From an uncultured Pseudomonadales bacterium (lineage in GTDB: Bacteria; Pseudomonadota; Gammaproteobacteria; Pseudomonadales; Azotimanducaceae): a DNA stretch of 64,000 bases. The stretch is taken from NCBI GenBank assembly GCA_938017975.1, contig CALIKQ010000003.1, positions 1-64,000 on the forward strand, in the 5' to 3' direction. Position 1 is the stretch's first letter. Each line of letters opens with the position of its first letter. The notes beneath the pieces were generated by a model that ran no database searches, had not been told where the DNA came from, and worked only from the letters and a program-made list of their open reading frames with translations. A program made the translations under genes and the position numbers. Positions 1-64,000 of this stretch are shown here, piece after piece.

Positions 1-167
1 CCATCTCGAAGGAACGCCGATCTAATGCCAACAAGGTCATTGGGCTCAAAAAGCACCAGCCCTTCGATCCCTTGCTGCTCCCTTAATGTTTGACGCAGCT
101 CAATGACGCGCTGATCTGCCTGATCGATCCCAAACCAGCCCAAAGGTGCTTCAGCCTCCTCTTTCAT
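1..167 (-). CDS. N-terminal fragment of an unidentified protein
   Basis: An open frame begins with ATG at 167 and runs off the left edge, giving 55 codons with no stop. A purine-rich stretch (GGGGG) lies a few bases upstream of the ATG on the minus strand. The product is acidic and helical at first, then has an LR-x3-LRE pattern followed by GLVLFEPND. That pattern recalls the start of creatinase/Xaa-Pro-peptidase N-domains, where a hydrophobic strand follows an LR-rich helix. The start of a PhyH-type dioxygenase is a weaker alternative. The diagnostic part lies outside the window, so no function is assigned. Transcription diverges from the MFS gene at 415. Confidence 0.55.
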   Translation of the reverse strand, partial: MKEEAEAPLGWFGIDQADQRVIELRQTLREQQGIEGLVLFEPNDLVGIRSAFLRD

Positions 168-414
168 TGTAAAGACCCCCTACTCTGAGATTTAAATGCG
201 CTTGATTCATTGCGTCCGATTGCAGCGGAAACGGCGGCGTAAACCTCAACGACCCCTCCCCCTGAGCCAAAAAATGTTTAGCCCGCATACAAAACACGGT
301 CCAAGCGATTGGAGCGCTGCTGCGATCTTTCGCCGGCACATTTAAAGTCGAACTTCAGTAGAGTAAACCGATAAATTCCGCTAATGTAAAATCAAGAGCG
401 AGCAAGAAATCATC

Positions 415-1836
415 ATGAGCCAAAGCCTAGCGTCAAAATCGAGCCTGATCTTTTATGGTATTGGCAACCTGTCCCCCGCGATCAAATCAAACTTCCTCGG
501 GGCACCCATTTTTTATTACTACAACAATGTACTTGGTCTTGATGCTCTGCTTGTCAGTTTGGCCCTGGCCATTGCGTTGGTCATTGATGGCGTCACCGAC
601 CCCTTGATCGGTTACTTTTCTGACTACACCAAGAGCAAACTTGGGCGGCGCCATCCTTATATCTTCGCCAGCATCGTGCCCGGCGCCCTGTTTTATTTTT
701 TGCTCATTACATGGCAGCTTGCCGAATCCCAGATCGGGTTATTTTTTCAGCTACTCCTCTTAATCACGCTGTTGCGCGTCTCCTGGACACTCTATCAAAT
801 TCCTCGGGAGGCCCTCGGCGCTGAAATATCCAAAGATTATCACCAAAGGACCCAGCTCCATGGTCTGAGTAGCTTTTTCGGATGGATTGGTGGTGCGGGT
901 ATCTTCTATGCGACCCAGAAGTACTTCTTGAAAGACTCCTACGACAACTTCGATGGCTATCAGCAACTTGCCGTCTGGGGTAGCAGCCTCATTTTTATCA
1001 CTGGCCTTATCTTTGCGCTCGGAACGCTGAAGGATATTCCAAAACTAGAACCACCAAAGACAGACCGGCCTCAATCGGTTCGAGGAATATGGACCGAAAT
1101 CAAAGCGACACTCAATCACAAGTCTTGGCTTATGTTGTTTTTTTCTGGCGTGGTGTTTGCCGTGTTTGTCGGACTCACCAGTGGTCTCGGCTTCTATTTC
1201 AATAGTTTTTTTTGGGACTGGAAGCCTTCTGATGTTGCCATCTTCGCAATCGTGGACCTGATGGCGGCAATGTCCATCAGTGCGCTCGCTGGCCCCTTGG
1301 CCAAGCGTTTTGACAAGAAAAATTTAGCGGTCACCCTGTTTATTCTTTCGATCATCATTGGGCCAGTGCTGCTTATCTTGCGGTTAGTCGATCTTAATTT
1401 TGGGACAACCCTACTACCACCCAATGGCGAGCAATATGGCACACTCTGGTGGGTTATGCTGATTCATTCGCTCATCGCTGCATCCGTTGCCGTGCTAGCC
1501 TGGATTCTCGTTGGATCGATGACGGCCGACGTTGTTGAAGACAGCCAGACCAAGACAGGCAGGCGCGCTGAGGGGCTTTTTTTCGCCGGACCTAACTTGA
1601 TTCAAAAGTCAGTATCCGGAATTGGGCTCATGATTAAAGGCATTTTACTCAGCATCGTTGGGTTTTCTGCAAATAGCAGTCAAGCCGAAAAAATTATCGC
1701 AATCGAGCAATTGGCAATCGCAATCGTCCTGATCAGTATCGTCCTGCCGTCGCTGGCGCTCTATCTTTTCTCTAAGTACGAAATCACAAAAAACCTACAT
1801 GACACCAATCTTAAGTCACTGCGCTATTCGGACTAG
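415..1836 (+). CDS. MFS transporter, GPH (glycoside:cation symporter, MelB-like) family
   Basis: This 473-residue integral membrane protein should carry a sugar-like or other small solute across the inner membrane with a cation. Residues 1-80 match the GPH pattern: a short Ser-rich N-terminus, YGxGN, then DxxTDPLIGYFSDYT and SKLGRRHPY at about 58-80, the MelB-type DP..G..SD...T..GRRRP loop. About twelve hydrophobic segments follow. A conserved loop-type motif, VEDSQTKTGRRAEG near residue 375, is typical of the C-terminal half of this family. The substrate cannot be read from the sequence. The upstream gap is AT-rich around 375-395. It ends 14 bases before the convergent dipeptidase gene, with no clear terminator between them. 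Confidence 0.85.
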   Translation: MSQSLASKSSLIFYGIGNLSPAIKSNFLGAPIFYYYNNVLGLDALLVSLALAIALVIDGVTDPLIGYFSDYTKSKLGRRHPYIFASIVPGALFYFLLITWQLAESQIGLFFQLLLLITLLRVSWTLYQIPREALGAEISKDYHQRTQLHGLSSFFGWIGGAGIFYATQKYFLKDSYDNFDGYQQLAVWGSSLIFITGLIFALGTLKDIPKLEPPKTDRPQSVRGIWTEIKATLNHKSWLMLFFSGVVFAVFVGLTSGLGFYFNSFFWDWKPSDVAIFAIVDLMAAMSISALAGPLAKRFDKKNLAVTLFILSIIIGPVLLILRLVDLNFGTTLLPPNGEQYGTLWWVMLIHSLIAASVAVLAWILVGSMTADVVEDSQTKTGRRAEGLFFAGPNLIQKSVSGIGLMIKGILLSIVGFSANSSQAEKIIAIEQLAIAIVLISIVLPSLALYLFSKYEITKNLHDTNLKSLRYSD

Positions 1837-1850
1837 TGGGCTAATCCGGC

Positions 1851-2618
1851 TTACTTGCTGTTTAGGGCGGCATCCATTGCGCTAACTGGAAAGTCAAAGT
1901 AGGCGCCAGGATACGGCTCAGGCTCCAACGTGAAATGCCACCATTCTTTGGCGTAATTCACGAAGCCCTCATTCTGCATAATCTGCAACAGCAACTGACG
2001 ATTTTTGATGGCCTCCGAATCCAGCGCCTCAAATCCGGTGTGACTTACGATGTCAAAACAATCGTAACCGGAGCCAAAGTCCAGCAATCCAGCCTCCCGC
2101 ATTCGCTGTCGCTCAGAGCGACAGAGGCCCTCAAGCTCGATAGGCTCTGACTCACGGGACTGGCCTGCTGCTGCATAGATTGCAACATCAACCGTCGCAC
2201 CCCGGCTGTGACTGGACCGATCCGCAATATAACCCGCTGCAAAGAGCTCGGACTTTGCAGTACGTGGATAATAAGCTTGCTTCTGGGCAATATCGCCAGT
2301 CAACGACCATTGAACAAAATCTGCAACAGCACGCTCCGGTCGATAGCAATCAAAAACGATCAATCCGAGGCCATCTCGAGCAAGCACCCGTTGTGCATTT
2401 TGCAGGGCAATGGCTGCTGGCTTCGTCAACCAGCACTCAGGTGCCTCATAACCTGCCACTACCCGCCCTAAAAAATTCCGTTCTGTGGCATAGCGCATAT
2501 CCAGCCGTATATCAGGAGCCCAATGACTCAGCGCGACAAAAGTACTCGGACGCTCAAAATCGGCAACGGCCAGGTTAAGCAAACTGCTCCACAGCAGAGC
2601 CAACACTAAAATTTTCAT
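1851..2618 (-). CDS. D-alanyl-D-alanine dipeptidase (VanX/DdpX family, peptidase M15D)
   Basis: A periplasmic zinc dipeptidase expected to hydrolyse D-Ala-D-Ala released during peptidoglycan turnover. With the start at 2618 the protein is 255 residues and opens with a signal peptide (MKILVLALLWSSLLNLAVA). That start has a GAGGG Shine-Dalgarno; the longer frame reaching 2807 lacks one and would bury the signal. Zinc ligands are visible as SSHSRGATVD (His137, Asp144) and EWWH (Glu225, His228), and the transition-state Arg as CYRPER (Arg93). The signal peptide favours a cell-wall recycling role like DdpX over a cytoplasmic vancomycin-resistance role, and no vanH/vanA or ddp transport genes are near. 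Cysteines at about 62, 91, 166 and 187 could form disulfides. Confidence 0.88.
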   Translation of the reverse strand: MKILVLALLWSSLLNLAVADFERPSTFVALSHWAPDIRLDMRYATERNFLGRVVAGYEAPECWLTKPAAIALQNAQRVLARDGLGLIVFDCYRPERAVADFVQWSLTGDIAQKQAYYPRTAKSELFAAGYIADRSSHSRGATVDVAIYAAAGQSRESEPIELEGLCRSERQRMREAGLLDFGSGYDCFDIVSHTGFEALDSEAIKNRQLLLQIMQNEGFVNYAKEWWHFTLEPEPYPGAYFDFPVSAMDAALNSK

Positions 2619-2873
2619 GCGTGTTCCCTCGGATTTAACACCACACAATTTCCTGTCAGCATACCTGCCAGTGAATCTTGAAACAAAGCGGCTGATGATC
2701 AATATCGACTGCGCAACCGCTTTTTCAGCGCAATACCCATGGGCTAAAGATTCGGTCAGCAGATCAAATCGTACCTGCAGAACGCTCATGCAACGAGGAC
2801 CAAACACACCTATACTGGTCGGCCAGCGGAAACACTTCGCCCTTTGGAATTTTCCTTAGATGAACCCAAACCA

Positions 2874-4277
2874 ATGACCACGACCGCACACTCAAACTGG
2901 CTGAAGACAGGGATCGAGGAGGCAAAACGACTTTTTCGATTGGCACTTCCTCTGATGGGTGCTCAGTTGGCACAAATGGGCATGGGCGTCACAGACGCCA
3001 TTATGGCTGGACAATACAGCTCTCTCGACCTTGCGGGGGTTGCCCTTGGAAGCAGCTTGCTGTGGCCCGTGATGCTGCTGTTTATGGGGTGCATTCAAGC
3101 GGTCACCCCAACCGTATCTCAGCTTAATGGCGCCAAGCAATTCACAGAAATCGGCGAGGTGATCCGTCAGGGCCTTTGGATGGCTATTTTCGGGGGCATC
3201 GCTGCAGCAACCTTGCTCAATCTTATTGGACCGGTCTATCGCCTATTAGAGGTAGAGCCAACTTCAGCGGCCATCTCAATTGATTACCTTAAAATGTGTT
3301 CTCTAGGCCTTCCCGCCCTCATGTGTTTTTTCGCGTTAAGGTTTTTGGCCGATGGTATGGGCTTTACTCGCCCCGCACTGTTAATTGCGATCTCCGCGCT
3401 GCTGATCAAAATTCCACTTAATTACGCATTGATCTATGGCGCATTTGGACTCCCTGAAATGGGTGGTGTGGGCTGTGGCGTTGCACAAGCAATCGTCATG
3501 TGGCTCCAACTCGTGCTTGTGATTATTGTGGTCACACGTCCGCGCTTCAACAAAACCCGCTGGTTACGCCGCATCACGCCCCCCGATTGGGAACGAATCC
3601 GTGCCCTACTGATTGTGGGCTTACCCATTGGCGCAACCATTTTTGCCGAAATGGGATTGTTCTCGTTAACCACGCTCATGCTGGGACGCTACGGGCCAGA
3701 TGTAGTCGCAGCCCACAATATCTCTATGAACATTAATGCTGTTTTATTCATGCCCCCCATGGCCCTCGGCATGGCCGCAACCATTCGCATCGGCTATCGG
3801 ATCGGCGAGGGGCAACCGCTCGAAGCTCGCTCCACCGCGGCCATTGCACTGATGAGCAGCCTGGTCTTGGCGATTTTTGGCGCTGGACTGATCTATACCT
3901 TGCGCGACAGTATGGTGCTGCTCTACACCAGCGAACCCGTTGTTGTCGACTTGGCTGCCGAGCTACTGCTTTTTGTTGTTTTTTTCTTGATCTTTGACGC
4001 AACACAATCAACGGCTGCGGGCACACTGCGCGGCTATAAAGACACCCGTGTACCCATGAAAATTGCCTTATTCAGCTTCTGGGTGATCGGTCTACCCTTG
4101 GGATGCAGCCTTGGCCTTGGCTGGTTTGGCGAACCACTCGAGGTCTATGGCTTTTGGTTCGGCCTTGCGGTGGGAGTTGGCAGCGCGTCCATTTTGCTGT
4201 GCCATCGATTATTCTTTCTCAGCAAAGACCTGGTTCTGATTGAGACCTTGTCGCCAAAAACAGCGGGGACAACCTAA
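2874..4277 (+). CDS. MATE family multidrug/solute exporter (copy 1)
   Basis: An inner-membrane antiporter of the multidrug and toxic-compound extrusion family, about 467 residues with roughly twelve membrane segments. Family features include the early LALPLMGAQLAQMGMGVTDAIMAG segment split across TM1-2, the matching repeat starting about residue 240 (GLPIGATIFAEMG), and GTLRGYKDTRVPM near 390, all as in NorM-like proteins. I take the ATG at 2874; an in-frame TTG at 2844 would add ten polar residues with no better ribosome site. It is clearly paralogous to the gene at 5225-6577 (shared GQYSSLDLAGVALG and GYKDT segments). It lies convergent to the PhyH gene, separated by 53 bases. Confidence 0.9.
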   Translation: MTTTAHSNWLKTGIEEAKRLFRLALPLMGAQLAQMGMGVTDAIMAGQYSSLDLAGVALGSSLLWPVMLLFMGCIQAVTPTVSQLNGAKQFTEIGEVIRQGLWMAIFGGIAAATLLNLIGPVYRLLEVEPTSAAISIDYLKMCSLGLPALMCFFALRFLADGMGFTRPALLIAISALLIKIPLNYALIYGAFGLPEMGGVGCGVAQAIVMWLQLVLVIIVVTRPRFNKTRWLRRITPPDWERIRALLIVGLPIGATIFAEMGLFSLTTLMLGRYGPDVVAAHNISMNINAVLFMPPMALGMAATIRIGYRIGEGQPLEARSTAAIALMSSLVLAIFGAGLIYTLRDSMVLLYTSEPVVVDLAAELLLFVVFFLIFDATQSTAAGTLRGYKDTRVPMKIALFSFWVIGLPLGCSLGLGWFGEPLEVYGFWFGLAVGVGSASILLCHRLFFLSKDLVLIETLSPKTAGTT

Positions 4278-4330
4278 GCCCGGTCTTAGCAGACTAAAAC
4301 AAGAGTCGCTTGAATCCATCGATCATCGGT

Positions 4331-5194
4331 CTATGAATCAGTTTCAAGCCCGCCCTTTCTGGGCTGGGTCCATTCTTCAAAGTCTTTCAACCAGAGCCGC
4401 CCGCCTCGACCCGGATAAGGATTAAAGGAGCTCATACCCAACAGTCGCTTTACTCGCGCGGATCGATTTTGAATCAGGGCTGCTGGATAAATCTGGCTCG
4501 CGGCCTCCTCTGGTGTTAGCCAGCCAACCACGAAACTCAAGTGCAAGGCCCAGCGCCAACGATCCGTGGTCTGATTTGCGCCGCCACCATGGAAAACGCG
4601 CCCACTATAAATCAGTGCATCACCGGCGCGAAGCGTTGCTGGAATCGCCTCGGCTGGATTCGCCGGTCGCTCATATTCCGTCCAGCGATGACTACCCGGT
4701 ATGACCCGGGTTGCGCCCACAAGTTCATCGACGTCCTCGAGTGCGAGCATCATACTCACCGTCAATTCGGGACAAACCGGCCACGTCCGCGCCATGACGT
4801 TCGACCAATTATCACCATCTCGATGAAGCACTTGAGCAGCTTCGCCTGGTCCAATGATCATCGCCTGACACGTGTTCATCCAGTATTGATGTCCCGAGTC
4901 CCCTAAAAGATGATCTGCAAGACTGGCTAAATACCGATCATCCAAAAGTTCAAAAAAAACATCTGATGTCAGGCCAATACCAGTGAACCGTTTTGTTTGC
5001 GAACCATGGAATTTTTTCCAAAAACTGATCTGCCCCCCGCCGCCAGCACTCGCTGCGTCCGCCCGCGTCTGCACCGCGCGCCGCAGCTTCCCCAAAGCTG
5101 GCTCCGGTAAAAACTCTGTGACGACCACCGCCCCGGCGTCCTCAATGGCCGAAAGCACATCTTCGACATCATGACCTCGTAGAAATCGTTTCAT
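4331..5194 (-). CDS. Phytanoyl-CoA dioxygenase (PhyH) family protein
   Basis: A 287-residue non-haem Fe(II)/2-oxoglutarate oxygenase, probably cytoplasmic. The iron triad is visible: HRD (His124, Asp126) and a distal His202 in FHGGGANQT, with Arg212 or Arg214 ten or so residues later as the likely 2-oxoglutarate carboxylate anchor. Bacterial members hydroxylate small molecules rather than phytanoyl-CoA, so the substrate is open. The gene starts 30 bases after the end of the MATE gene at 5225 on the same strand, so the two are probably co-transcribed. A second MATE gene lies convergent on the other side. This suggests, without proof, a hydroxylated product that is exported. Confidence 0.85.
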   Translation of the reverse strand: MKRFLRGHDVEDVLSAIEDAGAVVVTEFLPEPALGKLRRAVQTRADAASAGGGGQISFWKKFHGSQTKRFTGIGLTSDVFFELLDDRYLASLADHLLGDSGHQYWMNTCQAMIIGPGEAAQVLHRDGDNWSNVMARTWPVCPELTVSMMLALEDVDELVGATRVIPGSHRWTEYERPANPAEAIPATLRAGDALIYSGRVFHGGGANQTTDRWRWALHLSFVVGWLTPEEAASQIYPAALIQNRSARVKRLLGMSSFNPYPGRGGRLWLKDFEEWTQPRKGGLETDS

Positions 5195-5224
5195 AGAACA
5201 TTCCCCGCAGCAGCCGAAGACCGA

Positions 5225-6577
5225 CTAAACCGCTGCAAACCGTTCAATCCGCTCAACATTCTGACTGGTTTGAATTACTCTAAGCAAGGCAAAGGCAGCA
5301 ATCCAGGCTACGCCGAGACCCAGTCCCACCCAAAACCCCAGTACCCCAAAATCGGGTCCAAGCAGCCCCCACCCAAGGGTCAGCCCAACGGGTAACGCCA
5401 AAAGCCAATACCCCGACCAGGAAATAAACATTGGAATCTTAGTGTCCTTATAACCTCGTAAGATCCCGATAAGAGTGGCCTGGGTACAATCGAATAGTTG
5501 ATAGCAGGCTACGATCAGTAGTAAATCCGCCGTTAGCGCAATGACTTCTGGGTCCGAACTATAGATTTGGGGCAAAAAATCCCGCCCAATGATCAAAACT
5601 GCAAAAGCGACAAACGCATACGCCCCCGAGACAAAGATCGTCAATCGAGCCACCTGAGCCGCAGCTAAATAATTCTTCGCGCCCACATAAAACCCGACCC
5701 GGATGCTCGCCGCCGAACCCAAAGACATGGGGATTACGAAGACAAACCAATTGAGATTGCCTGCAATCGTGTTTGCGCCGATGGCGGTAACGCCGATCGA
5801 ACCGACCAAAAGACTGATCAGTGCAAACACCGTCATTTCTAGGAAAAGCGTCACGCCAATCGGGACACCAACGCGGAAGATACTTTTAATCGATTCAAAA
5901 TTCGGCCAATCAAATCGGTCCAGCAACCCCGTATCCAACAGCCAAGGTCTTCTAATCACGAGCAGCATGACGGCAAGCTCAAACCACATTGTGATCGCTG
6001 TAGCCCAACCACAACCTTCACCGCCAAGCTCAGGCAGTCCAAAAACCCCGTAGATCAAGATGTAGTTCAAAGCGGCGTTGACAGGCAACGTACTCCCGGC
6101 AATCAACATGGGCAACACGGTTTGCCCGAGTCCCTCGCAGGCGTAGCGAAGCGTCACATACAGCACAACAGCTGGCAGTCCCCAAGACGCCGCTTTCAAA
6201 TACAACATAGCGATGGCGACCACGTCATCGGGCACCTGAAAGAGAACAAAAATCGGTTCGGAAAAACGCACTATGGCAAACAAGATCCCGCCAAAGATTA
6301 GCGCCACCCACAATCCCTGACGAATGAGCGGACCCACTGCTTTTCGGTTTTCTGAGCCCACAGCCTGCGCCACCATGGGCGTCAGAGCCGTCAAAACACC
6401 AGAAAACAGCATGAAAAAAGGCCAAAGAATTACGCCACCCAATGCCACGCCTGCCAAATCTAAAGAGCTGTACTGCCCTGACATGGCTGTATCAACAAAG
6501 CCCATTCCCATGATAAAAAACTGGGTTGCTATCATCGGCCCTGATAATCGAGCGAGCTTTCTAAATTCGGCGTTCAT
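5225..6577 (-). CDS. MATE family multidrug/solute exporter (copy 2)
   Basis: A 450-residue MATE exporter, paralogous to the copy at 2874-4277. Shared segments include GQYSSLDLAGVALGG near residue 35 and GILRGYKDTKIPM near 370; the repeat half begins around GVPIGVTLFLEMT (about 235). About twelve hydrophobic segments are present. It would use a proton or sodium gradient to export organic cations or other small molecules. The start is the ATG at 6577, which gives the short N-terminus (MNAEFRKLARLSGP) expected before TM1. It lies upstream of and in line with the PhyH gene (30-base gap). The two copies differ at many positions, so the duplication is old. Confidence 0.9.
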   Translation of the reverse strand: MNAEFRKLARLSGPMIATQFFIMGMGFVDTAMSGQYSSLDLAGVALGGVILWPFFMLFSGVLTALTPMVAQAVGSENRKAVGPLIRQGLWVALIFGGILFAIVRFSEPIFVLFQVPDDVVAIAMLYLKAASWGLPAVVLYVTLRYACEGLGQTVLPMLIAGSTLPVNAALNYILIYGVFGLPELGGEGCGWATAITMWFELAVMLLVIRRPWLLDTGLLDRFDWPNFESIKSIFRVGVPIGVTLFLEMTVFALISLLVGSIGVTAIGANTIAGNLNWFVFVIPMSLGSAASIRVGFYVGAKNYLAAAQVARLTIFVSGAYAFVAFAVLIIGRDFLPQIYSSDPEVIALTADLLLIVACYQLFDCTQATLIGILRGYKDTKIPMFISWSGYWLLALPVGLTLGWGLLGPDFGVLGFWVGLGLGVAWIAAFALLRVIQTSQNVERIERFAAV

Positions 6578-6882
6578 CGCATAACTCTGTAACTTGTTGA
6601 GGCCTTCATGGTCCTTGGCAGCGGTTTCAACCGCTTTTATCGATTCGCGCCCTCGCTAGGCATAGGGCCCAAGAATACTGGCGCTTGGCACTTGCGCGCT
6701 CGCGGCCTTGCTTGATCACGCCGATTATCCGATACCCGCTCTACCAACGCGCTCACGCTGACGTTATTCCCCGCGCACCGATCCCTTCGCTCGTCGATTG
6801 AAATCTAGAGCGATTCTGAATCTCTCGATCGGGTCTTCAAAAATCTGCTACATTATGCGGCACAGCCACAAGGGAGTCGATC
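6578..6882. other. Divergent intergenic region without genes
   Basis: About 305 bases separate the divergent MATE and CoA-transferase genes. A small hairpin AGCGGTT-TC-AACCGCT followed by TTTTA sits at 6620-6639 on the plus strand, but nothing upstream on that strand needs terminating, so I do not call it a terminator. Plus-strand promoter elements probably lie within 6790-6870, upstream of the GGGAG ribosome site at 6872. No RNA gene or small coding frame is convincing. Confidence 0.4.
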
Positions 6883-8073
6883 ATGTCAGGACCACTCACA
6901 GACATCAAAATTGTCGACCTGACCACCGTCATTTCTGGCCCATCTGCCACCATGTTGCTCGCAGACCAAGGCGCCGACGTAGTCAAAGTTGAATCCATAA
7001 AAGCGCCTGATCACGCTCGCGGAGCTGGTTTCGGAGAACAACAGTTTACCTCCGTCTTTTTGAATAATAATCGCAACAAAAGAGGCCTAGCCCTCGATTT
7101 AAAGCATCCCGAGGGGCGCTCGGCACTGCTGCGTGTTTGCAGAGACGCGGACGTCGTCGTTCAAAACTTTCGACCCGGTGTTGTTGAGCGATTGGGAGTC
7201 GCCGAGGATGATATTCGCGCCGTAAATCCGTCCGTGATTTATGTCTCGATCTCTGGATTCGGTGAATCAGGACCGCTGTCGCATAAGCCAGTCTATGACC
7301 CTATTATTCAAGCCGTCAGTGGGCTGACCACCATACAGGCCGGCTCAGACCAAGAGAGACCCCGACTTGTAAGAACTATATTGCCAGATAAGCTGACCGG
7401 CGTGGTCACCGCGCAGGCCGTCACCAGCGCGCTGTTCCATAAATTAAGAACCGGCGAGGGGCAACATGTCCGGGTGTCGATGCTTGATGCAGTGGTGAAC
7501 TTTCTCTGGGCCTCTGACATGGGCAGTCAGACTTTTGTCGACAAAGAGGTGACCCAACAACGTGCAGCCACGTTTATCGATCTAATCTATGAAACGAAAA
7601 CGGATTACATATCGGTCTCGGCCATGGCCAACAAACAATGGACCGCGCTTTGCGATGCAGTGGGTCACCCGGAATGGAAAGAAGACGAGCGTTTCAAGAC
7701 TCCGGCGCTGCGAGACCTCAATGCCAATTTACGATTGGAGATGACCCAGACGGAACTACTCAAACGCGATGCCAAAACCTGGCTTGAAGTCCTCGAAAAA
7801 GCAGGCGTCCCCTGCGCACCTGTGCTTACCCGCAACCAAATGATCGAGCACCCACAAATTGCGGCCAATGAACTCCTGTTTGAGACCCAACATCCCGTTG
7901 CCGGAAAGATTAGACAGGCAAGGCCAGCAGCAAGATTTTCTGGGTCTCAGCTTGATGCGCCTAGGCCTGCGCCGAAACACGGACAACACACCCAAGCGAT
8001 TCTGAAAGATGCAGGCTATACCGAAACCGAGATTGCGAATCTCATGACTTCGGGTGCAGCATTCGAGAGCTAG
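6883..8073 (+). CDS. CoA-transferase family III (CaiB/BaiF/Frc type)
   Basis: A cytoplasmic enzyme of 396 residues that moves CoA between organic acids by a formyl-CoA-transferase-like mechanism. Recognisable elements are the N-terminal nucleotide-binding half (DIKIVDLTTVISGP, then GADVVKVE near 31-38), the NFRPGV segment at about 95-100, the SGFGESGP loop near 124, and the catalytic Asp139 in VYDPIIQAVSGL. The start follows GGGAG with suitable spacing. Substrate is unknown. The crotonase at 8365 is convergent, so the two are not an operon but could serve the same acyl-CoA route. The length is normal for the family. Confidence 0.9.
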   Translation: MSGPLTDIKIVDLTTVISGPSATMLLADQGADVVKVESIKAPDHARGAGFGEQQFTSVFLNNNRNKRGLALDLKHPEGRSALLRVCRDADVVVQNFRPGVVERLGVAEDDIRAVNPSVIYVSISGFGESGPLSHKPVYDPIIQAVSGLTTIQAGSDQERPRLVRTILPDKLTGVVTAQAVTSALFHKLRTGEGQHVRVSMLDAVVNFLWASDMGSQTFVDKEVTQQRAATFIDLIYETKTDYISVSAMANKQWTALCDAVGHPEWKEDERFKTPALRDLNANLRLEMTQTELLKRDAKTWLEVLEKAGVPCAPVLTRNQMIEHPQIAANELLFETQHPVAGKIRQARPAARFSGSQLDAPRPAPKHGQHTQAILKDAGYTETEIANLMTSGAAFES

Positions 8074-8165
8074 CCCAAGCGATCGTCCGCCAGACGCCTA
8101 GTTAGAAAAGAAGTTGCATTGCCATTGATTGACGCAGCTGGATTCTGAGGATTTGCGGTTTCCAG

Positions 8166-8188
8166 CGCTTGAAAGCCCTCTTCAAGCG
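8166..8188. terminator. 8-bp hairpin between convergent genes
   Basis: CGCTTGAA and TTCAAGCG form a perfect 8-bp stem around a 7-base loop, in the gap between the convergent CoA-transferase and crotonase genes. There is no immediate T-run, so it may act as a two-sided RNA 3'-end barrier rather than a classical terminator. A second small stem, TAGCC-TGCT-GGCTA, lies at 8209-8222. The rest of 8074-8364 shows no gene. Confidence 0.35.
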
Positions 8189-8364
8189 TTGGCTCCGCGT
8201 TTTTAAAATAGCCTGCTGGCTAGGTGCTTTTCGCTCTAGGTGTTTTTTAAAGTGCCGCTGACAAAATGTGACTGATTAGGTGCCGGTGATAACGGTCCAT
8301 TCATAGACTGCCTTTTTGAGCCGCCAAGCGAAGCACCCCCCTCCCAGGCAACGGGCGTTTAGGT

Positions 8365-9105
8365 TTAATGCCCCAGGAACTCAGGAGCTCGCTTCGCCTT
8401 AAACGCCGCTCTCCCCTCCGCGCCATCCTTGGAATCACGCACATTGAGCAGATGATCGCGCGCCAACGCCGCCGATTCTGCTGGGCTTCTCGGCAGCGTC
8501 TCACCGACAAACCGCTTAATCGTTTGAACCACCAGGGGCGCACTGCGCTCAAGGATCCTAGCGTATTCAAGCGCAGCTGCTTTTTGCTGCCCTTTTGGCA
8601 CAACGCGATTAACCATGCCGACTTCATAGGCTCGCGCCGCTGTTAGGTCTTGACCAAGCAGCATAAATTCCATGGCAATTTTATGAGGGATTCTTGCCGC
8701 GCACCCTGCAATGAGCCCCCCAGTGAATCCCACTTGCGCCTCGGGATAACGAAAACGGGTATCTTCTGAGGCAACAACAAGATCGCACATTTGAACCAAA
8801 ATGTAGGCACCACCAACACAATATCCCTGCACTGCGGCGATCAGCGGTTTATCCAGCGGCACGCCGATAGAGGGAACTCCCTGCCACATCTCCTTCGGAG
8901 AATCCTTAATATCAGCACCCACCGAAAATGCCCGCTCGCCCACTGAGCAGAGCACCGCACATCGCGCCTCCTCGTCTGAGCGATAGGTCGTGAACGCGTT
9001 ACGAAGACCCTGGATCACATCTTCGTTTAATGCGTTCATCTGATCGGCTCGATTAATCGTGATCACTGCAGTTTTTTGATCTCTTTCATAAGTCACTGCG
9101 GACAT
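8365..9105 (-). CDS. Enoyl-CoA hydratase/isomerase (crotonase) family protein
   Basis: A 246-residue crotonase-fold protein acting on acyl-CoA thioesters. The oxyanion-hole segments are AFSVGADI (59-66) and GYCVGGA (94-100), and the second catalytic acid is Glu122 in YPEAQ. The position of the first acid (Glu144 of rat mitochondrial hydratase, in GGGCEL) is Ile102 here, so classical two-Glu hydration is doubtful; isomerase, thioesterase or other crotonase chemistry is possible. I choose the ATG at 9105: the GAGGAG site lies 8 bases before it, but only 2 bases before the alternative ATG at 9111. It follows the HNH gene by about 100 bases on the same strand. Confidence 0.85.
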   Translation of the reverse strand: MSAVTYERDQKTAVITINRADQMNALNEDVIQGLRNAFTTYRSDEEARCAVLCSVGERAFSVGADIKDSPKEMWQGVPSIGVPLDKPLIAAVQGYCVGGAYILVQMCDLVVASEDTRFRYPEAQVGFTGGLIAGCAARIPHKIAMEFMLLGQDLTAARAYEVGMVNRVVPKGQQKAAALEYARILERSAPLVVQTIKRFVGETLPRSPAESAALARDHLLNVRDSKDGAEGRAAFKAKRAPEFLGH

Positions 9106-9206
9106 CTTCATTTCTCCTCAATCGGTGCTGGGCTGCTTGAATGACCTTAACGAACTTTCCTTTGGCCGTCCCATCGACCAGCCAATCGTCCGCTGACAGC
9201 CAAAAC

Positions 9207-9779
9207 TCAATGTGCGCGGAGGGTTTCCATCCATCGGCCGTTTGCTGAGAACTGCCCTTTCAAAAACGTCATTTGATCTCCAAGGATTCGACCGCTGTGA
9301 CTGAGCGCGAGATACTCAGCATGATTTGGACGGTAGGGCAGAGCGAGCAGTGCCAATGAAGTCTCGGACAATAGTCGATTGCCCTTCCGTGCATTACATC
9401 GTTTACACGCTGTCACCACATTATTCCAATCGTCAACACCGCCTCGTGATACCGGGTGTACATGATCACGGCTCAAATCAGAAGCATTAAACTTTTGACC
9501 GCAGTAGAGGCACAGATAGTGGTCACGCCGAAACAAGGTGCTGTTTGATAGGCCTGGGCGGGCGCTCTGCTGCACAACCCGACCGCGGCACGCCATCACG
9601 CTCTGGAGGGTTAGCGAGGTCCTATTGCCCGATTTTGAATAACCGCCAAACACTGTTTTAAAGTTTTCCCCAAAACTCCAGCTCACAAGGTCCCGTGCGT
9701 GGAGGGACACCGCCTCCTGCCAACTCAACCAGGACATGGGGAACCCCGCCGTATTAATCCTTAAAATTCTCTCTTGCAT
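9207..9779 (-). CDS. HNH endonuclease domain protein
   Basis: This 190-residue protein has a C-terminal half HNH nuclease: CLYC (Cys90, Cys93), SRDHVHP (Asp105-His106, His108), the WNN segment near 118-120 and CKRC-N (Cys125, Cys128), so a four-Cys zinc knuckle frames the metal-dependent nuclease core. The N-terminal ~75 residues (GFPMSWLSWQEAV and following) match a widespread stand-alone bacterial HNH family. Members are found across proteobacteria and cyanobacteria with no settled role, and are not normally part of restriction systems. A GGAG site lies 8 bases before the ATG. No methylase or phage gene is adjacent. Confidence 0.85.
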   Translation of the reverse strand: MQERILRINTAGFPMSWLSWQEAVSLHARDLVSWSFGENFKTVFGGYSKSGNRTSLTLQSVMACRGRVVQQSARPGLSNSTLFRRDHYLCLYCGQKFNASDLSRDHVHPVSRGGVDDWNNVVTACKRCNARKGNRLLSETSLALLALPYRPNHAEYLALSHSGRILGDQMTFLKGQFSANGRWMETLRAH

Positions 9780-9903
9780 GGTGCTGACTCCGTGAGCGAG
9801 ACCGTTGTATTCAGCAAACCCAAAAAGACATCTCGCCCGCTAAACACCAAATCAAAAGGGGCTGATACGAACTGTCATATTAATACTGCCGGAATTAATT
9901 TCA

Positions 9904-9926
9904 ATGCCTGACCCCACTACAGGCAT
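9904..9926. repeat. 7-bp inverted repeat upstream of cmoA
   Basis: ATGCCTG and CAGGCAT form a perfect inverted repeat with a 9-base spacer, about 100 bases before the cmoA start, in an otherwise AT-rich leader. It could be a leader hairpin or an operator. No regulator is known to me for this arrangement, and chance remains possible. Confidence 0.3.
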
Positions 9927-10028
9927 GACAATTTACTGTTCATTGTCGATCGAGCGTTTAACCAACACCCATTCTCACTTAAACTACACCGTGAGCCTCA
10001 ACCGCATCAAAAAACCAGTAAACCGCCA

Positions 10029-10793
10029 ATGACGAACCCCGAAGACACTGACATCGAGGACACTGATAGGATTTATTCGTCCCCTCAAGAAACGGTACAG
10101 CCCTTTGAGTTTAATCACTCGGTAGCAGCTGTTTTTGACGACATGATCAATCGCTCTGTGCCGGGCTATGGCCTCAATATCGACCTCATTTCGCTGCTCG
10201 CAAGCCGCTATGCGCAAACCGGCAGTCACTTGTATGATCTCGGTTGTTCATCTGGACGTGCGACGCTCGCGCTTGCAGAGGCCTCACCCGATACCTGTCG
10301 CGTCATTGGCGTTGATAATTCGGTCGCAATGATCGATGTCTGCTCGACTGCCATTGAAGCTCACCCCCACGAAGATCGCATTGAGCTTCGCTGCGAAGAC
10401 CTACTTGAAACTCCGGTCCATGATGCGTCAATGATCGTCTTAAACTACACACTACAATTTCTGGCGCTGAGTGTTAGAGGCCCATTAATCCAAAGGCTTT
10501 ACTCAGCACTCAAACCCTCCGGAGTTCTCTTTATCGCTGAAAAAATTGCGGACACCGTTCCTCATCAGCAAACCGCCCTCGACGATCTGCACCTAGACTT
10601 CAAAAGACGAACGGGCTACAGCGAACTAGAAATTGCACAGAAGCGAGCTGCCTTAGAACGCGTGCTCATTCCGGAGTCAGAATCGGAACATCTTGACCGA
10701 TTGCGGGACGCAGGCTTTGAAACTGTCGCAACGCTCTCGAAGGCCATCAATTTTTGCGGATTTATCGGCATCAAGGCGGGCAACCCGCGATGA
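10029..10793 (+). CDS. cmoA: Carboxy-S-adenosyl-L-methionine synthase
   Basis: CmoA converts S-adenosylmethionine and prephenate into carboxy-SAM, the donor used by CmoB to make 5-carboxymethoxyuridine at tRNA position 34. The 254-residue product begins with a short acidic extension, then DRIYSSPQETVQPFEFN, and carries the SAM-binding loop YDLGCSSGRATL (69-80) and the acidic VDNS turn (96-99). All of these align by eye with E. coli CmoA (247 residues). The cmoB gene follows 49 bases downstream, the usual arrangement. Cytoplasmic. The start fits the family N-terminus; no strong ribosome site is visible before it. Confidence 0.95.
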   Translation: MTNPEDTDIEDTDRIYSSPQETVQPFEFNHSVAAVFDDMINRSVPGYGLNIDLISLLASRYAQTGSHLYDLGCSSGRATLALAEASPDTCRVIGVDNSVAMIDVCSTAIEAHPHEDRIELRCEDLLETPVHDASMIVLNYTLQFLALSVRGPLIQRLYSALKPSGVLFIAEKIADTVPHQQTALDDLHLDFKRRTGYSELEIAQKRAALERVLIPESESEHLDRLRDAGFETVATLSKAINFCGFIGIKAGNPR

Positions 10794-10842
10794 GCGCTAG
10801 ACCGGGTCGACCCGCGATCAACTGTCACATGCCGACCCAGTG

Positions 10843-11820
10843 ATGCTGCCTATTTTTGATCGTTTTTTTGAACTTACTGAGGCTGAACCCCTCAATCGCT
10901 TTCAGAGTGCGTTCAAGACTCAAATACTGCACCGACTAGACGCGCGATCTCATGGCAGAGACGATGAATGGCAAGCTATCCTCGAGACCCTGCCGAGCCC
11001 AAAGAAAACGGTCCTGCGCTTTGATTCGGGCATGGTTGAACTTCGATCACAGGAAGACATCGATCTTCAAGATTTGACCAAGGCCCTCCTCGCCCTAAAG
11101 CCCTGGCGCAAAGGCCCGTTCAAAATTTTTGGCGTTGAAATCGATGCCGAGTGGCGCTCTGACTGGAAGTGGGCTCGACTCCATCCTCAGATCGAAAACC
11201 TCTCTGGCCGAGCAGTCTTGGATATTGGATGTGGGAACGGCTACTACCTTTATCGCATGCTTGAGGCCGGCGCCCGTTGTGCCATTGGTATCGACCCGAC
11301 CCGCCTGTTCTCGTTTCAATTCCAAGCGTTACAACAACTTCAACCCAAGAATGCCGCAGCCCTACTGCCGCTACTCGATGAGGACCTGCCAAACTGCGCG
11401 TTTTTTGACACGGTCTTCTCGATGGGTGTTTTATATCACCGGCGCGACCCGATCGCTCATCTGAAAATCTGCCATGATTGCTTAGCACCTGGCGGAGAGC
11501 TCGTCCTGGAAACGTTGGTGCTACCTCATAGTGATTCAGAGGTGCTCAAACCACCAGAGCGTTACGCTCAAATGCGCAATGTCTGGGAAATTCCGAACCT
11601 CCATCGATTACAGGGACAACTCGAGCAAGCCAGTTTTACTGACATACGGATCGTTGATGTGACACGAACCAGCATCGAAGAACAGCGCGCCACCGAGTGG
11701 ATGGAGTTTCAATCCTTAAAAGACTTTCTCGATCCAAAAAATCCGGAGCTTACGATTGAGGGGTATCCCGCGCCGACCCGAGCCATAGTTTTAGCCAAAA
11801 GGCCGAACCCTGGACATTAA
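10843..11820 (+). CDS. cmoB: tRNA U34 carboxymethyltransferase
   Basis: CmoB transfers the carboxymethyl group from carboxy-SAM to 5-hydroxyuridine at tRNA position 34, widening wobble decoding. About 325 residues, matching E. coli CmoB (323). Strongly conserved segments are PWRKGPF, the WRSDWKW motif, LDIGCGNGYYLYRM as the donor-binding loop, VFSMGVLYHRR, and the C-terminal FLDPKNP...EGYPAPTRA. The start is either GTG at 10840 or ATG at 10843; both give almost the same protein and the ribosome site is weak, so translation may depend on cmoA. It ends six bases before the convergent gene at 11827. Confidence 0.95.
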   Translation: MLPIFDRFFELTEAEPLNRFQSAFKTQILHRLDARSHGRDDEWQAILETLPSPKKTVLRFDSGMVELRSQEDIDLQDLTKALLALKPWRKGPFKIFGVEIDAEWRSDWKWARLHPQIENLSGRAVLDIGCGNGYYLYRMLEAGARCAIGIDPTRLFSFQFQALQQLQPKNAAALLPLLDEDLPNCAFFDTVFSMGVLYHRRDPIAHLKICHDCLAPGGELVLETLVLPHSDSEVLKPPERYAQMRNVWEIPNLHRLQGQLEQASFTDIRIVDVTRTSIEEQRATEWMEFQSLKDFLDPKNPELTIEGYPAPTRAIVLAKRPNPGH

Positions 11821-11826
11821 GTCCGT

Positions 11827-12924
11827 TCAAGATGCAAAATCTAGGAGCCCCTGAAACCCTGAAGGGGCGTGTGGCCCAATCACAAGCTGTTCAAGCACGC
11901 CCTGTCCAAACTCCCGACCGGCATCGGTTGTTAATTCCGCACGACACAATGCTTGCACGTGAACATTGTCGGGGGTGACAGAATCGCTTCGGTAACGCTC
12001 CCGCATCACTGAAAGGTCACCATGATAACTGCCGTGACGATGCGTTGGATGACCGTATCCCAAGCCTTTCATGTAGAAATTCCAACTTGGCGTTAGGACC
12101 ACAGAATAATCAACACCCGTGTCCGTTCGCATCTCGATGGTCGCACTTCTGGCAAAGCGTGTTCCAGACTGATACTCAATCGAAAAATGACAGTGCGTCA
12201 TCTGAATCTCTGGACCACCGCCTAGTTTAGGAACCAAAACGGCGTTCTCATTCCATGCAACACCATTGGCGTCTTGGTTTACAAAATAATGAATACTGAA
12301 ATCCTGAAAATTCAAAGGGGCCCACATCCAATAAAATTGAATCCCGGAGGCCGCAGGATTAGGTTGGGCATCCGGTTCACCAATCGTCCGGATACCCCAT
12401 GATCGATCGCGAGTGCCCTGATACTGAGTTTCAGTGACTTCAATCACTTGGTCCCCCAATTGGATGGAACCCGACCAAACCCCATTTTGCATCATTCGCG
12501 TTAAATCCATGCTCAGCTGAGCCCCAGTTCGGCGAATGAATCGGGGTTCTTCATGCGGGGGTATAAAAGCCGTAAACAGTAAATCGCAGCGCAACCCCGA
12601 CTCTGGATCATCACAGGTAATTTTAATTTGACTAAGGGGTTCTTTAACTTCGAGACCCAGAGGACCAATCTGAGTTTCTAGCCTTTCCATCGTCATTGTT
12701 TTCGACGCAATCACATTATGCTGCTCGCCTGCCACCACCAATGAAAAAGCAGCATCCATCACATCCACATACGGGTAAACGCCTAGTGCAAAGGCGAAAA
12801 ACACCGAACCATCCGAGTTATACCCGTTAAAAAAGTATCGATCGTAAAAATTACGGTTCCCCCCCACATACGCGATCGGCTCGGGTGTTTGGTGCAATGG
12901 ATAATCATCCCCTTTCGACAGCAT
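11827..12924 (-). CDS. Conserved protein of unknown function, lipocalin/CrtC-like beta-rich fold suspected
   Basis: A 365-residue soluble protein with no signal peptide. It is rich in aromatic and beta-prone segments (YDRYFFNGY, WMWAPLNFQDFSIHYF, THCHFSIEYQ). The layout, a first half of about 180 residues followed by a Trp-rich second half, recalls tandem-domain proteins related to hydroxyneurosporene synthase/AttH, often found in lipid- or steroid-degrading bacteria. That relation is an impression, not a motif match. The start at 12924 has AAGGAG six bases before it; the ATG at 12939 would itself overlap the ribosome site. It diverges from the nucleoside transporter gene at 13046. No catalytic residues can be named. 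Confidence 0.7.
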   Translation of the reverse strand: MLSKGDDYPLHQTPEPIAYVGGNRNFYDRYFFNGYNSDGSVFFAFALGVYPYVDVMDAAFSLVVAGEQHNVIASKTMTMERLETQIGPLGLEVKEPLSQIKITCDDPESGLRCDLLFTAFIPPHEEPRFIRRTGAQLSMDLTRMMQNGVWSGSIQLGDQVIEVTETQYQGTRDRSWGIRTIGEPDAQPNPAASGIQFYWMWAPLNFQDFSIHYFVNQDANGVAWNENAVLVPKLGGGPEIQMTHCHFSIEYQSGTRFARSATIEMRTDTGVDYSVVLTPSWNFYMKGLGYGHPTHRHGSYHGDLSVMRERYRSDSVTPDNVHVQALCRAELTTDAGREFGQGVLEQLVIGPHAPSGFQGLLDFAS

Positions 12925-13045
12925 CACGTTCTCCTTCATTGGATCTAGAGGATAGATTGCTACGAATCAGTCCTCCGGTCAAAACACTTAGCCACAGTGA
13001 ATTTAGATTGCTATTATTTCGGCTCTAAATCGAATCCAGCCGCTT

Positions 13046-14257
13046 ATGATCAGTCTCGTCGCCATCATACTTCTACCCTTACTGGCATTCGCACTGTCGA
13101 CTAACCGAGGCGCGATCTCCAAGAGAACGGTGATCGGTGCTTTCTTGCTTCAAGCCGGTCTCGGCGGATTAATTTTGTATGTGCCTTTAGGGAAAGAGAT
13201 TCTCGCTGCGCTGGCAGAGAAAGTCGTCGCGCTACTTGGCTTTTCACGGGCGGGCATCGAATTTTTATTTGGCAGTTTGGTGAACGAAGACAGTGGCTTT
13301 ATCTTCGCGATCAATGTACTTCCAGTGATCATATTTTTCTCAGCGCTGATCGCAGTGCTCTATTATCTCAACATCATGCAGTGGTTGGTACGAATCATTG
13401 GCGGCGCACTTCGAAAATTAATCAAAACCAGCCACACCGAATCCATGGCGTCGGCGGCCAACATCTTCATTGGCCAGACAGAAGCGCCCTTGGTGGTTCG
13501 ACCCTACATCCCAGGCATGACCCGATCTGAGCTATTTGCTGTCATGGTTGGGGGGCTTGCCTCAATTGCAGGCTCGGTTATGGCCGGCTATGCCGCATTG
13601 GGCATCGAAGTGAAATATCTTTTAGCAGCCAGTTTTATGGCCGCACCGGGCGGTCTGATGATGGCAAAGATCATGGTGCCAGAGACCGAAACACCGGTAG
13701 ATCCAGAGGAGCGCGCCGGCCTCGACAACCAGCAATATGTCAATATTTTTGATGCCGCTGCCGCAGGCGCCATGACAGGTTTGCAGATGGCGGCGGCCGT
13801 AGGCGCCATGCTTTTGGCCTTCATTGCGCTGATCGCAGTGCTCAATGGTGTGCTTGGATGGGCAGGTGCACTGGTGGGTTTTGAGTCCATCACGCTTGAA
13901 ATGCTACTCGGGTATCTTTTTCAACCCATCGCTTTCTTACTGGGTGTTCCTTGGTCTGAAGCCAACATTGCCGGCAGTCTGATTGGGCAGAAACTCGTGC
14001 TCAATGAATTTGTTGCCTATATTTCGTTTTTGAATGAGGCCGATGGGCTATCGCCGCTGAGTCAGGCCATCGTTATATTTGCGTTGTGCGGCTTTGCTAA
14101 CTTCTCCTCGATCGCCATTTTGCTCGGTGGCCTAGGCGCACTAGCCCCAAATCGCCGCGACGATATTTCAAGGCTCGGCGTTAGAGCATTGTGTTGCGCC
14201 ACGCTTGCTAACCTAATGAGTGCCGCTCTCGCCGGATTTTTCCTTTCCTTCTCATAG
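13046..14257 (+). CDS. Concentrative nucleoside transporter (NupC/CNT family)
   Basis: An inner-membrane importer of nucleosides driven by protons or sodium, 403 residues. CNT landmarks are the early TM pair, the first re-entrant region [12 protein letters not shown] near 150-160 (GQTEA carries the nucleoside-binding Gln-Thr-Glu), [13 protein letters not shown] at about 170-182, and [12 protein letters not shown] followed by [10 protein letters not shown] near 325 (the second binding Asn-Glu). [14 protein letters not shown] near 345-360 closes the core. The next gene begins only 13 bases after its stop on the same strand, so the two are likely co-transcribed. A short inverted repeat TTTAGA...TCTAAA lies just upstream at about 13002-13029. 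Confidence 0.93.
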
Positions 14258-14270
14258 TCGATTCAAAGCC

Positions 14271-15119
14271 ATGTCAGACCCTTCACTGCCCTTAATTTCG
14301 ATGCATTCAGCGAACTGGGACAAGGATTTTGTTGCCTCACTGCATGAATATGGCTTTGCTGCGCTGACAGATCACCCCATCGATATGGCACTCGTTCGAA
14401 AGATCTATGACGACTGGCAGAACTTCTTTGCACTTCCGGAGAAGCACGACTTTACCTACAATCGGCAAACCCAAGACGGTTTTTTTAGCCTGAAGAATGC
14501 CGAGTCCGCCAAAGGTGTCTCGGAGCAAGACTATAAAGAGTATTTCCACTTCTACCCATGGGGCCAATGCCCCACCGCACTCAAAGCTGACCTTCTGAGC
14601 TACTACGCCGCGGCGCAAGCCTTTGCTAAAACCCTGTTGCAGAAAGTGGAGGATTTCGCGCCTGAGTCCATCGCCAATCAATTCTTAGAGCCACTTTCGA
14701 GCATGATCGACCGAAGCGATTCTAGCCTACTTCGGGTGTTGCACTATCCACCCGTGCCACCAGGCACCACATCGCCGAGAGCCAGTGCTCACGAGGATAT
14801 CAACTTGTTGACCCTGCTACCCGCCTCAAGCGGACCGGGCCTAGAAATTCTTGACCGCTCTGGGCGCTGGCTTCAGGTCGCAGATCATGACGACCAAATT
14901 CTCATCAACACAGGAGACATGCTGAGCGAGGCTTCCAGCGAGTACTTTCCATCGACCACGCATCGGGTTTGCAATCGCGAGGAGGCGCCCGCCGTAAAAA
15001 GCCGGATGTCGTTGCCTTTATTTCTACATCCTCGGCCTGAGGTTAGGCTATCCACGCGGTATACTGCGGGTGCCTATCTTCATGAACGTCTTATCGAGCT
15101 TGGGGTGATCTCAGATTAG
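14271..15119 (+). CDS. Isopenicillin-N-synthase-like 2OG-Fe(II) oxygenase
   Basis: A 282-residue cytoplasmic non-haem iron oxygenase of the plant-type/IPNS-like family. The N-terminal DIOX_N-like region (HEYGFAALTDHPID) is followed by the double-stranded helix core with His174-x-Asp176 (AHEDINLLTLL), distal His231 (TTHRV) and Arg245-x-Ser247 (RMSLPLF), the 2-oxoglutarate anchor. I use the ATG at 14271; a GTG at 14220 would overlap the transporter gene and add a non-conserved tail. It directly follows the nucleoside transporter (13-base gap), so a nucleoside or nucleobase-related substrate is possible, though this is inference from position only. Confidence 0.88.
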   Translation: MSDPSLPLISMHSANWDKDFVASLHEYGFAALTDHPIDMALVRKIYDDWQNFFALPEKHDFTYNRQTQDGFFSLKNAESAKGVSEQDYKEYFHFYPWGQCPTALKADLLSYYAAAQAFAKTLLQKVEDFAPESIANQFLEPLSSMIDRSDSSLLRVLHYPPVPPGTTSPRASAHEDINLLTLLPASSGPGLEILDRSGRWLQVADHDDQILINTGDMLSEASSEYFPSTTHRVCNREEAPAVKSRMSLPLFLHPRPEVRLSTRYTAGAYLHERLIELGVISD

Positions 15120-15130
15120 CCGGCCGTGGA

Positions 15131-16321
15131 TCAATGACCCCGATTTAGCGCCCAAGCTAAAAATTCCTCTGGCGCCATGGGTTTGGCAATGTAGTAGCCT
15201 TGAATAAGATCAACGCCGAGTTCGCGGCACAGCGCGAGGTCTTGGGCGTCCTCTGCGCCTTCGGCAACCGACGAGATCCCTAACAACTTTGCTAGATTGA
15301 CACTTGATTCAAAAATAGCCCTCGCCGATGGTTTTTCTTGAGCACCGGCAACAAATGCGCGGTCGATTTTAAGCTCTGTAAAGGGGAACTTTCTGAGCTG
15401 CTCCATCGATGAAAAGCCCGTTCCAAAATCATCGATGGATATCCCGAAGCCTTTCAGGCGGAGTCGAGTCAATGCTGACAAAACGGAAGAAACATCCTCA
15501 GCAATCTTGCTTTCGGTCACCTCAAGGATCACGAGTTCCGCCGGCACCTGAGCGACAGAGATCGTCCTCTCCAAATCAGCAACCACTTCAGGCTGCATCA
15601 AATCAGTGATGGAAAAATTACAGGATACCTTCCAGCGATGACCGGCTCGTTGCCAATCGCTGAGCTGCGACATTGCCTTGCTGAAAACTGCGCGGGTCAA
15701 GGCTTGCATCAGATCACTGCGCTCAGCCACAGGAATGACCGCACCTGGCCCGAGCTTTCTACCATCCGGCGTTTCCCAGCGTAGCAACGCCTCTGCTCCT
15801 ATCAAATCCAAGCTCAACGCATCGACCTTGGGTTGATACACGAGTCGCAATGCGCCGGCTCCGATACCCTCACGAATTTCTGCTTCTGACAGTTCATCCT
15901 GAACCTGAAATACCTGCGCAATCTCAGCGGTCTTGATTTCAACCCGGTCAAGTAGACTTGTAATTTTATCGCGATCAATCGGTTTGGAGATGGCTCCGAC
16001 CACATTAACACCGAGATCTCGGGCTAGATCCTCAGCCACTTCCAGCAACCGCTGGTCCTCGCCGCTAAAAAGAATCAAAGCAGGTTTTTCGTCCAAACTT
16101 GCCAAAATATTTAGGAATTCGATCCCATCCATTTCGGGCATATTGAGATCGAGGATCACCAAATCCCAACCCTCAGCAAGTCGTGCCTCCGCAGCATACC
16201 CATCACCCTCAGCACCCAGCTGACTAATTCCCAATAGTTGAAGCAATTTCGAGACAACAGAACGCTGAAAAACATCGTCATCAACGATCAAAACCCGTAA
16301 TGCGGACCATTGATCAGACAC
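15131..16321 (-). CDS. Response regulator with REC and EAL domains (c-di-GMP phosphodiesterase)
   Basis: A 396-residue cytoplasmic protein resembling PvrR/RocR. The receiver domain (about 1-125) has the acidic pocket DDD (14-16), phospho-acceptor Asp58 in LVILDLNMPEMDG and Lys113 in ISKP. The EAL domain (about 145-390) keeps the metal and catalytic set: EALLRW (Glu177), Asn235, Glu270 in EVTES, IDDFGTG (Asp297-298), Lys318 in LKID, Glu354 and Glu357 in AEGAED, and Gln374-Gly375. It should therefore hydrolyse c-di-GMP under control of a histidine kinase. No kinase gene is adjacent; the degenerate hybrid kinase at 31985 is 15 kb away. The upstream gap 16322-16544 carries no gene. Confidence 0.92.
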   Translation of the reverse strand: MSDQWSALRVLIVDDDVFQRSVVSKLLQLLGISQLGAEGDGYAAEARLAEGWDLVILDLNMPEMDGIEFLNILASLDEKPALILFSGEDQRLLEVAEDLARDLGVNVVGAISKPIDRDKITSLLDRVEIKTAEIAQVFQVQDELSEAEIREGIGAGALRLVYQPKVDALSLDLIGAEALLRWETPDGRKLGPGAVIPVAERSDLMQALTRAVFSKAMSQLSDWQRAGHRWKVSCNFSITDLMQPEVVADLERTISVAQVPAELVILEVTESKIAEDVSSVLSALTRLRLKGFGISIDDFGTGFSSMEQLRKFPFTELKIDRAFVAGAQEKPSARAIFESSVNLAKLLGISSVAEGAEDAQDLALCRELGVDLIQGYYIAKPMAPEEFLAWALNRGH

Positions 16322-16544
16322 AGTAAACTCCTAACGCGCTGGAACAGGACCCCCCGGTTCCGGGTGCGATATAACCAGAACCTCACACGAATATAACTCT
16401 ATTTGAATCTCTTAACGAGACAATCGTAAGACGCAAGTTTAACGCCTGGGTAAGCATTCTTGCTCAGTAAGTCGATCTTATCCTACGCAGACAGCATCCG
16501 AATCAGCAACGCAACCCATGTTGAGCTCAGTCAAAGAGTCAACT

Positions 16545-17879
16545 TCACCGCTTGGCATTGTGTAACTCAAATCGGATCGGCAAATGCTTGAAACCATGCA
16601 CAAAACTTGCCCTGAGCCGTTCTGGCTCTCCCGATAAGTTGATGGATTTGATCCTGGGTATAAAGGCGCTGAAAAAAAGCCGCATTTCCAGACGAGCAAG
16701 TAACAATCCTAAACATTGGTGCGGCCCAGTACCAAAGGCGAGGTGCCGGTTGGGTTTTCTTTGAATATTAAAAACCTCAGGTTGATCAAAGATTTCTTCA
16801 TCAAAATTAGAAGACGCGTACATCAGACCCACATGGTCACCCGCTTTGATCGTCCTTCCTCGCAATTCATAATCGCGAGTAGCGGTCCTTGAAAATTGGG
16901 CAACCGGCGTTGTCCAACGGATCATTTCTTCAACCGCCAATTTGACAGCTTCTTCATCGTCACAGGTCGATTGCAGCAGCGCCAATTGATCAGGATGGGT
17001 CAACAGCGCATGTAACCCACCCGATATTGCATTGCGTGTTGTGTCATGGCCGGCTGTGGCGATGATGGTGTAATAGGACACGAGCTCTTTATAAGGTAAA
17101 TACGCGTCATCGATTTTTCCATTGGCAATATAAGAGGCGAGATCTTCTGTTGGACGAGCCCGCTTCTCATCAGTCAGATCCGAAAAATAATTGTAGATAT
17201 CCTTGATTGTGTCGAATATCGACAGTGGATCATCTGCCAATCGCTTCATCTCAGGATCATCCCCGGCGAAAAGCTCGTTGGTCAACTTTAGTATCCGCCA
17301 TTCATCCTCAGGTGGAATCCCCAATAATTCGCTGATCAGTTTTAAAGGCGGGAACACAGCAACATCCTGAACAAAGTCGAGGGTTCTCTCGCCGCCTTCC
17401 CCGCACATATCGTCTAAAATAGATCCGGTGATATCCGCCAGGCGCGCTTCGAGCGCTTTAATGTTGGTCGGCTTAAACCATGGCTGCACCAATGCTCTGT
17501 AACGCGTGTGATCGGGCGGGTCCATCTGAACCAATGAACGAATGAGACCACCCTGACCTGTTGATGCCAGCACCTCGAGAATTTTTGGGCTATCTTGCAG
17601 CCGCTTGAAAATCTCAACCATAATCTCTTGCCGCATTTCAGGCGTTGCCGCCTCGCGCATTAGAAGCGGGCGAGGCTCACTGACAAAGCAATCCGGTTGC
17701 TTTTCGATTTCAACGATATCCGCATGCTTCGTAATCGCCCAGAAAGGCCTAAAGCCGTCAACATTGATCTGACGGATCGGGTCGTTGCTACGAAGCCAAG
17801 CAAAAGCCTCGAATGGATGGCCATGATCGCCATAAAAATCTGGTGAAATCACCACATCATCTTCAAATGGGGCTGTCAT
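16545..17879 (-). CDS. Cytochrome P450
   Basis: A soluble bacterial-type P450 of 444 residues. The I-helix oxygen-activation segment is AGHDTT (276-281), the K-helix ExxR is Glu318-Arg321, and the haem-ligand loop is FGTGPHQCLG with Cys389. The overall look, including PPDHTRYR near 121-128, resembles the CYP125/CYP142/CYP111 side of the family, which act on sterols, terpenes and fatty acids; the substrate is not certain. No ferredoxin or reductase gene is adjacent, so electron partners come from elsewhere. Its ATG overlaps the stop of the symporter gene (ATGA), so the two are translationally coupled in one operon. Confidence 0.93.
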   Translation of the reverse strand: MTAPFEDDVVISPDFYGDHGHPFEAFAWLRSNDPIRQINVDGFRPFWAITKHADIVEIEKQPDCFVSEPRPLLMREAATPEMRQEIMVEIFKRLQDSPKILEVLASTGQGGLIRSLVQMDPPDHTRYRALVQPWFKPTNIKALEARLADITGSILDDMCGEGGERTLDFVQDVAVFPPLKLISELLGIPPEDEWRILKLTNELFAGDDPEMKRLADDPLSIFDTIKDIYNYFSDLTDEKRARPTEDLASYIANGKIDDAYLPYKELVSYYTIIATAGHDTTRNAISGGLHALLTHPDQLALLQSTCDDEEAVKLAVEEMIRWTTPVAQFSRTATRDYELRGRTIKAGDHVGLMYASSNFDEEIFDQPEVFNIQRKPNRHLAFGTGPHQCLGLLLARLEMRLFFSAFIPRIKSINLSGEPERLRASFVHGFKHLPIRFELHNAKR

Positions 17880-19240
17880 TCGGTCACCTCCTGTCTTGTG
17901 TTTTCTGGCGCAACCGGCATCTGTAGAATTCGCTGCGTCAGGGTTCCAGCTAGCATTGACCCGCTGACATTCAGCGCGGTCCGGGCCATATCGATCAACG
18001 GCTCAATTGAAATCAATAGCGCAACGAGCGCCACCGGCAGCCCCATCGCAGGCAAAACAACCAACGCCGCAAACGTTGCACCTCCGCCCACACCAGCAAT
18101 ACCAAACGAACTGACCGTAATAATCAAGAGTAGCGGCAGCAAGAAGTCGAAGGCCATCGGGTCCAAGCCTAGGCTCGGCGCAATCATGACCGCCAACATG
18201 GCCGGATAGATTCCCGCGCACCCATTTTGTCCAATTGTGGCGCCAAACGTTGCCGATAAATTTGCGATGCTAGGGTGATTTCTTAACCCTCGGATTTGCA
18301 CTTCCACGTTAATGGGTATCGTTGCAGCTGAGGACCGAGATGCAAAAGCAAAACTCAGAGCCGGCCAAGCTTGACTGAAAAACCGAGACGGCGAGAGTCC
18401 AGCTACTTTCAAAATTAGGCCATGCATCAAAAACATCAGAGCGATCGCCGCATACGAGGCGAGGATGAATCCTAAAAGGTTTAAGATATCGCTGGCATTC
18501 GCACTTGCAGTGACCTGCAACATCAACGCCAGCACGCCGTAAGGGGTCAGGTTAATCACAAGTCTGACGAGCGCCATGACGAGCACCTGAATCGCCTCCA
18601 TCCCTTTGAGGATCCGCTCACCCAAGACACTGGATTGAGCCCGGACGTAGAGGCCAGCGGTTCCAACCAACATACCAAAAATAGCCACCGCAATAATGGA
18701 CGTCGGCCGAGTTCCAGACAAATCTGCAAAAATATTGGTCGGTAGAAAACTGATCAGAATACTAGGAAATGATAGCTCGCTGACTTGCGCACTCCGACGC
18801 TGCAAAGTCTCCGCTCTTGCCATCTCTCGTTCGCCCTCGACGAGCCCAGACAAATCAAGTCCACTGAAAGCCGCGACCATCGCGCCAATAAGCGCGGCTA
18901 CTAAGGTTGTGGCCATCAGAATGAGCACAATTAAACCACCGACTCGTCCCAATGTTGCGACGGCATCGATTTTAATCACAGCAGCGGTCATTGAGACCAG
19001 CACCAGCGGCATGACGATCATTTTCAGGAGACTGACATACCCGGAAGCAACCACATCGCTCCAGCTGAGGAAAGCGGCCAGAGTTTGGGTTTCATGCCCT
19101 AGGTAAGCTTTGACAGCCAGGCCTAAAAGGACGCCAAGGGCGACTGCAATCAAGACACGATGAGAAAGTGCCACTTCTCGGCGGGCTAGCACATTCAGCG
19201 CGAGCAACAACCCTAGAAAAAGTGTGACCGCTAAAAGCAT
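17876..19240 (-). CDS. Dicarboxylate/amino acid:cation symporter (TcyP/DAACS-like)
   Basis: A 454-residue inner-membrane secondary importer. Family marks include LLKMIVMPLVLVSM near 72-85, the long polar loop at about 130-155, the Ser-rich hairpin ASRSSAATIPINVE near 300-313, and the GQNGCAGIYPAMLAVMIAP segment. This is the form seen in YdjN/TcyP-type cystine transporters rather than DctA, which has NLDG in the matching position. The substrate is inferred to be cystine or a related amino acid with low certainty. It is first in a two-gene operon with the P450. A CRP-like palindrome lies right before the start codon and a hairpin separates it from icd. Confidence 0.85.
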   Translation of the reverse strand: MLLAVTLFLGLLLALNVLARREVALSHRVLIAVALGVLLGLAVKAYLGHETQTLAAFLSWSDVVASGYVSLLKMIVMPLVLVSMTAAVIKIDAVATLGRVGGLIVLILMATTLVAALIGAMVAAFSGLDLSGLVEGEREMARAETLQRRSAQVSELSFPSILISFLPTNIFADLSGTRPTSIIAVAIFGMLVGTAGLYVRAQSSVLGERILKGMEAIQVLVMALVRLVINLTPYGVLALMLQVTASANASDILNLLGFILASYAAIALMFLMHGLILKVAGLSPSRFFSQAWPALSFAFASRSSAATIPINVEVQIRGLRNHPSIANLSATFGATIGQNGCAGIYPAMLAVMIAPSLGLDPMAFDFLLPLLLIITVSSFGIAGVGGGATFAALVVLPAMGLPVALVALLISIEPLIDMARTALNVSGSMLAGTLTQRILQMPVAPENTRQEVTE

Positions 19241-19242
19241 CG

Positions 19243-19258
19243 AGTGATCTCGATCACA
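19243..19258 (-). promoter_or_regulatory. CRP/Vfr-like palindrome before the symporter-P450 operon
   Basis: On the coding strand the sequence reads TGTGA-TCGAGA-TCACT, nine of ten bases of the classical CRP consensus TGTGA-N6-TCACA. It ends three bases before the symporter ATG. That position would block ribosome binding or transcription start rather than activate, unless the real start of transcription or translation is elsewhere. The match is clear; the function is inferred. Confidence 0.45.
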
Positions 19259-19266
19259 TCGCTGGA

Positions 19267-19286
19267 GCGCTGATAGGCATCAGCGC
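19267..19286. terminator. Perfect 8-bp hairpin after icd
   Basis: GCGCTGAT and ATCAGCGC pair perfectly around a four-base AGGC loop, 27 bases past the isocitrate dehydrogenase stop on the minus strand. No T-run follows, so it could end or stabilise the icd transcript rather than terminate it alone. It lies between icd and the CRP-like site. Confidence 0.45.
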
Positions 19287-19312
19287 AAGCAGCGAACCCA
19301 GGGACGGATCAT

Positions 19313-21544
19313 TCAAGCTCCAATGGCATCAATGATTTTGTTGAGCGTCGCACTCGGGCGCATTGCGGCACTGGCCAGCTCAGGATCTGGTTGATAATAA
19401 CCTCCTACATCCTGCGCAGCGCCCTGAGCCGCTAGAAGCTCGTCATTGATAGTCTGCTCATTGGTACTGAGGGCCTCGGCAACTTTTGAGAAAGTCTCGC
19501 GCAAAACTTCATCTTTATTTTGCGCCGCCGCCGCCTGTGCCCAATACAGGGCGAGATAATAGTGGCTACCTCGATTGTCTATTTCGTTTACTTTTCGAGA
19601 TGGCGACTTATTCTTTTCGAGGAACGCAGCTACGGCGTCGTTGAGTGTCTCGGCCAATACCTGGGCGCGTTCGTTATTAAACGTCTCGGCTAAGTGTTCG
19701 AGCGACGCACCAAAAGCGAGAAATTCACCCAAAGAGTCCCATCTGAGATGTCCCTCTTTTTCGAATTGCTGGACGTGTTTCGGCGCAGAACCACCCGCAC
19801 CCGTTTCGAACAAACCACCCTCGTTGATCAACGGTACGATCGACAGCATTTTTGCGCTGGTTCCTAGCTCCAAAATTGGAAACAAGTCCGTGAGGTAATC
19901 ACGCAGGACGTTGCCAGTCACCGAAATCGTACTTTCACCAGCTCGAATCCTCTCAAGCGCGTGGCGCGTCGCCGCCGCGGGTGCCATGACATGCATCTCA
20001 ATATTTGTAAGATCATGGTCCTGAATGTACACATTGACCTTGTCGATTAACGCGGCGTCGTGAGAACGATTTTCATCAAGCCAGAATACAATTGGCCAGC
20101 CCGTTGCACGACCTCGCGCTACCGCCAGCTTCACCCAATCTTGAATCGCGGTATCCTTGACCCGACACATTCGCCAGATATCGCCTTCCTCCACCGCATG
20201 ACTGATCAAGACCTCTCCGGATTCAGTTAAAATCTGTATCTCACCTTCGCCCGGTGCCTCAAAGGTCGTATCGTGGGAACCATATTCCTCGGCTTTCTGC
20301 GCCATCAAACCCACGTTGGGGACCGATCCCATGGTCGTCGGATCAAATGCGCCATTTGCCTGACAATCTCTAATCGTCTCATCATAGATCCCGGCGTAAC
20401 ATCGATCGGGAATCACGGCCATCATGTCAGCCAACTGCCCATCCGGCGCCCACATTTGACCTGATTCTCGAATCGCAGCAGGCATGGATGCATCAATAAT
20501 GATGTCGCTGGGGACATGCAAGTTTGTAATGCCCCGGTCTGAATCGACCATGGCCTGAGCAGGTCCGGAGTCAAGACAGGCATCCAATGCTGCGGTAATC
20601 TCGGCGCGCTGCGCCTCAGGCAGCTCACCGATCTTGTCATAGACGTCGCCGATACCGTTGTTGACGTCCACCCGCAGCTTCTCAAGCGTATCGCCAAAAG
20701 CCTCAAAGACGGGTGCATAGTAAGCCTTGACCGCATGACCAAACATAATTGGGTCAGACACTTTCATCATCGTAGCTTTTAAATGCAGGGACCAAAGCAC
20801 GCCTTGCGCCTTCGCCTCTATCAGCGTTGATGCTAAGAAAGCGCACAGTGCTTTTTTGTTCATCACTGCGGCATCGACAATTTCGCCGCCAGAGACTGGC
20901 AGCTGTTCTGCTAAGAGGGTCGGCGCACCAGAGGCCGGCTGAAACCGAATCGACAACCGGTCCGCTTGCGCCATCGTTGTGGACTTCTCTGAACCATAGA
21001 AATCACCTTCGCTCATATGCGCGACGCTCGTCTTCGAATCTTTGGACCACTGACCCATTCGATGCGGGTGCTTTTGCGCATAATCTTTCACGGCCCTGGC
21101 GGCTCTTCGATCGGAATTACCCTCTCGAAGCACAGGATTCACAGCGCTGCCTTTGATTCTATCGTAGCGCGCCTTCACCTCAGTCTCGGTGTCTGTTTGC
21201 GGCTCTTCTACAAAGTCTGGCAATGCATAGCCTTGCTGCTGCAGCTCTGTAATGGCCGCCTGCATTTGTGGATTCGAGGCTGAGATGTTGGGTAATTTAA
21301 TTATATTCGCGTCGCGCCGTTGCGTCAGTTGACCGAGCGCTGCCAAGTGGTCTGGAATACGTTGCTCTTCGGTTAAGTACTCGGGAAACGCAGCGATGAT
21401 CCTGCCAGCCAAAGAAATGTCCAGCATGTCGACCTCGACACCCGCAGTGTCGGTAAAGGCTTTAATGATGGGTAAGAGTGAGTAGGTCGCCAATCGAGGC
21501 GCTTCGTCGGTTTCGGTGTAGATGATTTTCGGAATATCAGTCAT
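19313..21544 (-). CDS. icd: Isocitrate dehydrogenase, NADP-dependent, monomeric type
   Basis: A 743-residue TCA-cycle enzyme converting isocitrate to 2-oxoglutarate with NADPH formation. It belongs to the large monomeric class (E. coli-type enzymes are ~415-residue dimers), and its length is right for that class (~740). Typical segments are [20 protein letters not shown] at the N-terminus, [15 protein letters not shown] near 80-95, [14 protein letters not shown] near 136-149, [23 protein letters not shown] split over about 166-190, and the late [12 protein letters not shown] and [13 protein letters not shown] segments. Cytoplasmic. Its output, 2-oxoglutarate, is the co-substrate of the several dioxygenases in this window, though that link is general metabolism. 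Confidence 0.97.
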
Positions 21545-22078
21545 TTAGATTTCGCTTTTAATAGTATTTTCGTGTCTTTTGAACACCCCTATTCGATGTC
21601 CCCCGGATCCGGGGACCCAGATTATAAATCAACTGGCCTCAATTAGCATTGGGCCACCAACGAGATGCGACCAAAGGGATTTACAAGCAAACCCGCACGC
21701 GAGGCGACACATCGCTGCAATTACCATCCGTTCAATCAAACCCTCTTTTACCGGGCCAAACCGGGCAGCGATGCGCCGCGCCCACCAATAACCAAAAGCC
21801 CAAAGCCAATTGAACTTCCCGACAATTAAACTTGATTCAGCCATTTTCAGATCGACGGGCGTAAGTGCGTTGTATCTAGCAGAACTGGCGCGAACTGAGT
21901 GCCCCTTGCTCTTTGGTCAACTCAAATCATAGACCACACTTCTATGGATCGAAAAAATTAGCGCTTTTATGGACGCTTTAAGCTTTATGACGGGGCTCTC
22001 AATAAAGCACTTTGAATGCATCAAGGGGGCCTGTAATCTCTTGAACAAGTCGCCATGCAAAGACAGGAGACCGCAACT
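21545..22078. other. Long intergenic region between icd and a small exported protein gene
   Basis: About 530 bases upstream of both divergent genes. It contains a 14-bp palindrome at 21601-21614 in the icd leader. A 71-codon minus frame (21629-21844), Trp- and Arg-rich, has no convincing ribosome site and matches no family I know, so I do not call it a gene. The segment 21930-22020 is AT-rich and likely holds the promoter of the gene at 22079. No RNA gene was recognised. Confidence 0.4.
21601..21614. repeat. 14-bp perfect palindrome in the icd leader
   Basis: CCCCGGATCCGGGG reads the same on both strands and lies 57 bases upstream of the icd start codon, inside its probable leader. It could be an operator for a dimeric regulator or an RNA hairpin; the G+C-rich arms with no loop favour a DNA-binding site. 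Confidence 0.35.
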
Positions 22079-22513
22079 ATGAATCAGCCACGGACGATCT
22101 TTTCTTTTAAAAACAGCGCATATCTCAAAACTGTCACCTCAGCACTGCTCGCTGTTTATCTAACCGTCCACTGGACGATTTCCCCCGCATTCGATCACCA
22201 GGAAAATTCCAAGCATGATGAGCGCCCAAGCTACGAGACAGTTCTGACCTGTGGGGTTTACTACCGGATGGTAGCTGGTCAACTGAGAAAAAATCAGAAC
22301 GATGTGCTCGCTGCTGACGCGATTGAAACGATGCATGTGTTCATTGAGAAAGGGCGGGACATAGGGTCTCGAAAAGGCCTCACAGCCACAGATTTTGACA
22401 GCGACTGGTCTGACAAGGTCGGTGAGATGACCGACCGAATCAACCGCAATTATGCCAATATCCGGCAGTTAAAAAGCCGGTATGCTCAAGCCTGCGCGGA
22501 GCTGCTTCCTTAG
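22079..22513 (+). CDS. Small exported or membrane-anchored protein of unknown function
   Basis: The product is 144 residues with one hydrophobic stretch at about 17-37 (TVTSALLAVYLTVHWTIS), preceded by Lys and Arg, so it is a signal anchor or signal peptide. The periplasmic part is helical and charged, with two cysteines (in LTCGVYYRM and QACAELLP) that could form a disulfide. The start at 22079 has CAGGAG eight bases upstream; the ATG at 22055 does not. The pattern (C near the start, YYR, helical body, C near the end) resembles small proteobacterial periplasmic proteins of no known role. It stands alone between icd and the pseudouridine synthase. Confidence 0.7.
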   Translation: MNQPRTIFSFKNSAYLKTVTSALLAVYLTVHWTISPAFDHQENSKHDERPSYETVLTCGVYYRMVAGQLRKNQNDVLAADAIETMHVFIEKGRDIGSRKGLTATDFDSDWSDKVGEMTDRINRNYANIRQLKSRYAQACAELLP

Positions 22514-22717
22514 CGCCTTTCGTTCAATGGCCCTTTCTTCCAGGTTGGGCTCCATTAATGGTGCGTTCCAATAACGAGTCGATCTCAATCGGAATTTTGC
22601 CTCATTGAAGACAGAAAGAAGCAACCGCACGCGGATCTTACTGCGGCCGTCAACGTTGCGAAGTTTGCCATTTTAGCGTTTAACAATAACCTCCCGCGCT
22701 TTGCTCAGCAGGGCTGT

Positions 22718-23335
22718 TTAGAATATAGGACCAGCATCGAAGGTCAGTGCTTTGCCCGTCACCGGATGCGGCAAAGACAAGGCTCGAGCGTGAAGCATCA
22801 ACCTAGGAGACGCCCGCCTGACAGACCTTGGGGCATACAAATCGCAACCCAAAAGAGGCAGCCCAATCAATGCCAGATGAATTCGCAATTGGTGTCGCAC
22901 GCCAGTAATCGGTCTCAACACCAAGCGCAGTTGATCCTCCGCCCGATGAACCACTTCAAATTCCGTTTCCGCACGTTTTCCAGCCCGCCAATCTATCTTT
23001 TGTTTTGGTCGATGCAACCGATCAGGGCCAAGGGGAAACACGATTCGCCCTCGATCAGGACCCATCCGACCAACGCTCATTGCATCATACTGCTTGTCGA
23101 TCGCGCGTTCCCGAAACAATCGGTTCAACCCCGAAACCGCTCCAGGAGAACATCCAAACATCACCAGCCCGGAGGTATCTAGATCAAGTCGGTGCACCAC
23201 TTGAGCTGTCGGCGCTTGCGTTTTAGCCCAGCTCCAAAGACATTCTTTTTCAAAACGACCCGGCGTGGTTAATAGCCCCGCTGGCTTGTTCATCACCAAG
23301 AGGTGCTCGTCTTGATAGATCAAATTATCGCTCAT
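22718..23335 (-). CDS. RluA-family pseudouridine synthase
   Basis: This 205-residue enzyme isomerises uridine to pseudouridine in RNA. The core motif HRLDLDTSG (48-56) holds the catalytic Asp51, and the later RPKQKIDW and RPITGVRHQLRIHL segments match RluA, which modifies 23S U746 and tRNA U32; the length (205 versus 219) also fits RluA and not the larger RluC/RluD. No S4 domain is present. The exact RNA target is inferred. The start at 23335 gives the family-typical onset; a longer frame to 23485 overlaps the divergent hydrolase gene and is rejected. Confidence 0.88.
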   Translation of the reverse strand: MSDNLIYQDEHLLVMNKPAGLLTTPGRFEKECLWSWAKTQAPTAQVVHRLDLDTSGLVMFGCSPGAVSGLNRLFRERAIDKQYDAMSVGRMGPDRGRIVFPLGPDRLHRPKQKIDWRAGKRAETEFEVVHRAEDQLRLVLRPITGVRHQLRIHLALIGLPLLGCDLYAPRSVRRASPRLMLHARALSLPHPVTGKALTFDAGPIF

Positions 23336-23408
23336 CCGCGCTGCTCCAGTTGGTTCACTGCACCAACAGTGCGGTATCATAGCGCGCAAACAGCGCCCAA
23401 ACGTAACG

Positions 23409-24497
23409 ATGAATGACTCTACTGATCCGCTCGCTGACGCATTGACCGAGACCCTACCGGTGCTTCTGACGGCGCTTGAAGCCATGGAGGTCGCGCAACA
23501 AGCGTTTCATCCCGCAAGACCCGAGCGCGTCATAACGTTCTTGGAACCTTATTTTGAACCGCTCAAGCAAGCCCAGGCCCGGCTGGCGCCGCTGTCGTTT
23601 CCAGTGCATGTCGAGAAATTTGGATCACAACTTAAAACGGCCTTTACCTACGCTGTCCGAACTGCAGAGAACTATCAATTGGCTGCAACATCCCCAGAAT
23701 CCGGTATGCGTGCTGGGAGGACGCTCAGTAAAGCACGCGCGCACCTTTTTCCGTTAGCAACCTTGCTGAACCCCATACATCAATTCTTTCTCGAGCCCTC
23801 GCTCAGAAACCAGGCTCAAATATCAGAGCGTTGGCAACAAGAGCCTTTAACATCGCCTTTCGTCCACGTTGAAAATGACTACGACCAGCGAGGAGGGGCG
23901 TCAATCTTTGTGCCGCATTGGCTTGACCCAGATCAAGCCGCGCCGGTGGTCATCGCGCTGCACGGAGGCACGGGCCATGGCCGAGACATGCTGTGGAGCT
24001 GGGTCAGAGAAGCTCGCAGTCGGGGGTTTGTGGTGATCGCGCCGACATCCCAAGATCAGACTTGGCAGCTCCATCATCCCGAACAAGAAATGCCAGCAAT
24101 ACTGGCATTGATCGAGTTTGTTGCGCAAAACACCCAGATTGACCGCAGCAAGATCATGCTTACCGGGATGTCAGATGGGGCAACGTTGACCTTGCAGCTA
24201 GGGCTCGCGCAAAGCTCACCGTTCACCCACTTAGCACCCTTCTCTGGAACGTTAGACCCCGCCCTTGTCGAATCTGGCGCCATTGCCGAAGCCCAAAACA
24301 AATCGATTTACTTGGTTCACGGCAGCCAAGATTGGATGTTTCCTGTGGAAGTCGGCAAAATGACGCATCAAGTGCTCGAAGCATTCAATCATCATATGAT
24401 CTACAGGGAAGTTGAAGGCTTGGGTCATGCTTTTGCCCGCTCTGAGCTACCCCGTCTGCTTCCATGGTTTTCTGATGCCCTCATGCTGGAGTCCTGA
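23409..24497 (+). CDS. Alpha/beta hydrolase (esterase, phospholipase/carboxylesterase-like)
   Basis: A 362-residue protein with two parts: residues 1-145 form a helical, charged domain that I do not recognise, and residues 150-360 are an alpha/beta hydrolase. The oxyanion strand is VIALHGGTGHGRD (181-193), the nucleophile Ser255 is in GMSDG, and the acid and base are probably Asp308 (GSQDWM) and His340 (EGLGH). The layout is that of a serine esterase or dienelactone-hydrolase-like enzyme; the substrate is not known. No signal peptide. It abuts the 5'-nucleotidase-like gene with no gap (TGA followed at once by ATG), so the two are an operon. Confidence 0.85.
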   Translation: MNDSTDPLADALTETLPVLLTALEAMEVAQQAFHPARPERVITFLEPYFEPLKQAQARLAPLSFPVHVEKFGSQLKTAFTYAVRTAENYQLAATSPESGMRAGRTLSKARAHLFPLATLLNPIHQFFLEPSLRNQAQISERWQQEPLTSPFVHVENDYDQRGGASIFVPHWLDPDQAAPVVIALHGGTGHGRDMLWSWVREARSRGFVVIAPTSQDQTWQLHHPEQEMPAILALIEFVAQNTQIDRSKIMLTGMSDGATLTLQLGLAQSSPFTHLAPFSGTLDPALVESGAIAEAQNKSIYLVHGSQDWMFPVEVGKMTHQVLEAFNHHMIYREVEGLGHAFARSELPRLLPWFSDALMLES

Positions 24498-25832
24498 ATG
24501 TTTCGTTCATCCTATTTCCTAGTTGCCCTTGGCCTGGCTTTAATCAGCGTGACTGGCTCAGACACCCTGCAAGCCCAGGAACTGGTCATTGTTCACACCA
24601 ATGACTTTCACGGCCATATACAGGAAACCAAAAAATACGCGGGCGCAGCAAGGATTGCAGCCGAAGTTAAAGCAATCCGACAACAGAACGAGTCCGTCAT
24701 TTTTCTTGATGCTGGCGACGCAATCTCAGGCACCCCCGTATCGAGCATGTTTGAAGGCGAACCCATTTTTGAAGTCATGAACACAATGGGTTACGACGTT
24801 GGACTCTTGGGCAACCATGAGTTTGATCACGGTTACCGAAAAATTGAACGGTTCAGAGACCTTGTAGACCATCCTCTACTCACAGCCAATGCCTATGGGC
24901 CCGATGGTGCACTGCTCGGTGATGCACCCTATGTCATTTTAGATGTCGCTGGCATTTCTGTCGGCGTGATCGGCCTTGTGACGCAAGATGCGCCGATCCA
25001 CTTCTCGCCGGTAGGCAATGAAGGATTAACCTTTGCGTCTCCCGCTGAGCGCTTGACCAGTTTAATTCCAAGTATTCGCCCACGTGTAGATGTCCTGATC
25101 CTCCTCGCGCATATTGGGCACGAAGAGGAGTTAGCGCTTGCCGAGAGGTTTCAAGCCATTGATGTCATCATTGGCGGCCATTCCCATACCTTGGTCGAGC
25201 AGCCGGTTCAGGTTGGACGAACCGCGGTCGCCCAAGCCCATCATTACGGAACCCATCTGGGACTCATTCGCGTAAACCGGGCCCCTGGAGCCCCTTCTGC
25301 CCCCCTTCAGATTAGCGGGAAACTGCTCAAGGCCAAGGATTTAGCCGACCCTGATCCGTTAGTCGAAAATCTAGTTTCTCTATTTGAATCGAAAGTTGAG
25401 GACGAGGTCGACGTTAAAATCTCCGAGACAGCTCGTGATTACTCGAAGATTGAACTGCAACCCATTCTCGAGTCTATCCTGGCTCGCGCTGCAGGCACCG
25501 AACTTGGGTTTTATAATCGTCGGGGTATTCGGGACGACTTATCTGTTGGGCCAATCACAGCCCGCATGATTTGGAATATTGAACCCTTTGGCAACACCTT
25601 GGTCCGCATGCGAATTAAAGGCAAAGACCTCATCGTTTTACTTGCCCAGGAGCCCGAGCGTCATCACTCAGTGCCTAGTATCGACCCCGATCGAGAATAT
25701 CACCTTGCGACCAACAGCTATATCGCATCCCATGCAGATCTAGCCTTCGGCGACGATATTGAAACGGTGGATACTGGGCTGCTGATCAGAGACATCCTAA
25801 TTCAACACATCAAAGCCAACGGACTGGAATAA
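24498..25832 (+). CDS. Periplasmic 5'-nucleotidase/UshA-like metallophosphatase
   Basis: A 444-residue exported enzyme with signal peptide (about 1-26, ending in LQAQ). The metallophosphatase domain carries Asp36-x-His38 (TNDFHGH), DAGD (71-74), GNHEF (105-109), an LAHIGHEEE segment and GGHSHT. The C-terminal substrate-binding domain ends around VGPITARMIWNIEPFGN. It should remove phosphate from nucleotides or split nucleotide sugars in the periplasm to release nucleosides and phosphate. The concentrative nucleoside transporter 10 kb upstream could use such products. It is shorter than E. coli UshA (550), which trims the C-terminal domain. Immediately follows the esterase gene. Confidence 0.9.
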   Translation: MFRSSYFLVALGLALISVTGSDTLQAQELVIVHTNDFHGHIQETKKYAGAARIAAEVKAIRQQNESVIFLDAGDAISGTPVSSMFEGEPIFEVMNTMGYDVGLLGNHEFDHGYRKIERFRDLVDHPLLTANAYGPDGALLGDAPYVILDVAGISVGVIGLVTQDAPIHFSPVGNEGLTFASPAERLTSLIPSIRPRVDVLILLAHIGHEEELALAERFQAIDVIIGGHSHTLVEQPVQVGRTAVAQAHHYGTHLGLIRVNRAPGAPSAPLQISGKLLKAKDLADPDPLVENLVSLFESKVEDEVDVKISETARDYSKIELQPILESILARAAGTELGFYNRRGIRDDLSVGPITARMIWNIEPFGNTLVRMRIKGKDLIVLLAQEPERHHSVPSIDPDREYHLATNSYIASHADLAFGDDIETVDTGLLIRDILIQHIKANGLE

Positions 25833-25843
25833 CACGCTGGTTT

Positions 25844-26719
25844 TTAGCTGGCCTGAAAAAAACTCCGCGCCTCGCTGACAAAACGTTCAAGCTGATCATG
25901 CTGCACCCAATGTCCCGCATTTTCAAAAACTAAAGATCGAGCATCTGGGAAGTATCCTGTTAGATCTTCTTTTTGGTGTTGGCCAAATTGGCTTTCACTA
26001 CCACTGATCAGCAACAAAGGCGCTGTAATCCGCGCCCAGAGTGCTTTGGTCTGATCAAGCGTCAAGTCAAAAGGCGCCATCACGTGTGTTTGATTATCGA
26101 ACTTCCAGGAATAACTGCCATCTTCGTTTTGATTACTTCCGTGGACTGTCAAATGTCTTGCTTGGGATTCGCTCAGGTGCTTGTTCTCCGTCTGCATCCG
26201 CTCAAACGCTTCTTCCAGCGAGCCATAACGCCGCGGTGAACGGCCCGCACCGGCTCTGGTACTGTCGACCCAATTGCGGATACGTTCGTGAACAGGCACT
26301 TCCTGATACATCCAAGCAGGCCCGCCCGTACCCTCGATCACAATCATCTTCTCAATATTTTCCGGGTAGGCACCCGCATAACGAAGCGCGACACTCCCGC
26401 CCAAACTGTGTGCGATGATTTTAAGGGGTGCAAGGTTTTGCTGGTGGATCAACTGGGCCAAATCGTAGAGGTACCCGGTGTGGTTGTAATTACCACCGAG
26501 AATTCGCTCGGAGTCGCCATGCCCGCGAAAGTCCGGCGCGAGAATATGGTATTCATCACGCAGCTCCTGGGCCACCCAGTCCCAGTTATGACAATGATCT
26601 CGATTGCCGTGAACCAGCAATAACGGCGGAGCCTCGGGGTTACCCCAATCGAGGTAATGCAGCCGAAGTCCTTGTGCAAAGTAGGAGTGAGATGTGGGGG
26701 ACGCTCGATTGACGGACAT
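25844..26719 (-). CDS. Alpha/beta hydrolase
   Basis: A 291-residue cytoplasmic hydrolase of the large alpha/beta family (haloalkane dehalogenase/epoxide hydrolase/esterase side). Seen in order: HYLDWGNPEAPPLLLVHGNRD with the HG oxyanion element (37-38), DFRGHGDS (63-70), the nucleophile elbow AHSLGGS (Ser105), and the C-terminal NAGHWVQHDQ with the catalytic His. A Ser nucleophile excludes dehalogenase activity. The insertion between about 130 and 215 is the lid region. Substrate unknown. It ends 11 bases from the convergent 5'-nucleotidase gene and lies downstream of the acyl-CoA dehydrogenase gene on the same strand (about 90 bases). Confidence 0.88.
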   Translation of the reverse strand: MSVNRASPTSHSYFAQGLRLHYLDWGNPEAPPLLLVHGNRDHCHNWDWVAQELRDEYHILAPDFRGHGDSERILGGNYNHTGYLYDLAQLIHQQNLAPLKIIAHSLGGSVALRYAGAYPENIEKMIVIEGTGGPAWMYQEVPVHERIRNWVDSTRAGAGRSPRRYGSLEEAFERMQTENKHLSESQARHLTVHGSNQNEDGSYSWKFDNQTHVMAPFDLTLDQTKALWARITAPLLLISGSESQFGQHQKEDLTGYFPDARSLVFENAGHWVQHDQLERFVSEARSFFQAS

Positions 26720-26808
26720 GTCTTTTCCCTAAGAACCAATAAGGCAGATTGACGTTATTCCCTAGCACAATCGACAATGCCGCTTGGTGCCTGGGGATTT
26801 CGATGCGC

Positions 26809-27984
26809 TTAATCAGGTAGGCTCAAAACCCGTTTGGCAATAATATTGAGCTGCACTTCTGAGGTACCCCCTTCAATCGAATTTGCTTTGGTGCGTAGCC
26901 AAGCACGGGTCGCATCGAGTTCTTCTGCCTCAAACCCGTCCCCTTGCCAGCCGAGCATCTGCGAACCCATGGCCTTTAGCAGCAACTCAGACCGTTTTTT
27001 ATTTTGCTCGGTGCCATAGAGTTTAAACATCGAAGAGACGAAACTCGGGGCTTTTGTTGACTGGGATTCCTCAAGGGTGCGACGGACAGTGAGCCCAAAA
27101 GCACGGTCATCCATAGCGTGTTGCGTAATTTCCTGTCGAATTTCTGGATCAGCCAATTTCTCGCCAGTTTTTCCGAGATACGTCTTTGCAATTTCCGCGA
27201 CGGGTGTCCGAGTATTTCCACCGTCACCACCACCGATCATGGTTCGCTCATACTGCAACAACCGCTTGGCGACAGTCCAACCTTCATTGACTCGCCCAAC
27301 AACGTTGCTCTTAAGCGCTCTTGCGTCTTCAAAAAAGGTTTCGCAAAACGGTGACAATCCACTGATCAACTTAATGGGTTTCACGGAAACGCCGGGTTGA
27401 TCCATATCAAACAAAATAAATGTAATGCCATTGTGTTTCGGAGCGCTGGGATCAGTTCGAACCAAACAGAAAATCCAATCCGCGTTATCCGCCCCCGAAG
27501 TCCAGATTTTTTGACCATTGATAACATACTCATCGCCATCTGAGACTGCTCGCGTCTGCAAGCTCGCGAGATCGGAACCCGAATTAGGCTCGCTATAACC
27601 CTGACACCACCAAATCTCGCCTGAAGCTATTTTGGGCAAATGCTCAGCCTTTTGTTCTTCGGTTCCGAACTCCAGTAATGCCGGACCAATCATCGACAAG
27701 CCCATACCCACCAAGGGTGTCCTCGCTTTAATTCGCTGCATCTCTTGACGCAAGATCTGCGCCTCACTGACGTCTAAACCTGCCCCACCGTATGCCTCAG
27801 GCCAAGTCGGCACAGTAAAGCCTTTGGCAGCACATCGCTCCATCCACAATTTAGTGTCCGGGTTTTTAAATCGCGCGCGACGCCCACCACCGGGATACTC
27901 ATCGGCAGCCATGGGGGTTCGCATGCTTTCTGGACAATTTTCTTCTAACCAAGCTCGAGTGGCGGTTCTAAATGCTTCTGACAT
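26809..27984 (-). CDS. Acyl-CoA dehydrogenase
   Basis: A 391-residue flavoprotein that oxidises an acyl-CoA at the alpha-beta position, passing electrons to ETF. Features are the N-terminal helical domain (VPTWPEAYGGAGL near 55-67), the FAD/substrate-binding middle domain with WCQGYSEPNSGSDLASLQT, and the C-terminal helical domain with the GTSEVQLNIIAKRVL end. The pattern belongs to the large subfamily found near terpene- and steroid-degradation genes rather than short-chain fatty acid enzymes, but the substrate is open. The ATG is preceded by a strong AAGGAAGGA site. The upstream 100 bases are very AT-rich and probably hold its promoter. Confidence 0.92.
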   Translation of the reverse strand: MSEAFRTATRAWLEENCPESMRTPMAADEYPGGGRRARFKNPDTKLWMERCAAKGFTVPTWPEAYGGAGLDVSEAQILRQEMQRIKARTPLVGMGLSMIGPALLEFGTEEQKAEHLPKIASGEIWWCQGYSEPNSGSDLASLQTRAVSDGDEYVINGQKIWTSGADNADWIFCLVRTDPSAPKHNGITFILFDMDQPGVSVKPIKLISGLSPFCETFFEDARALKSNVVGRVNEGWTVAKRLLQYERTMIGGGDGGNTRTPVAEIAKTYLGKTGEKLADPEIRQEITQHAMDDRAFGLTVRRTLEESQSTKAPSFVSSMFKLYGTEQNKKRSELLLKAMGSQMLGWQGDGFEAEELDATRAWLRTKANSIEGGTSEVQLNIIAKRVLSLPD

Positions 27985-28206
27985 TGTCCTTCCTTAATTC
28001 TTGATACTGGTACTTAATTTTTAATGTTTTACTGTTTAGATCTTATTTCTATTTTTATAGGGCTTTTGAGCTGCATCTCTGAAACGCGACACTCAGCCTG
28101 AAGACGCGAAATCTGCTTTTGGCCTACCAGTAGTATCCGACACCCGAGTGCCGCTTTCAACGCTCAGCAGGGCATCACCCATCGGGTGAACACTGCACCA
28201 TCCATC

Positions 28207-28245
28207 CCATCAATATCGCCCATCAATATCGCTCATCAATATTTT
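28207..28245. repeat. Three tandem 13-bp repeats
   Basis: CCATCAATATCGC occurs twice in a row and a third time with changes at the first and last bases (TCATCAATATTTT). The array sits between the divergent-looking upstream region of the acyl-CoA dehydrogenase and the 3' end of the metallophosphoesterase, in a 297-base gap that otherwise shows only AT-rich promoter-like sequence at 28000-28065. Confidence 0.6.
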
Positions 28246-28281
28246 CCATTCGAACCGCAAAGCCTTATCCCCTCACGGCCC

Positions 28282-29370
28282 CTAGGTCCTGGTGTTCGGC
28301 GATGGCCGAATCCAGATCGACGTAATTTCTCCGCGGGTACCTAGTCTAAAGACTGGACCCCAAGTGCCTGTGCCTTGGGAGACATAATGCGCACATTCCT
28401 TGGTGTGATAGAGCCCCCTCATCATCGGAAAAACCCGCTGCACCAACAGGTTAAACGGCCATATCTGTCCATTATGGGTGTGTCCACTGAGCGTCAAGTT
28501 TAGGCCTGCCAGCGCGGCTTGGTTCAATCCGGCAGGCCGGTGATACAGCAGTACTTTGTAGGCCTGATCGACTTGCTCGATTTGAGGTAACCAACGGGCC
28601 AATTGACCCGAATCATCTGAATCATCAACGCCGATGATTTGAACATCCGGTCTGAGTAACGCCGTCGCATTACGCAATACAATCACGCCCTGTCTCGCTA
28701 AACGATCGACAATCTGCTCGAGATCTTCGTAGCGCTCATGATTACCGATCACAAAGTAAACGGGTATGGAGAGCTCCGAGAGTGGCTCCAGTGCCGATTC
28801 AGGGAAATTTGTAACGTCGATAAAATCTCCGGTGATACACAGCGCATCTGGTTTGAGTATCTTCACCTTTTCAAGGATGTGTCGAAGAAAACCAGCACCT
28901 CTTGAGCCCAAGTGCACATCCGTAATTTGAACCAAATGCAATGGCGCGCTGACATTTTTATTGACTAAATTAACCGACCGCGTTCGAGGCGTCGCTCCCT
29001 GCCATATTCCCGCAGGCACCGCCAGACACAGCAGGAGGGCGGTCCCTATCCCGGCTGTCTGCTCAACAATCAATCCGGACAGCAACAAAACTTCTGCCAA
29101 AAGTACGCAGAGCAACACGATGGGACTGACTGCGAGGAACAACTCAAGGCCCTGTTTCAAAAAGCGCAGACCCCGTCCCTGCACCGCCCTCAGAGGCCAG
29201 CGACAAATAACCTGACTAAAAATAATAATTGACCAAGCCGCCACTGCCCAGGGGCCAGACCAACCCAACCACTCCCCCAAACGGAGAAATGGATACACCA
29301 AAAAAACAGCATGAACCAACACCAGCACAGCAATAAAGACGACGATCCTCGCAATGCGGCTCTGCTTCAT
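28282..29370 (-). CDS. Membrane-anchored metallophosphoesterase (YkuE/YaeI-like)
   Basis: A ~362-residue protein with about four hydrophobic segments in the first 130 residues, then a calcineurin-like phosphoesterase domain. Metal motifs are TDVHLGS (Asp, His), CITGDFID (Gly-Asp), VIGNHE (Asn-His-Glu) and GHTHNGQIWPF. Related YaeI/YkuE proteins hydrolyse phosphodiesters, including UDP-linked lipids or glycerophospholipids. The catalytic domain likely faces the periplasm if the segment count holds. I take the ATG at 29370; a GTG at 29385 is an alternative, and neither has a strong ribosome site. It starts 49 bases after the MBL hydrolase gene, same strand. Confidence 0.88.
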   Translation of the reverse strand: MKQSRIARIVVFIAVLVLVHAVFLVYPFLRLGEWLGWSGPWAVAAWSIIIFSQVICRWPLRAVQGRGLRFLKQGLELFLAVSPIVLLCVLLAEVLLLSGLIVEQTAGIGTALLLCLAVPAGIWQGATPRTRSVNLVNKNVSAPLHLVQITDVHLGSRGAGFLRHILEKVKILKPDALCITGDFIDVTNFPESALEPLSELSIPVYFVIGNHERYEDLEQIVDRLARQGVIVLRNATALLRPDVQIIGVDDSDDSGQLARWLPQIEQVDQAYKVLLYHRPAGLNQAALAGLNLTLSGHTHNGQIWPFNLLVQRVFPMMRGLYHTKECAHYVSQGTGTWGPVFRLGTRGEITSIWIRPSPNTRT

Positions 29371-29419
29371 CTTCCGCACGAGCACTGCACAATCATGGCC
29401 CGATGGCCTTCACGGCACA

Positions 29420-30478
29420 TTACGCCTGGCGCCACCAGAGCACACCGTCGTCGTCTGATTCAGAAACCAGCATGCGCCGCTCTCGGGCGCAATGCAGGTG
29501 CGCAATGGCTTCTCCGGTCGCGGGGAAAAAGCTCATATCCGTGATCTCACTTTTAAAGATCGCCGGAAACACATCCACGGCCCGACGCGGCTCCGCGCAG
29601 AGGTCATAGAGATTCTCAAGTGCCACTTCGTGCCAATCAACCAAGGCGGTGAGTCGCTCATGCACGCCCTCGAATAAATCCTGATGGGCCGGCAAAACCA
29701 ACAAGTTTGGCGGCAATACCTCTCTAAAATGAATACAGGACTGAATCCATTCTCGAAGCGGATTGGCATTTGGCTCGGAAGGCTGAACGCTGACATTGGG
29801 GGTGATCCTCGGCAAAACCTGATCTCCAGCGATCAAGACTTTGAGCTCCGGGCAATAAAGACAAACGTGTTCTGGCGCGTGCCCCTTACCAATCAGCGCG
29901 CGCCATTCCCGTCCGTTAATATCAATGTATTGACCATCTTGAATGCGTTGGTAACCCGCGGGCAGGACAGAAATACTGGCGCCAAATTGACCAAATCTTT
30001 CACGATAGCGATTCAATCGCGCTTCATCGAAACCCGCTTGACGGTAGAATTGAATCGCATCTTCGGGCACATCTTTCGGCTGATCAAAAGCCATCACCTT
30101 GCACATGTAAAAGTCGCTACGACTCATCCAAAGCGGACAATCGAAGTGCCGAGCGATCCAACCCGCATTACCGGTATGATCTGTATGCAGATGGGTCGCG
30201 ATGACCCGAGTAATCGGTTTCTTATTGAGCACTTTGTCGAACAAGGTTTGCCAGCAGGCTTTAACTTCATCGGTATGGATACCCGTATCGACCACTGTCC
30301 AGCCATCGTAATCTTCCAACAGCCAAACATTGATATGGTTCAGGCGCCCCCAAAGTGGCAACCGGGCCCAGTACACGCCTTCTGCAACTTTGGTGACCGT
30401 CCCCTCCTTCGGAGCCTCATCCTGAAACCGATAGGTCAATGGATCAAAGCCGCGGCGGGATTTTTCGTTTTTTTTCAT
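29420..30478 (-). CDS. MBL-fold metallo-hydrolase
   Basis: A 352-residue zinc hydrolase of the metallo-beta-lactamase fold. The first metal motif is HLHTDHTGN, with the downstream ligands in GHAPEHV and in GDQVLP and the final His in LPAHQ. The N-terminal LPLWGRLNHINVWLLED is typical of a glyoxalase-like/SoxH-like subgroup acting on thioesters or lactones. No signal peptide, so it acts in the cytoplasm. The start is the ATG at 30478; the preceding TTG at 30481 is unneeded. It is the likely first gene of an operon with the metallophosphoesterase and diverges from the MFS gene at 30694. Confidence 0.88.
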   Translation of the reverse strand: MKKNEKSRRGFDPLTYRFQDEAPKEGTVTKVAEGVYWARLPLWGRLNHINVWLLEDYDGWTVVDTGIHTDEVKACWQTLFDKVLNKKPITRVIATHLHTDHTGNAGWIARHFDCPLWMSRSDFYMCKVMAFDQPKDVPEDAIQFYRQAGFDEARLNRYRERFGQFGASISVLPAGYQRIQDGQYIDINGREWRALIGKGHAPEHVCLYCPELKVLIAGDQVLPRITPNVSVQPSEPNANPLREWIQSCIHFREVLPPNLLVLPAHQDLFEGVHERLTALVDWHEVALENLYDLCAEPRRAVDVFPAIFKSEITDMSFFPATGEAIAHLHCARERRMLVSESDDDGVLWWRQA

Positions 30479-30693
30479 CAATTGTTAAACCTTGTACTGG
30501 TGATACCAAAGATCCGTAACCGCGATCGATTTCGCAGGGCGTAAGAGACCTATTCTCATTAATCTATACTTTTGGCGCCAAGTCTGACCCTGGGATTGAT
30601 CCGATTCAGACCTGCTGCGTCATTGAGTATGAATTACCATTTTGTGATCGGCTTCGCCTATACTGCCGCCACCTTCCGAGGGATAGTCCTTAC

Positions 30694-31941
30694 ATGGATC
30701 CGAATGATAACACCGAGGCCGCCGCGGTACACGAAGAGACCCTGGACGTTCCGCCGTACGCGCAACGGGTACTGCTAGCCAGTCTTGTTATTGTCGGAAT
30801 GGGGTTTTCTGTACTCTTCCCATTGCTTGCGCCCATTGGCCGGGAGATGGCCCTGTCTGAGTTCCAAATCACCAGCATTATCGGGCTGTCGTCGCTGGTG
30901 GTTTTCATCGCCTCGCCGGTCTGGGGCCGAATCAGCGACCGTCTCGGTCGAAAAACAGTGATGTTGATCGGAATGTTTGGATTTAGTGCAGGCACTGTAC
31001 TGTTTAATTCGGTGCTCAATCTGGGGCTCGCAGGAACTCTTACGGGTTCCACACTGTTTGCCGCCTTGATCGTTGCCAGGCTCTGTCACGCCAGTGTGAT
31101 GTCTGCCGCTATGCCCGCGGCGACGGCTTATATGGCGGATATTACAACGCCAGAAAATCGGACCAAAGGCATGGGCGCCTCGGGCGCTGCAAATAACTTG
31201 GGAGCAATACTGGGACCTGCGCTGAGCGGTCTGGCGGTCTTTTCTTTACTTCTTCCTCTTTGGCTGATCGCTGTCTTGACTTTTTTCAACGGTCTATTCG
31301 TCTGGAGATTTTTGCCCCAATCTCCAATGAAACAAGATAAAACAGCAGTGATCGGTCCCAAACTGCGGTATCTAGACCCCAGGATCCTTCCTTTCGTATT
31401 AGTTGGCGTCCTGATGTTCATGGGGTTCGCATTAGTCCAGCAGACGATGGGGTTTCGCTTTCAAGATGCGCTTAATCTCAGCGCACCAGAGACCGTCAGA
31501 GTTCTAGGAATCGCGATGATGCTCTCTGCCGGATGCTCCCTGTTTGCCCAGGCAATTGTTGTCCAAAAACTCAGTATTAAACCCTTTGATTTATTACGGC
31601 TGGCAATCCCGCTGCTGATGGTCTCTTTCACTTTGATGGCCCTATTCGAAACGCGCGCCATGCTGACCTTCGCAATGGCGCTACAGGGTTTTGCCATGGG
31701 AATTGCAGGACCTGCCTTCATGGCAGGGGCTTCCCTTGCGGTGAGCGCGAGAGAACAGGGTTCCGTCGCAGGCATTGCATCGAGCTGTGGCCCGCTCGGC
31801 TTTACCGCCGGTCCAATTTTGGGCGGGCTGCTTTATCAGGTTGATCCAGTGCTGCCTTATGCTTTTGCAGCCATTGTCTATGCTATCCTGATGGTGTTCA
31901 TGGGAAAGCTGAATACCCGTCAGCCCGCCAGAGCACCTTGA
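30694..31941 (+). CDS. MFS exporter, DHA1-type
   Basis: A 415-residue inner-membrane protein with about twelve hydrophobic segments. Motif A between TM2 and TM3 reads GRISDRLGRKTVM, and the antiporter-type motif C-like GASGAANNLGAILGPALSG lies near TM5, both suggesting a proton-driven drug or metabolite exporter (Bcr/CflA or TetA-like). The N-terminus carries a polar tail of about 25 residues before TM1. GAGGG lies ten bases before the ATG. The following histidine-kinase-like gene starts 43 bases later on the same strand, so the two may be transcribed together. The substrate cannot be read from the sequence. Confidence 0.9.
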   Translation: MDPNDNTEAAAVHEETLDVPPYAQRVLLASLVIVGMGFSVLFPLLAPIGREMALSEFQITSIIGLSSLVVFIASPVWGRISDRLGRKTVMLIGMFGFSAGTVLFNSVLNLGLAGTLTGSTLFAALIVARLCHASVMSAAMPAATAYMADITTPENRTKGMGASGAANNLGAILGPALSGLAVFSLLLPLWLIAVLTFFNGLFVWRFLPQSPMKQDKTAVIGPKLRYLDPRILPFVLVGVLMFMGFALVQQTMGFRFQDALNLSAPETVRVLGIAMMLSAGCSLFAQAIVVQKLSIKPFDLLRLAIPLLMVSFTLMALFETRAMLTFAMALQGFAMGIAGPAFMAGASLAVSAREQGSVAGIASSCGPLGFTAGPILGGLLYQVDPVLPYAFAAIVYAILMVFMGKLNTRQPARAP

Positions 31942-31984
31942 ACACAACCTTAGTTCAATCATAGTCTTTCTCAGGGAAAGCCGA

Positions 31985-33817
31985 ATGATTCAAGAAATCC
32001 AAAATGATGAAGCCTCAACGTTCTCCGCCCCAACTCAGTCAAGGATGCGGATCAACGATCATTTTCAAGTGATCGAGGTTAGCGACGACATCCTTCAACT
32101 GACAGGCTGGACGTCAAGGGACCTTACGGGCCATCTGATTCAAGAGTTAATTCATCCAAGTGATAAGGCCCAAATGCAAGTCCTGCTTGCGGATAAGCCA
32201 AGCGGTGCGCTCGACGGCGCCTCTGCAACTGCCCGACTCCAGCATGCAATTCATGGTTGGACCCTGGTTAGATTTGAAATGTCGTCCGGTTTGGATACCG
32301 ATCCCGAGGGGAAGGTGCTTCTTCTCTCTCAAACTCGAGATATGCCAAAAGCTGCATCACCGCCAATCCCAACAGAGCCCGCTGATCTGACGTCCTTGAA
32401 GTCGCTACTCGAGCATCAAGGTTTGTGCATCATATTTGACAGCGACCTGAACTTTGTATGGGCCAACGCTGACATGCACCAAACTTTTGAAACACTGCAA
32501 GAGTCAGCCGAGCCCTTCTCTGAAGCCCAACTTTTTGACCGTTATGATTTCAGGGCAGGTTCGAAACGCTTAGGGTCTCCTCCTTTGCTGATCGATCCAA
32601 CGACCGGTCGCTGGCAAGGCACGGTGTCCGTTTCCCTGTCAGGAAAGACTCAGCACTTTCAATTGCAACGCAAAACTTGGTTATCCCATGGCGCCGAGAT
32701 TGACTATGTTGTGCTATTGCTGCAACCGATCGAGGTCGCCGCTGAGCAGGGCTCTTCCGAAACAGAAACAAGTTTCACTGCGATCCGTCTCATCGCTCAT
32801 GAATTCGGAAATATCTTAAGCGTCATCGGAGGGCACGCCTCGCTACTGAGTGCAAAACCAAACCACCTAAATCATCACTCTATCGAGCAGCTCGATCAGT
32901 ACACCCAGCAAGCCATCGTTCTATTGGAATCACTCAGTCTTTTGGGGCACTTAGATGATCACCAAATCAACGTATTTTCCCCGATACAACACATCAAGGA
33001 ACTCGAGCCGATACTGCAACTGGCGACCCGCAAGCGTTTATCCTTTGAGTCTCATGATCACATCAGCGGCTTCGAGTGTCAGGGTGTTGCCGCCCACTTT
33101 GATTTGGCGCTCATACAAAGCGCTCAAGCTTGCCAAGTGCTACTGGCTGAATCTGGCCGCATGCATATAAAAGTCGCAACGGGCGACGGTCTCCTTGAAA
33201 TTGAGCTCGTGCTAACCGAGATCGACGCTCAAAAGGTTGCGGGCAAGCCCTTAGATACTGCCAATCATCGCATCACTGAACAATCAGTTCGGGAGCACTT
33301 CGAATCCCTGAGCACCCTCGCTGACGCCTATCACAGCGACCTCAGATTCAAACTCGAGGGACAGACACTGACCCTTGCCCTATCGCTTCCAGGACAACAG
33401 CTCCCCAATAAGGCGCTCGCTCAGCCGGATGTACCTGTCCGAGTGATCAAACAGGCACTGCTGATTGAGGATGATCTCGGCGTCAGCGACCTTGTCTCAC
33501 TTTTTCTTGGAAGCCTTGGCCTCGACGTGACCAGCTGTGCATCGGAGCAGGACGTGGCGGCCCTCACAAACTACGACTTTGACATCATTGTTTCTGACGT
33601 CATGCTAACAGGCAGTAAGACCGGCCCTGACTTGGTCAGAGACATCCGGCGGGACAACCCTGGTATCGCCTGCCTCTTCATATCAGGCTACAAACATGGC
33701 GCACTCTCTCAGTCAGACCTCGAGCATCCAAAAACAGACTTTTTGGCGAAACCTTTTTCCAAACAAGATTTCACCAACCGCGTCGAGGCATTGATGGCAG
33801 CTTCAGATCCCAATTAG
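31985..33817 (+). CDS. PAS - degenerate histidine kinase - REC hybrid protein
   Basis: A 610-residue cytoplasmic signalling protein. Residues 21-120 form a PAS domain and 140-250 probably a second, weaker one. Residues 265-330 hold a HisKA-like H-box (LIAHEFGNILSVIGGHA, His272), as in kinases with the AHEFNN pattern. The region after it (330-470), where the ATP-binding HATPase_c domain belongs, lacks the N-box (AQACQV replaces NAxDA) and any clear G-boxes. The receiver domain (490-605) looks intact: Asp496-Asp497, Asp538 in VSDVML and Lys589 in LAKPF. It may be a phosphotransfer or phosphatase relay rather than a kinase. It lies 43 bases after the MFS gene. Confidence 0.8.
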   Translation: MIQEIQNDEASTFSAPTQSRMRINDHFQVIEVSDDILQLTGWTSRDLTGHLIQELIHPSDKAQMQVLLADKPSGALDGASATARLQHAIHGWTLVRFEMSSGLDTDPEGKVLLLSQTRDMPKAASPPIPTEPADLTSLKSLLEHQGLCIIFDSDLNFVWANADMHQTFETLQESAEPFSEAQLFDRYDFRAGSKRLGSPPLLIDPTTGRWQGTVSVSLSGKTQHFQLQRKTWLSHGAEIDYVVLLLQPIEVAAEQGSSETETSFTAIRLIAHEFGNILSVIGGHASLLSAKPNHLNHHSIEQLDQYTQQAIVLLESLSLLGHLDDHQINVFSPIQHIKELEPILQLATRKRLSFESHDHISGFECQGVAAHFDLALIQSAQACQVLLAESGRMHIKVATGDGLLEIELVLTEIDAQKVAGKPLDTANHRITEQSVREHFESLSTLADAYHSDLRFKLEGQTLTLALSLPGQQLPNKALAQPDVPVRVIKQALLIEDDLGVSDLVSLFLGSLGLDVTSCASEQDVAALTNYDFDIIVSDVMLTGSKTGPDLVRDIRRDNPGIACLFISGYKHGALSQSDLEHPKTDFLAKPFSKQDFTNRVEALMAASDPN

Positions 33818-34010
33818 CGCTTGGCCTTTATCTCGCTGGTTGAGTAGCCGATTATGACGCAGCCCACACTCCAGGTGAGCAAGCCATCTCCGCTAAAAAT
33901 TAGATCCGCCTATATCGTGATCAACCATCCTATTCGTAGCGTTGGCCACCGAATTGATTTGAAGTTTTCATCGCGCTAACGTGCCTTCTCCGATCGAAGG
34001 TAATGCAGAT

Positions 34011-35546
34011 ATGAGCCAACCCAAACGCGCCGTCGTGCTACTGCTCGATAGCCTCAATCGACATATGCTGGGTTGTTACGGCGGCAGAGAGTTTACGACC
34101 CCGAACATCGATAGGCTAGCCGCGCGTTCTCAGCAGTTCACCAACCACTACACGGGTTCCCTGCCATGTATGCCCGCGAGACATGACATCCTCTGCGGCG
34201 CACTTGATTTTCTTTGGAAGCCATGGGGCTCGGTTGAATTGTGGGAGCGGCCCCTAACCTATGAGCTTAAGCGCAAGGGTGTCGTAACCCAATTGATCAC
34301 TGATCATCCGCATCTTTTTGAAACCGGCGGAGAGAACTACCATACAGATTTTTTTGCTTGGGATTATTTACGAGGTCATGAAAGCGATCCTTGGCGAACC
34401 CGCGCCGACCCCTCCTGGCAAGGAGCTCCTGCGCTTCCTGCTGGGACAAAATATCCTGATAAAGCATCGCCCTATGACCTTTCACGCTCCTACTTCCGAG
34501 AGGAAGCCGATTTTCCTGGACCTAAAACCATGCAGGCAACCGCCGACTGGTTGAACAAACACGGTCAACATCATGAGGAGTTTTTGTTATTTGTTGATGA
34601 GTTTGATCCTCACGAACCTTTTGACTGCCCTGAACCCTGGGCCAGCCGCTATGATCAGAATTGGTCAGGAGATCGCATCATTTGGCCGCCTTACACGAGC
34701 GCCGCTATCGAAAGTGGCTCGCTGACTGAGGACCAAGCCAGACACATACGCAATAATTATGGTGCGAAATTATCCATGATTGACCACTGGCTTGGAAAAG
34801 TCCTCGACGCCTTGGATGCCGGCAACTTTTGGGAGGATACCCTCGTCATCTTGTGCACGGATCACGGCCATTATCTTGGGGAGAAGGATATCTTTGGAAA
34901 ACCAAGGGTGATCCAATACGAGACCATCGGTCACACCCCTTTGCTCATTGCTCACCCTGAATTAGCGCCCAAAGAGATTCACACATTGACCACCAATGTA
35001 GATTTGCATGCGACGCTGTCAGACTTATTTGAGCTCAAGCATGAACACGTCACCCACGGCAAATCCTTAATTCCAATTATGCAGTCGCCATCAACACCAC
35101 ATCGCGACTGGGCCATTGGCGGAATTTTTGGGAACTGGGTTCAAATTCAGGATGGTCGGTATAAATATGCAAGAGCGCCGGTTGAAAACAATTTTCCGTT
35201 GTCGATGTGGTCTAACCGATGGTCGACGATGCCAGTGCCTTACTACCCTGGTCTCAGGCTACCTAATCCAGATCAACGTGCTTACATTGACTTTATGCCC
35301 GGTTCAGATGTCCCTGTCCTCAGGCAGCCCTTCGAGCCCGGAGATATGATGCCTTTTTGGAGCCTCGGTGGTAGCGTGGACGATCATTATTTGTTTGACC
35401 TGCAAGAGGATCCGGATGAAACCCAAAACTTGATCGGCACGCCCCTTGAGTCAAAAATGATCGCACTCCTCGACGATGCGCTATCGAGTCTCGAGGCACC
35501 CAAAGAACAAGCACAACGTCTAGGACTGCCCAGTGCAGGCGTCTAA
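34011..35546 (+). CDS. Sulfatase (Cys-type formylglycine, arylsulfatase-like)
   Basis: A 511-residue hydrolase of the alkaline-phosphatase superfamily. The metal-binding onset VVLLLDSLNRHM (Asp13) is followed by the maturation motif Cys53-Met-Pro-Ala-Arg57, whose Cys must be oxidised to formylglycine; TDHGHYLGEKDIFGKP near 283-298 supplies further metal and substrate residues. No signal peptide is visible, so it may act in the cytoplasm or be exported by another route. No formylglycine-generating enzyme lies in the window. I choose the ATG at 34011, ten bases after a GAAGG site, over an in-frame GTG at 33981. The likely substrate is a sulfate or phosphonate ester; unknown. Confidence 0.9.
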   Translation: MSQPKRAVVLLLDSLNRHMLGCYGGREFTTPNIDRLAARSQQFTNHYTGSLPCMPARHDILCGALDFLWKPWGSVELWERPLTYELKRKGVVTQLITDHPHLFETGGENYHTDFFAWDYLRGHESDPWRTRADPSWQGAPALPAGTKYPDKASPYDLSRSYFREEADFPGPKTMQATADWLNKHGQHHEEFLLFVDEFDPHEPFDCPEPWASRYDQNWSGDRIIWPPYTSAAIESGSLTEDQARHIRNNYGAKLSMIDHWLGKVLDALDAGNFWEDTLVILCTDHGHYLGEKDIFGKPRVIQYETIGHTPLLIAHPELAPKEIHTLTTNVDLHATLSDLFELKHEHVTHGKSLIPIMQSPSTPHRDWAIGGIFGNWVQIQDGRYKYARAPVENNFPLSMWSNRWSTMPVPYYPGLRLPNPDQRAYIDFMPGSDVPVLRQPFEPGDMMPFWSLGGSVDDHYLFDLQEDPDETQNLIGTPLESKMIALLDDALSSLEAPKEQAQRLGLPSAGV

Positions 35547-35577
35547 CCAAGGCATAAGTTAACTGTTATTGCTGAAA

Positions 35578-36495
35578 TTACACCTGCTGAAAGTTCAGTC
35601 TCAAACCTGCCTCTGGCCACGGCATCGATACCAGCTTTCCCGTTGCTGAGAGGGTGATATAAGCGGTTTTTAGCGCCTCTCCTCCAAACGCAACATTAGT
35701 CGTGAGCACATCCGGCATTGGGTAAAACTCTGTCATTGCCCCATCCGGGGAATGTGCCGTGATGCCTCCTGTGATCAGGGTTGCCACGCAAACGTACCCC
35801 CGGGCATCCACCGCTAGCGAATCGAACATATGATAATCCGGCCGCTGCGCGAGCATTCGACGTGGCACGTGCTCATCAAGGGTTCCCGGCTTGGAAAGTG
35901 CGTAGGCCCACACTCTTCCGGTCGGCGTTTCTGCCACATAGAGTGTTTTTTCATCCGGCGACAACCCGATGCCATTCGGCGCCTCCATCGGGAAGATAAT
36001 CTCTTCGATGGTATTCATCGCCGCGGGCACATAGAACACGCCCGTTCTATCTCGACTTCGGGGACGGGTTTTACCGTGATCCGTAAACCAAAATCCCCCT
36101 GTCTCATCAAACACAAGATCATTTGGACCTTTCAGTCGCTCTCCATCACAGGCGTCAAAGAGCACGTCCACCGAGCCAGTCTCAAGATTAATTCGCTCGA
36201 TTCTGCCGCCGGAATAATCTGCCGCCTGCTCACCAGGGAAAAGCCGTCCATCCCGTCCCCGATGCCATTGAAATCCTCCGTTGTTACACAGATAACAATG
36301 CCCATCGGGTCCGAGCGCTGCGCCATTTGGACCACCTCCAGGTCGTGCGACGACTTCTTTCACACCGTCAGAATGAACACGGGTGAGCGTTCCTCGGGCG
36401 ATTTCCACCACGAGGACAGAACCATCCGCCATCGCGATCGGTCCCTCAGGAAATTCAAGATTCTCGGCTAAGACCTGCAAGTTTGTGTTATCCAT
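35578..36495 (-). CDS. SMP-30/gluconolactonase-like beta-propeller protein
   Basis: A 305-residue six-bladed propeller of the SMP-30/LRE family, which hydrolyses sugar or other lactones using a bound divalent cation. Typical elements are the early EFPEGP (metal Glu), GPNGAALGPDG, the KGPNDLVFDE segment with its conserved Asn-Asp, and GLSPDEKTLYVAE followed later by FDSLAVDARGYV. All lie in the expected order. No signal peptide. The start at 36495 has AAGGAG six bases upstream; the ATG at 36501 abuts that site. It converges on the sulfatase gene and follows the CinA-like gene by about 60 bases. Confidence 0.92.
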   Translation of the reverse strand: MDNTNLQVLAENLEFPEGPIAMADGSVLVVEIARGTLTRVHSDGVKEVVARPGGGPNGAALGPDGHCYLCNNGGFQWHRGRDGRLFPGEQAADYSGGRIERINLETGSVDVLFDACDGERLKGPNDLVFDETGGFWFTDHGKTRPRSRDRTGVFYVPAAMNTIEEIIFPMEAPNGIGLSPDEKTLYVAETPTGRVWAYALSKPGTLDEHVPRRMLAQRPDYHMFDSLAVDARGYVCVATLITGGITAHSPDGAMTEFYPMPDVLTTNVAFGGEALKTAYITLSATGKLVSMPWPEAGLRLNFQQV

Positions 36496-36554
36496 GGGCA
36501 TCTCCTTTCAGTTCAACAACCTGATCGTTTAACTCGAGCAAACCGACCTTTAGT

Positions 36555-37325
36555 TCAGGCTTCAGCCGGAGCGCCGCCGGGGTGAGCAATTTTTCCACGA
36601 TCAGTGATCATCCTGGAAACCCGCACAAGCATGGCCTCCAGCTGATCTTCGTCGGTGCCCCGCATCACTAAGTTGGTTCCATAGCCGCTCGCGCGATAAA
36701 ACGGATAAGAACCGAGATCAATTTCCGGAAAGTCGTTCTGGATTGCAGCCAAGTCATCTGCGACCTCGCTCTCACCAAGGAACGCGCCAACGGTTCTGGA
36801 TCGGACGGGCTTGCCTCCCGGCAGCTTGGCTCGATCGAAGGTGCTGGCCATCGCCTGCATCACCATTGGCACGCCGGCCATCACAAACACATTTTCAACC
36901 TGGAAGCCCGGCGGGCCGCCGGTCGGGTTTTCAATCAGCGTTGCACCCACAGGAATTCGCGCCATGCGTAATCGAGAGGCCATCACCTGCGGAGGTGCTT
37001 CGCGCTTCCTAATCAATGCCGCGACTTCCGGATGCTCCTCGACTTCTATTCCAAAAGCGCGAGCGATGCTGTCTGCCGTGATGTCATCGTGGGTTGGGCC
37101 GATACCTCCGGTCGTAAAAACGTAATCAAACCGCGCACGGCAATGATTGACCGTATCCACAATGGTTTGTTCAACGTCGGGGATCACTCTCGCTTCGGTC
37201 ATTCGGACTCCAAGCTCGTTTAAGACAACGCTCAAATGCGCGAGGTTGGTATCTTGAGTTCGGCCCGAGAGAATCTCATTGCCAATGATAATTAAGCACG
37301 CGGTGACTGTTTCTGATTGGGGCAT
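36555..37325 (-). CDS. CinA N-terminal (molybdopterin-binding-like) domain protein
   Basis: A 256-residue protein containing only the MoCF/CinA N-terminal domain. The landmark is TTGGIGPTHDDITADSIARAFG, split here as FTTGGIGPTHDD (about 70-81) and the following helix; GNEILSGRTQDTN near 15-27 is also typical. Full CinA adds a C-terminal nicotinamide-mononucleotide amidase domain, absent here. Stand-alone forms like this have been linked to nicotinamide nucleotide (ADP-ribose) turnover, but the activity of this one is inferred. The start at 37325 is chosen over ATGs at 37334 and 37388 by family alignment; a weak AGGA lies upstream of both nearer ATGs. Confidence 0.85.
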   Translation of the reverse strand: MPQSETVTACLIIIGNEILSGRTQDTNLAHLSVVLNELGVRMTEARVIPDVEQTIVDTVNHCRARFDYVFTTGGIGPTHDDITADSIARAFGIEVEEHPEVAALIRKREAPPQVMASRLRMARIPVGATLIENPTGGPPGFQVENVFVMAGVPMVMQAMASTFDRAKLPGGKPVRSRTVGAFLGESEVADDLAAIQNDFPEIDLGSYPFYRASGYGTNLVMRGTDEDQLEAMLVRVSRMITDRGKIAHPGGAPAEA

Positions 37326-37861
37326 AGCTCTCATTCCTGATCCTGACGCCTTTATTTTACCCGTCTTACTCAGAATTGCTTGTCTCATTCAAGACTGATT
37401 GCCTGATTGAACCTTGCTCGATGAGGCAGGACCTTCAAACTCGTCCTGATATTCTCCCCAACCCCTCCTGTTCGGCTTTACATCCAAGCGCAGCCGACGT
37501 CGCGCCTTCTGCATCGCATCGACTCAACAGACCCTGAAGTACGCAACGATCCGCTCGTGTTTTGGGCAAAACAGCGGGGAGGCAGAGCGCTGAAGATGGC
37601 CGCGACCTTAACATTTCAGCTCATCGGTAACACCCAAGCGGAGTGGCCATTGATTCACGTGACGAGCCAGTCCGGACACGATAGACTCCTCGACAGTTCC
37701 GGTCCGCCAATGATGCAAGATTAGTGCGTTCTCCGCTTGCCAGTGGCAGCCGCAAGCACCGATCATCAGGCGCTACAGTACCCGTTAAGCACAATCAAAA
37801 ATCGATAGCTCTAATCCGAAAGGGTTGCGTACAAAAATGAGAGAATCGTTAGGAAGCCAGT
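37326..37861. other. Divergent intergenic region upstream of uvrA
   Basis: About 530 bases lie between the divergent CinA-like and uvrA genes. The ribosome site of uvrA (TTAGGA) is at 37850-37855. I see no LexA box resembling the CTG-N10-CAG form in the 200 bases before uvrA, where an SOS gene might carry one, and no ssb gene, the frequent divergent partner. No small coding frame or RNA gene is convincing. Confidence 0.4.
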
Positions 37862-40720
37862 ATGAAATCAGCAGCTGAGGAGCTCGATCATATCCTCATA
37901 AAAGGTGCTCGCGAGCATAATCTTAAAAATATCGAAGTTAAGATCCCCAAACGTAAGCTGGTTGTCCTAACAGGCGTCTCAGGTTCAGGAAAATCTTCCC
38001 TTGCTTTCGATACCCTGTATGCAGAGGGCCAAAGGCGCTATGTCGAATCGCTCTCGGCCTATGCGCGACAGTTCCTCGGACAAATGGAAAAACCCAAATA
38101 CGACACCATTCGGGGTTTGTCCCCCACTATCTCAATTGAGCAAAAAACAACCAGCCGTAACCCAAGGTCGACTGTTGGCACCATCACAGAAATTTCTGAT
38201 TACCTGCGAGTCTTATTTGCGCGTGTCGGACAACAGCATTGTCATCAGTGCCATAAGCCCGTAGCGGGTCAAACCGCAGAAAAGATTGTGCTTGAGCTCA
38301 TGAAGCAACCCAAAGGCACCCGAATTATTCTCATGACCTCCCTGCTTGTAAATAGAAAGGGGGAGCATCGTGACATCATTGACACCGCAAGAGCCCAAGG
38401 GTTCGTGCGACTCCGGGTTAATGGAGAAATCCAACGCCTTGACGAGCTTACGGTGCTTGATAAACGCAAAAAACACACCGTCGAATTGATCGTCGATCGG
38501 TTGGTGGTGAATCCTGACATCAAGGAGCGGCTCACTGAGAGCGTCGAGCAAACCCTCAAGTTAGGACAAGGTGCGATGCTGGTACAGATCGGGCATCAGG
38601 ACCGAATCTTCTCAGAGCACCTGGCCTGCAGCGATTGTGGTATCTCGTTTCCAGCCCTTTCCCCGCAATCGTTCTCCTTTAACAGCCCCCAAGGTATGTG
38701 TTTGTCCTGCAATGGACTCGGTACCCAAGTCGCCTTCGATCCAGATCTAGTCATTCCAGACACCGGGGCGTCTATTCGCGACGGCGCTCTCAAACCCGTC
38801 GGAAGAATTGATGGGGACAGTCGTTCCATCGGCGCACTTTTCCACCGTCAAATGTTTGAGCATCTCAGCATCCCTATGACCAAGCCTTGGAAAGCCTTAA
38901 CCGCCAAACAGCGTAAAACCGTCCTGTATGGAACAGGCGAGAAGCGATACCGCATCAACTGGGGCTCTCACGGAACAAGTAACTCCCGCTACGAAGGGCT
39001 TCTCAATCGGTTAATGCGACGATTTACCAATACCCGCTCTGAAGGAATGAAGCGTTGGTATTCACAGTTTTTAGCCAATACTCCCTGCGAAGTCTGTCAC
39101 GGCGATCGACTCAGGCAAGAGTCCGCAGCAGTTCGAGTTGCCGAGCTAACACTGACCGACGTGTCTTCAATGACCATCGACGCAGCGCTGGCTTTTTTCG
39201 AAACCCTCAACCTCAAGGGTGCTGATGCAGAAATTGCAGTTGAGCTTCTCAAGGAGATCCGAGGCCGCCTAGGCTTTTTAAATGCTGTTGGCCTGTCCTA
39301 CCTATCTTTGAGTCGACTCGGACCATCCCTCTCTGGTGGAGAATCCCAGCGAATACGGCTGGCCAGCCAAGTCGGTTCGGAGCTCTCGGGTGTCATTTAC
39401 ATTCTCGATGAGCCCAGCATTGGACTGCATCAGCGCGACAATGAACGACTTCTGAGCACCCTGATCAAAATGCGCGATATCGGCAACACGGTTATTGTTG
39501 TGGAGCATGATGAGGACACAATTCGAGCATCCGACTATGTGATTGATTTTGGTCCTGGCGCTGGCACGCTCGGCGGCGGCATCATTCACGCAGGAACACC
39601 CAAGGCCCTTCTGAAGAACAAACAATCGCTGACCGGGGACTATTTGGCGGGTCGCAAATTCATCGCTCAGCGCGCCGAACCCAGAATTCCAAGGGGCATG
39701 GTAACGGTCGAGGGCGCGGCGGAAAATAACCTTAAATCCATCTCTGCGAAGTTCCCCTTGGGCCTCTTGGTCGCCGTCACAGGGGTATCTGGCGCTGGCA
39801 AATCAACCCTGGTCAACGATATTCTCTATCCCGCGATGGCGCGTTATTTTCATGGTAGCCAACAAAAAGTCGGCAGACATGACGCCGTTCTCGGGCTCGA
39901 TCAGCTTGATAAAGTCGTTGCCATCGATCAGAAACCCATCGGGCGAACACCCCGCAGCAATCCTGTGACCTATATCAAAGTCTTCGACGAAATAAGAAAA
40001 TTTTTCGCACTGCTACCCGAGGCCAGAGTGCGGGGATATTTGCCCGGACGCTTTTCGTTTAACGTCAAAGGCGGCCGCTGTGAATCTTGCCAAGGCGACG
40101 GCGTTCGAAAGATCGAAATGCACTTCCTATCCGACGTTTATGTTCGCTGCGAAGCCTGCAAAGGAAGCCGATTCAACGATGCAACCCTAGACGTGCGCTA
40201 CCAAGGCAAATCGATAGCCGACGTGCTCGCCATGACTGTCGCAGAAGCCGTTGAGCACTTCTCCGAACATCCCAAAATAGTGAGTCAACTCCAACTATTG
40301 GTAGACGTTGGTCTCGATTATCTCGCGCTGGGTCAGCCCTCATCGACCCTGTCGGGAGGCGAGGCGCAGCGCATCAAACTCGCGCGAGAATTATCCAAGC
40401 TTGCGACCGGAAACACGTTCTACATCCTCGATGAACCCACTACCGGTCTTCATTTTGATGATGTCAGAAAGCTGCTGGTTGTCCTCAATCGGCTGATTGA
40501 TGCGGGTAACTCAGTGGTTGTCATCGAACACAACATGGATGTGATTCGCACGTCAGATTGGATCATCGACATGGGACCCTCCGGCGGCCCTCTTGGGGGA
40601 AACATTATGGTTGAGGGCACGCCCGAAGATGTCGCCGCGTGCAAAACCAGTGATACTGGCAAATATCTCAGGCCTTTTTTTGATTTGGCGCCCAAGAAGC
40701 GCCCAAAGCGCAGTGCTTAG
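37862..40720 (+). CDS. uvrA: Excinuclease ABC subunit A
   Basis: UvrA recognises DNA damage in nucleotide excision repair and loads UvrB. The 952-residue protein has two ABC ATPase modules: Walker [13 protein letters not shown] (~37-48) and [13 protein letters not shown] (~646-658), signature motifs LSGGESQRI (~495) and LSGGEAQRI (~833), and Walker B segments YILDEPSIG and YILDEPTTG. Zinc modules are visible as CHQCHK, CSDC...CLSC and CESCQGDG...CEACKG. The length is standard (E. coli 940). It is monocistronic, the normal case. A 14-bp tandem repeat array begins ten bases after the stop codon. Confidence 0.98.
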
Positions 40721-40729
40721 CGAATAGTA

Positions 40730-40813
40730 CTTAGAGGAAGGGGCTTAGAGAAAAGGGCTTAGAGAAAAGAGCTTAGAGAAAAGGGCTTAGAGAAAAGGAC
40801 TTAGAGAAAAGTG
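40730..40813. repeat. Six tandem 14-bp repeats after uvrA
   Basis: The unit CTTAGAGAAAAGGG recurs six times head to tail, the first copy (CTTAGAGGAAGGGG) and last copy (ending AAAAGTGC) being imperfect. It begins ten bases after the uvrA stop, and the stop itself lies in GTGCTTAGC, which resembles the repeat start. The purine-rich plus strand and the exact phase suggest recent slippage expansion. The remaining gap to the Nudix gene (40814-41097) contains no gene. Confidence 0.9.
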
Positions 40814-41097
40814 CCCAGCACGCCAGCTTCATCTAAACGCATCAAGGCGTGGACTGAAACGCGGACTCTAACGCGCTCGATCCCTCGCTGGCGCCCGTAC
40901 AGCCTCGTCTAGACGCTGACCTGCGGCGTTTGAAGGCTACTTACTCGAACCGCTTCCAGCGCGGCAATCAATAAAGAAAAGTCGCCCTCTGTGCGTTTCA
41001 CACGGATTTACGGTTTAATCGGTTGAAACCTGATTCGCGGTTTGATTTCAAATGCTGCAATTAATCTACCGATAACCCGTCAAGGAACTTGCATAAA

Positions 41098-41922
41098 ATG
41101 ACCGATTTTGATCCCAATACCGTCCCCATACGCGCGGCGGCAACCGTTATGCTGATCAGTGATGCGCCGGAACTCAAGGTATTGATGATGCGCCGCCATG
41201 CCAATACTGTATTTGCAGGCGGCATGTGGGTATTCCCGGGCGGCGCAGTCGACCCTGAAGACGCGCAGACCCCCACCGCAGGTGTTATCGAAACCGCTTA
41301 TCCTGGCCCAATAATCGATAATACTCTGAACGCTCACCGAGCCTACTATGTCGCCGCCATTCGGGAATGCTTTGAAGAAGCGGGCATTTTGATTACCCGA
41401 CCCGTTTCAAAGACCACGTCGCCGAACGACCTGACCCCAGATCGCCAACAAGCTGCAAGAGATCAGGTCAATGCGGGTGAACTGTCTTTTCAGGATTTCC
41501 TTGGTAGCGCCGAGCTGCTCGCGGATACCGATCAAATCAAACCGGTAGCGCGCTGGATCACGCCGTTGGGTTCACCCAAGCGCTTTGATGCACGGTTTTT
41601 CCTCGCAACGTGTCCGCCCGATCAAATCTCCTCTCATGATGCGGGAGAATTAGTCGACTCGGCTTGGATGCAACCTAAGGACATTCTTGATCGATTTGAG
41701 GCTGGCGAACTATCCATCATGACTCCGACTCTGAGAATGATTCAAAACTTAACACCCTTTCAAAACAGTGCCGCCGTAGTCTCAGCCTTAGGCAGTTTGA
41801 CCGAGTATGACCAAGTTAAGGTCGATCCAGAGAGCCGAGCGCTGCTTATGCCTGGCGAACTCGGCTATGACGCTGCAGCAGATAATATCGAGACAGGGTG
41901 GGTGAGACTCAAACCGCAATAA
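41098..41922 (+). CDS. Nudix hydrolase, NUDT19-like
   Basis: A 274-residue Nudix enzyme. The Nudix box is split as in NUDT19/RP2p proteins: the GGMWVFPGGAVDPED segment (about 43-57) is separated by some 30 residues from AIRECFEEAGILI (about 87-99). NUDT19 relatives hydrolyse CoA and acyl-CoA to phosphopantetheine, which suits the acyl-CoA-heavy gene content, but the substrate is inferred. Start: the ATG at 41098 follows an AAGGA site; the in-frame TTG at 41089 is not needed. It converges with the PhyH operon 12 bases away. Two other, unrelated-looking Nudix genes lie at 45099 and 49312. Confidence 0.85.
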   Translation: MTDFDPNTVPIRAAATVMLISDAPELKVLMMRRHANTVFAGGMWVFPGGAVDPEDAQTPTAGVIETAYPGPIIDNTLNAHRAYYVAAIRECFEEAGILITRPVSKTTSPNDLTPDRQQAARDQVNAGELSFQDFLGSAELLADTDQIKPVARWITPLGSPKRFDARFFLATCPPDQISSHDAGELVDSAWMQPKDILDRFEAGELSIMTPTLRMIQNLTPFQNSAAVVSALGSLTEYDQVKVDPESRALLMPGELGYDAAADNIETGWVRLKPQ

Positions 41923-41934
41923 GCCGCACAACAT

Positions 41935-42849
41935 TCACCAGTCATTTTCGATCCGGGTCAGCCAATAGTCGATGTCCACATCTGGTGACCCAGTTAAGTA
42001 ACGCCATAGCTTGAGCCGATTAATCAGTTCTAACCGCCCGGTATCCGCTTCATACCAAGGTTCCAGTCTCATCATTCGTTCGGCTATTGGATCGCTTCGT
42101 TTAGGATCAATCCAAAAAATGGGCCGCTGATCCTCCATGGAGCAGTCCAGATCGCTTGTATTCCAAAGCCGCACTTGGGGCTGACTAGGCGCCAGACGAA
42201 CTTTATAGAGATAACGGTCAGTCGCTGACACATTCAATCCGGCCCCGTGCCAGATCCCCATATGAAAAATATAGATTGAACCTGCTGGACAAACGATGTG
42301 TTGTTGGCCGACCACATTCTGATAGCGTGCAATGGCCGATTCACTGACAATTCGAAGGTGCGAGCCAGGCACATAGCGCGTGCCGCCCATTGCTGCAGTC
42401 ACCGCCTGGGGAAAGTAAAACAGTTGGATATCAAAAGCTCGTCTCGGATCGATGGTTGAATCCTGATGGGTATGCTGCGACGCCCGCCCCTTAGACCGTG
42501 AGCTCACGGGTTCCTGACCCATCGTAAGATGAAGAAAGTGATGGTCGAACCTCGGCTTACAACCCACCAAGCTTTCAATCGCGCCCCGCACGCTCGACAG
42601 AGAAAAAATACCATCAAGCGGATCTAAACCCTCGAAGTGTTCAAAAAAATCCACCCCGGGTGGTAGCGCCGGTAAAACAGCGCTTTCAAACAGGCGGCGA
42701 TAGGCAACATCTAACCGAGGTGCTCCACCGCCAATCGGGCTTTGAACACGGGATAAAAACCGTGCGTTCAATTCTTCAGGCACCACAGCCTCAAGGCACA
42801 GCACACCAGATGCGACAAATTCAGCCATTTGCAGGGTCGTGAGCTTCAT
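41935..42849 (-). CDS. Phytanoyl-CoA dioxygenase (PhyH)-like protein
   Basis: A 304-residue non-haem iron/2-oxoglutarate oxygenase. The triad is His128-x-Asp130 (THQDST) and His201 (WHGAGLN), with Arg212 the probable 2OG anchor. Core strands VPGSHLR and FHMGIWHGAG are typical of PhyH. It is diverged from the PhyH at 4331. The start at 42849 overlaps the stop of the 42-codon gene upstream (ATGA), so translation is coupled; this fixes the start against a longer frame to 42885. Its operon partners are the small gene and the 101-residue conserved protein. Substrate unknown; cytoplasmic. Confidence 0.85.
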   Translation of the reverse strand: MKLTTLQMAEFVASGVLCLEAVVPEELNARFLSRVQSPIGGGAPRLDVAYRRLFESAVLPALPPGVDFFEHFEGLDPLDGIFSLSSVRGAIESLVGCKPRFDHHFLHLTMGQEPVSSRSKGRASQHTHQDSTIDPRRAFDIQLFYFPQAVTAAMGGTRYVPGSHLRIVSESAIARYQNVVGQQHIVCPAGSIYIFHMGIWHGAGLNVSATDRYLYKVRLAPSQPQVRLWNTSDLDCSMEDQRPIFWIDPKRSDPIAERMMRLEPWYEADTGRLELINRLKLWRYLTGSPDVDIDYWLTRIENDW

Positions 42850-42974
42850 CGCTGCGCACCGCGAAGGCAGATGCCCTCTGGGCACTCAAGATCACTTGCA
42901 AAGCGCTTCACTATTCGAGCGACAACCTCCAGCGCCTCTGAGGAACCTGCGGTGCGGATGTGCTCGAACCTCAT
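42846..42974 (-). CDS. Coupled small gene, 42 codons, unknown function
   Basis: A 42-residue frame, too short for routine gene finding, fits exactly between two genes: its ATG overlaps the stop of the gene before it (ATGA at 42971-42974), and its TGA overlaps the ATG of the PhyH gene after it (ATGA at 42846-42849). The product starts MRFEHIRTAG, is helical and basic (EVVARIVKRFASDL), and ends with two cysteines in CPEGIC. I know no family for it. Double overlap of this kind is strong evidence of translation. The Cys-x4-Cys tail could bind metal or serve as an accessory to the oxygenase; that is inference. Confidence 0.65.
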   Translation of the reverse strand: MRFEHIRTAGSSEALEVVARIVKRFASDLECPEGICLRGAQR

Positions 42975-43276
42975 GACCGCTGCTCGCTGTCGGCAGCCAC
43001 CGCGTCACTCTCGACCCACTTCTCGAACAAAAATTCATATTTTAAGTAGTCGGTACGGAACTCCGCTCCCGGTGCTGGCGCCATTAAAGGACTGGCCTGA
43101 ATCAACCGCCAGCCATCACGAAGTGCATCAACCCCTGTTCGGTAGGGTGGTTGATTACCGTCTCCCGCCATTGGCGGGTCTTCGCCTGCACCATTGTAGC
43201 GACTCCATCCAATCACAGGCGTGTCTAAAGCTGAGGTAGACAGATATAACACGAGAATATTTTGTCGAGGACTCAT
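42971..43276 (-). CDS. Conserved protein of unknown function, 101 residues
   Basis: A small soluble protein. Its first part reads ILVLYLSTSALDTPVIGWS and the middle PPYRTGVDALRDGWRLIQ, and it ends with a YLKYEFLFEKW segment. The pattern recalls a family I believe is widespread in gammaproteobacteria without assigned function, a recollection I cannot confirm here. It is the first gene of a tightly overlapping minus-strand set with the 42-codon gene and the PhyH gene, so it may act in the same process. No signal peptide and no catalytic motif are visible. The ribosome site before the ATG is weak. Confidence 0.7.
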   Translation of the reverse strand: MSPRQNILVLYLSTSALDTPVIGWSRYNGAGEDPPMAGDGNQPPYRTGVDALRDGWRLIQASPLMAPAPGAEFRTDYLKYEFLFEKWVESDAVAADSEQRS

Positions 43277-43465
43277 GAGCGCTTTTAAAAATTCTTTCAG
43301 GAATTCAACCGATCTCCAAGACTAAAGTAAAGCACTCCGTCCGGATTTATGACTTCCAAGGGGTTCCAGAGCTTGAAAAAAAAGTTACAAATTATGGAAA
43401 AATGACTTGAAAGTGAAGAAATAATGGATAACATCCCTCCTAATTCGTTCAGTGAGGGGGACCTC

Positions 43466-44266
43466 ATGCGTTTATTCTCAATCATATGGCTTGTGTTTTT
43501 GCCTTCCACGGCCCTCGCAGATGCGGCTTCACAGGTGTCTGCCGCCCAGTATGAGGCCTTGTCTTCAGTCAGCCAGAAGCCAAATTTTGCTGAGATGAAC
43601 GACGTCCGCCTTAAGAAACAAGCATTTTTCGAGTACCTTGCGCCTTTCGTTGTCGATGCCAACAATGCGGTTCTCACCGAAAGATCGTTTTTACTGAATG
43701 CAGAAAACAAATTAATCGCCGGAGAAACACTCACTGCTGACGAAACAGACCAGGTGCGCTCGATTGCAGATCGCTATCGACGACAGCGCCTTTCGATGCA
43801 AGCACTCAACCTCGACACCATCGGTCAACTGCTCACCTACGTTGACACCATTCCACTTTCTCTGGCGCTCGCGCAAGCTGCCAACGAGAGCGGCTGGGGC
43901 ACCTCGCGTTTTGCCCTCCAGGCCAACAATTACTTTGGCATCTGGTGTTATCAGTCTGGCTGCGGGCTTAAGCCAGCACAAAGAGACCCAGGACTAACCC
44001 ACGAAGTCAAAAAGTTTAACAATGTTGGTGACAATATTGCCGATTACTTGCACAACATTAATACCAATCCAGCTTACCGATCATTACGGGATCTGAGAGC
44101 GACCTTACGAGACGCCAACGCACCTTTGCGCGGTGTCTTGTTAGCTGAGGGACTGCTCGCGTACTCGAGCCGAGGCGCAGCCTATGTGAAAGCGATCCAG
44201 CAATTGATCATCTCAAATGAGCTCGAGCAACGATCCTTACAATTGGCTTTGCTGACTCGCCAATAG
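43466..44266 (+). CDS. Bax-like peptidoglycan glucosaminidase
   Basis: A 266-residue exported protein with signal peptide (MRLFSIIWLVFLPSTALADA). The glucosaminidase (FlgJ/Bax-type) domain spans about 120-255, with the general acid Glu141 in AQAANESGWGTSRFA, then NNYFGIWCY, and the C-terminal YSSRGAAYVKAIQQLI. It should cleave N-acetylglucosaminyl bonds in the cell wall. The start at 43466 has GAGGGGG upstream; the longer frame to 43424 lacks a signal. The match to E. coli Bax (274 residues) is close in length and layout. The next gene begins 22 bases downstream. Confidence 0.9.
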   Translation: MRLFSIIWLVFLPSTALADAASQVSAAQYEALSSVSQKPNFAEMNDVRLKKQAFFEYLAPFVVDANNAVLTERSFLLNAENKLIAGETLTADETDQVRSIADRYRRQRLSMQALNLDTIGQLLTYVDTIPLSLALAQAANESGWGTSRFALQANNYFGIWCYQSGCGLKPAQRDPGLTHEVKKFNNVGDNIADYLHNINTNPAYRSLRDLRATLRDANAPLRGVLLAEGLLAYSSRGAAYVKAIQQLIISNELEQRSLQLALLTRQ

Positions 44267-44288
44267 TCAATCTCAGAAAGCCTTTCGT

Positions 44289-44897
44289 ATGTCACTCGCG
44301 CAACAGTCATCCGAGCACGAATATACGCTCTATCACCTGCGATACGACCAAAATCCCGCATCACAGCGTACCTGGCAGCAGCGCATACACGATCTTGCCC
44401 TATCGTTTGATCCGTCAACGCATCAAATCCTAGGGTGCTTCTATGGGCTTTTCGGCCTGCAGAGCAGCGATTGCTTTTGTTTGATTTCGGGACCGGCCGA
44501 TTCCGCGCCGACTCAAGAGCGTTTGAACCCCTCGACGCTGATGCAAATCCCGTTAATCGCCACGCTCCGCCCAACCAGTCCCCAAGTTCTCGATCAAAAG
44601 GGCATTTACGTTTTCCGGTTTTGGAAAATTGCCGGCGATCAAGTCGATAAGGCAGTCCAATTGTCTTCCGCGGCGTGGATGACCTTCGAGGAAAGTTTTG
44701 ACACCGAAGTCAAAGCGCTGTTCCGACAGCAGCTCAAAGCAGAAGAAGAGTCTATGCTGCTTATCACTTGGTATAAAAACCTAACCGCTTGGGAAGCCTC
44801 AAGAAGTCCCGACCCAGCTGCGCTAGAGAATTTTCGTCAACGACAGGCGCTCATGCATTCTGTGATGCCCATCGCAACACGGCTGATTGAGCGCTAG
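44289..44897 (+). CDS. Conserved protein of unknown function
   Basis: A 202-residue soluble protein without signal peptide. The N-terminal half is beta-rich and contains HQILGCFYGLFGLQSSDCF; the second half has FRFWKI then WMTFEESFDTEVKALF, and ends helical. The ALFRQ...LLITWYKNLTAWE pattern faintly recalls NIPSNAP or dimeric alpha/beta-barrel proteins. I cannot assign a function. It follows Bax by 22 bases on the same strand and ends about 100 bases before a hairpin-T-run, so the two probably form an operon. Confidence 0.65.
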   Translation: MSLAQQSSEHEYTLYHLRYDQNPASQRTWQQRIHDLALSFDPSTHQILGCFYGLFGLQSSDCFCLISGPADSAPTQERLNPSTLMQIPLIATLRPTSPQVLDQKGIYVFRFWKIAGDQVDKAVQLSSAAWMTFEESFDTEVKALFRQQLKAEEESMLLITWYKNLTAWEASRSPDPAALENFRQRQALMHSVMPIATRLIER

Positions 44898-44991
44898 GTC
44901 CACGGCGTTCGAGTCACCTCGAAACTGGATCGACAATCCATTCGAACAAAACCGACAACCTAAACATTCAGTGATTAGGCATTTCAGTGAT

Positions 44992-45024
44992 GGGCCTTGA
45001 AAGGTTTAACCCAAGGCCTTTCTT
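44992..45024 (+). terminator. Probable rho-independent terminator
   Basis: GGCCTTG (44993-44999) pairs with CAAGGCC (45012-45018) around a 12-base loop that itself contains GGTT-T-AACC, followed by TTTCTT. It lies about 95 bases past the end of the Bax operon. The T-run is imperfect, so efficiency is uncertain. Confidence 0.5.
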
Positions 45025-45098
45025 GACAGGGCATGGTCGAGCTCTCATCGCCCCGCTTGGCGTTGGTCGCCGCTGACCTTGCTGGTCGACACTCGAAA

Positions 45099-45647
45099 TC
45101 ATTGATTCAAATAGAGATAACGCCAAAGCGTTGCCGCGACCAGGGCATGATCAATACGGCCATCGAGGAGCATTTCTGACAGCTCAGCTACGGGTACCAA
45201 TACAACTTCCGTTTGCTCTGTAGCCGTATTTTGAATCGCAGCACTTGGCCGCACGCCCTTGGCCACAAACGTATGCAAGCGATTATTAAAGACCGCAGGA
45301 TTGGGGTTCAAGACGCCCAGTGAGGTCAACCCCTGCGCAAAAAAACCAGACTCCTCAAGGCATTCTCGGGCTGCGGCGATATCCGGCATTTCACCGGGGT
45401 CTACCATACCCCCTGGGATTTCAAGCGACAGCGCATCGCTGCCATGCCGGTATTGCCGAACAAAGACCACCTCATCGTCATCGGTGATCGGAAGCACATT
45501 GACCCAATCCACAGTGTCAAGCACAAAAAAATCGTGCGCTTGTTCTGTTTTAGGAGAAACAGCCGTCACTTCCTGAACTTTTAAAATCCTCAAATCTGCC
45601 AGAATTTTTGTGGCAATTCTTCGCCATGGTTTCACCGATTCCGTCAT
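45099..45647 (-). CDS. ADP-ribose pyrophosphatase-type Nudix hydrolase
   Basis: A 182-residue cytoplasmic Nudix enzyme. The box is contiguous: GGMVDPGEMPDIAAARECLEESGF (about 80-103, given here as its ends GGMVDPGE and RECLEESGF). The beta-strand EIPGG and preceding YRHG are typical of NudF-like ADP-ribose/NDP-sugar pyrophosphatases. Its start overlaps the stop of the SDR gene (ATGA), so the pair is co-translated. The link between an NAD(P)-dependent dehydrogenase and an ADP-ribose hydrolase may be simple housekeeping. Confidence 0.88.
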   Translation of the reverse strand: MTESVKPWRRIATKILADLRILKVQEVTAVSPKTEQAHDFFVLDTVDWVNVLPITDDDEVVFVRQYRHGSDALSLEIPGGMVDPGEMPDIAAARECLEESGFFAQGLTSLGVLNPNPAVFNNRLHTFVAKGVRPSAAIQNTATEQTEVVLVPVAELSEMLLDGRIDHALVAATLWRYLYLNQ

Positions 45648-46348
45648 GCGCTCAATCCACGAACTGGTACAGCAGCGCCATGAACCGCCGATGCCGCATC
45701 GGACGCTAAAAACCCAATCACGTCCGCAAGTTTGGATGTTGGAACCCAGTGCTCAAATTGGGCGTCAGGCATATCCTCACGATTCTTTGGCGTATCGATC
45801 ACACTCGGCAACACACAATTGACGTTGACGCCTTGATGCCGCACCTCTTCAGCCAAGCTTTCGGTCAACCGCTCGGTCGCTGCCTTAGAGGCAAGATAGG
45901 CGCCCATGTTGGCTTGCCCGCGATTGGCTGCAACCGCCCCCACATTGATCACTTTGCCAAAGCCTCTAGAAACCATGGCGGGAATGACATTCTGTGTCAT
46001 ATAAATTACAGCCTTGGTGTTGAGATCAAACAGAAAATTCCATGTTGCATCTGAGGTTTCGTGGACAGCCTCACCCATCTGAAAACCGCCGGCAATATTA
46101 CACAGCACATCAATGCGGCCACGCTGATCGAGGAGACTGGCCGTCAAGTCGCGACAGGCCTCTCGATCGGTTAAGTCGCAAACTCGGTGCTGGCAACTGG
46201 CGGTCTGCTCACCCAAGGCCTCTGTTAATAACGTCGCACTATAGTCGACAGCCACAACCCGAGCTCCCCGACTGCCAAAATGTTCGACAACAGCCTGTCC
46301 GAGCGCCCCAGCACCCCCGGTGACCACCACAACTTGATCATCAAACAT
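45644..46348 (-). CDS. Short-chain dehydrogenase/reductase
   Basis: A 234-residue classical SDR oxidoreductase. The cofactor loop is VTGGAGALGQ (about 9-18), NIAGG near 85, and the catalytic YLASK at about 152-156. The usual catalytic Ser position reads INVGAVAA, a known feature of one SDR subgroup in which Ser is replaced or shifted. The first acidic residue after beta-2 (VAVDYSATL, Asp) favours NAD(H). The substrate is unknown. Divergent from the molybdopterin gene at 46426, with 77 bases between. Coupled by a four-base overlap to the Nudix gene downstream. Confidence 0.88.
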   Translation of the reverse strand: MFDDQVVVVTGGAGALGQAVVEHFGSRGARVVAVDYSATLLTEALGEQTASCQHRVCDLTDREACRDLTASLLDQRGRIDVLCNIAGGFQMGEAVHETSDATWNFLFDLNTKAVIYMTQNVIPAMVSRGFGKVINVGAVAANRGQANMGAYLASKAATERLTESLAEEVRHQGVNVNCVLPSVIDTPKNREDMPDAQFEHWVPTSKLADVIGFLASDAASAVHGAAVPVRGLSA

Positions 46349-46425
46349 ATCCCGTTCTCCTCACTTGAATTCAGCGATGCTAAAGGCTTTACTGGGGGAT
46401 TCCAAGTCCAAGACAAGAGCGCCAC

Positions 46426-48546
46426 ATGACCTCGAAAACGGAGAAACAAACATTTTGCAGAGTCTGTGAGCCAAGCTGCGGGCTCATTGCAAGCCTTGAA
46501 GATGGTGCGATCACATCGCTCAAGCCAGACCGAGAGCATCCAATTACGAAAGGTTTCGCGTGTCACAAAGGACTCGCAGTACTCGACATTCATCAGGATC
46601 CAGACCGCCTGAACTGGCCACTCATGCGCCGCGGCGCCAACCTCGAACGGACATCCTGGGGTGAGGCAGCGGTGACGGTCGGCGACCGAATCAAAGCACT
46701 ACAAGCAACTTATGGTGACCACGCCATTGGTGTCTATACCGGCAATCCTTTGGCGTTTAACTCCACGGCAGGCCCAGCCATTGGCTCCTTTGTAAGCGCG
46801 ATTGGCAGCCGACGAAACTTTAGTTCAGGCACACAAGACTGCTCCAACAAATTCGCGGCCTCTGAGGCTGTCTTTGGGTCGAGCACCATTCATCCTATTC
46901 CTGACATCGGCCACACCGACTTCTTACTCATCCTGGGCGCAAACCCACGTGTGTCTCATATGAGTTTTGTGTCGATCGCCGACCCCATCGCCGAACTGCG
47001 AGCCGCTAAGAAACGCGGCGCGCGCCTCGTCTTCGTTGATCCAAGGCTTAACGAATCCGTCAGTGGCCTGGGCGAACTCCTTCAGATAAAACCGGACACC
47101 GACACTTATTTGCTCGCAGCCATGGTCAATCACTGTTTCAGCCATGGGCTGATCGACGCCGCGGTAACCACTCAATATGCCCAAGGCCTTGATCATCTCA
47201 GGGCGTTCGCAGCCGAGTACTCCGCCCAGAAAGTTGCGTCCGTCGTCGGTTTGTCCGCCGAAGCGATCGAGCAAATGGCTACCGACTTTGCAACGGCAGA
47301 ACGCGCAGCAGTCTACATGTCAACGGGCGTTAACATGGGGCGCCAGGGCGCGCTCGCCTACTGGTTGCTCTACATGTTGAGTTTTATCACCGGCAACCTG
47401 GGCCGCCAAGGCGGAAATAAATACGCCCAAGGCTTTTATCCCGCCGCAAAAGCTGGCGCAACCCGCGGCCAAGCACCCACTTTCGAGGATTCTCCATTTG
47501 GATCCATTCGGAAAATTCGAGGTTCGCTGCCGGGCAACTTGATGGCCGATATGATTCTAAATGACCCTAACCCCATTCGAGGACTGGTGGTGATCTCTGG
47601 CAATCCGTTGCTCTCTATTGGTAATAGCCAGCAGATGAAGGCGGCGCTTGAAAAGTTAGAGTTCTTGGTCGTGATTGATATCTATCCCAGTGCCACCAGC
47701 GAGTATGCTGATGTTGTGCTGCCGGCAACGGACATGTTGGAGCGTGCCGACATCAACCTATCCGGACTGGGCTTACAATATCAACCCTTCGTTCAATTCA
47801 CTGAGCCCATGACAAAACCTGGCTTCGAGCGGAGGCCTGAATGGCAAATTATGGCGCTGCTCGAACAAGGTTATGAGCAGGGTAATATCGATGAGGCACA
47901 AATACCCGACCCCTTTTCTCGCCTGAACCATATGCTCAAAGCCTCGGACACCAGCATAGAAGCCCTGATGAATGAACCTGTACCTGTGAAAGTGTTGCCA
48001 TCACCGAATCCAGAAACGTTCTTTGACTCAGTCATACAAACTGAGGCAGGACTGATCGATTGCTGCCCAGATTCCATGGCGGATGCTCGAACACGTTGCG
48101 CAGATATATTTAAGGAACTTGAGCGTGAATCGCCCAGTCAACTCAAAATGATTAGCCGACGCACCAACTATATGCTCAACAGCTGGTTCCATAATCTGAC
48201 TCGGCTAAAGCGCCCTAAACACCGAGATAATCCGCTGTATATGCATCCCGATGATGCCGCTGACCGGCAGATTACCGCCGGCGAAATAGTCACGATCGCT
48301 AACAACGCTGGGGCTCTCGAGGTCAGAGTGGAAATGGACGCAACGCTGCGACCTGGGGTTGTCGCAATGACTCATGGCTGGGGTCATCAAGGCTCATCAA
48401 TGCAAACAGCAGCTAGCTTCCCGGGCGCGAATTGCAATGTGCTGCTGCCATCAGGGCCCGACAGTTTTGATCCCTTCAGTAATCAATCATTCATGACGGG
48501 GATCCCGGTTGAAGTTCGACCTTCCGTCTCAGGCCGCGCAGTTTAA
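46426..48546 (+). CDS. Molybdopterin oxidoreductase (DMSO reductase/FdhF-like), orphan catalytic subunit
   Basis: A 706-residue bis-MGD enzyme-like protein. The N-terminal iron-sulfur motif is Cys11-x2-Cys14-x3-Cys18-x27-Cys46 (CRVCEPSCG ... GFACHKG). The central domains carry the GANPRVSH and VISGNPLLS cofactor loops, and the C-terminal cofactor-binding domain begins near NPLYMHPDDAADR. By eye the position that normally holds the Mo-ligand Cys or Sec (FdhF Sec140) aligns to Ala144 within QDCSNKFAASEA. No TAT signal, so it acts in the cytoplasm; no electron-transfer subunit or chaperone gene is adjacent. Substrate not known. It diverges from the SDR gene. Confidence 0.85.
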   Translation: MTSKTEKQTFCRVCEPSCGLIASLEDGAITSLKPDREHPITKGFACHKGLAVLDIHQDPDRLNWPLMRRGANLERTSWGEAAVTVGDRIKALQATYGDHAIGVYTGNPLAFNSTAGPAIGSFVSAIGSRRNFSSGTQDCSNKFAASEAVFGSSTIHPIPDIGHTDFLLILGANPRVSHMSFVSIADPIAELRAAKKRGARLVFVDPRLNESVSGLGELLQIKPDTDTYLLAAMVNHCFSHGLIDAAVTTQYAQGLDHLRAFAAEYSAQKVASVVGLSAEAIEQMATDFATAERAAVYMSTGVNMGRQGALAYWLLYMLSFITGNLGRQGGNKYAQGFYPAAKAGATRGQAPTFEDSPFGSIRKIRGSLPGNLMADMILNDPNPIRGLVVISGNPLLSIGNSQQMKAALEKLEFLVVIDIYPSATSEYADVVLPATDMLERADINLSGLGLQYQPFVQFTEPMTKPGFERRPEWQIMALLEQGYEQGNIDEAQIPDPFSRLNHMLKASDTSIEALMNEPVPVKVLPSPNPETFFDSVIQTEAGLIDCCPDSMADARTRCADIFKELERESPSQLKMISRRTNYMLNSWFHNLTRLKRPKHRDNPLYMHPDDAADRQITAGEIVTIANNAGALEVRVEMDATLRPGVVAMTHGWGHQGSSMQTAASFPGANCNVLLPSGPDSFDPFSNQSFMTGIPVEVRPSVSGRAV

Positions 48547-48923
48547 CACCAGGGGGGGCCGTTGGCGGAACCCGTCTCGGTGTAAAAAGCTCAGAGGGGC
48601 CTGACTGATCAGTATTAACTGCAGACTTGAGCGCAGACTGATGGCTCACCTCAGAAAAGGCGGGGCTTTGATCAAGATTGGGCCACCCTTTTTTGACCTT
48701 GTTTCAAACTCTGGTGGGCATCTCTGATTACCCAAATAGCGTTCCAAGTGAGAACGCCATTGATTCAGCGAATTTAAGGAGCAGCCGCTCGGACAGAGCC
48801 CCCTATCCCAATGCACTGACACAGCGATTATGGCCCGTCGATGGCACTTAGATTGGGTTTTTATCCATGGTTTAAACCGTCATCACTTGCCCATCTCATT
48901 TTTTATGGTATAAAAGCGCGCTT
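48547..48923. other. Intergenic region upstream of the MerC-type gene
   Basis: About 375 bases. It begins with a G-run (GGGGGGG) a few bases past the preceding stop. A 10-bp palindrome GGTTTAAACC lies at 48869-48878, and the promoter of the MerC-type gene occupies the last 40 bases. Nothing else coding or RNA-like was recognised. Confidence 0.4.
48887..48915 (+). promoter_or_regulatory. Promoter and overlapping inverted repeat before the MerC-type gene
   Basis: TTGCCC (-35) and TATAAA (-10) are separated by 16 bases. The -10 box ends at 48914 and the ATG is at 48924, so a transcript starting about seven bases after the -10 box would have almost no leader, and no ribosome site is visible. The inverted repeat TTTTAT-GGT-ATAAAA (48901-48915) overlaps the -10 box and would suit a repressor. 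Regulator not known; a metal-responsive Fur/Zur-type protein is a guess. Confidence 0.5.
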
Positions 48924-49349
48924 ATGAAGTTTCAGCCACCTACAGTTTTGACCGACAATCTAGACCGTCTCGGAATTTTTCTCTCCGCGACTTGCTTACT
49001 GCATTGTTTGGCGTTACCCGTCCTGCTGACCCTTGCCCCGATTGCGCAGTCCAGTTTCCTCGATGAACACACCTTTCACGTGCTTTTACTGTGGTTTATT
49101 GTGCCCACTAGCTTGATCGCACTGGGCATTGGCTGCCGAGACCATAGAGATTCGATCATTTTGATGCTAGGCGCTGCTGGACTCACCTTGCTGGTTGCCG
49201 TCGCGCTGGTTGGCCATACCTACATCGGTGAGCGCACCGAGCGCATCTTGACGATTGTAGCGGGACTAATGCTGGCCGCCGCACACATCAGAAATTTCCG
49301 AGTTTGCCGCGCTATGCGATGCGATCATGAGACAAGCCAGCATCATTGA
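48924..49349 (+). CDS. MerC-family membrane protein
   Basis: A 141-residue inner-membrane protein with about four hydrophobic segments. The MerC pattern is clear: DRLGIFLSATCLLHCLALP, in which the TM1 cysteine pair (Cys24 and Cys28) would bind a metal ion, followed by GIGCRDHRD between segments. MerC transports mercuric ion, but chromosomal MerC-like proteins without mer operon partners are often thought to handle other metals or serve unknown roles. No merR, merA or merT is near. Its 3' end overlaps the convergent Nudix gene by 38 bases. Possible leaderless translation is described with the promoter. Confidence 0.85.
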   Translation: MKFQPPTVLTDNLDRLGIFLSATCLLHCLALPVLLTLAPIAQSSFLDEHTFHVLLLWFIVPTSLIALGIGCRDHRDSIILMLGAAGLTLLVAVALVGHTYIGERTERILTIVAGLMLAAAHIRNFRVCRAMRCDHETSQHH

Positions 49350-49986
49350 GACATCGCATCAAATGGATCAACAACGACACAGTTGGTCCGCCGACCTGAA
49401 CGGATTGCCATCGAAATTGAAAATTCGCGCGCCCTAATCCGCGACCAATGATCCGATAATGATCAGGGTTTTGAAGTACTTTAAGGGGAATTTCAATAAG
49501 CTCAGACACCTCGTCCGCATTTAATCGGCACAGACAGTCGGGCATCGCCTTAAAAACATGCGCTTCAATCAAAAACCCTGACTGGGTGTAATAGTGGCCC
49601 ATACACCCGAGCCAGGTTAAATCCTGAGCTGAAAGCCCTATTTCCTCTTCGGTTTCACGCACCGCCGCATCCCGCAGCGAGTCATCGGAAACTGCCTCGC
49701 GGCCGCCAGGAAAGCACCACTGTCCGCCAAAACGGATTTTAAAACTGCGCCGGGTCAGCAACAGGGGGAAATCAGGCTGATCACGCAGGATGATCGCGAC
49801 TGCTGAGCGCCTTGCAGTGGCTTTAATCCGTTGCCCAACCATAGGTTCAAGGTGGGGATTGGGCCATTCGACCTCGCTGCCCAAACCTTGTAGACGCTGC
49901 TGAACCAAAATTGAATCAAGCTCAGTGGGGGAAAACCTCAACCACTTCTGACGGTGCTCAAGATAGGGATCTTTCGCCAAGGACAT
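49312..49986 (-). CDS. CoA pyrophosphatase-type Nudix hydrolase (NudL/YeaB-like)
   Basis: A 224-residue cytoplasmic enzyme. The Nudix box reads GGREAVSDDSLRDAAVRETEEEIGL (about 94-118; note its ends GGREA and RETEEEIGL), and the LLLTRRSFKIRFGGQWCFPGG stretch before it (LLLTRR ... CFPGG) carries the CoA-recognition UPF0035-like motif usual in NudL. It would cleave CoA to phosphopantetheine and 3',5'-ADP. The last 38 bases overlap the convergent MerC-type gene; the shared end encodes SHDRIA here. The ATG at 49986 gives the usual N-terminal length. Confidence 0.87.
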   Translation of the reverse strand: MSLAKDPYLEHRQKWLRFSPTELDSILVQQRLQGLGSEVEWPNPHLEPMVGQRIKATARRSAVAIILRDQPDFPLLLTRRSFKIRFGGQWCFPGGREAVSDDSLRDAAVRETEEEIGLSAQDLTWLGCMGHYYTQSGFLIEAHVFKAMPDCLCRLNADEVSELIEIPLKVLQNPDHYRIIGRGLGRANFQFRWQSVQVGGPTVSLLIHLMRCLNDAGLSHDRIA

Positions 49987-50085
49987 CGCTTTCCTTAATC
50001 GACTAAGCGTCTGTCGCTACTAGGGATGATGAATCGAGAAGCGCGTCAAAATAGGACTCATCGGAGCTCAAACCGGGAAAAGCGA

Positions 50086-50973
50086 CTAATCCCCAGCTCG
50101 TAGTTGTTCTTTAAGTTCTCGATAACCAATGAGATGAATTCCCTGCGCCAGGGCAAAGTCTCTGAGCCGTTGATCGGAAAATGCCACAAAATCAGCATGT
50201 CGAGAAGCGTGCGTGTCGGCGATGGCGGCCAGCTCTTCTCCGTCAACAGCAGGATGAAAGAGCAAATGGGTTAAACCGGGCGCTACTTTGCTGATGAGAT
50301 TTTTATAAAACGCCGATTTCTCGTTCAAAGGGACCATCGTTTCAATCAGAATATCATCCAGCGTTGGGTTTTTCTCCTGCTGAACCATCTCTAAAATCTC
50401 CAAGTAACCCTCTGCCATCTCTCCTTCACCCAAACTCTCCAGCCGGTCACGGGTGATTCTGGGTAAAAAAGCCGGTATCTGATACTCAGCCGCCAACCCA
50501 AGATAGCGCGCTAGGAACTTAGGATGCACCACCGAGCCCATATGTGTGTCGATGTGCGTCACATCAATGCCCGCTTCAAGTGCCCGATCAATCTGAGCGC
50601 GCATTTCCGCCTCTGCTGCATCGACCTTCACATGACGAATGGCATCCTCACGCGTTGCCCACAAGTAACCACTCGCATCCAGAAGACCAGAGGCCGGATC
50701 ACGGGTACTGAGCGCGGGCCAACGGAACGTAGGATACTCGGCCGTGAGCGTCAGATGCACCCCCAGGTCGAGCTCAGGGTGGGCAGCCGACATCATTGCG
50801 GCCTCTTGAAACCACGGGGCATTAACCAAAATCGAAGCGCAAGTCGCCGAACCCTCGGTCAAGCATTGCAAAGACGCTTGGTTCGCCGCATGGCAAAATC
50901 CCATGTCGTCGATATGGGTAATGAGGACTCTGTCTTCAGGTCCATATCCCATTTTTTTAAGAAAAGGATTCAT
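50086..50973 (-). CDS. ChbG/HpnK (YdjC)-type carbohydrate deacetylase
   Basis: A 295-residue cytoplasmic metal-dependent deacetylase. Motif 1 is ITHIDDMGFCHAANQA (Asp22-Asp23 as base and metal ligand); metal histidines follow in GVHLTLT and THIDTHMGSV; LLFHPAVD near 245 is also typical. Relatives remove acetyl from chitooligosaccharides or hopanoid precursors. The ATG at 50973 lies one base after the thiolase-like gene stop (TGA-A-ATG), which fixes the start; the frame upstream to 51090 is just a shadow of that gene. It is therefore the second gene of an operon. Confidence 0.87.
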   Translation of the reverse strand: MNPFLKKMGYGPEDRVLITHIDDMGFCHAANQASLQCLTEGSATCASILVNAPWFQEAAMMSAAHPELDLGVHLTLTAEYPTFRWPALSTRDPASGLLDASGYLWATREDAIRHVKVDAAEAEMRAQIDRALEAGIDVTHIDTHMGSVVHPKFLARYLGLAAEYQIPAFLPRITRDRLESLGEGEMAEGYLEILEMVQQEKNPTLDDILIETMVPLNEKSAFYKNLISKVAPGLTHLLFHPAVDGEELAAIADTHASRHADFVAFSDQRLRDFALAQGIHLIGYRELKEQLRAGD

Positions 50974-50974
50974 T

Positions 50975-52441
50975 TCAACAGAAATTTGCAAGGCCCTCCG
51001 CGGAAACCTCAACCTGCAAGCCGCAATTCTCACGCTCGACCATCTCCGCAAGAACAAGAGGATCTTCAACGTTGGCCCAAACCCGGTCACCTTGATCCGT
51101 CAGACAAACCAAATGTCCAACGCTGGGCCCCTGAGCACCATACATAATGGTGTAAGACTCAACCGTTGCCTTGCCGGCATAGGCATCAAGAACCGTCTTC
51201 GTAGGCAAGGCGTCGACCTCGTCTTGAACGTCTTCAAACGCAAAATCCTTAGCCGGTGCGGTAGCGCTATACACGCCAAAAGAGTGCTTTGTCAGATATC
51301 CCCCGTTCGCCGTAATCAAACCGATCTCCGAGGGATTCAGGCGACTGAGCTCCACCATTCGAGCAATGCTGTGCATGACATAGTTATTCAAAGGCCCGCC
51401 ACCGAATGTCAGACCACCGGTAATCGTCAAGGGTTGATTTTCATCTAGACCAAGCTCCTTGGCTGCAATCTGTACGGCCGAGGGAAAACAGCTGTACACA
51501 TCTACGCGATCGAGGTCAGCCACCTCCACGCCCGCAAGCGCCAGCGCTTTACGGCCCGCCAATCGAATCGCGGGGGACGAATGCAGGTTATCGCGATTGG
51601 AAACCGCATAGGTATCGTGAGCATTCGCGCCAGACCATGGATACACCCACTTTGCCTGGGGCACGCCTAATGCTTGCGCTCTCTCGACGCTCATCATGAT
51701 GAGCGCCGCACCCATATCTACCGCATTATTTGAGTTCATGAGCTTGGGATAAGGAAAACTGACCATGCGATTGCGCGCTGATGGCGTGGCGATATCCTCG
51801 GCTGACATTGCTTGTTGAATCCAAGCACTGGGGTTATTTTGCGCAACCGCACTGAAGCCACTCCAAAGCTTCGATACCCTTGCGCGATGAGCTTGGATGG
51901 ATTCTCCCCGCGCATATCGGACGGCATTTTCAAAAATTGGATACATTTGAATTGGCGCTAAGACACCTCTGGCAACCTCCGCATCGCAAGACATCGGTAC
52001 TTCTTCATCAAGCATCTTGTCGTAGGCACCTGCCGTTTCGAGGTACTCCATCTCTTGACCTTGCTTGGCCAGTTTCGCCTGTGCATTGCCCGTCTCGGCA
52101 CCCGCGAGCAACACCACATGATTTAGACCCTGCAAAATATCTTGGGCGGTCTGGTTTACCAGAGCCTGTACCGAGTTACCGCCAAAAGGCGTGCCGACCC
52201 GCTCCGCGCTCGGTACGCCGAGTTGTTCGGCCAAATAGCCCGCTGGCTGCTTGTACCGCCATCGACCTCGCACAACCCGCACACTGTCGATTTGGGCCAT
52301 TAGCTCAACCGCTTCGGCATCCTCCACCGCAGCCCGAGCCGCGTCGAGCATCAAAAGCAGCGGTTCTTTGGCTTCCGAGACATCGTCAAAACGCTGAAGA
52401 ATTTGGCTTACGCCTACTAAGACAGGTGTATTGGGGTTCAT
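50975..52441 (-). CDS. Thiolase-like acetyl-CoA acetyltransferase family protein
   Basis: A 488-residue member of the long, thiolase-like subfamily (SCP-x-related). Thiolase-fold marks are LLAGAE near 120, DVYSCFPSAVQIAAKELGL and GGLTFGGGPLNNYVMH at about 340-375, and TANGGYLTKHSFGVYS near 400. At the place where true thiolases carry the acyl-accepting Cys, the sequence reads TPFGGNSVQALV, with no Cys, as is usual in this subfamily. It may bind or isomerise acyl-CoA instead of condensing it. The start at 52441 has GGAG six bases upstream. It heads an operon with the deacetylase and diverges from the LLM gene. Confidence 0.85.
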   Translation of the reverse strand: MNPNTPVLVGVSQILQRFDDVSEAKEPLLLMLDAARAAVEDAEAVELMAQIDSVRVVRGRWRYKQPAGYLAEQLGVPSAERVGTPFGGNSVQALVNQTAQDILQGLNHVVLLAGAETGNAQAKLAKQGQEMEYLETAGAYDKMLDEEVPMSCDAEVARGVLAPIQMYPIFENAVRYARGESIQAHRARVSKLWSGFSAVAQNNPSAWIQQAMSAEDIATPSARNRMVSFPYPKLMNSNNAVDMGAALIMMSVERAQALGVPQAKWVYPWSGANAHDTYAVSNRDNLHSSPAIRLAGRKALALAGVEVADLDRVDVYSCFPSAVQIAAKELGLDENQPLTITGGLTFGGGPLNNYVMHSIARMVELSRLNPSEIGLITANGGYLTKHSFGVYSATAPAKDFAFEDVQDEVDALPTKTVLDAYAGKATVESYTIMYGAQGPSVGHLVCLTDQGDRVWANVEDPLVLAEMVERENCGLQVEVSAEGLANFC

Positions 52442-52556
52442 GATAGGCTCCAGATTCCGAGGACCGTATTCTGCCACAAGCTGTAGTGGTTTTCACAAGA
52501 GCACCAAGGTACCCTTGGCATCGAATGCTTTAAGTCACTCCGACAACGGTGAATCT

Positions 52557-53471
52557 TTGAAAATCGCAGTAACCGCCTGGGACCTCAACCGAACTGAAGC
52601 ACTCGCCCAAGTGCCCGAGCAGGCGGTTATCGCTGAACGGATGGGATTCTCGGGATTTTGGCTACCCGAAAATCACTTTGCGGGCCCCGCCGCTTTGAGT
52701 GCGCCGCTGATCTTACTTGCAGGCGCAGCAAGCAGAACACAAACCATTGATTTGGGAACGACTTCTCTGGTGTTACCGATTCGTCATCCAGTCAGCGTTG
52801 CCGAAGAAGTTGCAACCCTTGATCAGCTCTGCGGCGGAAGACTGATCCTGGGCCTTGGTCGAGGCTTCAGCAATGATCTGTTCGAAGTATTTGGCGTTGA
52901 CCCAAAACAAAAAAGAACCCTCTTTAAAGCAGCGCTTAATCGCATGATCGCGCTCTGGCAGGGCGAGACTGTTGGGAACAGCAATGAGCGCAACATCTAT
53001 GTGTCACCAGCGCCTCATCAATCCCCCTATCCACGAATTTGGATTGCGGCTTTTGGTCCCTTGGCGCTCAAGCAGGCGGCGGCTTTTGGCTGTCCATATC
53101 TCGCCTCGCCAATGGAGAGTTTCGGTGAGCTAAAGCAGAATCTGGAAATCTACCACGCTGCGCTCTCAGAGACCCAAAACGTGATCCCAGACTGCGTACC
53201 CATTATGCGAACCATTTTTATCACCCACGATGTTGGTCGGGCCGATGCGGTAAGCGCGCAGCTCAGCCTCGAGCACCAACAACGATCCACCGAGCAACCG
53301 CGCAACGACCCACCATTCCTAGTCGGCACACCACAGGCCGTCAAAGATCAGTTGACGCGTTATAAGGATGAATTGGGCATGAACTATCTGGTTGCGCGAG
53401 GTCGAATCAAAGGTGTCTCAAACGAGGAGCAACTGGACTCCCACGCACGACTCCTAGATTTGGCACTTTAA
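52557..53471 (+). CDS. LLM-class flavin-dependent monooxygenase
   Basis: A ~304-residue flavoprotein of the luciferase-like family, using FMN or F420. Characteristic are the strand-helix opening (KIAVTAWDL), GFSGFWLPENHF near 33-44, TTSLVLPIRHPVSVAEEVATLDQL and LGLGRGF near 95-101, with the C-terminal FLVGTPQAVKDQL. The start is uncertain: no ATG lies between the divergent gene and the conserved onset, so I use TTG at 52557, preceded by GGTGA. A frame reaching back to 52431 would overlap the thiolase-like gene. It ends two bases from the convergent M48 gene. Substrate unknown. Confidence 0.83.
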   Translation: MKIAVTAWDLNRTEALAQVPEQAVIAERMGFSGFWLPENHFAGPAALSAPLILLAGAASRTQTIDLGTTSLVLPIRHPVSVAEEVATLDQLCGGRLILGLGRGFSNDLFEVFGVDPKQKRTLFKAALNRMIALWQGETVGNSNERNIYVSPAPHQSPYPRIWIAAFGPLALKQAAAFGCPYLASPMESFGELKQNLEIYHAALSETQNVIPDCVPIMRTIFITHDVGRADAVSAQLSLEHQQRSTEQPRNDPPFLVGTPQAVKDQLTRYKDELGMNYLVARGRIKGVSNEEQLDSHARLLDLAL

Positions 53472-53473
53472 TC

Positions 53474-54904
53474 TCAATCAATAATTTTGATCAGCTGTCC
53501 TTCCCTGGGCTCGCCATTTGGATAGAGTCCGTTGATCACCCTTAGCTGATCTTCTGCATAGTTGGGAAGATCCGAGGATGCGGCCAACTGCGCAATCGTT
53601 GTGTCACTTTCGGCGCGCACGACCTGCACTTTTAAGGGTTTTGCATTGGCAAATTCATCGCGTTTCATGCGTGCGAGGCTAAATCCAATTTTGATAAAAT
53701 CACTGTCGCTCGCCAGTTTCTTTAAATCAAAGCGACCCGAACCCTGGCCGATATAGGCGATACGACGACGCTCATCGAACAAAATAATCAGCCGAACGGG
53801 CCGAACGCCAAACACTGTATCAGCACGATCTGCGATGCCGATAAAGGCGGGCAAACCATCGATCGTCATTGCTCTGCCCTCACGAATCGAAAACCCGAGC
53901 TGTTCCCGAGCCATCAGCTCTGGCGACGTTTTAACCTTGAGGCGCTTGGTCATCAACTCAAAAGCCGCGTCTCCAGTCTGGGAAACAAATTGCACCCCGT
54001 TTTTGACCTGATTCTGTCGCCAGCCACTGGGTAAGGCAAAGGTAATCCCGAGCCCGCCATGATAGAAACGATTGTCGCGTATCACCCCGGTTTGCCGGGT
54101 TGGGCCATACGCCAATCCATTGAGTTGCTGCAAAAACTCGTCGGTCTGAATAAAATCGCTATAGTCGACCAACAAAGCGTTTGATTTCTCGACGGCCTCT
54201 TTATACCGCGTATCGTTATCGGGATGAGTGGAAAGAAAGCCGTGGTACACCCTCGGCGGACGTTTCTCTAATTTTGCCTGCTGGATTTCAACGCGGTCTT
54301 TGTTCTTGAGGATTTCTATGGTTTTAAGCATCGCCGTCGGGGAATAACCAGCTTTGGCCATAAAAGATGCGCCTACTTCGTCAGCCTCAAGCTCGAATTC
54401 ACGGCTATAGCCGGTAATCAGCACACCACCGAGCACCTGCCCCAGTTCTGCAACGCCTCGCTGTCCCGTCAGCATCGCCGCACCCATCGAAGCCACATTT
54501 TGTAACGTGTTACGCCTTTGTCGGCGGATACCATGTTTCTCTGTGATATGCGCGATCTCGTGGCCAAGCACTGCCGCAAGCTCTGACTCTGAGCCAAGAT
54601 GCAGCAACATCCCTCGAGTGATGTAGACATACCCCCCTGGCAGCGCAAAGGCATTGATCATGTCGTCGTTCAATAAGGTAAAAGTGTACGTCAGTTCTGT
54701 CCGAGTGCTCTCCTTCGCAATCCGTTGACCCACCTGATTGACGTAATCCTGTAATTTAGCGTCCCGATAGATGCCGAATTGGGCAATCACTTTTTGATGC
54801 TCAAGTCGGCCTTTCTCGATCTCTTTTTCTAAAGACAGGCTCCATCCCGACTGGGAGGCGATCGATAACATGACCAACAAAAATATTGACACTTTCAACC
54901 GCAT
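53474..54904 (-). CDS. M48-family metalloprotease (BepA/YfgC-like) with C-terminal LysM-like module
   Basis: A 476-residue exported protein with a signal peptide (1-24). The zinc motif is His115-Glu116-x2-His119 (GHEIAHITEKHG), with the third ligand in the ELEADEVG segment near 170-177. BepA-type proteases degrade or help assemble outer-membrane proteins. The C-terminal 60 residues (ESDTTIAQLA ... YPNGEPREGQLIKI) look like a LysM or LysM-like peptidoglycan-binding module. The start at 54904 has AAGGA six bases before it; the ATG at 54910 abuts that site. It diverges from the cluster of exported proteins beginning at 55116. Confidence 0.88.
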   Translation of the reverse strand: MRLKVSIFLLVMLSIASQSGWSLSLEKEIEKGRLEHQKVIAQFGIYRDAKLQDYVNQVGQRIAKESTRTELTYTFTLLNDDMINAFALPGGYVYITRGMLLHLGSESELAAVLGHEIAHITEKHGIRRQRRNTLQNVASMGAAMLTGQRGVAELGQVLGGVLITGYSREFELEADEVGASFMAKAGYSPTAMLKTIEILKNKDRVEIQQAKLEKRPPRVYHGFLSTHPDNDTRYKEAVEKSNALLVDYSDFIQTDEFLQQLNGLAYGPTRQTGVIRDNRFYHGGLGITFALPSGWRQNQVKNGVQFVSQTGDAAFELMTKRLKVKTSPELMAREQLGFSIREGRAMTIDGLPAFIGIADRADTVFGVRPVRLIILFDERRRIAYIGQGSGRFDLKKLASDSDFIKIGFSLARMKRDEFANAKPLKVQVVRAESDTTIAQLAASSDLPNYAEDQLRVINGLYPNGEPREGQLIKIID

Positions 54905-55115
54905 ACTCATTCCTTCAGCAGTGACCTAGTCGCGCTTAGCGAGGGTTACAGCGCCTTATGAACACCCTGTGGCCCTGCTAATCGGGCCCACCAAGCCTAA
55001 AGATCGCGCAAAATCCCATTATTCAACAGCAATCCTGAAAATCAACTGAACGAATTGCCAATAAGGTTCGTTTAAACCTAGACTGATCCCATCAATTTGG
55101 CTATTCAAGACATTT

Positions 55116-56414
55116 ATGCGCTGGATAGATTTACGAAAGCATTTTTTCTATGGACTACCCCCGCGAAAATGGGCAGCGGCCCTTAAGGCTTGTCTTTTAT
55201 TCATGTCCTTGATCCTCGGTACCCTTGGATTACATCACGGCTCGAAGGCTGGGCTCCCAGCACACACTGCTAATAGCAGCCAAGAAAGCCGCGACGTCGA
55301 TACGCTCCAAGCACTCGGCGCCGCGGCGCGCGAGCGCAATGCGTGGGCTGATGCCGAAGATTATCTACTCCGCGCTCAGTACCAGTTGCATCGAGAATTC
55401 GGTGTTACAACTGCTAAGCAACAACCGATTGTTGAAGGTCTAGCCACACTTTCTATCCAATCCGAAAACTATCAAAAAGCCAACCAGTTATTTGAGTTCA
55501 ATCACTTTGTTGCCCAAAAAACCACCCTACCCGCAAGTATGATTCAAGCGGACATTGCGCTCGCGAACTGGTATCTACAGTCTGGTCAATTCGAGCGCGC
55601 CGCAGCACTGCTTGAACCTTCTGAGGCAGACGATTTCACAGGCGCCAACTTCATTCCGGAACGCGCCCTGCTCAGACTCGATATCGCTCGATTTACACGA
55701 CATTGTTGCTCTCCAAAAGAAATCATGGCAACGGTCGAGCAAGCAGAGCATTCTGGGTTGCCAGAGGACAGCCTGCAGCAGTTCAGGCAAGCAGCCATTC
55801 AACTACTGATCGTCAGCGGTCATAACATCGAAGCCGCATCTATTCTTAAAGCCGTTGCGTCCTCCCAAAACGCGCCACCCAGAATGATTGCCGGCAAACG
55901 ACGCATAATGCACAGAGACCCCAATCGTGAGCTGAGTCAGATAGAGAGGCGGCAAATCGAGCAGCTCCTGCAATTGCGGGGCATGGGCTCGGACCCTCGC
56001 ATGAATGATGCTCTGTGGAATCGGGGTCCGCAGACCGTCACAATTAGCAGCTCCGACGAATTTCTGCCGATCGAACGTCCTGAGCAATCCGAACTTGGCG
56101 CCAATCGTCAATTCCATGCGCTCACCGGGCACCCTTTGCGCTTCCGAGAAAAAGATTTAAGACAGATATTGCCTGCAAAATATTTGAAAAAGGCAAATCT
56201 TGAAAGCCTCGAAATCGTCATGGTCTTCGCGATCACACCCGAAGGCCGGGTACGAAACATCAGGTTCGAGGGTCCTTACGACCGACAGATCAAAGAACTG
56301 ATGCGGGATACGCTGAAAGCGGTTCGCTTTCAACCCGAGCTCAGGAATGGCAAGCCCATCCTGCGTGAAGATTTTAGACTCGTTCAGAGTTTTCCACTCC
56401 AAGGGGAGGCCTAA
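55116..56414 (+). CDS. Exported protein with helical-repeat body and TonB-C-like C-terminus (copy A)
   Basis: A 432-residue protein. Residues 1-40 carry a long basic N-terminus then a hydrophobic segment (LKACLLFMSLILGTLGL), so it is exported or anchored. Residues 60-260 are helical with TPR-like spacing (ANWYLQSGQFERAAALLEPSE). A mid linker is Arg/Gln-rich (SQIERRQIEQLLQLRG). The last 75 residues (SLEIVMVFAITPEGRVRNIRF then LKAVRFQPELRNGKPI) match the TonB C-terminal fold. It has no proline-rich spacer, so it is not a classical TonB. It ends three bases before copy B, same strand. Confidence 0.75.
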   Translation: MRWIDLRKHFFYGLPPRKWAAALKACLLFMSLILGTLGLHHGSKAGLPAHTANSSQESRDVDTLQALGAAARERNAWADAEDYLLRAQYQLHREFGVTTAKQQPIVEGLATLSIQSENYQKANQLFEFNHFVAQKTTLPASMIQADIALANWYLQSGQFERAAALLEPSEADDFTGANFIPERALLRLDIARFTRHCCSPKEIMATVEQAEHSGLPEDSLQQFRQAAIQLLIVSGHNIEAASILKAVASSQNAPPRMIAGKRRIMHRDPNRELSQIERRQIEQLLQLRGMGSDPRMNDALWNRGPQTVTISSSDEFLPIERPEQSELGANRQFHALTGHPLRFREKDLRQILPAKYLKKANLESLEIVMVFAITPEGRVRNIRFEGPYDRQIKELMRDTLKAVRFQPELRNGKPILREDFRLVQSFPLQGEA

Positions 56415-56417
56415 CCT

Positions 56418-57968
56418 GTGACTTTCAGTTTTAGAACATGGCTGTTGATTACCGCGGTCATCGCTCCATATTTCGCGATGGGTCAAACCAGTGGTATTAA
56501 TCCGACCTTGATCCTAGATCATCTCTACCCATCGCCTTCATTCTCCCAGTGGCAGGCGTTCAAACCGATGCCTGGACCAAGTTCTGAGCCTTTATCTCAA
56601 CAAGCTGCAGCGGTCCTTGCCAATGACCTCATCGAGCGACTCAGTATCGATGAAGATGTTAACGCCACTGAGCAGGGTCAACTCCTGTCCAATGCAGGTG
56701 TCCTGCAGACCTACTCAGGAGATCTCATTGGAGGAAGATTAACTCTGGATGAGTCCCTCGAAATGCTGATGACAGATCGACACCAATTTGATCCAGCAAT
56801 TGCGACCCTGGTCACTGCCATCGGCATTAATGCATTTCTTCAAGAGGATTTCGAGGTGGCTGAAAACCACTTTCGATGGAGTCAGCACATACAGCACCGG
56901 GAAGACGGCATATATTCTGCGAACCAAGCCAAAAACCTGAACTGGTTGACCCGGGTCTATCTCGCAGAGCAAGATTTCACCGCAGCGGACACGGCGCAAC
57001 GCTACATTCTTCGGATCGCTCGCAATACCTATGAAGAAGGCTCGCCAGAACTGACGAAGGTCAAAGACGGAATCGCAAAGTATTTGGCACAACGGGGCAA
57101 AATGATTTCGCCCCTATCTGACGAGCTCCAGCGTGCATTGAGGCAAACCCTTTTTGCCGAGGCCATCACTCTGCTCGATGAGAACCTACGATCTATAGAG
57201 GCCAATTTTGGACCCCAAACCCTAGCATTGGTGGACACTTTAGAAACTCAAGCGGATATTTATTATTGGCGTGGAAATCACAACCGCCAACAGGAACGGG
57301 CGCTCGAGCGAGCCCTCGACATCTTGCGACTCCAACCCACACCGAGCCCTGATCGGCTGGCAGCCGCTTGGTTCAACCTTGCCGACGGCTACGTATTAAC
57401 AGGAAACCGAAAAGCGATCTCGGCCTATGCCTCAGGCTGGTCGCTAAAAACAAGCGCTGCGGTCACCACCAGCCATGAAGCGCCTGGCCTTCCTTCCGGC
57501 ACGACAGCCCCGACAGCTATTTCGACAGCAACCGCCGATCCATCCAAGAGCCCTTCTCCCTCGCTTGACATCGCAGGTGCTATCGATACGGGCCCCTTGC
57601 CGACGCAACCCGCACTGCTCTGGCCAGAGGCTTATGCCGCACTTTACTTCGCGCCCGTCAACGAGGCGAAATATCCCGCGGACGTCGATTACTACGTGGA
57701 TTTCAGTTTTACCATTTCAAACATGGGCAAACCTAAGCGTATCCGCATCACCGATCGCAATGTCCCCAGTGAAGAAGCGCGCTGGGCCCGCTCTGCCATT
57801 CACAGTAGTCGCTATCGCCCCGCCCTCGTCGACGGCGTCGCTGTCCCTTTTGAGACCACCTATCGCCAGGCTTTCACCCGCATTGCCCCCCTGTCAGAAT
57901 CTCCCCCTGCCGCTGATCCATCCGCAGCTCAACCATCTGCCCAAGAACTCCTACCTTCCCAGCCCTAA
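56418..57968 (+). CDS. Exported protein with helical-repeat body and TonB-C-like C-terminus (copy B)
   Basis: A 516-residue protein starting at GTG, with GGGGAGG eight bases before it. The signal peptide is about 1-22 (FRTWLLITAVIAPYFAMGQT). Residues 70-330 are helical with TPR-like spacing (FEVAENHFRWSQH, AAWFNLADGYVLTGN). A Ser/Thr/Pro-rich linker follows (about 345-385), then the TonB-C-like segment VDYYVDFSFTISNMGKPKRI ... SAIHSSRYRPALVDG, ending in a Pro/Ala/Ser-rich tail. It shares order and fold with copy A but little sequence identity. It converges on the lipoprotein at 57997 with 28 bases between. Confidence 0.75.
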   Translation: MTFSFRTWLLITAVIAPYFAMGQTSGINPTLILDHLYPSPSFSQWQAFKPMPGPSSEPLSQQAAAVLANDLIERLSIDEDVNATEQGQLLSNAGVLQTYSGDLIGGRLTLDESLEMLMTDRHQFDPAIATLVTAIGINAFLQEDFEVAENHFRWSQHIQHREDGIYSANQAKNLNWLTRVYLAEQDFTAADTAQRYILRIARNTYEEGSPELTKVKDGIAKYLAQRGKMISPLSDELQRALRQTLFAEAITLLDENLRSIEANFGPQTLALVDTLETQADIYYWRGNHNRQQERALERALDILRLQPTPSPDRLAAAWFNLADGYVLTGNRKAISAYASGWSLKTSAAVTTSHEAPGLPSGTTAPTAISTATADPSKSPSPSLDIAGAIDTGPLPTQPALLWPEAYAALYFAPVNEAKYPADVDYYVDFSFTISNMGKPKRIRITDRNVPSEEARWARSAIHSSRYRPALVDGVAVPFETTYRQAFTRIAPLSESPPAADPSAAQPSAQELLPSQP

Positions 57969-57996
57969 CCGAACCCTCGAGCCCCAGGAACTTTTA

Positions 57997-58704
57997 TTAC
58001 TCGCCCCCTACGAAACTCCTCAGCTGGTTCGCAAGTCCCTTGCAAGCCGCGTTTCCTGGTCTTGCCAAAATTGGAATCGGTACCACCAACCCGGCCAAAT
58101 AACTCGTCCCGTTCGCATCTGCGCTGATCTGTCCGGAGGCGTCTAGGGTCTCTAGATCCCAAACGGATGCCTCATATGACGCATCTTGTTCCCAAAAACT
58201 CATACCAAAGCAGCCACCACCAAAGGTGCTTACCGCACAGCTCATAGAGCCACCACTATCAATCGTCACCGTATCCCCTTCTATCCAGGCCAAATAGCGA
58301 ATTTTCGACGCTCTAATCCGGTCTCGAACACCGGGCTCACTAAACAAGCGCCCAAGGTCGCCGGCATTGCCTGGCGCTGTGCGAGGCTCGAACCAAGGAT
58401 AAAGATCATTCTTAAATTTTTTCTGTCCAACAAGCCGGATTGGGTTGCTCCCTTGGCTCAGGATATCCTCGAGACAATCTGTAAAGCTCTCCTCTGTCTC
58501 TCGATCGTTATACGTTGCCCTCCCCAAGATCACCATCGCTTCTCCTGCAGCCAACTGAGTCGTCGAGCTTCGGGATTCCTCGATCCGTGTCGTCGCGCAC
58601 CCTGATAGCAGCAGCATCAGAAGCGCAGCATAGGTCGCAACGCGGATGCTCGTGCTTGGTCCCGCGATTTTGAAGAGGCTTTTGTCTTTGGGATTCATGG
58701 GCAT
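57997..58704 (-). CDS. Lipoprotein of unknown function (GGCFG-type)
   Basis: A 235-residue lipoprotein. The lipobox LLSGC gives lipidated Cys36 after a hydrophobic stretch (YAALLMLLLSGC). The mature part has an early AMVILGRATYND strand, conserved-looking DCLEDIL and DLYPWFEP segments, KIRYLAWIEG, and SGGSMSCAV ... GGCFGMSFWE with a likely disulfide. I believe similar proteins exist in other proteobacteria but no function is known to me. A ribosome site is weak; the ATG at 58704 or 58698 is possible. Cys near 77 may pair with the Cys near 204. It is convergent to copy B. Confidence 0.75.
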   Translation of the reverse strand: MPMNPKDKSLFKIAGPSTSIRVATYAALLMLLLSGCATTRIEESRSSTTQLAAGEAMVILGRATYNDRETEESFTDCLEDILSQGSNPIRLVGQKKFKNDLYPWFEPRTAPGNAGDLGRLFSEPGVRDRIRASKIRYLAWIEGDTVTIDSGGSMSCAVSTFGGGCFGMSFWEQDASYEASVWDLETLDASGQISADANGTSYLAGLVVPIPILARPGNAACKGLANQLRSFVGGE

Positions 58705-58776
58705 TTTGGTCTCGGCTCGTTAAACGGCTTGTCAGCGGCGAATCTGGATTGATTTTTCCAACAGCGCTCGAACACT

Positions 58777-58839
58777 GACGCTTCTTTCACCCTTCATTCA
58801 CACTTCTTTCACGCTTCTACTCATCACGCTTCTACTCGA
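58777..58839. repeat. Pyrimidine-rich imperfect direct repeats
   Basis: CACGCTTCTACTC occurs twice 15 bases apart (58810 and 58825), preceded by related ACGCTTCTTTCAC and ACACTTCTTTCAC copies. Together they make an imperfect CT-rich array in the gap between the two minus-strand lipoprotein genes. No gene lies in this gap (58705-58960). Confidence 0.55.
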
Positions 58840-58944
58840 CCCAACTCAACCAAGCTGACGCTGAGCGAGGTCCTTTGGTGGCTGCCGAGTGCTCGCGTCG
58901 AACCTGAAGCCGCTCGCCAGTCATAGCGTCTCAAGCTTACCCTT

Positions 58945-58972
58945 CATTACATCACTGGCATTACATCACTGG
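58945..58972. repeat. Perfect 14-bp tandem duplication across a stop codon
   Basis: CATTACATCACTGG is repeated exactly twice. The stop codon of the lipoprotein gene on the minus strand lies inside the upstream copy on that strand, so the second copy is a duplicate of the gene's last codons placed after the stop. Recent slippage is the simplest reading. Confidence 0.8.
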
Positions 58973-59668
58973 CCTGCCATCTCTATCCAAAATGTATTGA
59001 TCGATCCACTCCGAGACGTAGGCTTGCTTCGGCCATTCAATCGCTATTCTTGCTCCCGCATCGCGAATGGCTTCTACCGATGCTTGGTTGAGCGCCTTAT
59101 TGGCCTGAAAAGCGCGACTCTCACTCTTTCCGTAACCCGTGACGATCCAATCCCCAAGGGGCTGGGCGTCAGCACCAAATAACGTGAGCTGGTACTTGAC
59201 CGACACTGAAAAGAAATTCAAACCCGAGAGCGCAGGCGTCAAAAAAGCGTATTCAACGAGGTCAACTTGCACAAAGCCGTTAGGGCAGTCAGGGCTAGGA
59301 ACAGGCGCCTCGGACCCTCGACAAGCCTCAAGCTCTGCATCGACAGCCGTTAGGAACATTGCGTCGAACAAGGTACTAAAAAATCTTTGATTCAGCTGAC
59401 CCACGTCGATCCGCCAACTGCCGCCTCCACGAGGCAGCTCCTCGTTGTGTACATAACTGTTAAATGAAGGCTGTGTGATCACCCCAATGCTGAGGGGTAG
59501 CGCTTCTATCAGAGGAGTGGGAACACGACCTTCAACGGTAATCGAATGGCTGCACCCGCTCACCAGTAACAGACAAGCCAAACCCGCCGTCAGGGTCACA
59601 AAAATAGCCGAGCCGAAGGGCTTCACGACACCCTCTGCGTACTTTCCCTGACGCTGATCTTTTCGCAT
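58961..59668 (-). CDS. Lipoprotein of unknown function
   Basis: A 236-residue lipoprotein with lipobox LLVSGC after a hydrophobic segment (FVTLTAGLACLLLVSGC). The mature part has an N-terminal beta-rich EGRVPTPLIEALPLSIGVIT, a FVQVDLVEYAFLTP strand and a FSVSVKYQLTLFGADAQPLG strand pair, and an all-helical end ending VSEWIDQYIL. The pattern, strand-loop with an internal YHNEEL-like segment, resembles outer-membrane lipoproteins used as assembly factors, but no family is named with confidence. The ATG at 59668 gives the shortest n-region before the lipobox. Starts at 59725 or 59809 would give signal sequences that are too long. Confidence 0.7.
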   Translation of the reverse strand: MRKDQRQGKYAEGVVKPFGSAIFVTLTAGLACLLLVSGCSHSITVEGRVPTPLIEALPLSIGVITQPSFNSYVHNEELPRGGGSWRIDVGQLNQRFFSTLFDAMFLTAVDAELEACRGSEAPVPSPDCPNGFVQVDLVEYAFLTPALSGLNFFSVSVKYQLTLFGADAQPLGDWIVTGYGKSESRAFQANKALNQASVEAIRDAGARIAIEWPKQAYVSEWIDQYILDRDGRPVM

Positions 59669-59996
59669 GCTGCTGTTCTCGCATCTGGACTGACCGTTCC
59701 CAGCCCAAAGATAAAGGGGATTCATGACGGCCTTTCGAATTGGGCGCTCTGCCCTCCCATGTTTAACGGCTTCAACTCCCGAAAAATTCGTGTGCTCAAA
59801 AAAAAGCAATTAGAAAAAACAATTTAGTCACTGCGATTGGACAAATCAACCGATCTATCAGACCGCTGCCTCGAAACACCGAACGACTACCTTCTTCCAA
59901 ACCCCGGGGGTCATCCAAAAGTACGTCAACCATCGTAATTCAGCTTAAATTCAGCTTTAATTTACCAAGATCAAGCAAATCCTTTGGACTCATCCC
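59669..59996. other. Divergent intergenic region before the lipoprotein-pseudokinase operon
   Basis: About 330 bases. The half nearest 59800 is A-rich (AAAAAAAAGCAATTAGAAAAAACAA region, split here) and probably holds divergent promoters. A direct repeat of 11 bases sits at 59937-59958. No gene or RNA was recognised. Confidence 0.4.
59937..59958. promoter_or_regulatory. 11-bp direct repeat before the operon
   Basis: AATTCAGCTTA is followed at once by AATTCAGCTTT, about one helical turn apart, some 40 bases before the start of the Ser/Pro-repeat lipoprotein gene. Two half-sites in the same orientation and phase suit binding of a response regulator. That is inference; no partner regulator is in the window. 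Confidence 0.45.
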
Positions 59997-61718
59997 ATGC
60001 GAGCCATACGCCTCTACGCTTTCATCGCTTTTTTTCTTGCGGGTTGCAGCAGCAACCAGTCACGGATGCCGCCCATGCCGCCAAGTCCGCCCAGCTCATC
60101 GTCTCCGAGCAGTTCTCCGAGCATGCCGAGTCCTTCATCGCCGAGCAGCGCACCGAGTATGCCGAGCCCGTCATCACCGAGCAGCGCTCCAAGTATGCCA
60201 AGCCCGTCATCGCCGAGTAGCGCTCCAAGTATGCCGAGCCCGTCATCACCGAGCAGTGCCCCAAGTATGCCGACTCCCAGCATGCCCAACCCAAGGACCC
60301 CGAACAGCGAATCAAGTTCAGAATCTCAATCGCAGACCGATCAAGAACGAAACCGAGACCAAAAGGAGCAAGGGAGCGACTCAGACAACGATACCAATGC
60401 CCAGCCCGGTCAATCATCATCAGAGCAAGCTGCTGATGATACTGGCCCAACCAATCCTGGCAGCCAGCTCGAAGAGATTGGCAAGGCCTTGGAGCGCGCT
60501 GGCGCCTCAGAGCGTCAAGAACCCTCCGAGTCCGACTCTCAGGGCAATGATGCTTGGGATCCGTTAATGCCAGAACCAGAACCCTCCCAATCGGCCACCA
60601 GCGATACCTTCGAAACCTCAGAGATAGCAATACCCACTGCAGCGGCATCAGCAGCGTCTAACGGGGACATGGGCTCTGATGAGCCAATCTCCGATGCTCA
60701 GGGGGGCGATACGACCGGCTCTCAACCCGAAGAAGGTCAGGACGCCGATCAGCCGGCTTCCTCCGAGAACAACACGACATCATCGGCATCAACCTCGGCT
60801 GACGGCGAGCCAAGCATTGCCTCCGAAGGACTCGATTCAAGCACAGCAAGCGCCGGTACCGGCAACGAAGCACAAAACGCCCCATCAGATAATCCTGAGA
60901 ACCCAGGCATGCAAAGCGACCGAGGAGCTCCACGTTCAGGCTTGGATGACCCTTCAAACGGTATGATGGAAGATCTTGCTGTGGCGCTTGAGCAAGCCGG
61001 TATTGCGCTGCAATCTGCCGGAGCGGCGCTCAACGATGATGACAGTGGTGACTCCGAAGGAGATGTTGAAGCAGCCCTCACTGACGCCAATATTGCGGTG
61101 CTGGTCGCTGAACAAGCCCTCGAGGCTGTGATTGCGAATACAGACAGTCCCAGTCCTGAAATGACCGCAGACATCAGCGACGCTGCACGACTGATCATCC
61201 TTGCCGGCAGCGTTCTATCGGATGCCCAAGGTATACCCAACGGACCCGAGGGTGAGGATCTCGCCATTTTAGGAGCACCCTCTGGTGCCGACCGATTGGG
61301 ACAACTCGATGCAGAACTCGAGGCATCCATCACCATTTTCGAATCGGAGGTCCAGGAATCAAGAGATGCAGTGGCATCAATCCTCAGCGGCCCTGCTGCT
61401 GAGGCCGTTGGCGGCCCAGGACCGTCCTTAGATGATATCGGGACAGGGATGCTCGAGCCTGAGGATGACACGGGCGAAGGTGCGGGTGAAGATCTCGGTG
61501 ATCCCGGCGCGCTCGAACCCATTCGCCAAGGTCGAATGATCGATGGAGAAAACACCGACAGCTCCCAGGGCAGCGCCCAAGTTCCCGATGATATACCCAG
61601 CCCCCAAGGCGATGACATTGTCGCCAAGCAGCTTCGGGAAGCAGCCTCAGCTGAGAAAGACCCTGACCTCAGAGCCAAACTCTGGGAAGAATACAAACGC
61701 TACAAAGAAGGACTTTAA
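59997..61718 (+). CDS. Ser/Pro-repeat lipoprotein, acidic, unknown function
   Basis: A 573-residue lipoprotein with lipobox FLAGC (lipidated Cys17). Residues 24-100 are low-complexity Met/Pro/Ser, including four copies of the 12-residue unit PSPSSPSSAPSM. Residues 100-330 are acidic and Ser/Gln/Asp-rich, probably disordered. Two alanine-rich helical patches follow (VALEQAGIALQSAGAAL and VAEQALEAVIAN, about 325-385), and the C-terminus is charged (KDPDLRAKLWEEYKRYK). It may form an extended stalk from the outer or inner membrane, with the helical part as the working end. Tightly followed, three bases later, by the next lipoprotein gene. Confidence 0.8.
   Translation: MRAIRLYAFIAFFLAGCSSNQSRMPPMPPSPPSSSSPSSSPSMPSPSSPSSAPSMPSPSSPSSAPSMPSPSSPSSAPSMPSPSSPSSAPSMPTPSMPNPRTPNSESSSESQSQTDQERNRDQKEQGSDSDNDTNAQPGQSSSEQAADDTGPTNPGSQLEEIGKALERAGASERQEPSESDSQGNDAWDPLMPEPEPSQSATSDTFETSEIAIPTAAASAASNGDMGSDEPISDAQGGDTTGSQPEEGQDADQPASSENNTTSSASTSADGEPSIASEGLDSSTASAGTGNEAQNAPSDNPENPGMQSDRGAPRSGLDDPSNGMMEDLAVALEQAGIALQSAGAALNDDDSGDSEGDVEAALTDANIAVLVAEQALEAVIANTDSPSPEMTADISDAARLIILAGSVLSDAQGIPNGPEGEDLAILGAPSGADRLGQLDAELEASITIFESEVQESRDAVASILSGPAAEAVGGPGPSLDDIGTGMLEPEDDTGEGAGEDLGDPGALEPIRQGRMIDGENTDSSQGSAQVPDDIPSPQGDDIVAKQLREAASAEKDPDLRAKLWEEYKRYKEGL
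60126..60269 (+). repeat. Four tandem 36-bp repeats inside the Ser/Pro lipoprotein gene
   Basis: Each 36-base unit encodes PSPSSPSSAPSM, with silent differences among copies (for example CCGAGTCC, CCGAGCCC and CCAAGCCC). Being a multiple of three, the array can expand or contract without breaking the gene. Flanking partial copies (SPSSSPSM before, PTPSM after) show the array's edges. Confidence 0.85.
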
Positions 61719-61721
61719 GTT

Positions 61722-62972
61722 TTGACTGATTCCATCCAGCGTATTCCGCTCGCTCAGAGAGCAGCGCAAATTTTGTTCCGCGCCGGGCTTCTGAGCTTGG
61801 GCGCGATGACGTTCCTGTTCACTTCCTGCACGTCGACTGAAATTGTCACTGCTAATTCTGCTCCGCCGGTGCAGTTGGTTTCCTCGATCAACGATTCTGA
61901 CCGCCTTGATATTCTTGTTCTGCCATTCGACCCTAACCTAGACACGCTTGCGGAGGCGAATCAAGGCGATATACCGATTTCTGCAGACGTACGGCGCGCA
62001 GAATCTAGATACATTGCCTTTCATCTCAAGGATACCCTTGAGCAAACTGGTAACTGGGGTATTGTCAGGGTCGTCCCCTCGGCTGCGGACCATCATGCGG
62101 TCACCGTCACCGGTACAATCATCGAATCTGATGGAGAACAGCTCCATGCCGAGGTGACTGCCAAAGACGCAACTGGACGGCTGTGGTTTAGTCGGACTTA
62201 TCAAGACATTGCGAGCAAATATGGCTATCAGTCGCTCCAAGAGGACCCATTTCAAGATTTTTACAACGACATCGCCAACGATCTCGTGCGCGCCTATCAG
62301 TCGCTCTCAACCAGAGACATTCGTCAAATTCAACAGGTCGCGAATCTACAATTCGCTGCCAATCTTGCGCCCTTAGCCTTCGAGGGTTATCTGACAGCCA
62401 CCAAACGCGGTGAGATTCTGATCAATCAATTGCCAGCATCCAATGATGCCAGCATGCTTCGAGTCAACCGACTTCGAGCACAGGATGATCTTCTCACTGA
62501 CACCCTTGATGATTTTTACCTCAAGTTCTACCGTGATATTAAACCGTCCTACGATGAATGGCGGTACGCCACCTATGATGAGGCAATTCGGCTCAGACAA
62601 ATGAACAAGCAAGCACGTAACCGGTTATTAACTGGCGCAGCCCTCATTGCCGGAGGCATTTATGCCGGTTCGCAAAGTGAGACCTGGGCCGCAGATGCAG
62701 CCTCTGCTGGCGCCGTAATGGGGGGCATTACGGCGATTAAAAGTGGACTAGACCGGCGAAAACAGACCGAAATTCACGAGCAAGCACTGCAAGAATTGAC
62801 CCAATCACTGAGCCTCGAGATCGCACCGAACGTGCTTGATATCGAAGGAGAAACGCGCGAACTGACGGGTTCTGCCGAGCGCCAATACGCTCAATGGCGC
62901 GATATCCTCGCAGAAATTTATCGCGAAGAACGCGGCGGCGACCAGAATCCCAAAGGCGCCCTAACCCAGTGA
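61722..62972 (+). CDS. Lipoprotein with glycine-rich hydrophobic segment, unknown function
   Basis: A 416-residue protein starting at TTG, with AAGGA nine bases upstream; no ATG fits. The signal ends in LFTSC, a slightly atypical lipobox at Cys36. Residues 60-200 (DILVLPFDPNL, then AVTVTGTIIESDGE and AEVTAKDATGRLWF) form a fold that recalls CsgG/LpoB/TolB-N-type lipoproteins, given as an impression. A glycine/alanine-rich hydrophobic part at about 308-340 (LTGAALIAGGIYAG ... AGAVMGGITAI) may cross or insert into a membrane. The C-terminus is helical and charged. Its stop overlaps the start of the pseudokinase gene. Confidence 0.8.
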   Translation: MTDSIQRIPLAQRAAQILFRAGLLSLGAMTFLFTSCTSTEIVTANSAPPVQLVSSINDSDRLDILVLPFDPNLDTLAEANQGDIPISADVRRAESRYIAFHLKDTLEQTGNWGIVRVVPSAADHHAVTVTGTIIESDGEQLHAEVTAKDATGRLWFSRTYQDIASKYGYQSLQEDPFQDFYNDIANDLVRAYQSLSTRDIRQIQQVANLQFAANLAPLAFEGYLTATKRGEILINQLPASNDASMLRVNRLRAQDDLLTDTLDDFYLKFYRDIKPSYDEWRYATYDEAIRLRQMNKQARNRLLTGAALIAGGIYAGSQSETWAADAASAGAVMGGITAIKSGLDRRKQTEIHEQALQELTQSLSLEIAPNVLDIEGETRELTGSAERQYAQWRDILAEIYREERGGDQNPKGALTQ

Positions 62973-64000
62973 ACCCAAAATTCTCTGTGGGCGACCAGCT
63001 CGGCGAAAGATTTAGCCTTCGCGAAGCCATTTCCACGCCTGATCATCAATGTGAGCGTTGGGCAGCGCTCGACAAGAAATCCGGGGCCTTGGTCATGCTG
63101 ACCGTCATCGGCCAAAATGATGCGCTCGAGCGGGAGTTTCGAGGGATCAGCGCACGGCTCAAAATGCTCAGCCATCCGCACATCAATCCGCACCTGGATT
63201 TTTGGGCTGATGCGGAAAACCTCATTATCGTCGACGCGCTCCCTCAAGAATCGATGCCGGCACCAACCATTGGGGAGGACAGGTCTCACAAGCAGCTCGA
63301 ACCCAAGGTCCTGCTCGAGGTCCTTGAATTCAGTGAGGCCTTAGGATTTACGATCGCAGACTTCAGCACCGATTGGGTTTGGATCGACAAAAACGGTGAA
63401 CCGATCTTGCTGCTATTAGGATGGCCGAACACCGCTACTTTGCGGGATGCGGCCTCGACGAACCCGACCTTAGAAGGACCTACTGGATTTGGATCTTGGC
63501 TTTATCAACACCAAACCGGAGATATTCCGGCAGATGCCAATTCAATCGAAGGGCATCCAACCTTAACGCCAGAATCAAAGCGGCTTATCGGCCTGGCACA
63601 GCTGAACAAAGATGCGTCTTTTTCTTCCTTGGCACGAGCCTTCAACCTCGAGGAAACACTCACCGAAGCTGGCTCTGGCGTCTCAGCGCTTGACGCTAAA
63701 CCCTTTGACAAAATTACGCCCAAATTCACCCATGAGGTGCCTAACCAAGGTCATTCCATCGAAACCGAATCCACCCCCGATGGCAGCTTGATCAGATTGT
63801 TGGGTATCGGACTCCTTGTCATCGTCGCGGGTTTTGTCTTTCTCGTACTACCAGGGCTTGTCTCACAACCTCAAGTTGAACCGCTCAGGGAACTGAGCGC
63901 TGGCCCTAAAACACCCGAAGGCAATGTGGAGAGCCCGAGCCCACTCACTGTCGCCAAGGATAAGCTTGCTCGGGAAGAAGCCTTAAGGCTTGCAGAGGTC
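62969..64000 (+). CDS. Membrane-anchored pseudokinase-like protein (partial, runs off the window)
   Basis: A frame of 344 codons, open to the right edge, starts at GTG 62969 overlapping the previous stop (GTGA). Residues 1-150 align by eye with the small and large lobes of a Ser/Thr protein kinase: GDQLGERFSLREA at the start, WAALDKKSGALVMLTVI, EREFRGISARLKMLSHPHI (helix C and the HPNI-like turn), and the catalytic-loop region ALGFTIADFSTDWVWIDKNGEP. But VAIK's Lys is Thr45, the HRD His and Arg are Ile-Ala (129-130), the catalytic Asn is Trp136, and DFG is LLG. So it should not phosphorylate. A membrane segment lies at 274-298, then a periplasmic-facing part starts. Confidence 0.75.
   Translation, partial: MNPKFSVGDQLGERFSLREAISTPDHQCERWAALDKKSGALVMLTVIGQNDALEREFRGISARLKMLSHPHINPHLDFWADAENLIIVDALPQESMPAPTIGEDRSHKQLEPKVLLEVLEFSEALGFTIADFSTDWVWIDKNGEPILLLLGWPNTATLRDAASTNPTLEGPTGFGSWLYQHQTGDIPADANSIEGHPTLTPESKRLIGLAQLNKDASFSSLARAFNLEETLTEAGSGVSALDAKPFDKITPKFTHEVPNQGHSIETESTPDGSLIRLLGIGLLVIVAGFVFLVLPGLVSQPQVEPLRELSAGPKTPEGNVESPSPLTVAKDKLAREEALRLAEV

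Follow-up and report, generated by a model that had tools for sequence, protein, structure and literature searches.

A gene at the end of the 64,000 nucleotides analysed here (the window, by which we mean the whole stretch) raises the question of what a bacterium does with a membrane-spanning protein that is built like a Ser/Thr kinase and has exchanged its catalytic residues. The first-pass annotation described a transmembrane pseudokinase encoded together with a lipoprotein, and proposed either a scaffold or a sensor of an internal signal that controls the lipoproteins encoded before it. The description itself is borne out by sequence profiles, predicted fold, motif changes and conserved synteny with the lipoprotein LipB, and the scaffold role is probably correct; the sensor is taken up below. 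The features concerned are listed in Table 1.

Table 1. Positions, in the window, of the pseudokinase gene, its parts and the genes preceding it.
Feature	Position	Strand	Remarks
tprA, syntenic upstream gene	55116..56414	+	Seen in long-form clusters
tprB, syntenic upstream gene	56418..57968	+	Synteny
Lipoprotein travelling with the cluster	57997..58704	-	Synteny
Second lipoprotein travelling with the cluster	58961..59809	-	Long TTG-start frame; start probably further in
Low-complexity Pro/Ser-rich lipoprotein, syntenic upstream gene	59997..61718	+	Synteny
LipB, conserved lipoprotein of 416 aa	61722..62972	+	GTGA overlap with the pseudokinase gene
Transmembrane pseudokinase gene	62969..64000, on to contig position 65200	+	GTG start; 743 aa
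Pseudokinase domain, approximately residues 1-235	62969..63673	+	T45, I129-A130-D131, W136 and L149-L150-G151 at catalytic positions
Juxtamembrane linker, approximately residues 236-275	63674..63793	+	Low model confidence; evolves faster in most pairs
Single transmembrane helix, approximately residues 277-298	63797..63862	+	Followed by the TPR/PEGA-like part, mostly beyond the window

The window ends in the middle of the gene. Its extension, which had been recommended, was carried out by reading further along the contig and yielded the full 743-aa frame ending at contig position 65200; the GTG start and the coupling to the lipoprotein gene, both noted earlier, agree with the frame coordinates, in which the GTG at 62969 lies over the stop codon of the gene at 61722-62972. 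An alternative in-frame ATG is present at 62894, but the starts of relatives align with position 62969 instead. The best 19-residue hydropathy windows begin at residues 275-280, and the region behind the membrane is TPR-like with a conserved terminal segment. TPR repeats are the sole Pfam match above cut-off in the protein; the C-terminal segment, for which Pfam gives no PEGA match, can be read as PEGA-like. The linker contains the motif FDKITPK, similar to an F-x-x-I-x-P stretch in the short N-terminal stubs of kinase-less forms, and this stretch is perhaps a conserved docking peptide.

By computation, the N-terminal domain descends from, and folds as, a Ser/Thr kinase. The Pfam search proposed earlier succeeded for relatives and failed for the window protein itself, in which no kinase is found up to E = 10 when it is searched alone: the kinase model matches 8 of the 15 N-terminal domains of the family (long forms) at E <= 1, the best at 6.2e-17. 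When whole genomes are scanned, the kinase score at this gene is 60 bits in genome G016 and 38 in G028 and G015, goes down to 17-20 bits in G013, G001 and G011, and disappears in the window genome. A profile of the 15 family domains finds PknA (1.2e-21) and StkP (4.1e-21). The comparison of a predicted fold with kinase structures, also suggested at the outset, gave a kinase-like result: the AlphaFold2 model of the window stretch, made with 22 aligned relatives (pLDDT 74.9, pTM 0.70), has the strand and helix order of kinases, and all 50 PDB matches listed by Foldseek are kinases, with PknA at the top (E 3.3e-10, TM 0.64), although the alignment takes in relatives with intact kinases and is thereby biased towards a kinase fold. 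Sequence profile and fold similarity thus both place the domain in the Hanks-type kinase superfamily. Profile-based annotation overlooks this kinase-derived domain in decayed lineages.

Alignment to relatives that keep the motifs confirmed the earlier reading that the ATP-binding Lys, the His and Arg of HRD, the loop Asn and DFG are all changed. The VAIK Lys is T45, the catalytic-loop Asn is W136, DFG has become L149-L150-G151, and in I129-A130-D131 the His and Arg of HRD are replaced while the Asp at the catalytic position stays. Tested for the three residues of catalytic competence (Lys, HRD Asp, DFG Asp), the window protein, with T45, D131 and L149, fails. Homologues with intact VAIK, HRD and DFG motifs, which had been named as evidence against a pseudokinase, do exist among distant relatives; they speak for the ancestry of the domain but not for activity of the window copy, which stays changed. 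In a profile alignment of the 46 long forms of the window's clade, the Lys is kept in 15, the HRD Asp in 3 and the DFG Asp in 7, with 8, 7 and 7 rows unalignable at these positions (the window protein among the last two groups). None of the 46 has all three residues and five have two; the HRD Asp is most often replaced by Asn (13 rows, as H-G-N), and motif decay across the family is graded. Taken jointly with a structural role for the whole protein, we consider the window domain to be probably a non-catalytic pseudokinase.

The surroundings of the gene are conserved. LipB is the next recognised upstream gene in 32 of the 34 loci of a first set, the two misses being due to contig ends. A second set shows it at all 17 of its loci, in two of which a kinase gene intervenes (L059 belongs to both sets). 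Homologues thus almost always follow a lipoprotein like the one at 61722, a point that had been put forward for checking. LipB matches no Pfam family and its sequence has no PDB match up to E = 1; its model has none at E <= 0.001, and LptE, TolB and PqiC, at best 2.1e-3, were too weak to identify it with a known lipoprotein. Further upstream, the Pro/Ser-rich lipoprotein carries a Ser/Pro/Met low-complexity repeat tract close to its N-terminus. The two inverted lipoprotein genes (57997-59809) stand between tprB and this gene in the readable long-form clusters, and follow vwa2 in most kinase-less clusters.

As far downstream as the contigs extend come a PEGA/FGE protein (four PEGA stretches and an FGE-type domain by Pfam in the window genome), in many cases a small protein, then a MotA/TolQ/ExbB-like protein, ASK (our name for a protein that mostly has 420-470 aa and is missing from L059), and two VWA proteins. 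Both vwa1 and vwa2 start with a membrane helix, and the TolR-like Asp is present in every row (28 for vwa1, 26 for vwa2). The available part of a recent description reports paired membrane-tethered vWA proteins that are encoded beside tolQ, without tolR, and carry a TolR-like Asp (PMC12204202). The same module is found here, in that a TolQ-like gene adjoins two VWA genes with a membrane Asp, and Pfam finds no ExbD family in the eight proteins scanned. The cluster organisation points to a membrane motor complex, a putative role for which we rely on sequence and on the prediction published there, by analogy with which the TolQ/VWA module may be driven by ions to rotate (PMC12204202). Kinase, PEGA and formylglycine do not occur in the available text of that description (PMC12204202), and the kinase/FHA part is added here. 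One genome that also has the main cluster contains a second, divergent copy (L059, G021:C60, 7729-15339) with LipB, a short membrane protein, FGE, a MotA-like protein and two VWA proteins, in which the FHA-like protein was unmatched. At L120 (12860-15094) and L124 (12714-14909) the FHA-like protein has a frame of 731-744 aa, with approximately 270 extra front residues that overlap the MotA-like gene; at L124 the MotA profile also matches this frame, which is either a fusion or over-long.

The full protein was matched in 35 of the 58 genomes searched, the window's own included. Its C-terminal part was found at E <= 1e-3 in 185 of 200 genomes of the family (a few weakly) and in 145 of 369 genomes of the class (only about 30 strongly), and at E <= 1e-30 in 122 of 147 genomes of another order; the viral contigs searched contain no relative of the protein. 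The 32 loci with named records are mostly from Gammaproteobacteria or Pseudomonadales assemblies and include some Acidobacteriota, Chromatocurvus, Pseudomaricurvus and Rariloculus. Four states occur at one locus: a fused intact kinase, a separate intact kinase, a fused pseudokinase, and none. Where it is separate, the intact kinase gene stands between the genes for LipB and the membrane protein (e.g., L120, L279-L283). The 47 pseudokinase rows of the window's family form, with two rows cut by contig ends, one clade (SH-aLRT 100), and in a tree of kinase domains one branch (SH-aLRT 91) parts 32 cluster kinases (7 fused, 2 split, 23 pseudokinases) from 21 other kinases; both trees are unrooted and come from quick searches, and gain and loss of the kinase are not separable on them. 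The pattern fits decay in place from an active kinase. Kinase-less clusters keep the remaining gene set and, therefore, the domain is not needed everywhere.

The fate of the kinase is mirrored in ASK, the C-terminal end of which is an FHA-like domain whose family profile finds PDB FHA chains weakly (best E 0.0023). With Pfam, FHA is recognised at 9.4e-10 to 7.2e-14 in all four clusters tested that have an intact kinase, and at 1.4e-7 in the pseudokinase cluster that has decayed least; the ASK copy of the window genome gives no FHA match up to E = 0.1. From 130 loci we dropped L059 (nothing usable matched), 32 rows in which the FHA region is unreadable, three of unknown state and nine near-duplicates, leaving 85 distinct clusters in which both kinase state and FHA part are readable. 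A kinase was called intact when Lys, HRD Asp and DFG Asp were present, regardless of the glycine loop, which admits HGD, HLD, HSD, HCD and YRD loops and some altered DFG endings; L124 and L280, where the C-terminal frame overlaps the kinase gene and the script read no kinase, were counted as intact by hand. Of the 35 intact clusters, 32 have the strict phospho-reader signature (S/T-R-x-H and S-x-x-G-T/S-x-x-N); of the 25 with a pseudokinase 4 have it, and of the 25 that lack a kinase none. Its second half alone is present in 35, 5 and 0 clusters, respectively. An intact kinase is, by this count, strongly associated with an intact FHA signature. Relative to the level in intact clusters, the median profile score of the FHA part is 0.16 in pseudokinase and 0.15 in kinase-less clusters. 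As a control for general divergence, the corresponding ratios are 0.91 and 0.83 for the N-terminal 260 aa of ASK and 0.78-0.97 for LipB (only 6 intact rows, the 9-kb loci cutting genes), the membrane/TPR part, PEGA/FGE, MotA-like and vwa1 proteins. The control profiles were built from intact clusters, with intact rows scored held out, and we left the ratios for vwa2 (1.68 and 1.60) out of account, since many vwa2 genes in the intact set are truncated by the 9-kb limit of the loci.

Four pseudokinase clusters keep the reader, with FHA scores of 115-132 bits: L123 and L267 depart from intact only by Arg for Lys in the three-residue test, the Lys position is unaligned in L272, and all three residues are changed in L262. 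These clusters suggest that the kinase may have been lost first and the reader later. Within the window's clade, kinase and FHA scores are correlated (rho 0.63, n = 19, kinship ignored). The tree requires at least nine changes of the intact state and eight (strict) or six (loose) changes of the reader. Well-supported branches provide four independent contrasts, in which FHA goes in the same direction in 1.4 on average (0-2) and in the opposite direction in none, save for one of 200 random pairings (strict); with only four such contrasts, co-change is too sparse for significance. Read by eye, the tree shows six lineages that have neither an intact kinase nor the strict reader: the clade of the window, L250, L274/L278, a group of 19 kinase-less rows, L292/L297 and, from Acidobacteriota, L122/L126/L127. 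In two of these kinase-less Acidobacteriota, L122 and L126, the FHA domain is degenerate yet recognisable.

Kinase-like enzymes with a rebuilt active site do exist, as in SelO and SidJ, and the Asp at the HRD-Asp position of the window protein and the Lys kept by 15 of the 46 clade members might be taken to mean that its domain is still an enzyme of this kind. However, the polar columns that are at least 75% conserved in the clade coincide, plus one Thr, with ordinary kinase sites, which we take to be the LxHP His, the His before the HRD loop, the HRD His and the Asp and Arg of the C-lobe. A new set of conserved polar residues is not seen in the clade. At four of the conserved columns the window protein itself departs from the clade (E123, I129, G170 and S220), and it lacks the loop Asn and the DFG Asp; a rebuilt enzyme is, therefore, very unlikely. 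Another reading is that the domain is a passive leftover, a dead kinase fold that persists only for the sake of the needed membrane/TPR part, which would agree with the graded motif decay and with the complete absence of the domain from 25 of the 85 clusters. By computation, however, the domain is under purifying selection. Its dN/dS (a simple NG86 estimate, with dS high in several pairs) is 0.105-0.352 in 15 of 16 pairs of relatives, the remaining one (L192/L108) being saturated, and thus far below 1 and near the 0.074-0.265 of the membrane/TPR/PEGA region across the same pairs, while the linker values, defined for 14 pairs, extend from 0.115 to 1.256 (L206/L209 is saturated in the linker). 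Even in the most decayed genus the domain gives 0.153-0.327 (8 pairs), and among the family matches listed none has an internal stop. We consider a passive leftover rather improbable.

Two further readings concern signalling. The pseudokinase could serve an active kinase elsewhere in the cell as allosteric partner; one clear intact kinase is indeed present in the genome, on contig C31, beside a phosphatase-like gene. This kinase lies outside the cluster, however, and the cluster has no phospho-reader signature and thus no phospho-circuit that is visible there, which makes such a partnership unlikely. The sensor of the first-pass annotation, which would respond to an internal signal and control the preceding lipoproteins, could appeal to the tight coupling of the gene to that of LipB, but this coupling spans the whole cluster including the TolQ/VWA module, and among the eight proteins scanned Pfam gives neither a DNA-binding nor a protease domain above its cut-off. 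This part of the annotation is left unsupported, and with the cluster pointing to a membrane motor we find it hardly credible.

Overall, it seems fairly likely that the protein, with its non-catalytic pseudokinase, one helix and periplasmic TPR/PEGA-like part, is a structural subunit of a TolQ-like/two-VWA envelope complex. In ancestral clusters the kinase would phosphorylate a threonine of the complex, and the resulting phosphothreonine would be bound by the FHA domain. The window's lineage would have abandoned phosphorylation, leaving the pseudokinase as a joint that needs no phosphorylation, anchors or aligns the putative complex and links the inside of the cell to its periplasmic part; the contact of the pseudokinase may still be with the degenerate FHA-like domain, which is the boldest step of this proposal. 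In other lineages the same joint would be a regulated phospho-switch. Tentatively, and with considerable reservation, we suggest that the cluster preserves a path from a kinase/FHA phospho-switch to a phosphorylation-independent joint, with an endpoint convergent with YukC/YukB. It would lead from an active fused or separate kinase with a canonical FHA domain to a pseudokinase with a degenerate one, as in the window, and elsewhere to a degenerate FHA domain without any kinase.

The closest working precedent for such a joint is YukC of B. subtilis, the pseudokinase domain of which, according to the available part of the report, co-purifies with the FHA part of YukB, whose phospho-binding residues are not conserved, in a contact that the authors regard as phosphorylation-independent (PMC9600267). 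As far as the available texts go, the EssB/YukC proteins of type VIIb secretion share with the window protein a cytoplasmic pseudokinase with degraded motifs, a single helix, an outer part and a place as hub of a membrane machine (PMC9600267, PMC13037476). A pseudokinase, one helix and an outer helical part are likewise found in the window protein, the last by TPR profile only. The differences are the diderm host, the TPR/PEGA-like periplasmic part, the TolQ/VWA cluster in place of the EssC ATPase, and relatives that apparently still bear an active (intact) kinase. The EssB/YukC family profile does not match the window protein (Pfam up to E = 10, NCBIfam up to E = 1), and the scanned neighbour genes include no type VII EssC ATPase neighbourhood. 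TraF of a type IV system is another transmembrane pseudokinase (PMC13037476, available part). Transmembrane pseudokinase scaffolds are also a known kind according to the available part of a 2025 review on bacterial pseudokinase families (PMC12599244), among them the GLW pseudokinases, which are proteobacterial, have a membrane helix after the kinase domain, and carry GLW instead of HRD and Leu or Trp instead of Lys; TPR, PEGA and Gammaproteobacteria are absent from that text. Membership in this group was rejected: His is at the HRD His position in 39 of 46 clade members (7 unaligned), and none of the 46 has Leu or Trp at the Lys position (8 unaligned).

The type VI threonine phosphorylation pathway (PpkA, Fha, TagR, TagQ) comprises a transmembrane kinase, an FHA protein, a VWA domain, an FGE-like protein and a lipoprotein, a kit of parts that the window cluster resembles. 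In the window cluster, however, VWA and kinase are on separate proteins and a TolQ-like subunit is present, and VipB (PF05943) was found in 0 of 7 genomes of the family, for which we reject this pathway; the search did match E. coli among 14 controls. Profiles of anti-phage defence families gave only weak matches (Zorya-like ZorA at 8.2e-4 to the MotA-like protein, and coiled-coil families to the VWA proteins).

The open-access literature searched yielded no kinase or pseudokinase joined with a TolQ/VWA cluster, nor the kinase/FHA layer of such clusters and its joint decay. Pairs of a pseudokinase and a non-phospho-binding FHA domain are known from a secretion machine, and we found no account of their origin; the active, decaying and absent states at one syntenic locus open the order of loss to testing. 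The recently proposed TolQ/VWA family, in turn, gains a probable phospho-control layer in many bacteria.

Some kinase-related genes were noted outside the locus. The clear intact Ser/Thr kinase on contig C31 of the window genome (L001, 1390-3071) lies beside a gene on the opposite strand that, on reading of its sequence, encodes a PP2C-like phosphatase. Contig C38 of the same genome (L002, 1501-1869) gives a weak kinase-profile match (20 bits) in a long frame, and other genomes of the genus have frames of comparable length that are matched just as weakly. Extra kinase genes are also located a few kb upstream of the cluster at L122 (3131-5788) and L190 (4169-5491); in the kinase tree these group with other kinases, away from the cluster kinases.
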